Below are positions 1-64,000 of a stretch of DNA of 64,000 bases, piece after piece. Under the pieces are notes generated by a model. That model was not told the origin of the DNA, searched no databases, and saw only the letters and a list, made by a program, of their open reading frames with translations. The stretch comes from Pegea sp. RAD2-039 (Eukaryota; Chordata; Thaliacea; Salpida; Salpidae). Within the stretch, counting starts at the first letter, position 1; each line of letters opens with the position of its first letter. Position numbers and translations under genes: made by a program. The DNA is taken from assembly GCA_034620365.1 (NCBI GenBank), contig JAQGEQ010000097.1:372001-436000 (forward strand), given 5' to 3'.

Positions 1-243
1 ACGACATTGAGTACAGCGACAAACGACACTGAGTACAGTGACAAACGACACTGAGTACAGCGACAAACGACACTGAGTACAGCGACAAACGACACTGAGT
101 ACAGTGACAAACGACACTGAGTACAGTGACAAACGACACTGAGTACAGTGACAAACGACACTGAGTACAGTGACAAACGACACTGAGTACAGTGACAAAC
201 GACACTGAGTACAGTGACAAACGACACTGAGTACAGCGACAAA
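1..243. repeat. 22-bp tandem repeat (satellite edge)
   Basis: About eleven head-to-tail copies of a 22-bp unit (acgacactgagtacagtgac plus aa) run from the window edge to about 243. Copies differ mostly at one position (agtgac or agcgac). The array probably continues left of the window. It is much more GC-rich than the DNA that follows. No coding function is evident. Confidence 0.95.
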
Positions 244-879
244 CTGCCTACGAGGCCCCAACTTTAAATTTGAAGTTTTGTGTCTTCTAGAAGTATTGTT
301 AAAAACTTATAGAGCCTTCTACCGGGTTTTATGTAATTTTCCTTGCCGCAAATAGATAGTTACATGATAGCTATTATATTATGAATCAAAATTTTATTTA
401 CTGCTGGAACATTTTTCTGACTATTAGTTAAAATAAGTTTTCTAGTTTACGGTTTCTGAGTCAGCTTTTCATGTTTAGTTTGTTGGCAGAGAAACTGATT
501 AAATTAAAATGGAATTTAGCTTCTCTATACTAAGACTTGAGTCAGTCTGACAACGCTCTAACCCCCTTGCCAACAAAGTTTATAATCAGTTTAACAGTGT
601 TGCTGAAATCAAATAAGTCTTTCAAAACCTATCTTGTTGTTTTCAGTTAAGAATACAAAATATTTAAGTTGTTTGTTAGTAATTATTCTTGCTTTACAAA
701 AAGAGTTTTTAATTTTCTTTACTCATCTATAACACCAAAAGTTTTTTTAACTCAAAAAAATTCATTGTTTGAATGCTAATTATTAGCAAATATTTATTTA
801 GCTTCATATCAACATTGCCATTTCTAAACTGTGAATTTTTCTCTTTTACAATACTAAGATTCTGTGCAATTCTTCATTG

Positions 880-1005
880 TCATATGCTTTTTCGTTTACA
901 CGTCAAATAGATCTAATTTGTGAGAATGTGTGTTAGCGAGAGGTGCTCTTTTTAGGCACCCTCCTTCACATTTATTGTAATAAATAAATAAATAAATAAA
1001 TAAAT
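880..1005 (+). mobile_element. LINE 3' end with hairpin and (TAAA)n tail
   Basis: A plus-strand copy of the LINE 3' terminus. It has the conserved tgagaatgtgtgttagcgag block, then a GGTGC/GCACC stem with a 9-nt loop (942-960), then ccctccttca and a tail of about seven taaa units. It is 5' truncated, as expected from target-primed reverse transcription. The same terminus occurs at about 10.1, 25.3, 34.7, 40.5 and 57.4 kb. Confidence 0.85.
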
Positions 1006-1538
1006 CATGATAAAAATGCTTTTTATTTCTAATTTTTTCATTTACATAGCTAACATTTTTTCTCTAAAATTATATCTATATAACTTATTGTTTTTAACTT
1101 TTAATAAACAGATAATATCTTTAGATAGTTTAATAAATTAATATTACTAAATGAAAAGGTTATTTTATTGTACAGCTCAAAGTCAACTGCAAAATGTGAA
1201 ATCAAAGACAATTTTATTTTTATTTGAATGATCTTTTTATGAAATCTGTTTATGATTAGCTCAAAGATAAATTAATTTTTAATCTGGGTTTTGTTTGGTT
1301 TGTTGATAACAAAGTTTTTACTAACAAACATAATTATTAATAATAATAAATTGTGATTGTTGGTTTCATTAGATCAAAACAAACTTATATCGTTTTATGA
1401 AATTAAAATGTTGATGATGTAGATTTATATTTAAGTTTATTTAGTTATCTGTTCAAGGCATATTTATTTAGATGTAAATTTAAATTTATTTTCGTATATT
1501 CGTAAAAACGTAAATTTACATTTAAGTTTTTGTTTTCT

Positions 1539-1710
1539 GCAACGCATAGCTGCGAGTGACGAATTCTACAGCTCTTACAGCAAACAAAAAATATGAGCAG
1601 AAAGATAATCAAAATGTTTTAAGTATTTAATTGATAAGAAAAGAATAGAAACACTGCAGAGGTATCAGTAAATATAAATTGTGAATCAAATAAGTGAAGA
1701 AACTGTCAGT
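1539..1710 (+). mobile_element. SINE-like dispersed repeat, copy 1
   Basis: Starts with caacgcatagctgcgagtga, followed by gacgaattctac and a block ending gtgaatcaaataagtga. It resembles copies at 17954-18092 and 18236-18310 (+) and at about 29205-29297 and 43766-43846 (-). No open reading frame. A short non-autonomous element, SINE or MITE, is the best reading. I did not find target-site duplications or a pol III promoter. Confidence 0.6.
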
Positions 1711-4700
1711 TTTTATATAAACTTGTAAACAAAATTATTTTAATCATATTTTTAGGAAAATTTGAAGAGGCGATAGATTTTTAGATAGAATATAATATGA
1801 TTGGATGACTGACTTCATCTTTTAAATTGAATAGTCATGTGCAAAGTAGCAAGCAACCTACAAACAAGGGAAGTAGACCATAAAATAAAAACTGTATATC
1901 ACCTTATTAACTTTATTAGTAACTATGACTATATTGAAAATAATCAATTTTTCTAATTTGAATGATTACTAGAATCTCAAAAGAAAATATCAGATTGAAA
2001 ATTGAATCATTTATTTGGAATACAGAAAGTCTGGATGCTAATGACAAAGTGTATCAAGATAGAATTTTTTAAACCTAAAAATTTAAGAATTAAAATATGA
2101 GATTTATATGTTTTGTTACTAAATATCTAATTGATAATAACTTAACTTATAAGCAAAATTCTAGTAAAACATTTGCTATTTAGAATAGAGGCTATTTATC
2201 AATTTTCTAGGCTTACAAAGAAATAAATGAGGGCTTTAAAAATTAAATGTACAGACGTTGATGTCATTCATTAATTTCAACAATTTCTTCAAATGTTAAA
2301 ATTTTTATTTTTTAGTACTACAATTGAAATGCTATTAAATATTAAAAATGAAATTACAAAATACGTTTTTTAGTTTGTAAAAGCAACAATCTGGAGTTAG
2401 ATTTTATTTAACAATTTAACTAGAAAACTCATTACGTTTAAATACTTTACAACGTTTAAAGCTTTAAATTGCTTGCTACATTCTAGCTTTGATCTTGCTT
2501 TGAACTCGATATTTTGTTCGGTTTTTTGTTTTGAACTTTTTCAAGAAAGTTCCATCTAATGATAAACCACTAAATTTTTACACCTTTCTAATACAAAAAA
2601 AGAAATTTTATGTAAAAAAATCTTTTTTAAATGTTTTTTTCTAACTTTAGTATGATAGCATTTATATTTTATTAGATAAATACATTTGAATTCAAATTAT
2701 AAAAGTCTTATAGTAAAGTTAGCCTTCTCGTTTATAGCGAAAACTTGTTTTTGTAAAAAGCCCTTTTCTCCTAGTATGCAAATAAATTTGAAAAAAAAGC
2801 GTAATGAAACGAAGTTGTTGAATAGGGAACTATTTTTATAAAGCATTTTTCTTTCTTTAATACAGAAAACTTTGTAAATATTTTGACCTATAGGATTAAT
2901 TTGAATTGATTGTTAAGGAAATAGAATAATATTATACGAGTAGAAACCTCTCTTTTAAAACTCTCTCTAGCCAGACAGAACTATAAAATATAAAAAACAC
3001 AGAAAGTTTTATTCGAAGAGGAAAAAGGTTTCGACAAAACTCTAGTAGCCTTGAAATAACTTTAAAAACTGTTACTGTTGACGACTTATGATATACTGAC
3101 GGCTGCAGAAATGACATTTTCAGGTTTTCAACAAACTTTTTGTATTTTCAGTTGATTATTTTTATTGGTTTCTTTTTATATAATTTATATAATGACTTTT
3201 TATATAATTAAAAGGTTTATTTGAAAGTTTTATTTAATGAGTTGAAAGTTTTGGTTATTTATTTATCTACAATTTTTGTTTAATTAACATTTATAAGAAT
3301 TTGAGAGGTACTTTCTGAAAATGAAAATATTATTTTTAACTTTTTATTAAATTTAATATAAAATAAAACCGTTTTTGACGTCAAAAAAGTAAATAATTAG
3401 AATGTAAAATTTGATAATTTATAACTGATTAAACTTTATAAAAAATTTTTCCCTTAAAAAATAAAGTTGAACTTAAAAAAGGAGATATCTTTAAAATCAT
3501 TCTCCTATTTTTATTCCCACAAAAATTATGGTTTCATCTTCCTTTTACTTCGAAGAAACAATTCGTTTAACCCTGCATTACCAAGAAACGTTTTTAATAA
3601 TGAATAACTGAACTTATAAAGCTATGAATAATAATGATGATACATTTCTATGAAGCCAATTTCTTATTCATCCATAAAAATACATCCTGCCGAAATCATG
3701 AGATAGGTATTTTTAATTTCTCAAAAAAAGATTTATATTTGTTTTGAAGTATATGTGTCATCGTATAATCTCAAGCCTATAACCACTGTATTGTGCAATA
3801 AAATGATATGAGGTTATTTCCTCGGTTGAAATAAGATTTTAAATTATTGATATTTTATTAACAAATTTCAAAAATTATTAACATATTTTTGAATACTTAC
3901 TTTGTAACTTTCTCAAAACTTAAAATCTGTCTAAAATAACACCTTAATATCAGCAGACCATCAAAATGATGCTGCAAGCTTGCTGTCATATCTGAGTAAA
4001 ATCTAAACATTTTGAAGTCTCGCAAAAAAACGAAAACTTTTTAATAATTAATAAGAGACTTTTGAATTTGAAGGTTTGCTAGTTTTTTTCCTTAGTGCTA
4101 AAAATATTAAGAAAATATAGAAGTTATTTATTTGTAAAGAACAATTACTTAAATGCTAATCAAATAAACAATAAATTTTATTTTAAAATACTTGATATAA
4201 AAACTTACTCCAAAATTGCGGAAGTAAACGTGTGGTTTCTCGTTTAAAATGTTAGATTTAAAACTGTAGATTTCAACAAAAATAAAAAGTAATTAGAATT
4301 TTTTAGAGATAAATAAACATCAGAAGATATTTGAAGATAAAAAAGATCTCTGTGTAATAAGTTGTTGAATAAAATTATTCATTAGATGTTTTAAATTAAT
4401 GAGTTTTAAATTCATTTAAAATTCAATTACTAATTCATAAAAACCTAAATATTTCAAATAAAACCCATCAAGAGACCATTAAATTAAACACAAATATTTA
4501 AATACTTATTCTTAAGAAAAGCCTACTTATATTTTAATTTCCTTTTTCAAGATATTATTAAATCAAATTTACATACAGACCAATGTACTGTAAGACTTGT
4601 TACAATAAAAAGCTAACTCAAACTGCTTACTTCAGATTTCATGAAACTGGTAGATACAAGAGTTTCGCTTAGAATAGTTTACGTTCCGCTTAAGTAGCGA

Positions 4701-5063
4701 CAAAATCAATTTGCTTGCTTATAAAGAGAATGTTTTCACTGTTCTAATCATTATTTCTTATAATTACAGTAGAGTATCTTTAATTTTTTCTACAAGATTT
4801 TTATTTATTTGTTTAGATGGTTTTTAGAAGAAATTAATTTTATTTGTAGAGTTTTTTTCTTGAAGTTTTCTCAGAAAAAATTATTTAAAAAAAAATGTTT
4901 TTTTAAATTTTTAAATGTATTTTTTTTTAATATAAAAAATTGTTTACAGATTTTTTAATAAAATAATTATTTATATCTTTAAATTCATGTTATTTAAGTG
5001 AATCATTATTCATAACTTTGTTGCTTTTTAATCTTAATTTTAGTCTATCAAAGTATTAAAAAA

Positions 5064-6102
5064 ATGAGCACTGCAAAAACACAACAAGTAAACACAAAAG
5101 AAGAACCAAGTAAGTATTTTAATGTTTGACATTACAATCGATTAAGTAAATGGTCAAAACTAAACTTTCGTTCAAACGTCACACTGAAATTATAAGCCTT
5201 TTTGTTTACTATACATAAACTTATCAATATTTTAGGAATTGTTTTCAATATTTCACAATCTGAGGTGACTAAAAGTTGTTGCAACACACGAAAACAAGAT
5301 TATATTTCTTCTTTTCTTAAAAAGTATGATATATCAAGTGAGTTACTTCTCAATATTATATGCAAATGTATCAAATAGTCAGCTGAAACCAGTTCTATAG
5401 TTTTAAAGGTTTTAAACAACACTTTTAAAGGTTTAAAATATTGAGTTATCTGTGATTAATCTTTTGAAATTGTTTTCAGGAAAAACACTGCCGTATTTTG
5501 AAATGGAAATTTATTACAATAAAATCAAAGTTTATAAAGAAGTGGTGAATATGAAAACAAACTCCAACTATTTAGGAATACGATTATGTTATGGAAATAT
5601 CTTAAGACATGAAACCGTTTTTCGTTCTTACAAAAAAGAATTACTTTCGTACCATTCTAAAAAAATGCCAGAATGTTATGATGATAGAAACTCAGCTGTT
5701 ATTAATAAGATTCTGGAACATTTTCAACAGGGGTTAGTTGTACGTTATGATGAAGAAAGTGCTTCGTTAGAATGTATCCGTTATTCTGAAAGTTGTGTTA
5801 GTATTTGTGATAGAGAAGTTATTGAATTGAAACGAGCAAAGCCTGTAGTTGTTCGTGATTATGAAAGTATGTTGAATAAGTTTGAAAAAGATGGTAAAAT
5901 ATCTAACATGCAATGCGAGATTGTGATTGGTACAAAACCTCATCGCAGCAAACCTGTTAAAGTCATATTTCGTCCAGTATTGACTCAACACTTAAACCGA
6001 CGTCAAAAAGCAAATCATCTTCACCCAATGGACGCATTATTCAGTTTACAATCTAACAAAACCTCGTTATCATCTAACTCTGGAGAAAGTCTTTCCTTTT
6101 AA
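5064..6102 (+). CDS. IRF-association-domain protein, copy 1 (no DNA-binding domain)
   Basis: Three exons, 5064-5109, 5236-5337 and 5480-6102, join in frame (46+102+623 nt) to give 256 aa. Residues about 50-225 read by eye as the C-terminal association domain of interferon regulatory factors. They open with MEIYYNKIKVYKEVV and GIRLCYG, continue with a helix (NKILEHFQQGLVVRYD), and close with CEIVIGTKP and VIFRPVLTQHL, in the order seen in vertebrate IRF4 and IRF3. This domain mediates dimer and cofactor binding. The first two exons give about 49 residues without the tryptophan-rich IRF DNA-binding domain. The C-terminus has a Ser-rich tail after the domain. The SMAD MH2 fold is related, so that is the main alternative, but the opening and closing strands fit IRF better. 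Near-identical copy at 12905-13434. Confidence 0.72.
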
Positions 6103-7380
6103 GTTTTCCAGATGATATTTTTCTTTCTATTAACTACATTAGTTTATTTACACATTTTTCCTTTTTTGTTTTGTTCACAAATTAGCTTTATTTACATGTT
6201 TTTTTTTTCAGTACAAATATAAAGGTCTTATAGTACTTGTGCTTTTACTTAAAAACTTATTTTACATTTTCATGTTTGCTCATATAACTTTTGATGGAGG
6301 TACAAGAACGAATATCTATCTATTTTTTTGATGCTTGTTTTTTGCATAAACCACAAAAATAGTTGTTTTCATTTTGTATGTAAATATTGGAAATCATTTA
6401 AACTAATGAAAGAAGAAATCTTTGGTTTGAAAACGGCTCGATTTTTCAAGCAAAGAATCTTATGAGGAGTTTTACTTTTGCAAAAGTGAACAACATTTTG
6501 ATAAAATTTATCTTTAAAACTTTTTAATTTATTCAACTGAAGTTGAATTTTGAGTTTTACAATTTTCTCATTAGAGTTTTCTAGTTGTTTTTCAGTTTGT
6601 TACTATAACTTGTTGTTAATTGTTTGATTTCTTAGTTGTTACAAACTGTTTTCCAAATGTACAAATATTTTTTTAAAAGTAATAAAATTTTCAGTGAGAA
6701 AGTATCGATTAATTTTCACAAAAAATTTTAGTTTAAATATTATAATAAATTATTAAAGTTGTTCTACTTAATAATATTTTGTTTATAGCATTTTCAATGA
6801 TAGAAATAAACAAAATATCTTTAAGTAATTCTGATAAATTTATCATATAATTTCTTTCAAATGATTTTACTAGATGAGTTATTAATTAAGCTTATTACAT
6901 CAATTAATCAGATAATAACTCATATCACCTTGTTCAAATTCAATCTAATTTCATTTCTAAAACCTGATTGGTGGAATAAGAAATCTGATAATAATATAAA
7001 TTATTCAAATGATAGAAGATAAACAAGTTAAAAATAACAAAATAATTCTTCGTATAGATCTTAAATTTGAATAAATTAAATTCTTTAATTAATTTTATTT
7101 GAAAATTTATCTTTTTAATCAAATCAACAGAATAATTTTATAAATTAAAGTTGTACTTCAGAAGGTTTTGAAAAAATCAATTTTTTTCTGCTAAAAACGC
7201 TCTGAAGCAATGAGTTAGAATTTACAAAAAGCTTTAAAATAATCGAAGACAAATCTAAAAAGTTTATATTCGACTTCAACCAACTAATAACATCAGTCAA
7301 GCAAAAATACACTTTGATAGATTCTAATTTTTAACATCTTTGTTTAATTAGCAACCAAATAGTTGATTGAACTTGTTGGT
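6103..7380. other. AT-rich spacer after IRF-like copy 1
   Basis: No exon recognised. An AATAAA signal lies at 6681, 580 bp past the stop codon. The antisense open stretch around 6940-7122 is low-complexity AT-rich sequence and is not called. Confidence 0.5.
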
Positions 7381-8160
7381 TAGAATCTCATTTCATCATC
7401 GAACTCATGGCGTATCGCGCATATGACGTCATCTATCAAACGCGATTCGTATCATCTTGAAATAGAAGCAGCTTGTAGTTAGTACAGAAAAAGCATCATG
7501 ACAGAAAAACTACAATCTCCTGACCTCGATATCACTGTCCCTGGTCACTATCCCTGGTCGCTGTCCCAGGTCGGTATCCCAGGTCACTTTCCCTCGTCAC
7601 TGTCCCTGGTCACTTTCCCTGGTCACTGTCCCTGTTCACTGTCCCAGGTCGGTATCCCAGGTCACTTTCCCTCGTCACTATCCCTGGTCGCTGTCCCTGG
7701 TCGCTATCCCAGGTCACTTTCCCTGGTCGCTGTTCCAGGTCACTTTCCCTGGTCGCTGTCTCAGGTCACTGTCCCTGGTCACTCTCCCTGGTCACTGTCC
7801 CTGGTCACTGTCCCTGGTCACTGTCCCAGGTCACTGTCCCTGGTCACTGTCCCAGGTCACTGTCCCAGGTCACTGTCCCTGGTCACTGTCCCTGGTCACT
7901 GTCACAGGTCACTGTCCCTGGTCACTGTCCCAGGTCACTGTCCCAGGTCACTGTCCCTGGTCACTGTCCCTGGTCACCAAGCTGCAAGTCTAAGAAGCAG
8001 GGTAGTCAAGCGCATGCTGTTCTTCATTAGAATCAAAGCGCATGCGCAGTTAAGAAGGAAATATAATTGCCAACTTTCTTTCATCTGCTGCTTCAGTCTA
8101 CAAAAAAAATCGGTTGAAAATATTGGTTGGATTTAGCAGAAGTAGTCGTGTGAGGAACAT
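7381..8160. repeat. 13-bp minisatellite in a GC-richer island
   Basis: From about 7537 to 7976 a 13-bp unit (ggtcactgtccct, alternating with ...ccca) repeats roughly 34 times with C/T and A/T variants. It is flanked by DNA that is also GC-richer: a TGACGTCA palindrome at 7424-7431 before it and a gcgcatgcgc palindrome at about 8038-8047 after it. Three units make 39 bp, so every frame cycles through the same 13-residue peptide, which explains a 212-codon open frame at 7498-8136. I treat that frame as a by-product of the repeat. Confidence 0.9.
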
Positions 8161-8224
8161 AATTTCAGATTTTTTCAAATGTATTTATCTGTTAACGCAT
8201 AGGTGTAGTTTTAAAGTTTCAAAA

Positions 8225-8645
8225 GTAGATATAATACTGAGTAATATCACCTGCATACACAAACTTTCTGACATCATCTACTGCTACTAATCTTCTGATG
8301 AGGTCTTCAATAAAAATTAAAAAGAAAAGGGGACCCAGAACAGAACCCTGAGGAACACCACTAGTGATTTGACTAGAAGTAGATAAAGATCTTTATACAT
8401 GAGTTTGTTGGGTTCTACCTGATAAGTAATCTTCAATCCACTGTAAGATAAAGCTGTTGATTTTTAAATTTTTCAATACAGTAACGAGCTTAGTGTGTGG
8501 GACAGAATCAAACGCTTTAGCAAAATCGAGATATATGATGTCACAGGGAGTATTACTTTCATTATGGGCTGTAAGCTCATTAAGAAAAGTGAGATGTTGA
8601 GTCAGGGAAGATCTCCTTTTCACAAAGCCATGCTGGACATCAGGT
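8225..8645 (-). pseudogene. Dead LINE reverse-transcriptase fragment
   Basis: Read on the minus strand from 8623: helices and RT motifs IYLDFAKAFDSVPHTKL, WIEDYLSGRTQQTHV, then after a stop codon SGVPQGSVLGPL and RRLVAVDD. These are conserved non-LTR (CR1/jockey-type) reverse transcriptase motifs. The stop replaces a Glu codon still present in the homologous copy near 41,630 (GTA-TAA here, GTA-GAA there). No YADD box survives, since the frame reads VYAGD. Both ends are truncated. Confidence 0.85.
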
Positions 8646-11600
8646 ATTAGCCTACTTAAAAAAAGCTTTTAATTGTTTGATAATAATCGTCGCCAAAATA
8701 ATAAATTTGTTATTCAAAAAATTTTAAATATATTTTTTATATCTATATTGGTTTATATATATTTCACAACTTTACATAAAATATTTTTTAATTTAATTAT
8801 AAAAGTATTCATTTTAGGGGATTTTTTTCAATTATTTCTAAATTCAAACTATTATTTTTGATTTACAAACAAATTATTTTTAGTAAACTTACCATTTTGT
8901 TTAATTTTTGTAAATCTTTATATTTTCTTCTGCTTTAGAAAGATTTTTTATTCATTTTAACTCCATTAAATTAGACTTACTTCAGTTTTAGGAATATTTT
9001 ATGTAATGACATTAAAACTAACTATATTAGAATAGCTGTAGTTAAAGATTTTGTTATTTAAAATAATTTTACATAAAATTTATTTTGACTACTTATTTCA
9101 TAAATACTTATATACTCATAGATTTATATTACTTAAATTAAACAACTTCATAATCTAATATTATTTTTAATTAAATAACTTTTCAATTTATGAGTTTTTT
9201 GAAAATTAGAAAACTACAAATTTGATAAATTTGAATAATTTTCTTTTATAGTTTTAATTTATTATTAGTTCAGAAACAAGTTCTTTTAAACTTAAAAAAA
9301 CTTTGGAGTATTTCAAAAATGTAGTCTTAACTTTTTTATAGAAATTATTTAGTTTGTCTTTATGGCATTTACTATTAAGTCAAGCTGAACCTAAAAGTTG
9401 TTTGGACTAAAATGGCGTAATTCAAAAAAGCCCGGATAAAGATTTCTTGGGTTTATCCGAATAAATAGAACAAAAGTGGATATTTTAAAGAAGTTAAAGT
9501 GATTAAGATCTTACTTGAAATTATGTTTTCAAAGAAAATAAATTCTCATAAACTGTTTGAGGAGATAAAGTTATTGGCGATTATTTGTTTTTTTATATAT
9601 TAGGTAGTTGTTTTTTATTCTGTTGTCAACCTAACTTAATATAAAATATTACCTACTAGCTTTTTGTGATAACTAAATTTCAAGATTTTAAAAAGAAAAT
9701 TGTTTTCTAAAATGAATAGATGTATACTTCTGATATTGAACTTATTGATTAAAATTAAACTTTTTATTATTATTCAAGTTTATGCTAACAACTTAATCTT
9801 TAAATTTATTCAAGTTTTTATTTTTTATATTGTAACAGCTAACCTGAAATTTATTCTTTTATCTGTTTAGAAGAAGTTATCGAACAATAAGGCCACCGAC
9901 AATTTATATTTGAGACAAAAGTTGGTTGCAAACATTTTGTTTATTACTTTTTTATAAAAGTTACTTTTCATTGTAGTAAAAAACAATTTCATTTTCTTAT
10001 TTATAATTTTTCTTTTTGTTTCAAAAGTAGAAAAGTTTTGAGTAAAATTTTTAAGAAATATTCTAATTTTACTGATTTTTAAAACTTATTGTTATTCGAA
10101 TATTTATTTATTTATTTCAATAAACGTGAAGGAGGGTGCCTGAAGAGAGCACCTCTCGCTAACACACATTCTAACAAATAACATCTATTTAGTCAAAAAT
10201 ATAGAAAGTAAAAGATGTAAAACGTGGCGTTTTAGTAGTCCTCAAAACATATAACAGTGAACAATTACATATAATGTTAATTATAATAAAAAAAATCACA
10301 GTTTAGAAATGACAGTTTTGGCAATATTATAACGGTTCAACTTCTGCTTGAACAACGCAAGCGACTTCAACATGACAATGTCTGATGGCAGCTGGATTAC
10401 TACAAGGTTTGCAGACATTCAATTTTGATATCTTTAATGAAACAATTGTTATTTTTAAAACAGAAAAACTTTAGATATAAATTTTAAATATATTTTTACA
10501 TCAATTTGTTTTTATAACTATTTTAAGAATTTGTTTTTTTCACTAAACTCAGAAAAGCTCAATTCTTTTTTTTCAAATTTTAAGTTATTTTTTTAGGATG
10601 AACTATTTTCAATAAAACAGCCAAGCTAGAAATATTTTTATCGTTTTGTATAAAAAGAGGAACTTATTGAAACCACATCTTAAAATCTTTCACTTACTGA
10701 AATAAACTTGTGGTTTCAACCTTTTGTATCTATTTCTGTTGAATATTTCATTTATTTACAAATTATTTAAATCATTCTTTAAATTAAAATTACAATTTTT
10801 ACGATTAGTTTGAAATCTTAAAAACTTTTCTACAATTTTATCTTCTCTTTTTTCCAAAATATCTTCAACAAAATTTTCTTGAAAATTGATTCAAAAGGAA
10901 ATTTTATTGATTATTTAAAGCAGAAAAATTAATAATTTTTATATATTTCAAAATATAAACTTAATAATTCATATCTTGAAGAACACAGTTTCAAATTGTT
11001 GAAAGAAAAACACAAAAATATTTTTTGATGTATTACAAAAAAAATCATATTTTATGTTTAGTATTAACCTCAAATTAAATTAATAATTTTCAAGAATTGA
11101 TATATAAGCTAATAAATAATTTTTTATGTAGTAATTAGTTCAAATATTATCACTAACTTGATATTATAAAACAAAATAAAAAATTTGGTTTTAAAAACTT
11201 GAAATTAACCGGTTGTTATCGACAAAACATAATTCTATCAAATCTTTGATAATCTTATTAAACAATTTGAGATTAGAATCGACTTAAACAAGTTCATTTC
11301 CAAAATATTTATTCTAAACCAGCTAGAATCTTAAATAATTTATCTAAGCCGTCAGCAACTTAATATTTGAAAAACAAATTTCTTAAAAATAATGATAAAA
11401 ATAAACAGAATTTCTCATAAAACCTAAAATTTAAAAATAATTAAAAGGGTTTTTAAATTTGTAATGATGATATATTATTTGAAATATTTTGAAAATAATT
11501 TCAATTATGAAAGTAAACTTCGTGGAAATAACCTTTTGAGAAAAATATAAAAGAAAAAAACGCTATGTTTCAAAACAGCTGTTAGTGATTAATTGAAGTC

Positions 11601-12282
11601 ACGTTGAATGTCCAATAATAAACTTAACTTGGCCAGAAAGCATTTTCAAAACAAATTTATTTTCCAATTTAAGAAAACAAACAGTATTATATGTAGAAGC
11701 TAAAACCAACTTCACAGTTAGTCAAAAATATTTAGATAAAAATGGTATGTCCTAGTTTGAACCTTCATAAGTTTTTAATACACGTGAGTTTAAAGGTTAG
11801 ACTTTGTTGGCTTAAAATGATCGAAACAGTATTCTCTACGCGGTATTAGTTGCTTTATTTGGTCAACCAAGGAACTATTTTCAGCTAGATAGCTTTATAT
11901 ATAAAGAAATTTTCAGTCAGAATTTTACTTCCTGTGTAACTGTTTGAACAAGTTTAGATATATCAGTAGCTTTAGAATTTTTAACAATGAAATAATATAA
12001 AGATTTATAAAAAGTGTGAATTTGTTTTGATAGTTTTTACTTTATTGAAAGCTTAAATAAATAAACAAAGCTTTGAAAATAATTTAATTGTTTCTAAAAA
12101 CAAATATTTGAAGTATGATTTAAAAAAATTAAAAAGTTTTCTAATAATTTTTGTTGTTTTATTTATCTGAGTTTTTTTTTTTTTGTAGAATATCAAGAAA
12201 ATTATTTTCATGATAAATTATCTTTCTTAATTACTAAACTGAAAATTTGTAATTAGGATTAAAAAAATACTCTAAAGTCGAA
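8646..12282. other. AT-rich intergenic region between the IRF-like copies
   Basis: Apart from the LINE 3' end at 10112-10395, no gene-like signal was found. The short frame at 8673-8861 is low-complexity AT-rich sequence. Confidence 0.55.
10112..10395 (-). mobile_element. LINE 3' end, 5' truncated
   Basis: Minus-strand copy. Its 3' end is at about 10112, next to an attt-type tail on the plus strand. The conserved hairpin (GGTGC/GCACC) is at about 10135-10155. Similarity to the 40.5-kb copy extends to about 10395 (through gacaatgtctgatggcagct), the 3' UTR and last bases of the ORF2 region. No coding capacity remains. Confidence 0.85.
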
Positions 12283-13434
12283 ATGGAAGAAAGTTCAAGT
12301 TAGAATTTACATTTTATTAAATTATAAGTCATTTACATCAAATAAACCACATTTTAAAGTGTAATCTTAAATTTTAAAAACTAAAGTAGGGAAATATACT
12401 ATATCATGATATACTCAAACTTGATATTTATTTTCAATTGTTGTTTGTTTCTAGGTATTCAATCAAGCAAACAAAAACCTTCACAATTTTTAAATAAGGT
12501 TCCAACATCAGAAAAACATGAAAATATCTTTGGTTGGTTAAGAAGATATAACATTTCTCGTAAGTAGCTTTCTTCCAGTCTTAAATACTAATTTTAGTGA
12601 ATGTAGGATAAAGTTTATTTCTAAAATAACTCATTTAAATTAAAGGTTTTTTTTTCTAAGAAAATAAAACTGAATTTTTCTCAACAATTTCTTTAATTTC
12701 ATTAAATTGGTTTTAATTTTATTCACGAAAAAAAAATTCTTAATTCATTTCAAAGTATTTAACTTGATAAAAATTATTTTATATTCACTTCCTTATTTAC
12801 TTAACCTTTTAATATTTACTAGTTTAAAAACTTGGCCACATTTTTAGTGTTAATGTTGCTTCATTACTTTTTATCTGTGATTAATCATTTAAAACTCTTC
12901 CCAGAGAAAACACTGCCGTATTTTGAAATGGAAATTTATTACAATAAAATCAAAGTTTATAAGGAAGTGGTGAATATGAAAACAAACTCCAACTATTTAG
13001 GAATACGATTATGCTATGGAAATATCTTAAGACATGAAACCGTTTTTCGTTCTTACAAAAAAGAATTACTTTCGTACCATTCTAAAAAAATGCCAGAATG
13101 TTATGATGATAGAAACTCAGCTGTTATTAATAAGATTCTGGAACATTTTCAACAGGGGTTAGTTGTACGTTATGATGAAGAAAGTGCTTCGTTAGAATGT
13201 ATCCGTTATTCTGAAAGTTGTGTTAGTATTTGTGATAGAGAAGTTATTGAATTGAAACGAGCAAAGCCTGTAGTTGTTCGTGATTATGAAAGTATGTTGA
13301 ATAAGTTTGAAAAAGATGGTAAAATATCTAACATGCAATGCGAGATTGTGATTGGTACAAAACCTCATCGCAGCAAACCTGTTAAAGTCATATTTCGTCC
13401 AGTATTGACTCAATATTTAAACCACAAACTTTAG
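12283..13434 (+). CDS. IRF-association-domain protein, copy 2 (no DNA-binding domain)
   Basis: Proposed exons 12283-12298, 12455-12559 and 12905-13434 (16+105+530 nt) join in frame to 216 aa. Exons 2 and 3 have clear splice sites and the same phases as copy 1. Exon 1 is weaker because its donor is GTTAGA. The third exon encodes the same IRF-type association domain as copy 1 with only a handful of base changes. The first two exons share little sequence with copy 1 beyond the end (GWLRRYNIS versus ISSFLKKYDIS). The C-terminus is short (YLNHKL), lacking the Ser-rich tail of copy 1. Like copy 1 it has no DNA-binding domain, so it could act only by dimerising with other IRF-type or partner proteins, which is inference. 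Confidence 0.7.
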
Positions 13435-15037
13435 ATTTGATTTTAAAATGTTTTTTGATGTTTTATTTTTCCACTTTTTCTAAAATTTGTTTTTATTGCT
13501 TCATTATAAGAAATAATAATTTTATTTGTTTATTATTCTATAAATTTTTTGAAGATGATTTTGTATTTTTGTATAAAAGTTTAAATTACATTCAGAATAT
13601 TCATTAGATGCTTATAAAATTTCACAAAAATCGACTCAGTAAAAATATCAGATTTTAAAACTTTATGAATTGAAATATTGATTTAAATTTGTTAAAAGAT
13701 TTAATTCATTTTTTCAAAATCTGTTTTTTAACTTTTTTAAAAGACACAAAAATAAATTAAGAAAACCAGTTGTGGAATTAAAAGCCAAATTAAATTAATT
13801 GTAAATTATCAATTTATTTTCAAAAAGAATTTTATTGGTTTTGACTCAAACATAGACATCTATTTTGCAAACAATTTGTCTGAATTGCAGCATTTGCAGT
13901 TTATCTGTTTTTTAACTTGTAGGAAATCTTCTAAGTTTTTTTCAACAAACCAACAAACTGTTACAAATTTTCAGAACATTTTTGAAGCTAAATAATTCAA
14001 TTTTTTGAATTTATTATTAAATTTGAAACTGTTTTTTTTTCTGATCGATTTATGTATATTTATCTTTTTATATTATTTCGATATTTATCAATCGATAAAT
14101 TATTATTTTTTTGATAATTTTAATTTTTATTCAAATATTTAAACCAACTTTTAGATTATTTGAGATTAGTTTTAAGATTTAATCTTTTCTAAATCAATTT
14201 TTTCTAACCTCTTAAAGAAGATTTTAGTTTAATAATTCAAGATGTTTTTGTCTCTACAATTAGAACTGACAAAAATAAATGGTTTTAAAAATACAATGAA
14301 ATAATTTATTTCTTTTTTATTCTATTTTAGGAAATATTTGAAATTATTTTTGATCAATAAAATGTTATATTGTAAAATAAGTTTTTTAAAAACAGATGTT
14401 TAGTTATTAGAAAATTGGTGACTTTGTAGATATTTTGAGCAACTTATAATAACTTTTACAAATTTAAATGAAACTTTAAATTTACTTTAAAACATTTTTA
14501 AGTCCTTGAGATATGAGAAGTTTAAATTTGAATCTTTGTTAATTAGCAACTTTTGATTTTTCAAATTATTTTCTTCTTTTTATAAATTTTTTAAAAACTT
14601 TTGTTTTTACCTCCAATTAAAACAAAGAAATATTTCAATTATTTTTACTTCCTGAAAATTATTTTTAGACTTTATTTTTTAGAATTTAAAACTAATGAAA
14701 TTGAAGGAAGGAAATAATTCCACAAAAAATTGAAAAAGATTTTTCTAAAGATCAATTTAATTAAAGCGTTGTAAAATTTACCACAGAAAAAAAATGAGAT
14801 CTTTTTTATTAAGTTTCTTTTTATAGATTCAAAATAATAATCAAATTAAATATAATTTCTATAAAAATTAAAAAGAAAAATTAAAAAAAATATGAAAATA
14901 AAAAAATTCAAAAAAATCATTTTGATTCACAGCATTTTAAACTGATACATTTTGAAAGTTAAATAGAGAAATTATTTTATAAAGAATCTCAACAATACGT
15001 GGTTAATATACAAGTGAATTACGACCATTTCAACATC
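13435..15037. other. AT-rich spacer between IRF-like copy 2 and the kinesin 3' end
   Basis: Convergent intergenic DNA. It is highly AT-rich, with no exon, RNA gene or repeat that I recognise. Confidence 0.5.
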
Positions 15038-18000
15038 TTACATTAATTGACAAACAGAACTCTTCGAATTCTTTGAACTTTTGCTTGGCGACGGCGACTT
15101 GGATTTTTGGTTTATTTCAACATCTGAATCGGGTTTTACTTCCTTATTTTTAGTTGTAGCAGAGACAGCGATCTAAAGATAAACCAAGAAACCGTTAACA
15201 GCTTTTCAATTAATGGTTTAAAACTATAAATAATAAAAGTAAATTGTCTAGTTTATATTCATGCAAATTATTTCAAACTTTCACATGCTTTATCAACTAT
15301 TTTGAATAAAATGCTGTTAGTTTAATCACAGAATTAAAACTTTTATTCTTTAAGTTGATTCTTAAACTGCTAGCAACAGTGGTTAGTGTATCTACAACAC
15401 AAATTAGATTTTAGTAAATTTCTTATTTTCTATTTGTGGTTATCAGCTGATTTCAAATGAAAAGTGCGAACGATAAATGATCTCAGCATAAGCAAGATGG
15501 AAGTACCAACGCCCTTCTGGAATTATTCTTACTTTTTCCAACTCATCTTCGTTCTTAGAAAGATCTATTTTAACTTCAATATTCGAATCTGTATGTTTTT
15601 CGAGTGATTGATCTTTAGATTTTACTTCTGTGTCTTCCTCATCTTCTTCTGGTATTGCATCAGTAAGCACTTGCATATCAGGAGTTATTTCAAAACTCCA
15701 AACACTAAAGGTATCCGAATTACGCTGGTATGAAAGGTAAGCTTTTAATGAAACTGTTTTTTTTTCAAATCTTTCATTTTAAGGAGTAATTTTGGGTCAA
15801 ATTATCGACTAATAGCCGCGCACTAGAAATTAATTCGCTAAAAGCGGATTTTTCACTTCAAACTTTTGTGCAATTACAACTCATGATGTTTTTTACAAAC
15901 TTTAAAACCTTACTTGACGGTTTCTAGTTTGTCTTTGAGCAGCCATTAACTGTAAACCATAATTTCATAAAATAAATCAAATAAATCAGACAACTCTTTC
16001 AAATCATTTCAAAATTTAAATCAAACAAAAGTTGATTAACTTTGTATAATGCCTTCTCAAATATAATCAAAAAAGCTTTAAACAGATTTCAACTTTAGAT
16101 AATTTTCAGGAAATTATTTAATTGTGATCACCTGACCAACCATTCTGACTCGACTTTTAAATTTGGCTCCTGAACTAAAAGCTACTGCTTTTATTGATCT
16201 CATGAACGCATCAAAATCTTTTTGTGAATCTGGCTTCTTTTCCCATTCTGTGCAAAGATCCTAAAAATCAAAGTTTTTAAAACAGCTGCTTCCAGCAAAA
16301 AGTTTTTAAACCTGAATTCTTTTCTCTTTTTGTTCTAAACGATCAAACTTCTTATGAAGAGTGTTCAGCTCTGCTTTTAAGTGTCCATCAACCATTGAAA
16401 AGCTACCACGTCTCTGGGCCATGACTTTACGACGGTTTTGACTTGGGTCAGACATCTGTCCATCTCTTTCTCGCAATTGCTAATTGACAACAGCTTAAGT
16501 CAATCATAAAAAGTAAATCATTTCTAACTTTTGTTGTGAGTTTCATGGCGCTTGGTTGAGTTGGGTTTGTTGTTTGGCAAGCATACACAAAGAAAGTGAT
16601 TGAACCAGTCTCAAAAAAATCCAGTTGATCTTGACCAATACTCGGGATACTGATAGTTCTACTGTGGTCGAACTTCGGTGACAAAGTGTTCTAGATAAAA
16701 AGGATTTGGTTTTATTGTTTCAAAATTCATTTTTTGTTCTACTTTGATTGGTTCAGTTGATACTGAACTAGTATCTCCGATTGTTTTGTATTTTACGTAG
16801 ATTCCGTGAGTATGGGATGAATTATGGATTTCACATTGCCGGATATGAACCTAAAACCAAAAAATGTTTTCAAATCTTCAAATACTTCAAAAATTGAAAT
16901 AAATTTAAAAAATTGATCTAACAACTAATTAACATTTTAATAGAAATACTTTGAAGTAATAAGGTTTGTTCAATAATTCTTGAGGCTCTTCCACAAAACT
17001 ATCCTCATCTAGAGGCTTACTCTTTGCAGTACATGGAGTCACACAGACATCAAGTAACCCTTCTTCTTGACCCTGAATCACATAAATATTATTTCACAAC
17101 AAATAGTAGACCTTGAAATTTGTTTAAAGATCAAATAACAAAAGTATCTCAAATAAAACTTGTTTTATTGCTACAGTTTTTATTCAAGTTTTTTTTTTGT
17201 GTTTTATGGATTACAAGAAGCGTTTCAAGTTTTATTGAGATGTTTGTATCGTCTTAAATCTGTTTGACTTTTATATTTTTTACGTTTTTGTGGTTTGAAC
17301 TTTAATTTAAACTAATAAAAAACATTTAAAGATAATATTTAAAAAAATCAGAAACTAGTTTTGTTGATTAAGATTATTTTTTAATCTTGTTTTTATCATA
17401 AATTGAAAAATCAAAGATGATAGAAAACACTGAAACTGATTTATTGATGAACAAACATTTTCAGCAATTAGAAATTAAAAGTAAAGACTATATAAGTTTC
17501 AAAAAATAAATCAAAATATTCGTTACTTTGTAGTCTGTTATTGCCAGCTTATCTTCAAAATCAAGAGCATATGAAAGTGATTGTAGAAATACATTAGCAG
17601 TTCCTACAACCACATCTTCTGGTGGATCAAAGAAAGGATCATTATCTTCAGTTCTTTTATATCTTTCATCGCCGTCTAAGTATTGCTGATAAAGCTCCTA
17701 AAATTTAAAATATAAAAAAATCAAACAAAGAATAATTGTTTCCAAGCCCATTGATAATTTCTATTCAAAAATAACTTATCAGATGTATTAGGTGTGATGG
17801 TTTTGTACCTGAACCATATAACGACGGTTCATAAACTTTCCTCGTTCCCACATCCATACGTTGTTGTTTAAGAGGTTTTTCACTTTCACCATAACTCTGT
17901 AAAAAGTTTAATTTTAAGAACTTGCGTCAATTACCAACTTTAATTATTTTATTCAACACGTGGCTGCGATTGACGAATTCTACATTTCTTACAGCAAACA

Positions 18001-21000
18001 ATATGATGAAAAGGTCTTAAGCATCACAATTTAATTGATAAAAAAAGAATGGAAACACTAAAGAGATATCAGTAAATATCAATTTAGTTTATTTAAATAA
18101 ATAAATGTTTTCTAGAATTAACAAATAAGTTTGTGGCTATTAAAGGGTTTGTTTTACTTCAGATATAATTTTTATTATCTTTTAAAAGTGTTGCTAATAA
18201 TATTTAAATAATAAATATCACAGTTTAGTATAATTGCTAAAAAAGAATAGAAACACTGCAGAGATATCAGTAAATATAAATTGTGAATCAAATAAGTGAA
18301 ACTGTCAATTGTTAAATAAAAAATTATCTAAATCAAATTTTTAAGTAAATTTGGAAATAAATTTTGATGAAGTGATGGAGTCGAGAAGACTAATTAATCA
18401 AAAATCTCACTTAGCAGTTCGATCTTTTTCATTCAGTTGAACACCAGACATAAGAACAAGCTCGAAACTACGATATTTGTTCAGCTCCTCAGAGACCGCG
18501 TTCATCTCAGTTACCATTGGCAACAGCTCTAGGACCTGTTCTTGTGCACGTTGTTGATCTTAAGAAGTATTTTTCAATTTAATTTGATGTATGAAGAGAT
18601 GTCGGGACCTTTTGTCATCCCAGTTTGTAAGGTCGAGAATCCACTTTTTTCGGCGAGCTCTTTTTGTGCAAAGTCCCAATCAATAGTCGCGGGACTTCCT
18701 TCAGGAACATCCGGCTTAAGAGGATCAATGAAGACATAAAGATGATTTGATCCTAACCAGAAAATAGTTTTCAGAAATCACTGAATTAGTAATTTGATTC
18801 AAATATTTTCAAAACTAAAATAAGTTTGATGAAAATTAAATCAATGAAAGTTGATGAAAGAGTACAAACCAAACAAAACTCGATCATTGTGTTCAAGTTT
18901 TTGTTCTCCTGTTAAAGGAGTTCCATTTACTTTTGTCTTTGCTCCTTGACTAACTGGCTTCAGAACAATTTCATCATTATCAGATGTTACAGTAGCATGT
19001 TGCTTCTGGATACTTTAGAATTGAAACAAAAACTTGATGAGTAAATATCTGATATTTTTGAATAAGTTTTTATAAATGTTTTTAAAGTATTTTACTTTTC
19101 AAGTATTTGTTGTTAGATTAAATCAACTGAAGTTACTGAGATCTTTGGAATTCGATTTGGATAAAAATGTTTAAAGATTTTCAAGTCGAAGCAAATTCAA
19201 GAAAATAAAAGTTTAAGAACATTTAAGAAGATCTTTTAATCTCTCTGAAGACTTTAAAGTCCTCAGTTTTTGTTGGAAACAATAAAAAGAGAAATATTTT
19301 GACAAAAACTGAAAAAGTGAAAAAGTCATTTTCAAATCTCAAAACTGATCTTCACCTCAATCCTGTTAAGATCACATCCGGTTTGGGGTCCGCATCTTTT
19401 CTCCCAATCATCATCTGCTTCCCCTTGACTATCTTCAACCGGATCACTCCAGAGAGCATTGGATCTTCGTTTAGATTGATAAAGTAGGGTTCATTTGAGG
19501 ATTTATCAACGCTTTCCTTCAAGGCATCGTCTTCTTTCCTTGACTAAAAAACAAAATCATAAATTTGATGATTTTAGAAATTTGAATCGGAAATTACAGC
19601 AGCAAGTCTAGCATCCCAATCCATGTCATTCATCATCTCCTGATTAGCCATCAACTGAGCTTTGATTTCTTCTTTCATCTTCTCTACATCTACAAGAGAT
19701 TTTTACAAAAAGCTCCGAGATGTTTCGAGATCAAACCTTCTAAACTCATTCCTGGTGATGATTGGATGTTGTTCTCAGCTTGCTTCCGAAGTTTCTCGTT
19801 CTCTTCTCGAAGCTCGCGGATTAGTTTATCAAGAGGATTCTCGTTGACAATCGCTTTGTTTTTAATCTTCTTCGCGCGGTAAGCGTAACTGATCATCAAA
19901 TTTGAAATAAGAGTCTTAGGAAGTCGAATCTCACCGTAAAGTTGAAAGAGTCTCATCATAATTTATATCAGCTGGAGAAAGAGCCGCGATCATCACAGTC
20001 TTTGAGTTACCTCCAAGAGCGTTCATCAACAATCTCGTTAACACGGAGTCCCGGTAAGGAACAACAATTTTCTTCTTCCCAGACGAGACATCAGCAAGCG
20101 CCTAAAAAGAGTTTTTCTTTACATCAAGCAGAAGGAAGCTTCTTTTAATGACCAGCTGAAGTGGTCACCGATTTGTAGGTCCTAGTTGAGTTAGCTACCA
20201 GGGCTGATGCGGCCCAGATGTTATTGTTACTCTTCCCAGATTAAACCACAACATAAGGGAACTATTTTTGGGAAGATACTTTCGTGACGTTATAGCACTT
20301 TTTGGGAAGATACTTTCGTGACGTTATAGCGCTTTTTGGGAAGATACTTTCGTGACGTTGTAGCACTTTTTGGGAAGATACTTTCGTGACGTTATAGCGC
20401 TTTTTGGGAAGATACTTTCGTGACGTTATAGCGCTTTTTGGGAAGATACTTTCGTGACGCTATAGCGCGATATGTCATTGACGACAATTTGAGATTCAAA
20501 GCTACATCTTCAACTCACTGAGATGACGTTTCCTAATGATGACAGAGACTTGTTGATATTTGCTCCTTCCTTTAAACGGTCCCCTGTAGCTCCGGTACTA
20601 TCAGCTCTTTCAGACCCTAAAAATAATTTGACAAAAAATCATCTCAAGTTTTGATGAAAAGTTTTTATTACTTTTTTACTGAATTTATTTTTATCTTCTA
20701 AATATTTTGGGATGTTCTAAGAACGTGGTTTCAATCTATTTGTCATCATTACTTCGTTTAAATGATAATAAAACAATTACTACTAACTAATTAATAATAT
20801 TTGAATGAGTTTTCATCTTCAATTTTTATGTTTTGAAATGTTTATTTCGGTAAATGATGTTTTAAAAATCATTAATTAAAAGAAAACTGTTTAAAAATCA
20901 GCAAAGAAACTGCTTCTTAAGATCAGTTCTTTACCTGCAAGATCAATTAAATTGATACTCGAACTTTTTTTCGTTTCTTGGCCCGCAGAATTTTTAGTGA

Positions 21001-23650
21001 TCTGATCAAAAGTGATTGTGACAACAGTATGAGCCCTTGAGCTGGTAGCATTCATTTGAGTGGACGCTACTGTCCTATTAGCAGTTCCTACCATCAAAAT
21101 AAAACGATTATTTGATTAAATTATCGAAATATCTGTTGATTTATTCAACTTTATATCAAAAAAATATATTTTTTGTATAAAATTTCTTATCAGAAGTTTT
21201 AGAGTGTTTTGTTGCTTCAAATATTTACATTTTAAAATCATTTAATAATCAATATTTTGATTTTTTCTTCAGTTCTCAGAGAGACTTGAATCGATATTAA
21301 ATGCCAAATAAAATTCTAACAAATATGTTCAACAAACAACATTTAAAAAATATTGTAAAAAATCTAATAAAATCAAGTTATAAAGTTCACAAAATAATTC
21401 TTGAAATGTAATTTAAGAATTTTTGAAACTTATATAATTGTCGTCAGATAAAAATGTTTAAACTTGATTATTAAGTCTTTACTAATTAAGGGAAAAAAGT
21501 TTTATCGAGAAAACAAATATTTAAGTTATCTCGAAGTGTTGGTCTTTATTTTGTTTTAAAAATCTTTCACCTTCTTCCATTCTTCTTTCGATTTCCTTGT
21601 AGCTACCAACAGCAACCTTCTTCAACTTTTCCACATAAAACAACTGCAACTTTGGGTTTTGACGAACTTGCAAACCACCTTTTGGATTATCTTTAGTCAA
21701 AAGGTCGCGAACTTGTTCATTATATATTTCTAACATAGAAAATGTGACTTCATATTTCTGTAAATACCAAAATCCGGTAAAAAATTTGATGTTTTTATTA
21801 GAGGTTCATTGAGATCATATATGACGTCAACTTCAGTAAAACTACTTTTATTCGTGTGGTTATAAGGTGTGTTAATGTTTACAAAACTTCTGCTTGTATA
21901 CGAGTAGCTGATGGTATTTCACCTTGGTAACATTACTCAGAAAACTAAAGTTTGAGGTTAAAATATAAAAGTATAACTTTGATAGTATTAAAGTTGTCCT
22001 AGCAACTAGTTTTATTTCAAGAATTTATAAAAAGTTTTAATAATTTTAAAAGGTTCAGAGGTTTTAAAATGTTATAAAATAAGTCTTTAAACAAATAATT
22101 GTCTACTTCTTAAACATTTTGTTCCTATAAATCACTTTTGTGTAACTTACAGTGTCACCAGAACCTCTTTCTATCGCTTTAAACAGCTCATCACATGTAA
22201 TTGGCACAATCCCCCTAAAATAATTAAGAAATTTTCAAAATATTTTCTTAAAAGTAAATATTTGAACTCTATCACAACAAAAACAGATTTGTTAACGTTT
22301 TCTTACTTGTTCTTTCCGTATCCTACCATTGAAAATGATTTTCCTGCACCAGTCTGGCCATACGCGAATAGTGAACAGTTGTACCCTAACAAAAAACTCA
22401 TCAAGTATTTAAATTTCCCAAATTTAAATCTTTTAGATACCTTCAAAGGCATTATCCAATACACCTTGCCCCAGGTCGTCAAAGACCTTACGTTGGGTCG
22501 CATACTTCTCGTTTTGACCAGTTAAAACTCCGTCTATTTCTTCAAAACCGTCATGTGACCTTTAAGAAAGACTTTGTATATTTGTCTTGAAGTTTTAACT
22601 GATGATGACTCACCAATACGAATAGTCGAAAGCAAACTGAAAAATTTGTTCAAAAGTTTATTGAGTTTGAAAAAAGTTATAAAAAAATTTAAAGATTTAG
22701 AATTTCAACTTACTAGTTTTGGTTCTTCATCTAAAAATAAATAAAAAATTTAATTCAATTTTTTATAGAGAGTTGAAAATAAATCTTTATTCAAATTTTG
22801 TTCATTTAAAGATTAATATTTAAAAGACTAACTTGGTGTATCCGGGTTACGGATCCCTGTCATGCTACCATCCATTTCAATCACACATTTTGCGTTCCTA
22901 TCTTTTTCTCTGAATTCAAATTTTCATTTAAAATGTTTCTGACTCAAAAATTGGATTTTTTACCTTTGGTTGAAGGGTCGAACCCTGACAGCCACTTTCA
23001 CTCTGCAAATAAGAAGTTAAATTTGTAGAAATATTCAAAACGTTTCATTTTCTAGTTTATCTTAAAAACTTGTTATTAATTCAACTCAAATATTTTCTAT
23101 TCTTAATTCTTATGGTTTTTAGAAATTGAAATATTAACTGACGGATTTCAACATTTATTATTTCCAATAAGAATTTATTTTCATGAAATAATCGAAAAAA
23201 CTTTGAAAATTTACTGAAATTTCAGTTTTGTATTTAACTTGAAAATTTGTTGATATCTTTATTGATTTTATAAAAAGTTTTATAAAATCTTAATCTGTTT
23301 GTCATTTTTTTTCAAGTTTATTTTACACAAAGACTTATTCTGTTTATTTTTCAGTTTATGTAGGCATAGTTCCTATATTTGGCACCATCAATAAACAAAC
23401 TGTTTTTTTACTAGCTTCAAACAATTTAAAGAACTTTTGAACCAATTTCCAATCTTATAAAACTAAATAAATTCAAAAAGTTCTTCATATTTATTATAAA
23501 ACTTCTGTTTTTATCGAGTTTTGTTAATATAGGATATTTTATTTAACAGATAGCTAATAATTAAGCTTGTGATTTCACTTTAAGTAACAAAATTATGTCT
23601 AGAACAATTTTAAAAGCAAATATTCAAACTCACGATTCCCCTGTCGACAT
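15038..23650 (-). CDS. KIF28: Kinesin-3 family motor, KIF28/KLP-6 type
   Basis: 28 exons splice in frame into about 1064 aa. The start ATG at 23650 gives [19 protein letters not shown], a typical kinesin opening. Key parts: P-loop GQTGAGKS (exon 22307-22385), switch I NATSSRAH (20935-21087), switch II DLAGSE across the next junction (20519-20616), neck with [10 protein letters not shown] (19737-19888), FHA domain (19356-19543, 18870-19012, 18609-18752) with [10 protein letters not shown] and GSNHLYVF, then the helical segment [20 protein letters not shown] (18411-18558) and further conserved blocks to the stop in 15038-15172. Order and length match KIF28/KLP-6 rather than the longer KIF1 proteins, and no PH domain is seen. 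In C. elegans KLP-6 works in cilia of sensory neurons. The last intron is assigned by a GTAAGA donor at 15532. Two introns hold repeats (34-bp minisatellite, SINE-like copies). Confidence 0.9.
17954..18310 (+). mobile_element. SINE-like repeat copies 2 and 3 inside a kinesin intron
   Basis: Two copies lie in the intron between kinesin exons 17809-17896 and 18411-18558, on the strand opposite to the gene. The first, 17954-18092, starts caacacgtggctgcg and contains gacgaattctacatttctta. The second, 18236-18310, is a partial copy from aagaatagaaacactgcaga onward. Both match the 1539-1710 copy. They enlarge an intron to over 500 nt where most of the gene's introns are far shorter. Confidence 0.6.
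20245..20468. repeat. 34-bp minisatellite in a kinesin intron
   Basis: About six copies of a 34-bp unit containing gggaagatactttcgtgacg followed by ttatagcgcttttt. Units are almost identical, with an A/G change at one position (gcactt or gcgctt). It lies between the kinesin exons at 19935-20101 and 20519-20616 and accounts for more than half of that intron. Confidence 0.95.
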
Positions 23651-25658
23651 GTCGATACAAATTCTTTTTAAAAATTACAAACCAAAAAAATTGAGGTCAA
23701 CTGATAATACACTAAAAATAAAAATGATAAAAAGTTTTGAAACTCAAACAACTGAAACTAAAATGAAAAATTGAGTTCTGTTTATAGTACTTATAAATTG
23801 TAACTAAACCCCAATACTTTCAGCTCTTTTCTCTTTTTATTACTAGACTATTATTGAGTGTCTCAATTTGAAATATTTTCGATGGTGGTTTTGAGTACAT
23901 TGAATTTATAAAATCACTAAGGAAAATAAACAAAAAATCCTTTCTTTACCTTTTAAATACTAGACTGAACAAATAAGCTTTATTCTTGGCTATGTTTATT
24001 GTTTAGTAGTTTAAGTTTTACTCTAAAGCGATATCTAGCTGATGAAACGTATTGAAGTCATAAAAAAGAAATCTAAAACTTTTATTTTTGGGAAAAAAAA
24101 CATTTTTTTCGCTTCCGTCAAATAGTTATTTTGTCAAAAATTTTTTGAAGTTTGAACAAATATCTAAAAACTCTGATTTTTAAAACAAACAATTTTTAGT
24201 AAAGTTCTTTTTTTTAGTACAAAAAAGGAAATTACAATTTTTAGAATTAAATTGGAAATCAACTGATTATTTAATCTTTAATTTTGAGGTGATCAGGTTG
24301 TAATTAAAGCTTTCTGTTTCGCAATAAATTTTGTGTAGCTATAAAACGCTGCTAAGTTTTATAAAGTTTTCTCTTTGTGTTGGTGGTTAAGCATATGATG
24401 GATTCTAGTGTACGGGGGTCTTCTGAAGAATAATCTTACTTTTATATCATTGTCTTTTAGATGTATCAAGTAATTTTTGGTTTGGAATTAAGCTCGACTT
24501 TTTAAAGCTTTTTATTTGAAAGAAGTTTTTAAATTGAAAAAGAGGTTTAGATGAAGCCGGATTAAAGATAACTCTGTTTCTTGTGAGACGATATTGAAAC
24601 AGGTAATTTGATTGAAACCAGTATAACTTTTCTTCACTCTGATGTACTTTACATCTAAAACTGTTCATTTGTTTTAGTGAAACATTAAATTAGATAAATA
24701 TTCAACTAATAGACAAAATCTTGAATTTTTACAAATTGGTTTTAATCTGCCTTTTTATTGTTTCATCATTGACAAAATTAAGATAAAAAAATCAGCGCTT
24801 TTATGAATTTTTACAGATCATAAAATTGTGAAAAATCTTATTTAAAATTCAATATATTGTTTCAACCCATTAAAGTATCAGTTCATTTGCTTATCTTTCT
24901 AATTTAGCCTAAGAGATCTCTAAATAGTTTTCTACTGAAAAGTTAATTTTAAAAACTTTGAAGACATCCCAAAAAGTGAAAAAAGCATTTAAAATTTTTG
25001 CTTTCAACAATTAAAATTGATATTAAAACTCTATAATTGTTTGAAAAACTTGATAAAACACCTTGCCTTATAAAAAAGCACGCAATAACCTTATTGAGAT
25101 ATCAAATAAACTGTGATTTTTCCTTTTTATATTATTAACATTCTGTGTAATTGTTTATTGTTATATGCTTTGAGGACTACTGAAATGTCATGTGTTGCAT
25201 CTTTTGCTTTCTATATTTCTAACTTAATAGATGTTATTTGTGAGAATGTGTGTTAGCGAGAGGTGCTCTCTTCAGGCACCCTCCTTCGCATTTAGTGAAA
25301 TAAAAAGATAGACAAATAACGGAAATAATAAATTATGTTATCTAATGTTAAATTATTATAAGTTAAAACAAAAAACATTTTGGAATGAACTTAGAAATTT
25401 GGTGTTATGTAGTTTATGTTGAACAAGACTTGATTTAAAAACAATTTATCACAAAACTTTTTCAGCCTTCTTATACTAGATTAAATTTGTTGAAGACATA
25501 ATCTCAAAAAAATCAACAAAAAATTTCTTAATTTATATTTATTCATCGATAATAAAAATAATATTCTATTTCTTATAATCAATTGATAGATTTATCAAAA
25601 CAATAAAAAATAATTTTTAACTTTTAAATATATTTTATTTACATAAAAGATTGGCTTA
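23651..25658. other. Intergenic region between the kinesin start and the transporter 3' end
   Basis: This should contain the kinesin promoter and 5' UTR, but no core promoter element is recognisable. A LINE 3' end lies at 25130-25310. The antisense open frame at 24447-24668 has no known domain and no splice context, and is not called. Confidence 0.5.
25130..25310 (+). mobile_element. LINE 3' end, 5' truncated
   Basis: Plus-strand copy of the same family: tgagaatgtgtgttagcgag, then the GGTGC/GCACC hairpin (about 25262-25280), then ccctccttcgcattta and a short AT-rich tail (gaaataaaaagata). Similarity to the other copies begins near 25130. Confidence 0.85.
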
Positions 25659-28600
25659 TCATCGATATAGTATCTTTTCTTCGACACTTTTTGAATTTTT
25701 ATCTAAAAGTTCAAGTTCAACCTCATTTGCTTTATCAGCTGTTTCTGACAAATTTTCGAGAAAATAATTTGAATTTGTTTCAAGATATTCCGGAACACCA
25801 AACCGAAAGAAACGAATAACTGACTTCGGAAAGATATTTGAATCAATAATAGGCAAGAAAAAAGCTGGGTCACTCGTTTTTGGGTCTCTAAACCCTAAAA
25901 AGAAGATGAATTGAATAAATCAATATTTCTTAAAACTTGTTTTGAAACTTACCTGTTATAAACGATACCAAAAGGGCCACTACTATTGTGACAGTAAATC
26001 CAATCAAAGACAGATACAAATATGAAACTGCATACAAGCTATCTGCTATCTGCGGCCTGTAACTTTTGTTTAAAAGTTTTTATAGATAAACTTGATAATT
26101 TCAAAAGGTAGCTTTTATATAGTTTAATTTGTTAAAAGAACAGAGTTTTGTTTAATTGATATTTGTATACAGAAATATATTTTCAATGTGAATACCTTGT
26201 AGTTGTAAAAGCGACTGTTGTTGATGTATAAGCTGCCGTCCTATAAATCAATTCTTTAAAAACTAGTTTTAAATCAAACCTATGAATTGTTGGGTATTCT
26301 AAATACTTAAATAACTTGTTAACTCAATCAGTAAATATAAAATTTGTTTTACAGATATTTTGTAAATTCTACAAAAAATAAATTTAATGAAGAACGAACT
26401 CACGTTGAATTGAAAAGTCCTTCCGGACATTGATCAATAAAAGACGGAAGCTCGCGAGCTGCATTCGGTGAATCTCCAAAAACTTTTCTGCCAATAAAAA
26501 TCCAAAGATTAAAAATTACTCCAGTAGCCAGACCACTCAGTCCACCCTTTCAAGAAAACGTCTAAAGTTCCAACTTTCAACTTCAACAGCAACTTACAGT
26601 TCGATTAACCCAAGGAAGAAATATACCGCAAGTAAAAAGCCCAACCATGGGACCACCGAAGCCACTGTCTAATGTGTTAATCATGACAAGAGCTAGATCA
26701 CCGTATTTGGAACACAAAAATGATGCAGCCATAACTATCAAACCGAGTAAGATACCTTCAAAAGTTCGACTTTTGAATTTCTCTGTAAGATTTCAGTTCG
26801 TTTAGAAGACAAACCTAATAACTGACTAATCCTAAAAGATATATTTTCATTAAGAGGAGGTGCAACAGGTCGGATTAGATCTTCAAGAATAAGAGTCGAT
26901 ATAGAGTTCATCCCAGATGACACAGTACTAAAGACAGAACATCAATTCAATAACAGATGATTTGAAAGTTCAAATTTTCATCTTAAATTAGAAAATCAAA
27001 TTTTGAAAATCTACAGAAGTTCAGGAACCTTAGCATCCCGCTATAAGCCGCTGAAACAAATAGTCCTGGTATTCCAGGGAAGTTTTTAAAGACATTTAAT
27101 ACTAGAAAAGGTATCATTTGATCTTTAAACTCTATCTGTTTCGATTTATGTGGATCACATCCTTCAAAGTAGACATACATTAAACATCCACAAACAGAAC
27201 ATATCATCAATAAAAATGCGGAAACAAAAACTGAAATAACACAAGCTCTAAAAACAAAAACATAAATTCAATTTTTTTATGATTTTCAAAATAGATCTTG
27301 CTCACATTCGACCCTGAGTTGCGTTCCTACAAGATTGAAATCTCTGTGTCAAAGCTTGATTACCACAGTAGTATTGAACCCAGGCTACACCCAGTCCTAT
27401 AGTAATGGTCCAGGCACTATAATCTAAAGTGACATCCGGGTCAAATCTAGATTTACAAATCATTAGTTTTTGTGATTAATTTGTTGGAAACAAACGTCAG
27501 GAAAGTATCTCTCCCGCTTTCCGCAGTTTTACTCCAGGCAACGTTAATACCTCCGATATCTATAGATGTTTTGATTGAAATCGCGATTACCCCGAGGAAC
27601 ATAACAACAGATTGAATAGCGTCCACTAAGACTACAGCTTTTATCCCCCCCTAAAACGATGATTCAATTAGTTTAGTGGTTTGTAAACAAACGTTTGATT
27701 TGTACAAAGTTTTTAAAATGCAAATCTGCAGATTATTTGCTGATTACATAAGAAATTAAAACCTTGCAAATAATTTGAGTTTCAAAATGATTTAGAATGA
27801 TATCAAGTTTAGATTTAAAGAAGCTAAAATTTAGATTTAAAAATCAAATAATTGATATATTTCTGAATAAATTGTAGATATGAAAGTAAAAACTTACCAA
27901 AACTGTATAAAAAGTCACAATAATCACAGTAAGAACTATACTCGCTGGAATAGAAATTGGTGCGACTACATTTATAGCTAGTGAAGTTATGAACACAGCA
28001 GTTCCCATCCAAAAGCACTGCGAATAGAATTGATGTTAAAATTAGGATTTTTATACATCTAAAGTCTTTAGATTCCGATTTCCAACCTTTTTCTGATGTG
28101 GACTCAAACTGAGCTCCTTCAAATTGAGTTAGCTCAATCTAAATACTAATAAAGATTGAAAATTTAAAAGCTAATAAAAAAGAGTTTTTAGATTTAACGA
28201 ATTAAACACTTTAACAAAAGTTCGAAAAAATCAGAGAGAAGAAACTTGTTTTAGAGGATTTTTAGATAAAGTCACGTGTTTATGTATAACTCACAGTATG
28301 AAAGCACATAATTAAAGAGCTTGCCACGCGAACTGATGAATGGAAACGAAGTCCTAGATACTATAAAAAGAATTTGATTAGATTTTTACAAGCAACTAGT
28401 TGAAACAAATTTCTTTAATTAAAATTTCTTAAAGTATCTTGCTAAATTATGAATATATTTTAAAGATTTTGATGTCACTGAAATTAATTGATTTATTTTA
28501 AATGAAATTAAAAAAGTAGATTTCTTCATTAAAAATCTATTTGACTTTTAAGCAATAAAGTTTAAGAATAAACAGAATAATGATGACGCATTTTGTATAT

Positions 28601-30127
28601 TTCTAAATTGTAAATATTTGCTTCTGAGTTAGTTGATAACTTTCAGTTTACAGAATGAACAAACCTTGTAAATAGATGCTAGCTGTAGTCGATGAATTAA
28701 GGGGATGTAATAGAGATAAGCTGGAATAATTCCGACCACATTAGCTAATCCGTACCAAAGTAGAACACTTCCTCGTTCATATGCTAATACTGGTATACTT
28801 AGAAAAGTAATTGAAGAGATGAAAGTTACTCCAATAGAAATACCGACTGGTATCTATAAGATAAAGATTAATTATCTTCATGATGAGATTGTTTGAAAGC
28901 TCAGTAACATCAGTTTTAACCAGAAGAAAAATGTTTTAAAATTTAAAAAAATTTGTCTTTGGTAACATTAGATTAAGATTTTTTAGTGAAATAACTTTAA
29001 GAGGTAAATAAGATGAATATTTTGAAAATACTTTTAACAATTTATTGTATTAAGAAAACTAAAAAAATATTTTAGATTACCTTTTTATAATTTTTATAAT
29101 TTTTTTTTTTAAATATGATTCAAGTCATTTTCTTGACCAGTGAATTTCTTTACTTATTTACAATTTATTATTCTTTTTATATCAATTGCACTAAATCGTA
29201 AAATTAAAAGCCTTTTTATTATCTTTCTGCTCATAATGTTTTTATTGCTATAAAGCCTATAGAATTCATTGTTTGCAGCCATGCGTTGAATAAGAAAAAA
29301 ACTCAACAATTTATAAAATTGAATTATTTGTAAGTCTGATAAGAAATCAAACTAAATTTTGATTGGTTAGAAATTTAGAAATCACTTACAGTTGACATGC
29401 TTTTATCACCGTAAAAATAGGTTTGTAAAGAAAGTTTGTTTCTATCGACAATTCCGTAGTATAAACCAACCCCCATGGCAATCAGAAGTAAAACTAAACA
29501 ATATATAATATGTTTAATGTTTATATAAAATTACTATAAAATAAATACTAAACGTAATATTGTCATTAAAAAGTAATTTAAATTGCTAAAAGTAAAATTT
29601 TAATTAAAAATTATCTACTTTTAATATTTCCTGTTAGCAGTGGTTGTGACTTAAACAGAAACTGGGTTAAAAGCATTTAATTTAAATTTGATTTAATTTA
29701 AAATCAAAAGCTTTGAGATTGGTGAAAGTTGCTCTGATTTAAAAAATTGTTTTTAAAGCTTTAAGGAAATGTTAAAATTTGATAATTCAGTGAAAATTAG
29801 GAGAAAAATTTTTTAAAAGATGTTAGAACTGCGGTTGAAATTAATTTGTAAAATTAAATTAACTAATTTGAGAATAATTTCAAAAAAAGAGAATTTAAAT
29901 GATTTAATCTTTGAGATTGATCTGAAGATGAATATCTGAAAATTACTGGGAAATTTTACTTGTCAACAACTCATAGAAATCTGGTGGCTTCCGTTTTATA
30001 GGTGTGACTGAAATTTTGATTTCAAAACCAACTGATTGTAGATTTCAGAAGTAATGAGACACAAAACACAATATTACTCACTAATAAAAATGATATAATC
30101 CGAAACACCAAATGAATATTTTTCCAT
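25659..30127 (-). CDS. Sodium/solute symporter, SLC5 family (monocarboxylate/multivitamin type)
   Basis: Starts at 30127 with MEKYSFGVSDYIIF (30082-30127) and ends at the stop at 25659. About thirteen exons encode hydrophobic segments in the order of SLC5 carriers: VGLYYGIVDRN and YFYGDKSMST (about 29400-29490), GISIGVTFISSITFLSIPV and IPAYLYYIPLIHRL (28680-28855), LRFHSSVRVASSLI, GGIKAVVLVDAIQSVVMFLG (about 27600-27655), VAWVQYYCGNQALTQR (27300-27450), VSSGMNSISTLILEDL (about 26738-26930), GFGGPMVGLFTCGIFLPW and a hydrophilic Glu-rich C-tail. The GGIKAVVLVDAIQ and SSGMNSISTL blocks are typical of SLC5A5/A6/A8/A12-like members, which move iodide, vitamins or short monocarboxylates with Na+ across the plasma membrane. 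The substrate cannot be chosen from sequence alone. A SINE-like copy sits in one intron. Confidence 0.88.
29205..29297 (-). mobile_element. SINE-like repeat copy 4 inside a transporter intron
   Basis: Reverse complement of the 17954 copy: attatctttctgctcataat ... gaattcattgtttgcagcca ... gcgttgaataag. It lies in the intron between the second and third coding exons of the SLC5-type gene and is diverged. Confidence 0.5.
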
Positions 30128-33100
30128 TTCAACTTTTTAAAAAATCAGTTTATCAAAACCTTTTATTGAAATTATCTAAAAATAATTAATTTTGATTATT
30201 TAAAACTCGTTAAAGAAACAAAAACTTCTAAAAAAAAGATTATTCTGAACTAATAATTTCTCTACTCAAAAAAAAAACCGCATTGATTGAAGTGTTTCCA
30301 ATTTTGATAATTAGAATTTTTAAAAATAATGATTTATAAACTCAACATTTATGTGAAAATCAGAAATTTATTTTTTAAGATTTGCGGATCTTCTTTACAT
30401 CTTAGCTCATTTTAATTCTGTTTATCAAATTTCTAAGATGCATATGCTAACCAGAGCTGTCTTTTATGCTAGCTTGAGCAAGACAAAATTTTACTGGAAA
30501 GTTTCCACTTTAGTAGAAGCTATGTAATAACACATACTTAAAATTTTGAATTTAATTCAAATGCGCTGACGTGTAAAAGAATCATAAAAAACCCAAAAAA
30601 AATCATTCTTATATTTAAGAATGTAACTTTTCAGATGTTCATATGGTTTGCTTACCCTTAAAATACTTATCTACCATTTCTTTTCTTTTTTACTCATCAA
30701 TAAACATTAAAATAATTTAGATTAATTTATTTTTCTAACTGTAACCTTTGATATCAGAAATTTAACTTTTTATTTTGCAAATATTTCCTGACTGATTTGA
30801 AAAGTATTACTGAGAAAATATCTTCTACAAAATCAACTCACAAAAGTTCATAAAGCACCAAAGTATCTTTAAAAAAAAATTAAACAAATGTTTTCAGTTA
30901 ACAAATAATATTTCACAATTTTCTAAAATGCAATTCATGTGATTTTTATGATAAACATATAAAATTGCTGATTTCTAAAATTCATTCTTATCATCAAATG
31001 AGTTAGCTTCACAGACCTGTTGAAAGTTTATTACATCATATACTTCTAAATTTTATGAAAAGTATTTAACATTTTTTAGAAATAAAGTTTTAGTGATTAT
31101 TTAGACAAAAAATAATCTTTAAATCTAATTGGTTTTCAGCGTAAATCATTGTAAAAATCACTTTTAAATTGTTTAAAAAAACCATTTAAGAATTTATTTA
31201 AACTTTCACAGTTTTAACTTTCTAAATAACTATTATTTAACGCTGATATAAAACTATAATTTAAAGTTTTCATAACTATTCGCGCTTTTATTTATAAAAC
31301 AATTTCATTTTATTAAAAAACAATAAAAAAATCATTCTACAACATTTTAAAAAACAGCATTTCAATTTAACAACAATACTATTTTTTTTATTGTGAATTC
31401 TTTCTAAAAATATTTAATCTTTTAAACTTGAAGCTTTCTTAAAATGTTGACTTTGAAGTATTTTCTTTATATCTTATTTGTGGTTACAAAATTTTGATCA
31501 GCTGTTAACTGGTAAGCAAATTATGAAAAAAACACATTTGACAACAACATAACTAGGTAAGAGCTTTTTCATACAAAAAATTCAAGAAATTTGTTTACAT
31601 GAAACGGTCAAGAAAGGCCTTCTTACACTGAGTGTATACTTGGTATATTTTTTAAACAAATTTATAGGTTGTGACTTTTCCGGTAATTTTACAAACTTAT
31701 ACAAAAAAATGACAAGTTTAGTTATTAAAAAGGAAACTGTGTTTTCGTTGAAAGCTTTTTTTTTTTTTCGTTTTTTGATTCATCTTATGAAATAATATTT
31801 ATATAGAATGAATAAGAATAAACAAAATTATTCAGAAAGTAACTCTTTTATCAATTTTAAAGTAATCTTTAAATACAAAGCTTTATTATCTTTTAATGAA
31901 AGGAATTCATTTGAACTTTGAAAGCTGATTAATCATCATTTCATCTTTTACTTCAGATTATATTCCAAGCTATTCCTTGAGTTCTGTTTTCCTGTAAATA
32001 TCGTCAACTTTACTTGTTGGTTTGTAAGAAATTACAAACTTTTATGAGTTTCTTAAAACGTTTTATTATGAGTTATTTAGTTAACTTTATCATTTTTTAG
32101 TCTGTTGTTTATTGAAATGAAAATAAAAAAAATCACATTTTCCAGTATAAGTATTTAAATCTTTAAAAGTCAGACAAATTCTCAGATCCATAAATTATTT
32201 TCAAATAATTTTGAAAGGCGCAGTCATGCGACATAAAGAATTTAAATTTACCTTTTTAATTTAAAGATTAAAACCTAGAAAACCCATTGTTCTCCAAAAT
32301 AATATGAAAATTTAGATGGATATCATATTTGTTGAAACCCTTTTTAAAATCTCAGTTTAAGTCATTACATTACCAACCAAAGTTTTAATCTAAATACTAA
32401 AACATTTCTACTGAAGCGAAACCAATTTCTTTATAAAAACTCAAAAATAGATTTATTTGAAAAACACTAGAGATGTTTTGGAAATTTTTTATTTCAACTT
32501 TTTACTAAAAATTTGAGTTTTTCAATTTTCGATGCATTTTGATTTTATATTAAAAGCTGGAAATCACGATTACTTTAAAAAATTAATGTATTATTAAACG
32601 TAGTATATTAAAATCAAGTTTTAAAGCATAAAGCTTTAACAACTATTAAAAACTTACAAAAGTTTGAAATCTAAAACTAAATTTAGAAGAAAAAATCTTT
32701 TGCTAAAAAAAATTTTATTTAATTTCATTTCAAAAAAGTTTCTTTGATTTTAAACAAATTGAATTTTAAATGGATTGAAAAAGATGAAATTAAGTTTCAA
32801 AACGATTGAAGAATAATTCGAAAGATTGCTAACAACTAACTTTTTTTTGAACGTAAAAGTTCTAAATACTTAAAATTTTAACCTTTAAAAAATTATCTAA
32901 AAAACAAAGTTGCAAAAAATTCAAAATCAGTTTTCTTATTGATGTTAGCATCAAATATATTAAATGCTAGATTAAGAAGATTAAGAAGATTAAAACCATC
33001 ATCTTCTAACTGCCACTTTCAAAGGCAGCGTTGATAGAAGTGGCGGTCGCAAATGACGATTATATAAACCTAAGGTACAAATCTGAACGAAGGTTTAGTC

Positions 33101-33466
33101 AGCTGACTTTTAAAGTTTAAACTCAATTTTTGCCGCTATCAAAAAAATAAACCTGCCTTGAAAAAATACATTTTAAACTGAGCTAATATAAGGCAAAAGT
33201 CTCTTTTATAATTTTGTTCAACTTTTTACTTGAAAGTTTTTTATTGAATGTCATTCAAAAGTAATCATGTGACAAAGTTTAAAAATTATTCTTCTATTCT
33301 ATAAATCCTCGGCTTAAATTTTGTGATGAATACTAATAGGCTTTTGGCGAAAAAAAATGAAAATAAAATAAATAAATGATGGAAAAGTTAAAATTATATA
33401 ATTATTATTTTATAATCATAATATAAATTTAATAATTATAAACTTTATAATTACTTGTATAAAACA
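30128..33466. other. Gene-poor AT-rich intergenic region
   Basis: No exon or repeat family member recognised. A slightly GC-richer patch at about 33005-33060 (containing aagtggcggtcgcaaatgac) has no evident function. Confidence 0.5.
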
Positions 33467-33890
33467 TTATCTCAGCTGTTTTTTGTTCCAAACTCTTTGA
33501 TGTAGTCGACCATAAGTTCTTTTTACAATTTCTAATCTGTCATCTACTTTCTTATCGATGTTAGCATCGAATAGCTTGTATACTTCCAGTGCTAAACAAG
33601 CAAGTTGATAGTAATGTAAGTGATTTTTCGAATCAAGAGATAATTTCGTTGAGATATTTGTCACAAGGGGCTTATTTTCATCTTTTTTAGACTTAATTCA
33701 AAAATACTTGAAGTTCAGATTTGAGTTGTTCGCTGTTGACGGCAACAATGGTCTCAGCAAACAACCTCCATTAATAATAGTATCTAGATCGAAAAATAAC
33801 TTTTAACAATACTTGTAGTACCTTCGTAGGACTCAAATCAGTTTCAATTCGATAAAAGTTACAGAAACCCTCCACAAAAACTTTAGTAGT
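33467..33890 (-). CDS. 3' part of an unidentified gene
   Basis: Reading the minus strand from about 33887, three short coding-like pieces can be joined in frame with GT-AG introns of about 37-60 nt: GFCNFYRIETDLSPTKVLQ, then TIVAVNSEQLKSELQ, then a longer piece with HLHYYQLACLALEVYKLFDA and IVKRTYGRLHQRVWNKK, ending at a stop at 33467. The composition looks like real coding sequence, with helical, charged stretches and few AT-driven residues. I recognise no domain and could not find the 5' end upstream. It may be a diverged gene or a pseudogene remnant. Confidence 0.35.
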
Positions 33891-34644
33891 TTTTGAATAT
33901 CATCCTTTGATTAGTAGTTAATATCATTGTAGAGTCTTATAGAGTAAAATAGTTTTTATAAAAAGTTAAAAATGAATTTATTTACTTTTTATTAATCTAA
34001 TGAATTTACTTTTTTTGAAAATTATTAGGAATCATCTTTGAGATATAATCAGTTTAACCTAAATTAAGCAGTTCTAAAAGTAGATAAAATATTATATTTC
34101 TTTATATGTATGCAAAAAAATCAACTTTTTTTAAAGTTTAAGTTCTTAAATTGACGCCTTTAAAAACTTAAGATTTGGTATAAATTAATTTGTGTAATTT
34201 TTTAAAATAACTTTTCTAAACAATAATTTTAATTCTTCAAAAAAAATTATTTTGAAATAAATACATTTTTTTTGGCAAAGACCATTTTGGTCTTTTTCAT
34301 CAATACAATAATAAGTTAAGGTTAAAAGAACTTCCTGTTTTTATTTAAACTTCAAAATTTCTCTCAATTTTTAAAGATATTTGATATTACGGTTCTTATA
34401 TATTTATTTATAATTTACATAAATAATTTTTTTTATTTCTTATAGACGAGGTTTTTTTTTGCTCAAAATTGAATATATATTATGTTATATTTGAAATATT
34501 ATAGTAATATTTGAATTTAAAAATTAACAAATAATTTTAAGAATAATTTAATTTTAAATTATATTTTTGGAGATTTTTATCTTTTTCTTTTACATAAAAA
34601 TATTTTGAAAATTTATTTACAATTTTTGCTGGTCTATATTTATT

Positions 34645-34710
34645 TTTATTCATTTCAATAAATGCGAAGGAGGGTACTCTGAAAAGAGAACCTCTATAAA
34701 CACTTTTAAC
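34645..34710 (-). mobile_element. Degenerate LINE 3' end
   Basis: Caataaatgcgaaggagggt followed by actctgaaaagagaacctct is a decayed form of the hairpin terminus seen at 40.5 and 57.4 kb. The stem bases are mutated and the conserved tgttagcgag block is lost. This is the oldest-looking of the six copies. Confidence 0.6.
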
Positions 34711-34963
34711 TTCAACATTTAATTCTGAATATTTTGTAAATTATTAAATAGTGAATTTATTATTTTTATATATAAGATGTTATAAGTTTTTCTTTATCAA
34801 AAGTATATTAACCTTATTTAATTAATTTAATTTATTTTCTACTGAGCTTTTTATCAGATAGAATATATTTAGTTAGTTTTTAGACGAGATTTATAAAAAC
34901 TTTTTAATTTAGTTTAAACTTTTTTTATTATTTTCAGTTTCTAGATATTTGATAAAATTCACC

Positions 34964-35984
34964 ATGTTATCATTCGCAAAACTAATTGGGTTCAGGTAAA
35001 TATATAAATTAAGTTGATAATATTTATTTTAAAACATTTATTTACTTTATAAAGTTCTTTTCAATAAACTGAATTCTTATAATAAATTATTAAATTTTAG
35101 ATCAATTTAATCTTTTATATATTTGAATTTGATCTTTTTCAGACCTAACTGTGTCTCTAAGATATCTTCCATCTCTACATTGAGACACAAACACACCTTA
35201 CCAGAACTTTCTTACGACTTCTGTGCATTAGAACCTCACATTAATGCTGAGATTATGGAACTACATTATTGTAAACATCACCAAACTTATGTGAACAATT
35301 TAAATGTTGCTGAAGAAAAACTGAAAGAAGCAACTGCAAAATGTGAGAAGTTTTTATTTACAACTTCTTAAAATTATCTTTTAATCATCAAGTATTTCAT
35401 CTTTAAAAAGAAGTCTTTAAATAAAACTAGTGGGATGTTTTTGAAGGTGATGTTTCTGGTGTAATTGCTCTTGCTCCAGCTTTAAAGTTTAATGGTGGTG
35501 GTCATCTCAATCATTCAATCTTCTGGGAGACTCTATCACCAAATAAAAACTGTGAACCGGAAGGAAATCTCAAAGCTGCGATTGAAGTAATTCCTAAAGA
35601 TTTTTAACTCCTGATTTTGATGTTTTAATCTTAGAAAGATTTTGGATCTTTTGAAAATATGAAAGCAAAGCTGAGTGCAATGTCAGTTGGTATTCAAGGT
35701 TCTGGGTGGGGTTGGTTAGGTTATGACAAACTCAACAACAAGCTAGCACTTGCTACTCTTCCTAACCAAGACCCCTTGCAAGCATCTACAGGTTTCTTTC
35801 AAATGTTCCATCTACTGTTTGTAAACTTCAAACTTTCAATTTAGGGCTTTTTCCTCTTTTTGGGATTGATGTTTGGGAACATGCTTACTATCTTCAGTAT
35901 AAAAATCTTCGCCCTAAATACGTCGAGGCGATTTTTAACGTTGCTGACTGGAAGAAGGTGGCAAAGCGATTTGAATCTTGTTAA
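34964..35984 (+). CDS. SOD2: Mitochondrial manganese superoxide dismutase
   Basis: Five exons, 34964-34995, 35143-35342, 35447-35586, 35635-35791 and 35845-35984, join in frame to 222 aa, the same length as the human enzyme. It converts superoxide to oxygen and hydrogen peroxide in the mitochondrial matrix. The N-terminus ([19 protein letters not shown]...) is a plausible import presequence, followed by [10 protein letters not shown]. The four metal ligands lie in their family contexts: the first His in [12 protein letters not shown], the second in [13 protein letters not shown], and Asp and His in [13 protein letters not shown]. The GGGHLNHS and GSGWGWL segments are typical of the Fe/Mn family, and the mitochondrial targeting and animal context favour Mn. 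The gene is intact. Its neighbour downstream, a reductase on the same strand, is unrelated. Confidence 0.96.
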
Positions 35985-37685
35985 AAATGTAATACAGAAA
36001 AAATTTTGAACTTTCATTTCATGTTGCTGATAGGAAATTACAGTAATGACGAAATAGAAAGTAAAGTCAGTTAGAAATTGAAAGGAATTATTAAGATTTG
36101 TCCAAACGACAAAACATAAAAAGTCACTTAAGTCATAAAATCGTGATTAGAACTTAAATTTTACTACAAATTACAAACATACAAATAAATTTAAATTAAT
36201 GGAAGAAATTAAAACGGAAATAATTGAATAAAATTCAAGTAAATTATGAAAGAAAATAAATAAACTTAAGAATTATTGAAGCGATATCTTCTTGATCAAA
36301 GTAGTCATCTTATTAAATCATTTTGATTTAAATTAAGTTTTTTCATTGAATCTTTTTCAAAAGAACGAAAATAATTAAAGTAATCGAAGAATAGATGAAC
36401 ATGAATAAAAGTTTAACTTAAATTTCATGGAAATTAATTTTAATTATTTCAAATTTTCGAGAAATGCTTTGAAAAGTTTAATAAATTTACGGTTTTAATT
36501 TCCTTAAACTTTTTCACGTCAAATATTTCACTAAAGTTATTGATTCGAAGATAGAGCAGATATTGAAGAAAAAGAAGTATAAAGATGGAATGTATATTCT
36601 TAGTCAAAACCACCGTAGCTAAATAAGCCAATGTGTGAAAAGGTACAACCGACCGCATTTTTTACAAGGGTGCGATATTAAAAAAGCCCTTTTATTCTGT
36701 TTTTTCTTCTATCTACAGTCTACTCATACTTGATGAAAGATGTTGACACACTCTTAATTTCAAGTTGATTCAAAGAGAAGCTTACTTTGTACTTTTTCTA
36801 TTCACTTTTGATTCTGCAGCCAGATAAAAGTTTGGTAATATAAATTCGGTTGAACGGTTATTTTATATTCTAAAAGCTTTCTAACCGATCCAACGAAGTC
36901 TGTGATTTTGATGCTGGTCAACTAACAAGTTTTATAGCATTAGTGATGAAATTCGAACGTCTGATGACAGCAATGATTAAAACGGTCTACGAGTTAACAG
37001 TGACCTAAGATTCAGATTTTTGCAGAAAATAAAATAATTAAAATTTACTAAATACTTTATTGTAAGTAATTCTTATAAGTTTTAACTTGTGAAAATTGTT
37101 GGCAAAAGTTAAAAATATATTTATTAACTAAATAAAACTTTTGTAATTAAAATGATTAAAATATAAATTTTATTATAATTCTCAGTTTATGTAAACTAGC
37201 AAGAAAGACTTAGAATTTAGTAAAATAAACCTTTTTTAGCATGCATTAGAAAGTTTGTTGCATTATTTAGCAATGCTAACATTTTTAAACTAAAAAAGAA
37301 TTAATTTCATACTAAGTTTTATTGTAGATAAACGATAATTTTTTAAAATTAATTCTTCTGATTCAGGCTCCATTTTCGCTGCTATAAATAATTAAATAAA
37401 TCTGAAACTATTTTTAACTAGACATAAGAAACATATAAAAAATAATAATAACTTATAATTTGTGAATTTAAAACTTATATAAAAAATTTAATTCTTTTTA
37501 TTTAAATAATATTTGAATACCAATTTCTATTTAAACAAGTTTTCGTGTCTAAATCGAAATTGTTTAAATTAAAAACGATTAATTCTTTTCAATTAAAATA
37601 TCAAAAATATTTTGTATTTTAATTAACTCTTTATTATTTATATATTTTAACGAACAGAAAAATAAATTCTAATAGTTTTATAAGA
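35985..37685. other. Spacer between SOD2 and the fatty acyl-CoA reductase gene
   Basis: AT-rich DNA with no recognised exon. A minus-strand open stretch at 36449-36658 has no domain or splice context and is not called. The promoter of the downstream gene presumably lies here, but no element can be pointed to. Confidence 0.5.
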
Positions 37686-40346
37686 ATGGATACGAAAGTT
37701 TATCCTGAATTACCAGAATTTTATGATGGAAAAACTGTTGCTATAACTGGAGGAACTGGATTTTTAGGACAAGCAATAATTGAAAAACTTTTGAGATGTT
37801 GTCCCAAAATTAAAAAGATCTTTTTATTTATAAGATCGAAAAAAGGAATCACAGCGCATGATCGGTTGGTGACATTTTGGAATCAAGAAGTTTGTTCAAT
37901 TCTAAAAAGATAATTATTCGTTTAATTTCTTTATAAAGTTATTTTCATCACTTTTTGAAACTTCGAACTTAAAAATTTTTTAAAACTGTTAAAAATAAGA
38001 AAAGCATTTTGAAGTTAAAATCTTCAAACTTTTTAAAAGTTTTCTATTTCTAAATTTTATTAGTTTATATTATCAATTATAAGAATAACATTTTTAGATA
38101 ATGTTGTCCTATATGTAGATAAAAAACTTATCTTTCGTAAAAAGTGTTTTTTATGATAAATAAAAACTATTATTTATAATATTTTAGATTATAATAATTT
38201 TGTGTCTTTTTACAGTCTCTAACAGAATGTTTAGTTTATTTCATTTTAAATAATTAATTAGTAATTTTTATGACGATTAATAAATTTTAATAATATTTTA
38301 GATAAATGAATTATAAATAACAATTTTTAAATTTCAAATGTTTAAAATAATTTGTACAAATTTAGATTTTTGACAATATTCGAATAACAAATCCAACATT
38401 TTTCAAAAAATTGGTTTGTCTTCCTTGCGATCTTAAAACATCCTTATTAGGTTTGGATATCGAGTCTCAAAACGCAATTATAAAAGAAGTTAATATCTTC
38501 ATCCATTCCGCAGCCTGTCTTCGATTCAATGAACATATAAGGTTTAAAAAAAATAATTTTTTTAAGAAATTTATTAAGTATATAATCGTAGAGAATCATT
38601 TGAAATAAATGTACAAGCCACAAGAAAAGTGATCAGGTTATGTTCACAAATTATAAATTTAGAGGCCTTTGTTCATATCTCTACAGGTTTGATTTTTAAA
38701 AGTTGATTAGTTATCAAGAAAATCTGGTTCTAACTCAAGACTTTTAATAAAGTGATTATTTTTATCAGCATTTGCAAACTGCAATCGAACAATAATAGAA
38801 GAAAAAGTTTATTCTTCAAGTTCTAATTACAAAGATCTTGAAAATTCGTTAAAATGGATGAAAGATAAAACTTTAAACATGATTTTACCTGAGCTGTTGG
38901 ATGGCAGGTAAAGTTTATAGTCAGTACAAAAATCTTCCAATATTTGGTTATTTAAAAATCAATTTTAATAAATTTATATTTACAACATAATTATATAAGC
39001 AACAAAACTCAGGCCAAACACTTATACATTGACAAAATCTATGGCTGAAGAAGTAATATCTGATGAAGGTGACGGACTACCCTGCTGTATAGTAAGACCT
39101 GCTATGATTATAGCTGCATACAAAGACCCTGTTCCTGTAAGTTCACTCTATGTAAATGAACCGCTTCTAAATAAACTACTTCATCAAGGGTTGGATAAGT
39201 AATGTGTATGGACCAACCGCGTTTCTTGCTGCTTATATGAAAGGACTTTGTCGTCATATAGTCGCTAATAGAAATATGAAAGCTGAATTAATTCCTGTAG
39301 ATTTTGTTGTAAATGTAGCTCTAGTAGCGGCAATGAAAACAGCTTGTGATGTACAATCATCTACATATGAAGGTTCTTTTGGTAATTATTTGCTGATTAA
39401 AAGTTTGTGATGAATGTTGTTTAGAGTATAGAGCTTTAGAAGATTGTTCTAATGTCCCAGTTTATCATGCAGTGACCGGCAATACCAACCCATTAAGAAG
39501 TCAAGATCTATGTAACTTCATTTCTTCAAAATTTTTTTCGAAAAATCATTGAATTTTTTGATGATTTAAACTTTTTTAGTAGTTTATCTCTTTTGATAGA
39601 TAATGGAGTAATTTATTGGAATTCAAAACATCCTGCTAACCCGATTCTTCCATTAAGTGATTGTATGTCTAGTAATCAGTAAGATCAAATCAGATCTCTT
39701 GAAACTTCTCAATTATCATCTTATGAAAATTTTAGCTGGACTTATTCAGCCCGTGTCTTCTTCACACAAACAATTCCTTCTTACTTACTAGATTTCATTC
39801 TTTTTTGCAATTTCCAAAAACCTAAGTAAGACATCAATGTTGTTCTTTTCAACCTCAAATCTCGAAAATTGTAGATTTGTTCGGATAAACAACAAAATCT
39901 TATCTGGGATGAATGTTCTTGAGTACTTCTTTACTCGACCATTTGATATAAAGTTCGATAAAACTCAAAAATTATTGAATTTGTTACATAAGAACGACAA
40001 AAAGGTATTTGAAATAACAAATTTGGAGTTTAAAATATTTTCTAAACTCAATTAGGAGTTTAATTTTGATCCATCCGAAATTGATTGGTGGAATTATTTC
40101 GAATTTTATGTAAAAGGAACTCAGAAGTATATCTTGAAAGAAAATGAAAATGATTTAGAGTACGCAAGGAAAAAGTTGTATTGGTTTGATTTCATTAAAT
40201 TTATCTACAAAACTTTTAAAACTTCTTTCTTTAGGTTTCAATTATCCCTTTCTTGTATAAAGATGTTCTCTTTTCTTGGAATTTCAATTACTATCCCAAA
40301 TGCCTTTAATCCTTCGAGTTTTTCAAATGAGGTCTTTCTCTATTGA
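37686..40346 (+). CDS. Fatty acyl-CoA reductase (alcohol-forming)
   Basis: The first exon, from 37686, opens MDTKVYPELPEFYDGKTVAI then TGGTGFLGQ, the NAD(P)-binding Rossmann motif. After a long intron (about 37887-38365) come IFDNIRI, PCDLKTSLLGLD and VNIFIHSAACLRF, the family's second strand and SDR-type region. Then FVHISTAFANC, the catalytic YTLTK (Tyr-x-x-x-Lys; about 39010-39050) and CCIVRPAMI follow. Later exons give VYGPTAFLAAYMKG, LIPVDFVVNVALVAA, VYHAVTGNTNPL and the FAR C-terminal domain with FFTRPFDIKF, DPSEIDWWNYFEFYVKGTQ and a hydrophobic tail. It reduces fatty acyl-CoA to fatty alcohol using NADPH, usually on peroxisomes, for ether lipids or waxes. All checked junctions keep frame, so the gene looks functional. 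AATAAA follows at about 40427. Confidence 0.9.
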
Positions 40347-40484
40347 TCTTCTCATCTTAGAAAGACAAATATTTTTTATGATTTATTTATTTGTTATTTT
40401 ATGTTTTAGTTACGTGTGTTGATTTATTGAATAAAAAATTAATTTCAACTTTTTCAATTTCTTAAAATCATCTTTTTCATCTAC

Positions 40485-41830
40485 AATAAACGTGAAGGAG
40501 GGTGCCTGAAGAGAGCACCTCTCGCTAACACACATTCTCACAAATAACATCTGTTAAGTTAGAAATATAGAAAGTAAAAGATGTAACACATGACATTTCA
40601 GAAGCCCTCAAAACATATAACAGTGAATAATTACATAGAATTATAGTAATATTAAACGAGAAAAAATCACAATTTAGAAATGACAATTGTGGCAATATTA
40701 TAACGGTTCAACTTCTGCTTGAACAACGCGAGTGATTTTGACATGACAATGTCTGATGGCAGCTGGTTCCAAGTACTATTTGTGTAGAATGAGAAAAAAT
40801 TTTCTCTGACCAATGTACTAGGTGATATAGGCTTATTAAGGTGTAATATGTGTCGTCTGAGCTGATATAACTTGGGGGAAGGACTAATACAAAAGAAATC
40901 ATTGAATTTAATTAAATTGTGGATAATTTTAAAAATAAAATTAAGTCGTATTTAATCCGTCAAATTTCCAAAGTATCTAAATTTAAGAAACTGAGACGAT
41001 GTTTATAACTATCATATTTAATATTAAGTTTCCTGTATAACAATCTCGTAAATGTGGCCTGAGCAGATTCGATTTTTTTGATATCACCAACTTGATATGG
41101 CATCCATGCAATAACATTGTATTCAAGAATTAGACGTACGTACAATTTGAAAAGATAGATAAAAAAGCATGGATCCTTAGAATTAAAGGTTTTTATGATA
41201 AGGAAGACAAGGTTGATTGATTTTCCAAAGATTTTGGAAACATAATTGTGTCATTTAAAGTCAGATGATGGAGTAATGCCAATGTCTAGGACCGAAGATA
41301 CTCGTTGAGTGATAAATCTATTCATGGAGTATCGGTTCAAGGAAATTGCAGCTGGTTTACGAGAAAAAGTTTTTGTTCAGACTTTGTGGGCTGGATTCTG
41401 AGCTGCCAATTCATAGACCAGTTTTCTACAATGTTTAGTGCAGTTTGAAGTTTTGAAGGATTACAAGATAATAGCTTGATATCATCTGCATACACAAACA
41501 CTCTGACATCATCTACTGCTACTAATCTTCTGATGAGGTCTTCAATGAAAATAAAAGGGAGAACGGGACCCAGAACAGAACCCTGAGGAACACCACTAGT
41601 GATTTGACTAGGAGTAGATAAAGATCTTTCTACATGAGTTTGTTGGGTTCTATCTGATAAGTAATCTTCAATCCACTTTAAGATAAAGCTGTTGGTTTTT
41701 AAATTTTGCAAAACAATAATTGTTGTTTAATAACTTGTTGTTTGGGACAGAATCAAACGCTTTAGCAAAATCGAGATATATGACGTCATAAGGAATTGTA
41801 GGATCTGTAAGTAAAAATTTGGACTTTGAG
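40485..41830 (-). mobile_element. CR1/jockey-like LINE, 5' truncated, longest copy
   Basis: On the minus strand: IYLDFAKAFDSVP (about 41740-41790), a frameshift, then from 41711 FILKWIEDYLSDRTQQTHV, SGVPQGSVLGPV and the catalytic box VFVYADDIKLLS (Tyr-Ala-Asp-Asp). A further piece at 41145-40960 has LILEYNVIAWMPYQVGDIKK and FTRLLYRKLN, the C-terminal region typical of CR1/jockey-type non-LTR elements. The 3' UTR follows, with the conserved hairpin at about 40497-40525. There is no 5' half, endonuclease or ORF1. Frameshifts and stops make it inactive. Confidence 0.88.
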
Positions 41831-43765
41831 TAATGAAAATCGAAAGCAATAATCTCAAATCCTGGACATTATTGAAAAATACTTTTTTAAGTAGGAATTT
41901 TAAAACTTTTAATTTGTATTTACTAATTCTATCATAAACGGCTGCTCAAAACTAATTCTACATCCACAAGATTAAATCTACAAAATTATGTCGCCTTTCA
42001 TCACGAATAAGAAAAGATAAAAGACATAAAATTAATAAGATTAAGAATTAAAATTTAGTTTCATCTATTTTAAGCCGAGTAAAAGTAAAAGGATAAATCA
42101 AATTATTTACAAGTTAGTTATTTATCTGTAACTTAAAATAATTGATTTCAAAACAATAAATTTATTTTTAAACTAACAAAGTTACTGTATTAAATGTAGC
42201 AACTAAAATAAAGCTTTTTGAAGAATGACTAAAAAAATTATTCGGCGTTCAGTAACATAGTTTTATTTTGAGGTTAGATAATCTAAAACCACTTTTTTTA
42301 ATTAATATTTTTTTATAAGGTATTTATTTATGTTTATATATTTGATTTAAGAATATAATTTAAACGAAATAAGTTTACAGAAAAACTTAAATGTTAAACT
42401 TATTTATTTTGTTTTTAATACTGGCGAAAACATATTTTATCTCATAACTGAAATATGTTATCTTATGGTTTTTATTTATTTGTGAGAAGAGCAGATAACT
42501 GTATATATAGATAACATACTTTCAACTGTCAACATATTTCATTAGAATTACAAATTTACCTTTATATTTATATTTACTTTATTGTTTATTATTATATATA
42601 GTTATCTATTTTAAACTATTATATAATAATGATAATTTAAATCTACGGTAATATTCTGAACTTTAAAAAAGTCAGAATAATATTTTCTTTATAAAATGTA
42701 AAACTTTTAGAAATGTTATTGAGTATTTATTTAGATAAAAAATAACCAACTATTATGGCTTCTATCATTTAAGTCGTTTTGTTTTGAAGTAAGTTTACAG
42801 ACTTTAATGTTTAATGTCACTTCTCATAAACTATTTTTTCTAATTTAGGATTTTTTATAAGTTTTTTTTTCAAGCTTTTAATTGATTGAGTTGATAAAGT
42901 TACAACACATTGTAAACACTTTGAAATTGTTTATCAGTTTTTTATTTATTGTTATTCGTTCGTAATTTTATAAATTAAAAAAAAGATTGATTATTATTTT
43001 TTAGTAATCAATTATTTTAAGATTTCTACGATTTAAAATTACGAAATTTATTTATATTTTTTTTTATTTTGTAATTTTTTATCAATTTATCTGTTGTTAT
43101 TCCAGTTTAGGAGCAAATTTCTTAAAAACTTATTTCAAGTTTTGTTTTGAAACAAGTTTTTTATGATATTTTACTAATTTTTAGAAATAAACCATTTGAT
43201 ATGAGTTTGATTTAATTTTTATTTAAAATATTTTTATTAAACTTTAATATTTAATTAAAACCACTTCTATTTTGTCAGATTATAAAACATTTCAGCTTTT
43301 ATCTTTATTTCAATCTTAAATTTGCTAGTATGTTTGTTTATGCAAATTACTTTTGTTATTATTTCAAAAATATTTTGTAAAAATATTTAAACTTGAACTC
43401 GCACTTTTAAACGATGTTATTTATTATTATTACTTTTTGTTTTGAAACTAATTTCTTAGAATTTAAAATTTTTCATAATTTTAATCATTATGTAAAATCA
43501 ATTACTTTTTGTTATTTTATTTTATGCTAAAACCAATTTTAATTATTTGAAATCACGTAATTAAGTTTTCTACTTTTAACTTTTTCTGCTAAAATATTAA
43601 ATTTGTAATTTTCTTTATATTCTAAAATTAAAAACTTTTTAATGAATATTTAAATTAATACTTTAATAAAAATGAAATTTTTTTTAATTATAATTATTAT
43701 TATAAATGTATTTAAAGATAATAATGATAATTTTATATTTTAATTATTATAAATTATGATAATTA

Positions 43766-43846
43766 AGACCTTTTGATTATCTTTCTGCTCATATTGTTTC
43801 TGTTGTAAGAAATGTAGAATTCGTCGCCCGCAGCCACGTGTTGAGT
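43766..43846 (-). mobile_element. SINE-like repeat copy 5
   Basis: Reverse complement reads caacacgtggctgcgg then gacgaattctacatttctta and tgagcagaaagataatcaaa. It is the closest match to the 17954 copy. It lies about 120 bp upstream of the receptor start codon, so it may overlap the promoter or 5' UTR. Confidence 0.6.
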
Positions 43847-43968
43847 AAATATTTTTTCTTTAGTAGAAATTAATCAAATAAATTAACACAAATGTAACTA
43901 ATATCTTATTAATTTTTTATCAGATATCTGAACTAAGTTATCAACGATTAATTGCAGATTACTAAGAT

Positions 43969-46900
43969 ATGAAAATTGTCTTCTGTTTTATTTTATGTTT
44001 GATTATAACCGTTTGTACAACCTCTGAAACTACAAACTCAACTGATATCGAGTTAAAAAACTCAAGTGCTATTGATCTTACAAACTTAACAAGACATCAA
44101 ATTGAAAACTTATCTGCTAGTGAACTTGAAAGTTTATTTGGAAACTCATCTGCTAATTATGAGAACACTACCTTGGGTGATTGGTCTTCTTACTATAATC
44201 AAAGCTTGAAGTGGTTTAGAAAGTTACATTATGAAGGACCAGGTAAACAAATTTGTATTTTTGTGAATCAATTTTTTTAATAGAAGTTTTTAAGAAATTT
44301 TAAATTTTTTTAATTGAATTTAGTTTTTTTTTTTTTTGATATTTTGTAAAATCTTCAACTTTTATCCAACAGTTTGTGAAGAATTTTATTCAGAAGGTTA
44401 TAACTTCACAAATCTGATGGATATATATAAAAATTGTAAATATATCCAAGGATCTATAACTTTTTTTATGTCAAAAGTAAATCAGAATTATAATAAAAAA
44501 GATCTTGAAAAGTAAGAAACAATTTCAAATAATATTTTCGAAATATAAACTTTGACATTCAGATAATTGATATTTATTTTGTAGTGTGTCATTTCCATCA
44601 ATTAGACAAGTTTCTGATTACGTTTTGATTTATGATACTTATGGTTTTACTTCTTTATCACAATTGTTTCCAAATCTCAATGTAATTAATGGAAATACAC
44701 TTTACATGAACAAATACGCTCTTGTAGTGATGAGAAACCAAGACTTACTAGAGGTAAACCCCTAAAAACGTTTTACTAATCCATCAGTTTAAGATTCCCA
44801 GCAAATTTTCTAATTATTTTCTTTTTCAAAGATTGGTTTGGACAATTTAACTCATATTCGTAGTGGAACTGTTCGAATTCAAGGAAATCGTGCTCTTTGC
44901 TACTTAAGAACTGTTAATTGGGGTTTATTGGGTGGTGTAAGTACAAAATATCAGCTGATATTCAGACTTTCAAAGTATATCAATCTCAGAAAACAAACCA
45001 ATTTCTGAGTATTTCGAAAAAAGTGAACTTTAATAAAGATGAAGCTTGTTTAGATGTATGTCCTGAGATATGTCCTGAAAACTGCTGGGGTTTCAACAGA
45101 TGCCAAAAACGTGAGTTTAGTTTAAACACCAGAATCCTAATCTTACATCTTACATCCTCAGCTGCATGTCCTTCAGCATGTCCAGATGCTTGTGCCCTAA
45201 ACGGGTCTTGTAGTTGCCATGAGGAATGTTTGAGTGGTTGTGTGTTAGGGGGTGATGCAAGTGAATGTTTCGCTTGTAAAACTTACACAAACGTCGATCG
45301 ATGCGTGTCTAAATGCCCTGAAGGCCGTTACTTAGTAAGTTGGTGATTGTGAAACGCGAAACTTCTCGCTGCTGAATCGTGTCACCAAATGACGTCATCA
45401 TTAATTAGTCGAGAGTTTGATTAAGTTCTTTTTACAGAATAATCAATCAAAGGTTTGTTTGAGTGCAGACCATTGCTCAAAATTAGGTTGGTTCATATAT
45501 GATGACGCTTACTGCGTTAAAAGATGTCCTAGCGGCTTCCGCATCAACAACGCTAGGTGTGAGAAATGTGTCAATATGAGCTGTCCGATAAGTAAGATAT
45601 GAATTTGTTGAAGTGGAATCTTCATCAGAATCTTTTCTAGTTTGTGAATCACATTCCACTGAAGTATTAATTGAGAATCTAAACGCGGCAAAACACTTTC
45701 GACATTGCGAGATAATTCAAACTCGTCTCGTCTTTCAAATGTCTCATCTTAGTAAGTGATCTTCTTCAAAAAAGTCTTCTTCAATCTTAAAATCTCCCAG
45801 ATGATCATATATATGAAGAACTTGAAGATATTTTTAAGAATGTTGAAGCAATTTCAACACTTGTTGTTCGTCAATCAAATCTAGACTCACTGAAATTCCT
45901 CAAAAATTTAAAACGAATTACTGGCGAAGGTGATTTTACGATAGTCAGGTTAGTGGAAGATATCTGATGATGTAGAGCTTGTTGTGATTCTTCTAAATCT
46001 TCTAGAAATGTCCCATATAGTCTGTATATACTTGATAATAAAATGTTAGGGGATCTGTGGTTCGAAAAACCTTTTTCTGAAGTCAATCTTAATATCACTG
46101 GGCGAGTGTTTATCAATTTCAACCCTTATCTATGTAAAGATTACATTGATTTTGTTCGTAATTGTTCTTCTGAAGTAGAAGATGATACAGACATCTCACC
46201 GTTGACAAACGCACCTTCTTGTAAGTCTACATCTTATCATATCAAATATTTGATTGAAATTCAACTCTTTTTACAAAACTAATCTCTGTCAGGTCTTGTT
46301 ATTCCGATGAATATCAGTGTAAACAGTACAGCTAGTCTACATAAACCTGGTAAGTCACAAGCCAACTTTTATTGGACGCAACCATCGATACCATCTCAAC
46401 ACAACTACGGATATTACATTTATTACAAACGATCGTTAGTAGCTTCACTTGCTGTTTGTAAATATTCTAATGTTGCTCCTTATATAGAGAATACAAAAAC
46501 GCGACTAGAAGAATGAGAGATGAACACGATTCATGCCAGAGAACAAGGTCTGTGTCCCTGTCAACATCTTCATCTTATTCACTTGTTACTTTCAGTTGGA
46601 AATTGCACACGATGCTCTCAAACAGCAATAGCGCTCTTATAGAAGTTGATGCTTATACACAATACGCTTACTTCATCAAAACAAAAGTTCCTCTAACTGC
46701 ATCAACAAGGGTTGAATCAGATATCCAATACTTTAAATCTTCAATAGCAGGTATCTCATCCGTTATAATGTCCTAATCTTCATCATATGTTGTTTGTAGT
46801 ACCACTATCTCCTAAATATCAAGTAGTCAAAGCATTGAACTATAGTACCTTGAAAATTTACTGGAAAGAACCAGAAGTCAGAAGTGGTCCTTTTTCTCAT

Positions 46901-49900
46901 TACGAGATTCAAGTGAAACGTCTTTGTGAGGACACAACCGCGATTCGAAGTTTTAAAGGATGTGCACGTGATCGTGAGTCGATGACGTCATCGTCTCTTT
47001 TATCTACATCTCATTTATTTTAGTTCATAAAAAAACGGATGATGAAAATGAAGAAGCATCTGAAGATTCTTCTGAAGACCCTTTCCCGGTTAGATCTTCT
47101 GATTTATCATTTAAATTCTGATCTTTAAATTGTTCTTAGAGTTGTATCGAAACCTCAGATTATGATAAAACCCCATCAGAAAGACCTCGGAACTCGTATC
47201 TCAATGTAAATAATGAGATGTATGATTTTGACAACTCAATTGTTGACTCTCTCTTCCCACCGTGAGTACAGATCTGTGTCTTGAAGATCTTTCAATCTTT
47301 TTGTTATCTAGTGTTCTTAATTCTGGTCTAGAAGATTTGATTTTCAACAAATCACTTTCTCCATCTTCAAGAAGAAGAAGAGATATAAGCAATGAGACTT
47401 TATTAGAAAAAGATGCCAACCAAAAGACTTCATCTTTCTTTACTTGCTTCCCACAAGGTCTCATCCATCTCTTCTACAAATTAAAGTCTTAAATAGCTCT
47501 TTGTAGGAAACATGTGTAAGCCAGGATCGATTAGCTTTACAACAAACTTGACAGAATACTACCTTACTGGGTGAGTGTTTCTTGTTTTTATGAAAATTTT
47601 CTTGAATTTGGTTTGAAACAAATATTTTGGTTGAAAAACCGCGGAACATTAAAACAATTTCTTGCATATAACCACCTCAAAGTTTAAAAAGAAAACTAAA
47701 ACAATCTCATTTCATCACATCTGCTTCAAACTTTTACTTCAGTTAACCTCAACTTTTACAAAACTAGTTTGAGATATTTGTATATTTTCATCTAATTTCA
47801 AACCTTATCTAAAACTTTTATCTCTCATTATTGATGTTCATTTATATATAAAATTTGCTTTTTAAACTAAAATTATTGGTTGTAATAAAAAGCTACAAAA
47901 CAAATTGATCTACTTTAAGAATTTTCAAAAATGTTATTTTAAAGCTAGTAAAAAATATAGGTCAAACCTTTTTGCGGTTTTACAGCTCCAAAAAAAATTG
48001 TTTTTTATTTCATTGAGCAAATAACTAAAACGAAATTAAAGTTTTATACTAGACTGACAACAAGTTTAATTACAAGATGAATTTACACTTGTATATGTGT
48101 GAAAATACGTTTGTAGTTGTGAAAATACGCTTGTAGTTGTGAAAATACATTTGTAGTTGTGAAAATACATTTGTAGTTGTGAAAATACGCTTGTAGTTGT
48201 GAAAATACATTTGTAGTTGTGAAAATACATTTGTAGTTGTGAAAATACGTTTGTAGTTGTGAAAATACATTTGTATATATCACCTTCTGTTTGCAGTTTG
48301 TGTCATTACACTGAATATCAAGTATCAGTTGCTACTTGCATTACAAACCCAAAGACAAATGCTGTGATTTGTACAAGCCCAAAAGTTATTGGTCAATCAA
48401 ATAAAAGAACTTTACCAAAACCTGATGTAGATGTTGTAACAAATATCAAAACCCAGGTAAGAATGAATCAACTAATTCGTTTGTTTCAACGCCAAGTCGG
48501 ATTTCTTTCAAGATTTTGTAATTTTCAGATTAATGGAACCGACCCAAAGACTTTATTAATTACCTTCACTCCCCCAAATGACCCAAATAGTTATGTGAAG
48601 TATTATGACATCTTATTCACTCACAAATTCACAGTTAGTTTCATTTCCGGGGATTTTATTCCTATTTCCACAAATATTTTCTTTTCAGGGGCACTTTGAA
48701 TCAGAATGTTGTTCTTATTGGGAATACATTCAACAAGACATGTGTGTCATTAAACTAACCAAGACTGGAGAATACCAGCTACAAATTGAAGCTGTTAGTT
48801 TAGCTGGACAACAATTTGCTGTCAAATCCGAGATAGTCGAATTTTATGTCCCTGATGACAGCCCACAAACTCATCTTCTACAGATCATAGTGATGTGTTT
48901 AGCAGTCTTACTAGTAGTATCAGGGTTTGGAATTAGCATCTACATCAAGAGGTATGATCTTCAACTCCTCTGCAAATATTAATCAAATGTATCAACAGGA
49001 ACAACTCGAATAAGAATAAGAGGTCGACGTATCTGATGACAGTCAACCCGGAGTACACGAGTGTGGGAACCTATGTCCCAGATCTTTATGAGATCCCAAT
49101 TGATAATGTGAAGACCTCGAGGCTGATTGGGAACGGGGAGTTTGGAGAGGTGGGGACGATTTTGTGGTTTAGTTGATGATGTAACTGGTTTTGTGGTTTA
49201 GGTTTATGAAGGAATCGTAAAAGATATTCTAGAAGGGGAGACAGAGACGAGGGTAGCGGTTAAAACGCTTATCGGAAACGAGAACCCTTTAAAAAGGTTC
49301 TTTTTGTTGTAACCACGTGACATACTTTGAAAGATTTCCATGGCAACACAAGCTTGATTTGTTTTATAGACAAGAATTTTTGAAAGAAGCAAGTACAATG
49401 AAAGAATTTAATTCGTATCACGTGGTACGTTTACTTGGTGTTGTTTCCATAACTGATAAACCGATGGTGATTATGGAGTATATGTCTAATGGAGATCTCA
49501 AAGCTTTCCTTCGCAGTTCTAGAAGTGATGTAGAAGTAAGCGATGACAGCTTCTATTTCTTTATTTGCTTCAACAACAAACCGATCTTTTAAAACCTCAA
49601 AAATATTTGCATTTCTTTATTTTCACCTCAATATTTTCAACTAGAATAAAGCAAGTTCAATAACCTACCAACAAAAGCTACAAATGTGTGCTGAGATAGC
49701 AGATGGCATGGCTTATCTGTCAGATTGTAAATTTGTCCATCGAGATGTTGCTGCCAGGAACTGTCTTGTCCACGAGGACTTGACTGTCAAAATCGGGGAC
49801 TTTGGACTGACTCGAGATGTCTATGAGACTGATTATTATCGAACTGAAAGAAGCCGTGAGTCACAGGTCTTGAACTGACAGTTTTTCAACGAATCTTGTG

Positions 49901-50655
49901 AACAGGGATCATGCCCGTCAGATGGATGTCTCCTGAATCTTTAAAAGATGGGGTCTTTAACTCTCAAAGTGATGTCTGGTCCTATGGAGTGGTCCTTTGG
50001 GAAATTGCCACACTTGCTGAACAACCGTACCAGGGCAAGCAACATGCTGAAGTGACTCGATATGTGATTGATGGTGGATATATGGAACGACCAAAGAACT
50101 GTCCTAAGAGACTGTAAGTCCCACAACTTCTTCTGATTTCTACTTCAAATTCTTTTTTTTTCAGTTATGAAATGATGTTGAGTTGCTGGCATTATAATCC
50201 TTTAATGAGGCCAACATTTTTTGAGATTGTTTCATCATTTTCAACTTGTGTCCATGAAAACTTCACTAAAAATGCTTATGTCTATCAACATCAGTAAGTG
50301 TTCTTCATCTTTCTGTCTCCTCATCTAATCTTTGATCTTCTTCAGTCCTGGTAAAAATCTTGATGATCTGTCGGTTCTTGATGCAGAAAATCAACTGATT
50401 CAATCGAAAGTGGATAAAAATTCACTAATTGAAGCTTATCAGCGAGAAATGAATCTTAACGGGAATATTTACTCCGACCAACATATGTCTGTTGGTGACA
50501 CAGAAAAGACAAAAGCCACTTTGGACGTTCTTGAACGGAACCTTCGACATTCAACAACATTTGAAACTGATAAAGTTCCTTCTTATCATGATTGTTTAGA
50601 TGTTCCTTATACTCCAGCACATTTTAGTGAACCTAACCAACCCAGCAACTTTTAA
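43969..50655 (+). CDS. Insulin/IGF-type receptor tyrosine kinase
   Basis: Signal peptide ([19 protein letters not shown]) in exon 43969-44242. Then L1 domain (44373-44936), cysteine-rich furin-like repeats (about 44978-45591), L2 (45641-46220), fibronectin III domains (46293 on) and a tetrabasic [10 protein letters not shown] site near 47385 that matches the position of alpha/beta proteolytic cleavage. The transmembrane helix is at about 48890-48950. The juxtamembrane segment has TVNPEYTSV (about 49040), the NPxY docking site. The kinase has [49 protein letters not shown] (the three-tyrosine activation loop of insulin receptors) and [11 protein letters not shown]. Extracellular order and motifs exclude other RTK families. 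Kinase residues are intact. Junctions near 46480-46500 are uncertain; others I checked keep frame. Exons are short, and one intron carries a 20-bp minisatellite. Confidence 0.93.
48098..48278. repeat. 20-bp minisatellite in a receptor intron
   Basis: Nine copies of a 20-bp unit (gtgaaaatacatttgtagtt), with third-position-like variants cat, cgt or cgc. It lies in the roughly 720-nt intron between the exon ending near 47572 and the exon starting near 48296 of the insulin-type receptor. Two long open frames on the opposite strand are artefacts of the periodicity. Confidence 0.95.
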
Positions 50656-52380
50656 TCATTTATTAAATGATTTTCTTAAAAGTTAAAACTGTTTTTATTC
50701 ATTTTTCTTAATTTTACAATTTAAATTTATCGTTTAATTCACCAAAAGCACTTTTTTCTCATTCATATCAATCAATTAAACAAGAAAAAAAAGTCAATTA
50801 ATTAGGTTCCAACTTTTTACACCTTCATCTAATCTTCATTACAGACTTATTGTGTTTTACACTTTTTTATTCATTGTATTTCCTGTAGATATTTGTGTCT
50901 GTTAAAAACTGAGATCTAGAAGAAGTCTTTTCTACTACAAACCGCAAAAATAGCTTAAATACTTTTGTAACTCAATAAAAAATACATCAGTAGCTATAAT
51001 GAAAAATTGTAAATCTCCAGATGGTGCCACCTTGTTTTTTTTTGTCTTTTATGTTTGTTTTTTTCTTCTGTAAATACTAACACAAAAAAAATCTTGTTGT
51101 CAATCACTCGGCAACAGTTAGTCGTGTTGTTGATGATGATAATAAAGCATTTAAATAGAAAAATTGTTTTTAATTTTTTTCAAATAACTAGATTTGAAAT
51201 TGAGGAAATATTAGAAGAAAAGTAACTTTTTTGAGGTTTTGTCAAAACTGAAATTATTACTTTTGAGAAAAATTTTTTTTAGCTCGTGATGTTGATTGAA
51301 AAAAACAGAATTTTTGATGAGAATTTTCGCGAAAGTTGATTAGATAATCTTAATGAATCCGTCACGCTTGATTGAGTCCGCTCGTGTTTTTAACTTCTAA
51401 TTTCCTTCCTTTAAAACTGAATGATAAATTATCAAGACATCCTTCGATTTTGCTTCTTGTTTTTCAATGTCAATTCTTCTCGCTTTACTCTCTAGCGCCC
51501 CCCACCACCACGTGACCGTTACCTTTATAACTCGAAATTTGTAGAAAGCTGAAAAAGCGTTCAACAAAACGCGAGCGCGTGTGACGTCATCAAGTTGTTG
51601 ATCATATGATTTGTTAGAAATTGTTGTAGAAAGCTAACAAATAAAGTAAGAAAATAAACCATCAAAAAAATAAATTAAAATTTAACTAAAAGATAACTAT
51701 TTTTTAATTAATATTTTTATAACATCACTTTTGTAAATATTTAAATTATTTAAAAAAACAAATTTTGGAATTTTTTTCTTTTCCTGTTTATTTGTTCCCT
51801 GAAAACCTGTTGACTTTTGACCTACTCTTACAACTTGTGTTTTTGTGCTTCTCGTGAAATAACAACTCACAAGAGAACAGATCGAATGAAAAGTCTGATA
51901 AAAGATTTTTGTGATAAAATTGTAGAAATCTATTTTTTAAACTTCAAAATTTTGACAAGAAAATTGATTTTTTTGAAATTAGAAAAAATGTTTTTGTTGT
52001 CGTATTAGAAAAGTTTTTAATAAACTTTTTTATAAGCTTGATATAACAAATACTCGAAATATTTCAGATATTTGAAGCTCTCCAAGTTATTTACTCAGAT
52101 TAAATTGGGAACTTATAGGTCATGCATGGATTTCGGGGAAAACTTAACTAAAATAAATATTTTTAAATTTGAAAATAAATTTTATTATAAAGTTTCTTAC
52201 AAAAAAATACAAATTTGAAAATAATTTCTTTTATTTCACAGTTTATAAAGCAAAGAAAATCTAAAGATAAAATATTTAGAAGAATAAGGAACAAAAGATA
52301 TTGATGAAGATCATTTATCTTCAAGTTTATTGTTGGTTGAGAAGATAGTTTTATAAAAAACTTAAAAAAGTTTTCAGGAA
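50656..52380. other. Convergent spacer between receptor and DNAI2 3' ends
   Basis: Includes the receptor 3' UTR, with AATAAA at about 51141. A GC-richer patch at 51490-51600 contains cgcgagcgcgtgtgacgtca. The plus-strand open frame at 51817-52008 lacks any domain and is not called. Confidence 0.5.
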
Positions 52381-55300
52381 TTAGTTCTGGTTATCCTGGT
52401 TGCTTGGCTGAAAGCAAAAAAAGTAAAAATAAAATCTTTAAAAATTGTTGATAAAATAGTTTTTAGTGAAAACAATTTGGTAATTAAAGGATAATGTGGA
52501 AATTGAAAGAGGATAAATTGATACTTGAAGAAAATTGCCTCTATTTTCTACCCACGTGTCTCTTAGATGTTACAAAATAATTTGATTAATCCTAAAAGAT
52601 AAGGAAGTTGAAAGAACGTCTTCCAACTTTACGGTTTTAATCAAAATTTTTGTTGTTTTGAAGAGAATTTTCGAAATGAAAAAATTTTAATTTGATTCAA
52701 AGTAAACATCAAAAGCTAATTTCTATATTTCATATTTTTGAAACAAATATATAAAAAAAACAGGTTTGGAAATGATAATTGAAGTAAACAGCTGATCTTA
52801 AATTTAAATTATTCGTCACCTTTTCACTGTTAACATCTTCATCATTAACTTCTTTGCTCTTATTACGAAGAGACGCTGACTCCACCTCTTTCTCTATCGC
52901 CTTAAAAAACTCTTTTTCTGCTCTTTGAATCAATTCTTGTTCCTCTTCAGTGATACCTACAATAGATTTGTTACATTTTGAAAAGGAATTTTTAATAATT
53001 ACAACTTTCTTCTTCTGATAATGAGCAAATAAGATAAAATTATATCTTGTTGATAAAATTGGAAATAAAACCAACGTCATTTCGGTTGAAGCGTTTGAAA
53101 AATATTAACTATTTTAAAAGATTATACAATAATAGAGGTATATAAGTGGATTTTAATTACACACGAATGTCTAGACTTTTACCAAACCCACATTGATTCC
53201 TCAAAAGCTGAATTTATTTTGAGGTTTGAAACTTTTAAATGTAATTCCAAAGGTCAGATACCTGTTTTCATTTCAGTTTGATCATTCGTTTTGAGCGCAA
53301 TTTGGGATTGGGTCTTCTCTTTCAACCTCAGTTCGCGATGTCTCGCTTCTAAGATCTTTTCTCTCTTTGCTTCCCGTTCAAACATCTGAATGATCAGGAA
53401 GACACGTAAAAATGAAGTTCTTTGAAACAATAATTCGGCCACAAAAGTCAATTAACAAGTTTCAAGTTACCGCTCCAACTAAATTCTTTTCATTTTTCTG
53501 TAAAGTACACAATCCAGAAGATAGTTCCAATATTGTTGTGGTTCCTGAATGAGAGCCGCACGCAATAACTCTTCCGGCGTCATGGACTCGCATAGATTGG
53601 ATCGCCTCATCACAAACCTTTCAAAAAAAAGAGGTTAGAAAAGAAATTTTTCATCAAAAGTTTTTGTCACCTGGACACTTAATGTTGGGTCGTTCTGTTT
53701 GAAGATATAGTCCCAAACGTCCAGGCTTCCGTCCATCTTAGTGGTGAAGAAGACTCCGGGGCGCAAAGGACTCCAAGCACCATCAGTAAGATAAGAAGAA
53801 TGAAACCTTTAAATTGTAATCGTAACCACGTGACTTGGTCATCCACAAAACCTCACTTGGTCCACATGATACAGGACTCTCTAATGTCCTCGGACCACAC
53901 TCTAGCTGTCCAATCACCAATACTGAGAAAGTTTTTAGGGAAAAACGGATTTCTTTGAAGGCTGTACACCGGTCCGTAATGACCTGGGTAGGTACAAACT
54001 ATCTTCTCAGCCGGTGTCTTTGCTTTGCGGTTACAAGAAATAATCAATCCTTGTTCAGTTCCCACCATAAACTTAGTTGGCTGAAAATAGATCTTCCAAA
54101 TGATCTGTAGATGAAGATATGGGGTCTCACCATAGTCGGCTCGTACTCTAAGGAGTAACCACCAATCGCATTATCTAACATCAGCTTCTTGCTTGGATCT
54201 AAGATCAACTTCTCAGTCGGCTCTCCAAGTTTTCGGATGTCCCACCATAAGACCTGAGATCGAGAAGTAGTCTCGTGTGTTTTTGATTTATCTTTTCGGA
54301 GTTTTAGGAATTTATATGTTTAATTTGGGACACAAAACTAAAAAGTCTCAAATATAATTGATTAAAATAAGATGAAAATCAAACCTGTCCATCAGTTGAT
54401 GTCGAAAAACAGTCTGTCCCGGTCTTAGACTGCAACCAAATGGTCTTGTAGACAGGGTCACGATGACTGTGTTCAATAGGAGACATCTCAGTCGGATGAC
54501 TCCCCTTACGTGTGTCCCAGAACGCTAAAAAGAATCATCTTTAAAATCAACTTTGATAGAAATCTATTAATTTTGATTTAAATTGTTTTGAAACATCAAC
54601 AATTTAATCTTCTTAATCTAAAGATAAGCTTTCAAACCTAATTGTCCGTTGTAGCATCCTCCAACTAAAACATGGGAGTCCTTAGGATTATATTCAAGAC
54701 ACACCAAAGGAGACACAGGTTTTAGGGTCTGTTCTGGTTTATTGGGATTTTCTGTAAAAAATCGAATTAGAAAAAGTTTATTTTGTGAATAGATAGCAAC
54801 TAACCAACATCCCAAATATACGAAGCATACGAAGAGTCAGCATTATTCCGTTGAAACTCTAAATTAGAGTAAGCTACAGCTATCTTCCTACAACCGTCTG
54901 GATACCAAGACAATGAAGTCGCGCTTCTTTTAAACTGATTTGGATCTCTAATTAAATTAAAGAATCAAATTTCTGATCATTCTAGGCATCATAGAACCTA
55001 AAAACGTTGATAGTCTTAGCTGAAGGAGCTTCATCATTTTCAACAGCTTCAACTTCATCAAAATATTCTTCGTAAATATCAACAGCATTGTTTTGTCGAA
55101 TACAATGTTCCATCACCTTAAAAATACAAAAAATATATTAGTTGTGATTTAAAAAAGATTTTGGAAACACTAACACTTCCTAACTGAGTCAAGGCGTTGA
55201 TGTATGAGTCTTCCTTTTCTACTTTCTTTCGAAATCTAATTGTTTGTTCAACTTCTTGAGAATTCACATCTTTAGGCCACCCTCCTTCTACGTGATTTAT

Positions 55301-55568
55301 TCCTCTATTTTCAGTCTCATATCTTTCTGTATTAACCTACAAAAATACTGGTTTGTTGTTTGAGATATTTGAGACTAATTACTACCTCATGTTCAGACAT
55401 TTCTTGTACGCATTGAGTAGCAACGTCACATGGATTTCTTTCTATAAACTCTGATGTAAGTGAATTATCAGGAGCAACATCTACATGTAATTCAGCTGGT
55501 CTATCAGTAAAGTTACATTGTCTACCAAATTCAGAACGTTTTTTTGTATAAACGTAAACTATTTCCAT
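52381..55568 (-). CDS. DNAI2: Dynein axonemal intermediate chain 2
   Basis: Outer-arm dynein intermediate chain, WD-repeat type, needed for ciliary motility. The start at 55568 gives [20 protein letters not shown], nearly the family's opening, followed by ERNPCD. Further exons contain the [10 protein letters not shown]-like acidic stretch, then WD repeats with [29 protein letters not shown] (54618-54815), [20 protein letters not shown] and [19 protein letters not shown] (53853-54068). The C-terminal charged helix has [20 protein letters not shown] (53254-53400), then [20 protein letters not shown] (about 52860-52960). A last 27-nt exon (52381-52407) ends PSNQDNQN. Without that exon the frame would run on to a stop at 52730. 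All blocks are in family order, so the gene appears intact. Confidence 0.94.
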
Positions 55569-56596
55569 TTTTATAACTTTTGTTGTTGTTTAAAGTTATA
55601 AAAGTAAAATTTTTAACCTATAAAAAAGTCTAATGATTATCCAATTATCACTTATAAGTATTTTTAAATTAATTTTTTCTTGAATATTAAACTTTTTTAA
55701 AGTTTTATGATTAAAAATTTTAGGTTTAAATCATGAAAACAAAAAGAAGCAAATTAATTTTAATTCAAAATAACTTTTAAAACTGACTTAAACGATTTCT
55801 ACATTTAACACAAAATATTTCAACTTTTTTAACTTTAAACAAATAAATTATTTTAAGATTAAAGTTTTAAATTAATTTATAAATTAAATTTTGATTCATA
55901 AAAAAACTTTACAATAAAGTTTCAGATAATTTCTAGTAATTACTTTTAAAAAATATTTGTAATTTTAATAATTTATTTTAGTTAAATTCAATAAATCTTC
56001 AAATAAATCAAAATTAGGATTTTACAGAAATCTATCTAAATTTTATTTTCAATTTTTCGTTTGATATTTTTGAACATTAATTTCAAAAGTTTAAATAAAT
56101 ATCAAAATATAATCAACAAGTAACCTAATTTCTATTTATTTTCAAATTTAAATTATTTAATCGATTTTTGATTAAAAAATTGAAGTAAATAAAAATAAAC
56201 AAAAAAGTTGTTTTTAAATCAGTTTAAAGACAGAAATTCGAACGAAGCTAAAAGTTTCAATTATTATTTCCATAGTTACCAAACATAGAAATCATATAAA
56301 GCTCGAAATTGAGTTTCGTTAAAACTTTGTATTAAGTTTATAGTATCTTAGACAGTTTTTATTTTTGATTTAATTTTATTTTCTTAATTATTTACAAATG
56401 TTTCGAATAAAAAAGTTGTCAAATTGGGCAGCTTCTTACATTACTGCTAAAATGTTTGATAGTAACGAATTTTTTGTAACGAAAAACTTTGAATGGCTTT
56501 GGAAAATACTCATCACTAAATATGTGTATTTGATATTTTGTAAAGTAATTACTGGACTAGTTAGCTTCTACGGTTATGAAGAAAGAAAATATTTAA

Positions 56597-56640
56597 AGTA
56601 AAGAGAGGTGCGCAGCATAAAAGGTTGAGAACTACTGCAC
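56597..56640. mobile_element. Possible hAT-type transposon terminus
   Basis: The minus strand reads CAGTAGTTCTCAACC followed by TTTTATGCTGCGCACC. This resembles the ends of hAT/Charlie transposons (CAGnGGTTCTCAACC followed by T-runs and a GC-rich stretch). I found no partner end or 8-bp target duplication, so the call rests on one terminus only. Confidence 0.35.
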
Positions 56641-57364
56641 AACTGTCTGATATCTATAATTCATTTAGAAACAAGCTATACTTCTTATAAACAGAATATA
56701 TTATAATGCTTCAAAATATAGAATATAAAGTATGGTAACTACAATTAAGTGGTTTGTTTTCAAGTACTTGCACCTTATGAAATAAATACATTAGCAACAA
56801 ATTGCAAAACTTTTCTTGATCTTCTAGTAACTACTAAACTAACATGGGAACTTGCTAACAACCAGGTCGTTTTTATGATAGTTTTATGTTTTATAACATG
56901 TAATGAATAAAATAAGGTTTCGTCGGTTTGTTGGTCAGCTAATAGTACTAAAGATTATTTCTATGTATTAAACTTTCTATATGTCATTCTTGTATAGAAT
57001 AAATACAAATATTTTTATAATAAAAGTAGTTCTTTATTACTAAATTTGAATTATATTTTTATTAAAAACATGTTTGGTCCAGAATAAGAATAATTTTTTA
57101 TTCGATAACTTTTATAAATCATTTTGAAAGTTTACTTATTGCAAAGATAAATAATTATCAGAAACCTTTTTTAGATGCTCATTAAATACTTCTATGAAAC
57201 GTTATATAAACATTCGTACCAACAATAGACTAAACCAAAAATACAAAGATGAAAGCTAGGTAATTAGGACAAATTAATTTGGAATAATACCAAGAATTTT
57301 TATGCTATGCTCAAAATACTTTTGCAGAAAAAGTTTTTTCATCTTACCGAGTTTTTCTGTTATT

Positions 57365-57510
57365 TATTTCAATAAATGTGAAGGAGGGTACCTGAAGAGA
57401 GCACCTCTCGCTAACACACATTCTCACAAATAACTTCTATTTAGTCAAAAATATAGAAAGTAAAAGATGTAACATATGGTATTTCGATATCACTCAAAGC
57501 ATATAACAGT
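57365..57510 (-). mobile_element. LINE 3' end, 5' truncated
   Basis: Minus-strand copy with caataaatgtgaaggagggt, the hairpin (about 57383-57407) and the conserved cgctaacacacattctcaca block. Similarity to the 40.5-kb copy continues through gaaagtaaaagatgtaaca. It lies about 620 bp from the 3' end of the RNase L-like gene. Confidence 0.85.
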
Positions 57511-57556
57511 GAACAATATAACAGTTATCTATTCAATAATCACTTTTTAATTAAAA

Positions 57557-57655
57557 TAATTAGACCTCGTCTGAAATCTCCGGTTAATTTTCTCCCTTTA
57601 TAAGCTTCAACAAAAATGTCTTTTAAATGAGCTGCTTCATTTGCTAGTTTTTTGC
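57557..57655 (-). other. Coding-like scrap, unidentified
   Basis: The minus strand has an open stretch of about 33 codons, GC-richer than its surroundings, with KLANEAAHLKDIFVEAY and GRKLTGDFRRGL. It has no start, no partner exon and no known domain. It could be a remnant exon of a gene or of a transposon. Confidence 0.25.
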
Positions 57656-58129
57656 AAAAGAAGTACAAATAAATGCACAATAGATAAACTATTTGACAAT
57701 AAAGTTAAAATTGTTATAAAAAAGGGTTTTAGGTCTTTCATATGGATTATATCTTTAGTTGTTTGTTCAAATTTAGACAATTGATAGTGAAGAAATAGTT
57801 TTTGTTGATTATTTTATCTTCGACTGGTTCATAATTGCATATGAAGATTCAAGAGGAGTATTAAGTGCTTCTATCTGGTAGATGAGTACTTCTACAGTTT
57901 CTAAAGTTTAGGTGATTTGATTGATTAAATATTATGAGAACTTCAGTTAATTCACTGAAACTTTTCAATTCAAATTAGTAAAAAACCTTTTTGTCAAAAA
58001 TTCAAAACTCATTTTAAAGAATTATTTTATTTTCTTCTTTTTAAAAGAACAACAATTTATCTACTCTAATATAATTTGCTTCAAATTCTACTTTAGCTAC
58101 AATTATTTGCTAAATAAAAGAAATTTATT

Positions 58130-61100
58130 TCAGTCTAATTCATCCATATTGGTATATGGAAGAGACATCGAAATAAATGGATTATTAGGAAACATTTCAT
58201 TTAAGAAATGATTTTTATCTAAAAAAATCAAAACTTCTGTGTTTTGATTTCCAAATAATTGAATATTATTTTGTAGAAGTAAGCAACTAGTTAACCAGCA
58301 ATCATTTACATCAAATTTAATTTCTAAAGCTTGCTTATGACTAATACTTAGTTTGTTAAAGAGATTGTTATGAGACATAATTTTATGATCATCTGTAATT
58401 GACTCATTTGCATTTGGATATTTAGCATCAGTTAGCTAAAAGTAAAATGAAAATATTTGATAAATCCATTTGCTTGATGATTTTAAATACAAATTTGTGA
58501 AAATTAAAGAGTTTAATAAATAATTAAAACAAAAATTTGCATTTTATATTTAAATAGATCAAAATATGCATATTTAAAATAAATGAATGAACTTTAGTGA
58601 TATATACAAAATAGTAAAGACGTCTTCTTCATCTAACCTGACATGACTTGCCAGTTATATAACCAGCTTTGTAGCTAGTAGCAGGTAATGATTTATCAAA
58701 TTCTTTCTCTTCTAGTAATTGCTTGTTATTGATAATATCTGCTGAAGACAGTTTTGAAGTTGAAGAAATTTGTGGACAAATACTCACGAGTTATCTTTTG
58801 TGTGTCCTTAGAGGGTTCTGTGTCTCCAAGAGAGTTTAGAAGATCAAAAGCTGATAGAACTAACCCAGGAAACGATCGAGTGAAGAACTCAAGGACTGTT
58901 TCATCGGCGTTTCGTTTCTCTAAAGTTATTTGAAGACTGTAGAAAGAAAAAGATGAAAAAATTATTCGATTTAGAAATTAGGTGACGAAAATCAATGATA
59001 TCGACCCACAAAAGGTTAATTAAATCAAAAATTCAATTTGTTTTGCGGCTTACAAGAAGTCATAATCATCTAAACTCTTTTGTATGATCAGAAAGAGGTC
59101 TTGTACTGTCGTGATCTCTTCTTTTAAGTGATAAAGATTACTTCTATCCGAATACAATGAAAGGATTTCCTGAAATTATTTATTTTAATAAATTAAAACT
59201 CGAAAAGAAATCTCAACTCTAGAATGAGCTTCTAATAGATCCCCAACATAAGTTCTGTAAGATGAATACTTCTTCAAAACTTTTTCTAATCTTTCACTTC
59301 GATCTGATCTTTCGATGAAATAAGGATGTGAGGCGACCTGGAATTTATGAAAATTTAATTGGAAACCCTTTTATTTGAGAGATAAGATACCTGGTTAAGA
59401 TTAAATCTTTTTTCTGGTTCCTTAAACAACATATTTTGAACTAAATGATGAGAGAATGGATCCGAAGATAAGATTTTTAGATTGTAGCTGAAAAAAGATG
59501 AAGATCGAAATTGAGATTTAGAAGATGAAACGGACCTCCCCCTCTGTATATTGGCGATACAGATCTCTGCTGAGGATGAAGGATCTCCAAAAGGATGTCC
59601 TCCTTCTGTGAGGATGTAGTAAAACAACATCCCAAGACACTGAAAGAGCAAAAAAAGATTAAGATTTGAGAAGTTATGAGAAAAAGTTGAATTTTTACCG
59701 AAATATCGGATTTTTCGCTGAAATAATCCTCCCTTTTATGTTTATATTTCAAAATTTCACTTGAAAGCCAACATTGAATAAATGTTGAAGTATTCGAAGT
59801 TTGAAAGAAAGAGCTTGAATGGATTCCATAATCTGCCAGCTTCATTATACCGTCTCGTCCAATCAAAACATTTGAAGGCTTCAAAAAATTGATTGAAATA
59901 AAATTAGAGGTTGATATAATCGTGACAACAAAGTTTTAAAGATACAAGAAGATTTATGGATTAAAGACATACTCTGATGCTTCTGTGTAAGATGTTGTTT
60001 TGATGAAGATGTTGAAGACCTTCTACGAGTTGTTTGAAGTGAGTTGTTGTAGTTGAAGGAAGATGAAAGATTGAATGTGAGACAAAAACTTGAGTTAATG
60101 AGAACTCAGCCAGCTCCGATATCTTCATCAATTTAAAACTTTCAAATTATTCTAAAAAATCGATTTTTTTTGTAACAGACTTGATAAAAGTTCGGTTTGT
60201 CTTTAAAGATGTAGAAATTTTGAAGGATCGACGGATGAGGTCTTAAAGATCTCAACATCTCAACAGTTTGTGGATTATTCAGAAGATCAGCGTTTCGAAT
60301 GTTGAACTTCTTGACAGAAAACTCCGAATTGAAATCATCAAGTCCCAAATAAACAGAAGAAGACATCTCACTGCGCGGAAGACATCTTAAGATGAAGATC
60401 ATCTTCAAGCTCCTCCACTAACCCGTGTCCTATCAGTAGATGATGTTGCTCCAATGAAAACCTGATCCGATTCTTCTCTTCGTCTTCTGGATTTAAACAA
60501 ATCTTCTTCAAATTCTGATCGTTCATTGACATCATATCTTCAAATCTCGCTGTCCATCGCGATTCGTGTGTGACGTCATCGTCGCCTTGAAGATCTTCAT
60601 CAAGGATTCTTAAACAGCTCCTTGAAGGGGTCGGATGAGATGGGATCACTTTTCCGGAGCTGATCTCTGCTTCAACTTCATCTATACTCTTTGATTGGCT
60701 GAGAGGATGCGAGAAAGACACAGATTTTCGAGATCCGTCAATACTACATTCAGAAGATGAAGAGCTAATCCTTCTTCTGCGAGATGAAGTCCCAAGAAGA
60801 TGTAGGGAGCCGTTGAAGTCTTTCTCTACATCCACAGGAGCATACTGAAAAAATAAAAAAATATCTTTCAGATGAAGATACGAGAAAGATTTCTGCTAGC
60901 ATCTTGACAATCTAACAAACCTTAAAAGCTAGAAACTCTTGTGTAAACTCTCGACGAAGTATAAAGATCATACTAAAAGAGAAGATGTTAAAAATACCCC
61001 CCTCTACCTCACCTAACTCCCTCTTTTGCAACTGGATAGTCTTATTTATCTTCTGTTGTGTCAAAACACTTTTCAAAGAAATTTTATAACTAAAAAACTG

Positions 61101-64000
61101 ACAATTCATTTTCTGATTCATATTTCAAACTTAGAAATCTACAATTGAAGCAGCGACTGAAGCTATTCGATGCTTTTTTGAAAGTGTTGTTCGCAGACAG
61201 TCAAGTTGTTTATAACTTTAAGTTATTTTTAGATGATTTGAAGGATTATTAGATACTTATCAATTGAACGTAGGTTTAACCACTAGCTTCTCTACTGATA
61301 ATATCGACTTTAAATATAGAAATAATTTCAAATTATAAAAAATTTTTAATTAATTAAAAAATTATCAAATTTTTCTTACTAAAGGTGCTGAAGATTCTGA
61401 TTGACATCTAGAACGCTTCTTCTTTTTCGGTTTCTTCTTTTTCTTGGAAGATTTGTGTCTTTTTTGGCATTCTTGTATATTCTTTTCATCATCTGATTGA
61501 CTTTTTTGTTGCTTTTCGTTTTCTTTATTTAATTTCTCGATTTGAAAAAAGCTAGCTTTTGTTTCTGTGTTTATTTTTTTGTCTGAACTTCCAACTAAAT
61601 CTTGTAAAGATGACGTCTTATAGAAAAACGGTTCTGTGATGATATCTTCTTCATCCTGTAAAGATTGCAGCTGTTCTTGAGAATGTTTCTTACGCCCACG
61701 TTTCAAGACCTGATCAAAACAATAATACAACATAAAAAAAACTGACAAAGCAAATAAATCGAATAAAAAAATTCTTACTTTTATACAAAGTTTCATGTTT
61801 CTGTTAGATGAAAATTTAAGGTTTGAAGGAACAAGTAAAAAGTTTTCAGTTTCTGATGAAAATAGAAGCGATCGATCATCTTTTAGTCTAGAAGTAGAAG
61901 TTTTAGAGAGCCACAAACAGGAGATAAAAAATCTAACCTTTCTAAAACATCAATACAACCAAGTTTGATGGCTTTGACGAAATTACTGCCTTCAAATGGA
62001 AAGTGAAAATCAAGAAGAAGATGAACAAGTTCTACATCTTCTTCTAATGCTCTTTAAAGACATTTTAATCTCAATGAGATGTCAATAATTGACAAGTTAG
62101 TTTGTACTTGCAAACAATGTGCTTCATGTAATTAGATGAAGTATTATCTTGGTGTTTTTCGTCTTCATTTTTTTGTAACATTATTCTAGAAAATCGATAA
62201 TCATTTAGCAAAAAATTGATTGAAAATCCTCCAAAAAAAACTAATTAAAGAATTTTATTCAACTTTTTACTTTATTGAAATTAAATTAAGATGTTACTGG
62301 AACCTGCTAGCATGGTAACGCTTGTCGCTTTTCAAGAAGTGTTTGATAAGAGAAAGTAAAAAAAGCCAAATTGGTTTGTTTAAAATTTCATCTTCATCAT
62401 CTAAATGATTACCTAAAGATTTATACTTTTTAATTCAATGTTTTATTTACAAGTTGATACGGTTTAGATGAAAACTTACTTTGTGAAGTGAACAGATACA
62501 AGTACAAAAGCCTGCCAAGTTTGTAGAAGTGGTCAGTTGAAAGACCTTCTAGTTGAGTCACTACTGTAGTTCTAAAAAAACATTTTAAATTAAAAATTTC
62601 GACAATTAGAAGGAGTTATTTGCAGATAAAAACTTTAGAAACAGAAATTTAAATCATCGGTTTTTAACAGATTTTTAAAATATCATTTTTGAGATGAAAC
62701 TTCAGTTTTTAAGTGTTTCAAAATAGTTTTTATTGCAATATAAGCTCGGTAGTGACGAATAATCAATTTATTATTGACAGCAAACCAAGAGATATTTAGA
62801 AATATCAATATTGCTTACTTAACACTAATATTTGAAAGAAGAAAATTGAATATTCTTGTTAAGGGAAGAAGAACGTTTCTGCAAGTGTTTTTACAAGCTT
62901 CGTTTGTGGATTCAATCAAATTTTGTAAAATAGAACCCCAACAGCAAGATTTAGCAACAATTCCAGAAACCTAATCATAAAATAAACAAATTACTAAAAT
63001 ACTGCAAAACAAAAAGAACAAAAAAACCTTTTTTAGTTGTGATTTGCTGACACTCAGTATAATGTAAACTGTGTTAAGAAAATCATAAAAATTGCTCTCA
63101 TCAAAAGATGTACAGAGAGTTGATAGAAATGTGTCTTCCCTGAAGCCTTGAGTTGCTACTTCAGGAGAAACCAACGAATATAAACCAACACAATAAATTG
63201 AAATTGGATTGTAAAGTAAAGTAAGAGAACAATATAACTGAAAATTAGAAATAGAAATTAATAATTTGAAAATTCTTTTAATTAAAATAAAATTCAGGGA
63301 CTTACTGCTTCATATAATAATGGACGATGTATTTTAATACTTTGTTCCACAAACATCTTTCCAATTGATATGCGATTAACATCTATTCTACTGATACCAT
63401 TCGGATAACAACTTCTAAAAACTTGTGTAAAAACTTCCCAATTTTCCATAATTTTGAGCTGAAATTACAACATTCTTCAAATACTAATCTAGAATGGTTC
63501 ATATACCTTAGACTTAATAGGAAATAGAAGACATGCATTTTCATCTAGAAGATATTCTACTATGTCTTTATGACCATATTCAGCTGCTAAAAATAATGCT
63601 GATTGTCCATTCTATCAAGCAACAAAATTAAAGTGTTTGTATGTACAGTAACTCATTTTCATATTTAGTAATCTTATATTGTTTTTATTATTACTATTAA
63701 AATTGTTTTTGGTGCTCAACAAGAATTTATTAGCTACTTTTTGATTAAAAATAATTGAATTAGAAAACTTCTATAAATTATTATATAAACTTTATAGACA
63801 ACATATCTATATAGATATCACTAATATTGGAATATATTTAGAATAATATTGAAGTCTTATAACTTAATTAGTGTTTTAAGCAAACAAATTTTTCTATTTT
63901 AGTTGTTGAAATGTTTTTAACAAAACTTTAAATTGAATATTTTTAGCTTTGTAAATACTACAAAAATATTTCAATAAATTTTTGCTCAAAATGTGAAATA
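58130..64000 (-). CDS. Ankyrin-pseudokinase-KEN protein, RNase L-like (5' end outside window)
   Basis: Order along the protein: an ankyrin repeat (SALFLAAEYGHKDIVEYLL, about 63500-63612), an unrecognised helical region, a weak ankyrin-like piece (61940-62055), a Lys-rich segment (61365-61916), then a kinase-like domain from LLIGHG (glycine loop completed across a 56-nt intron, 60423 to 60370) through FSVKKF, ILHRSIRPSNVLI and KLADYG to SHPYF, and last a KEN-like domain: LYSDRSNLYHLKEE, TTVQDLFLII, VLEFFTRSFPGLVLSAF (59218-58788). This order is that of RNase L; IRE1 shares kinase plus KEN but has a luminal and membrane part instead. The Asp of HRD is Ser, so phosphotransfer is unlikely. A C-terminal extension of over 130 residues follows KEN. 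Kinase and KEN exons (60423-60844 to 58130-58435) join in frame; junctions between 61365 and 60972 are unresolved. Confidence 0.75.

Follow-up and report, generated by a model that had tools for sequence, protein, structure and literature searches.

RNase L is known as an antiviral enzyme of vertebrates, from which it has been widely described, and the question raised by this locus is whether its domain order, ankyrin repeats followed by a pseudokinase and a KEN domain, also occurs in an apparent invertebrate. A soluble ankyrin kinase–KEN gene beside an ordinary IRE1 would mean that this architecture is not confined to vertebrates, and a form whose nuclease residues are missing would allow a natural test of what pseudokinase–KEN pairing does besides RNA cutting. 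For Nematostella, the available part of one publication lists an RNase L homologue with the genes responding to poly(I:C) (PMC8476169).

Gene structure and the ankyrin part

In our hand-spliced model, the minus-strand gene consists of 21 exons and extends from 58130 to 64106, in the numbering of the window, that is, the whole stretch of 64,000 nucleotides analysed here; exon 1 with the start codon (64014–64106) lies just past the window edge. All 20 introns are GT–AG, the frames agree and the reading frame is open over every junction; the predicted protein has 1134 amino acids, and AATAAA is found 3′ of the stop codon. The ankyrin–kinase gene is real. The span given for it in the original prediction, 58788–63612, reaches, within one base, from the outer end of exon 19 to that of exon 2, but the gene is larger, as exon 1 and exons 20–21 (58638–58741 and 58130–58435) also belong to it. 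From the N- to the C-terminus, the protein carries two ankyrin repeats, then a region lacking matches, a basic stretch of low complexity, the kinase-like domain, and a KEN-like tail (Table 1).

Table 1. Features of the ankyrin–kinase gene, from the N- to the C-terminus, in window coordinates.
Feature	Position	Strand	Basis
Gene, exons 21 to 2	58130..63611	-	hand-spliced model
Exon 2, second ankyrin repeat (first repeat in exon 1, beyond the window)	63507..63611	-	Pfam Ank, Ank_2
Exons 3–8, amino acids 67–342, unassigned region	61938..63458	-	no domain match
Exons 9–10 and beginning of exon 11, stretch of low complexity rich in Lys/Ser	60530..61887	-	read from translation
Kinase-like domain, amino acids 626–877, exons 11–17	59318..60436	-	Pkinase
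Ser741 in place of the catalytic Asp, HRS for HRD	59979..59981	-	alignments; exon 13 reads L-H-R-S-I-R
KEN-like domain, about amino acids 878–990, exons 17–19	58800..59317	-	PF06479 below cut-off, alignments
KEN catalytic motif site, Q-K-S-L-D-D (amino acids 940–945)	59065..59082	-	alignments agree
Exons 20–21, C-terminal tail of about 135 amino acids	58130..58741	-	no match

Both the ankyrin and the kinase domains that had been proposed exceed their Pfam cut-offs in the whole protein, Ank_2 with 33.1 bits (E = 8.8e-08, cut-off 27.3, amino acids 4–56) and Pkinase with 104.7 bits (E = 7e-30), which rules out a chance match as the source of either signal. The Ank profile matches amino acids 32–58 (24.5 bits). 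Two repeats are thus detected (amino acids 4–58), compared to nine in RNase L, where repeats 2 and 4 hold 2-5A according to the available text of PMC4730318; divergent repeats may escape the profile. Pfam profiles yield no family besides the ankyrin ones in amino acids 1–379 at E ≤ 10, and these match at the N-terminus; a likeness of exon 8 to ankyrin repeats, seen by eye, gains no support from them. At the same threshold, no PDB sequence matches the region encoded by exons 3–8 or the tail encoded by exons 20–21. The polybasic run KSSKKKKKPKKKKRSR at amino acids 465–480 resembles a nuclear signal by eye.

The weakest join between the ankyrin and kinase halves is intron 10, which, with 535 bases, is the longest of the 20. 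Its length would suit two genes wrongly joined, one with the ankyrin repeats (exons 1–10) and one with the kinase and KEN parts (exon 11 on), but the donor GTAAGA closing exon 10 and the acceptor TTTTTTCAG preceding exon 11 agree in phase. Moreover, exon 11 opens with 103 codons that precede any Met, are free of stops, and score as coding (0.078 bits per codon vs. −0.16 and −0.235 in the other frames), so that a coding exon is required upstream, which need not be exon 10. We consider a wrong join improbable and infer that the ankyrin and kinase–KEN parts belong to one transcript.

The kinase-like domain

The kinase-like domain is most similar to that of IRE1 (ERN1). In the PDB, IRE1 accounts for all of the 13 best distinct sequences (top E = 1.2e-24), and the first non-IRE1 kinase follows at 2e-18. 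In BLASTP comparisons, where the identity to the IRE1 kinase is about 29%, the domain scores 105 bits with human IRE1, 90.5 bits with the genome's own IRE1, 62–82 bits with four other kinases of the same genome, and 38.9 and 25.8 bits with RNase L, hence showing no special likeness to the RNase L kinase. The glycine loop obtained after splicing, GHGEMSSSVYLG, reads as had been noted and is of the IRG-like type.

As in IRE1, the KEN-like part directly follows the kinase. Unlike IRE1, the protein has ankyrin repeats in place of the luminal domain, and no clear transmembrane segment, given a maximal 19-residue hydropathy of 1.43; it also has HRS for HRD, DYG where IRE1 has DFG, and Q-K-x3-D for R-N-x3-H, while a Lys is kept in the kinase.

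The KEN-like tail and its nuclease residues

When the post-kinase part is scanned alone, the KEN profile PF06479 scores 15.7 bits (E = 0.017), under the Pfam cut-off of 23.3, and it is absent from the whole-protein scan with E up to 10. True KENs score 88–129 bits with this profile, the KEN of the genome's own IRE1 reaching 128.9, and a six-frame search of the genome with it matches twice, each time within the IRE1 gene of contig C6, and not at the ankyrin–kinase gene. On the other hand, the E-value of 0.017 spans 24736 models, and corresponds to about 7e-7 for the single model expected after an IRE1-like kinase. Of the profile scores that the original prediction had set as its own check, that of ankyrin is significant and that of KEN falls short of its cut-off, which in part counts against the prediction by its own measure.

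With the genome's own IRE1, one BLASTP alignment spans both the kinase and KEN, with and without composition correction; the alignments with human IRE1 (PDB search, BLASTP) stop at the end of the kinase, and the KEN part by itself finds no BLASTP match in any of the eight other sequences compared. In Smith–Waterman alignments with five KENs, the top score, 54, is that with human RNase L, reached by 4 of 4000 shuffles; the respective numbers of shuffles are 23 for the genome's own IRE1, 117 for yeast IRE1, 314 for pig RNase L, and 567 for human IRE1. For five control segments taken from elsewhere in the protein, the scores against these KENs are 19–38, with the exception of a low-complexity segment scoring 47 against pig RNase L. 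A local KEN model built from five sequences gives 10.6 bits on 260 post-kinase residues, which was equalled by eight of 20000 shuffles (18960 scored) of the first 135 post-kinase residues. The KEN-like part has a fitting length and retains the positions D-L, F, F-P, and L found in all of the other four KENs.

Since the profile score is below the cut-off and the KEN part alone lacks a BLASTP match, the tail of this ankyrin pseudokinase could be some other helical domain, with a likeness to KEN due to helical sequence following the kinase; the many shuffles reaching the human IRE1 score and the end of the human IRE1 alignments at the kinase boundary agree with that. It is opposed by the single-model value, the fit of the length and anchor motifs, and the lower scores of the control segments, bar the low-complexity one, and we regard it as quite unlikely. 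The likeness of the post-kinase tail to KEN is weak in sequence and its KEN fold is putative; the order ankyrin, IRE1-like pseudokinase, KEN-like domain is supported.

The catalytic residues of this KEN-like domain appear to be replaced. In each alignment made, Q-K-S-L-D-D is aligned to R-N-K-K-H-H of IRE1, that is, Arg-Asn-x3-His becomes Gln-Lys-x3-Asp, and the aligned helix contains no Arg, Asn, or His. According to the available text of PMC3710099, the Arg of KEN, the polar residue after it, and the His are important for cutting. In RNase L these are Arg667, Asn668, and His672, as counted from helix V659–H672 in the part of PMC8104961 at hand; position 672 is Asn in the human RNase L chain (4oau) and His in the pig chain. 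The KEN domain identified by eye is confirmed in part, and the alignment by eye had not extended to the catalytic stretch. The analogy with RNase L as a nuclease is not supported, given the replaced residues, the detection of two ankyrin repeats instead of nine, and a tree that does not place the gene with RNase L, and the protein is probably an ankyrin pseudokinase–pseudonuclease rather than a working RNase L. HEPN domains lacking the R-x4-6-H motif have been reported, with RNA binding without cutting proposed for them, and the KEN-like part, also devoid of the aligned catalytic residues, resembles them; the same source, in the text available, calls the KEN motif “mostly conserved (95%)” and mentions ankyrin fusions “in some”, with the lineage unnamed (PMC3710099).

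An R-x4-H motif, RSNLYH, does occur at amino acids 919–924, and, together with the retained domain length, it would agree with ankyrin repeats having been fused independently to an old paralogue of the IRE1 type, whose nuclease stayed active with a relocated active site. However, it lies 21 residues ahead of the aligned active site and of the motif-bearing helix of IRE1 and RNase L, where it would fit only if about as many residues were inserted; R-x4-H arises by chance in 1624 of 5000 shuffles, and the aligned helix itself lacks the required residues. RSNLYH is therefore disfavoured as an active site, and this scenario is highly improbable. The separate IRE1 on contig C6 retains both kinase and KEN motifs, which leaves the nuclease function to another gene of the genome.

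The explanation we prefer, with about even confidence, is that a single protein combines two ankyrin repeats and an IRE1-like pseudokinase with a KEN-like domain stripped of nuclease residues, and serves as a regulator or scaffold that has the IRE1/RNase L fold but a dead nuclease. In such a mechanism, the ankyrin part would hold a partner, and the pseudokinase, where a Lys and DYG remain, may bind a nucleotide and pair with a like domain, either its own or that of IRE1; the KEN-like part may aid the pairing or hold RNA without cutting it, possibly in the nucleus.

Origin and other copies in the genome

The kinase–KEN tree, proposed as a further check, neither supports nor rejects grouping of the gene with RNase L (AU p 0.086) and does not discriminate among RNase L, IRE1, and a place with neither of them (AU p 0.086, 0.0945); two further kinases of the genome, each paired with the gene in turn, are also not rejected (p 0.106, 0.169). 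Either origin named in the original prediction, an independent fusion or an old RNase L relative, may apply. That the gene was recently copied from this genome's IRE1 is rejected (AU p 2.9e-6) and further opposed by introns, as none out of eight is in the same place, the nearest being six columns apart.

A fast-evolving true RNase L relative, with a common origin of the domain order and the nuclease lost in the lineage, would account for the shared order ankyrin, pseudokinase, KEN (KEN-like here and below the cut-off), for human RNase L giving the best Smith–Waterman score, and for a longer loop, Y-x-x-R-x-N-x-Y, which precedes the D-L motif in both the gene and human RNase L, with the loop Arg aligned to R651; the tree leaves this grouping unrejected. 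However, the pig RNase L KEN, whose score is far more often reached by shuffles, lacks that Arg, the kinase is far nearer to IRE1 than to RNase L in BLASTP bits, and the gene differs from RNase L in the number of detected repeats, long linkers, and the nuclease residues. Moreover, RNaseL was not found in 12 lower Metazoa in the available part of Hu et al. 2018 (PMC6307210), and OAS1_C (PF10421) has no match in this genome, although the control genomes also gave none, that is, the search had no positive control. We consider such a relative unlikely. A SMODS search gave no match.

A broader reading, in which an ankyrin–pseudokinase–KEN protein predates the split of human IRE1 and the genome's IRE1 and represents an invertebrate RNase L-type branch, nuclease-dead and possibly a nuclear RNA-holding or IRE1-pairing regulator, is tentative and on the whole rather doubtful.

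One scan for a relative on viral contigs with six peptide patterns matched five stretches, of which none was confirmed. In the genome, all five matches of the KEN/tail query at E ≤ 10 belong to the ankyrin–kinase gene only. The kinase query has 135 matches, those outside the gene having ordinary kinase scores, from 2.4e-19 downward. Seven out of nine matches of the middle-region query fall in this gene, and the other two, in a partial copy on contig C147.

Gene model and partial copy

The ankyrin pseudokinase-KEN-like gene was spliced by hand from 21 exons in a genome searched over 105.7 Mb and 387 contigs. All 20 introns are of the GT–AG type, and 15 of them fall within 46–117 bases, the longest being intron 10 (535) and intron 1 (402). 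The stop codon is followed by AATAAA, and the G+C content is 0.342 in the coding part vs. 0.244 in the introns (27.7% over the window, C52:372001–436000). The gene described by this model is real, and the span 58788–63612 of the original prediction agrees to within one base with the outer boundaries of exon 19 and exon 2. The model is less certain at some junctions, namely, the donor of exon 7, where an alternative site would add two residues, and those of exons 12–14, whose acceptors have no pyrimidine run; the longer introns of the predicted model (1, 5, 7, 10, and 20) may contain further exons.

The first part of the gene has a partial copy on another contig, C147, with identity of 98.8% over 736 aligned columns (exons 4–5), 97.7% over 260 columns (exon 2), and 93.5 and 86.3% in upstream pieces. 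No base differs in exon 2, and one differs in each of exons 4 and 5; about 100 bases of exon 3 are missing, exon 1 is unaligned, nothing aligns beyond window position 62604, and the kinase part is absent. This copy is either a haplotypic variant or a duplicate that arose recently and is broken.

Coordinates of the gene, related loci, and nearby features (window numbering, continued past the right end, unless a contig is named)
Feature	Position	Strand	Remarks
Gene model	64106–58130	minus	
Exon 1	64014–64106	minus	outside the window; carries the start codon and first ankyrin repeat
Partial copy	C147:43342–46484		matches window 62604–65333
Own IRE1 gene of the genome	C6:3119902–3121800		HRD, DFG, and KEN motif RNKKHH all kept
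Axonemal dynein intermediate chain gene	about 53.8–55.6 kb		by eye
Tandem array	7532–7977		34 copies of 13-base unit TCACTGTCCCTGG
ORF, 221 codons	5437–6102	plus	
ORF, 203 codons	12823–13434	plus	
Minisatellite-like array	about 67542–68500		outside the window; short units
SSU rRNA gene	C1:6130001–6132000		5′ part lacking; next to a satellite near the contig end
SSU rRNA gene	C27		full-length

Domains and catalytic state of the product

The Pfam scan of the whole protein yielded Ank_2 (33.1 bits, amino acids 4–56) and Pkinase (104.7 bits, amino acids 626–877), and did not list the KEN nuclease domain, PF06479. The part after the kinase (the tail), scanned alone, scored 15.7 bits with PF06479 (E = 0.017), not reaching the cut-off of 23.3; the controls, human RNase L and the own IRE1, scored 88.3 and 128.9 bits, respectively. 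A five-sequence KEN model gave 10.6 bits on the 260 residues after the kinase; when the first 135 of these were shuffled 20000 times (18960 shuffles scored), eight shuffles reached that value. In Smith–Waterman comparisons, the shuffles that reached the observed score numbered, out of 4000, 4 for human RNase L, 23 for the own IRE1, 117 for yeast IRE1, 314 for pig RNase L, and 567 for human IRE1, three of these five pairwise tests being weak. When sequences were compared pairwise by BLASTP, the KEN part alone had no match, and the alignment with human IRE1 stopped at the kinase end; a single alignment with the own IRE1 spans the kinase and KEN and, composition-corrected, reaches residue 375 of the 385-residue query. 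The D-L and F-T motifs are 35 residues apart in the gene vs. 36 in the own IRE1, and six invariant columns are kept in a five-row KEN alignment, of which the gene itself is one row. Taking these comparisons together, we judge it very probable that the tail descended from KEN.

The kinase has HRS in place of HRD and DYG in place of DFG, while the alignment retains Lys at the ATP-binding position. At the KEN motif site, the gene has Q-K-S-L-D-D vs. R-N-K-K-H-H in IRE1 and R-N-L-G-E-H in pig RNase L. In the solved human RNase L chain, Asn replaces the catalytic His, presumably as a mutation made for crystals. Cutting by KEN depends, according to a passage of PMC3710099, on His, Arg, and the polar residue after Arg. 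Arg of S-D-R-S-N-L-Y aligns to R651 of human RNase L (numbering from PMC8104961), which part of the same paper matches with yeast R1039, termed involved in substrate binding; this gives a hint, no more, that the product might hold RNA. The most likely reading of the product is as an IRE1/RNase L-type protein with ankyrin repeats, a pseudokinase, and a pseudo-KEN domain, whose mechanism we infer. The initially proposed order of ankyrin, kinase-like, and KEN domains is right, and the functional analogy with RNase L is doubtful.

Relationship to IRE1 and RNase L

Among the best 60 of 2643 PDB matches to the kinase-KEN part, the first 13 distinct ones are IRE1 (1.2e-24 to 8.9e-24); other kinases start at 2e-18, with yeast IRE1 ranking among these from 6.5e-17, RNase L is absent, and the alignments stop at the kinase end. 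Pairwise kinase comparisons, all scored at a common nominal database size, gave 105 bits for human IRE1, 90.5 for the own IRE1, 82.4, 72.0, 67.4, and 62.0 for four other kinases of the genome, and 38.9 and 25.8 for pig and human RNase L, respectively.

In a nine-row tree with several long branches (2.18 changes per column for RNase L), the gene lies outside the group formed by IRE1 and RNase L (support 85/89), with a weak link to the five kinase-KEN rows (70/87). The AU test rejected neither grouping with RNase L (p = 0.086) nor grouping with both IRE1s (0.0945), nor pairing with either of two further genomic kinases (0.106 and 0.169). Grouping with the own IRE1 alone had p = 2.86e-6, and hence a recent copy of that gene is rejected. 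The kinase-KEN part has eight introns, as does the own IRE1, and no intron position is shared, the nearest being six alignment columns apart. One kinase intron of the own IRE1 is occupied by a TTCTTCTGATCTT-like repeat.

RNaseL has been reported missing from 12 lower Metazoa, four of them sponges, as stated in a portion of Hu et al. (2018; PMC6307210), and a passage of PMC9334734 gives both OAS and RNase L as absent from Aplysia. An RNase L homologue is named among poly(I:C)-responsive genes of Nematostella in an excerpt of PMC8476169, and in the accessible part of PMC13319465 RNase L is mentioned in the introduction only. KEN-kinase fusions "along with ankyrin repeats, CCCH in some" are noted in PMC3710099, in the portion consulted; among published open-access descriptions, we found none of a nuclease-dead ankyrin kinase-KEN protein. 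The genome has one Mab-21 match, one exon long, and no SMODS match; OAS1_C (PF10421) matched neither this genome nor the control genomes, so that search had no positive control.

Neighboring sequence

Eukaryotic rRNA genes are present in the genome. By eye, the sequence past the right end of the window shows exons of the CUB and sushi types together with a MELK-like kinase. These neighbors, the dynein gene, and the genome size suggest that the genome is that of an invertebrate. The minisatellite-like array adjoins the CUB- and sushi-like exons and is open over long distances in multiple reading frames of either strand. Three plus-strand frames of the TCACTGTCCCTGG array are open over >160 codons, perhaps a repeat effect and not a gene. 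The two plus-strand ORFs have a long nearly identical stretch in common and represent a recent duplication or a mobile element.
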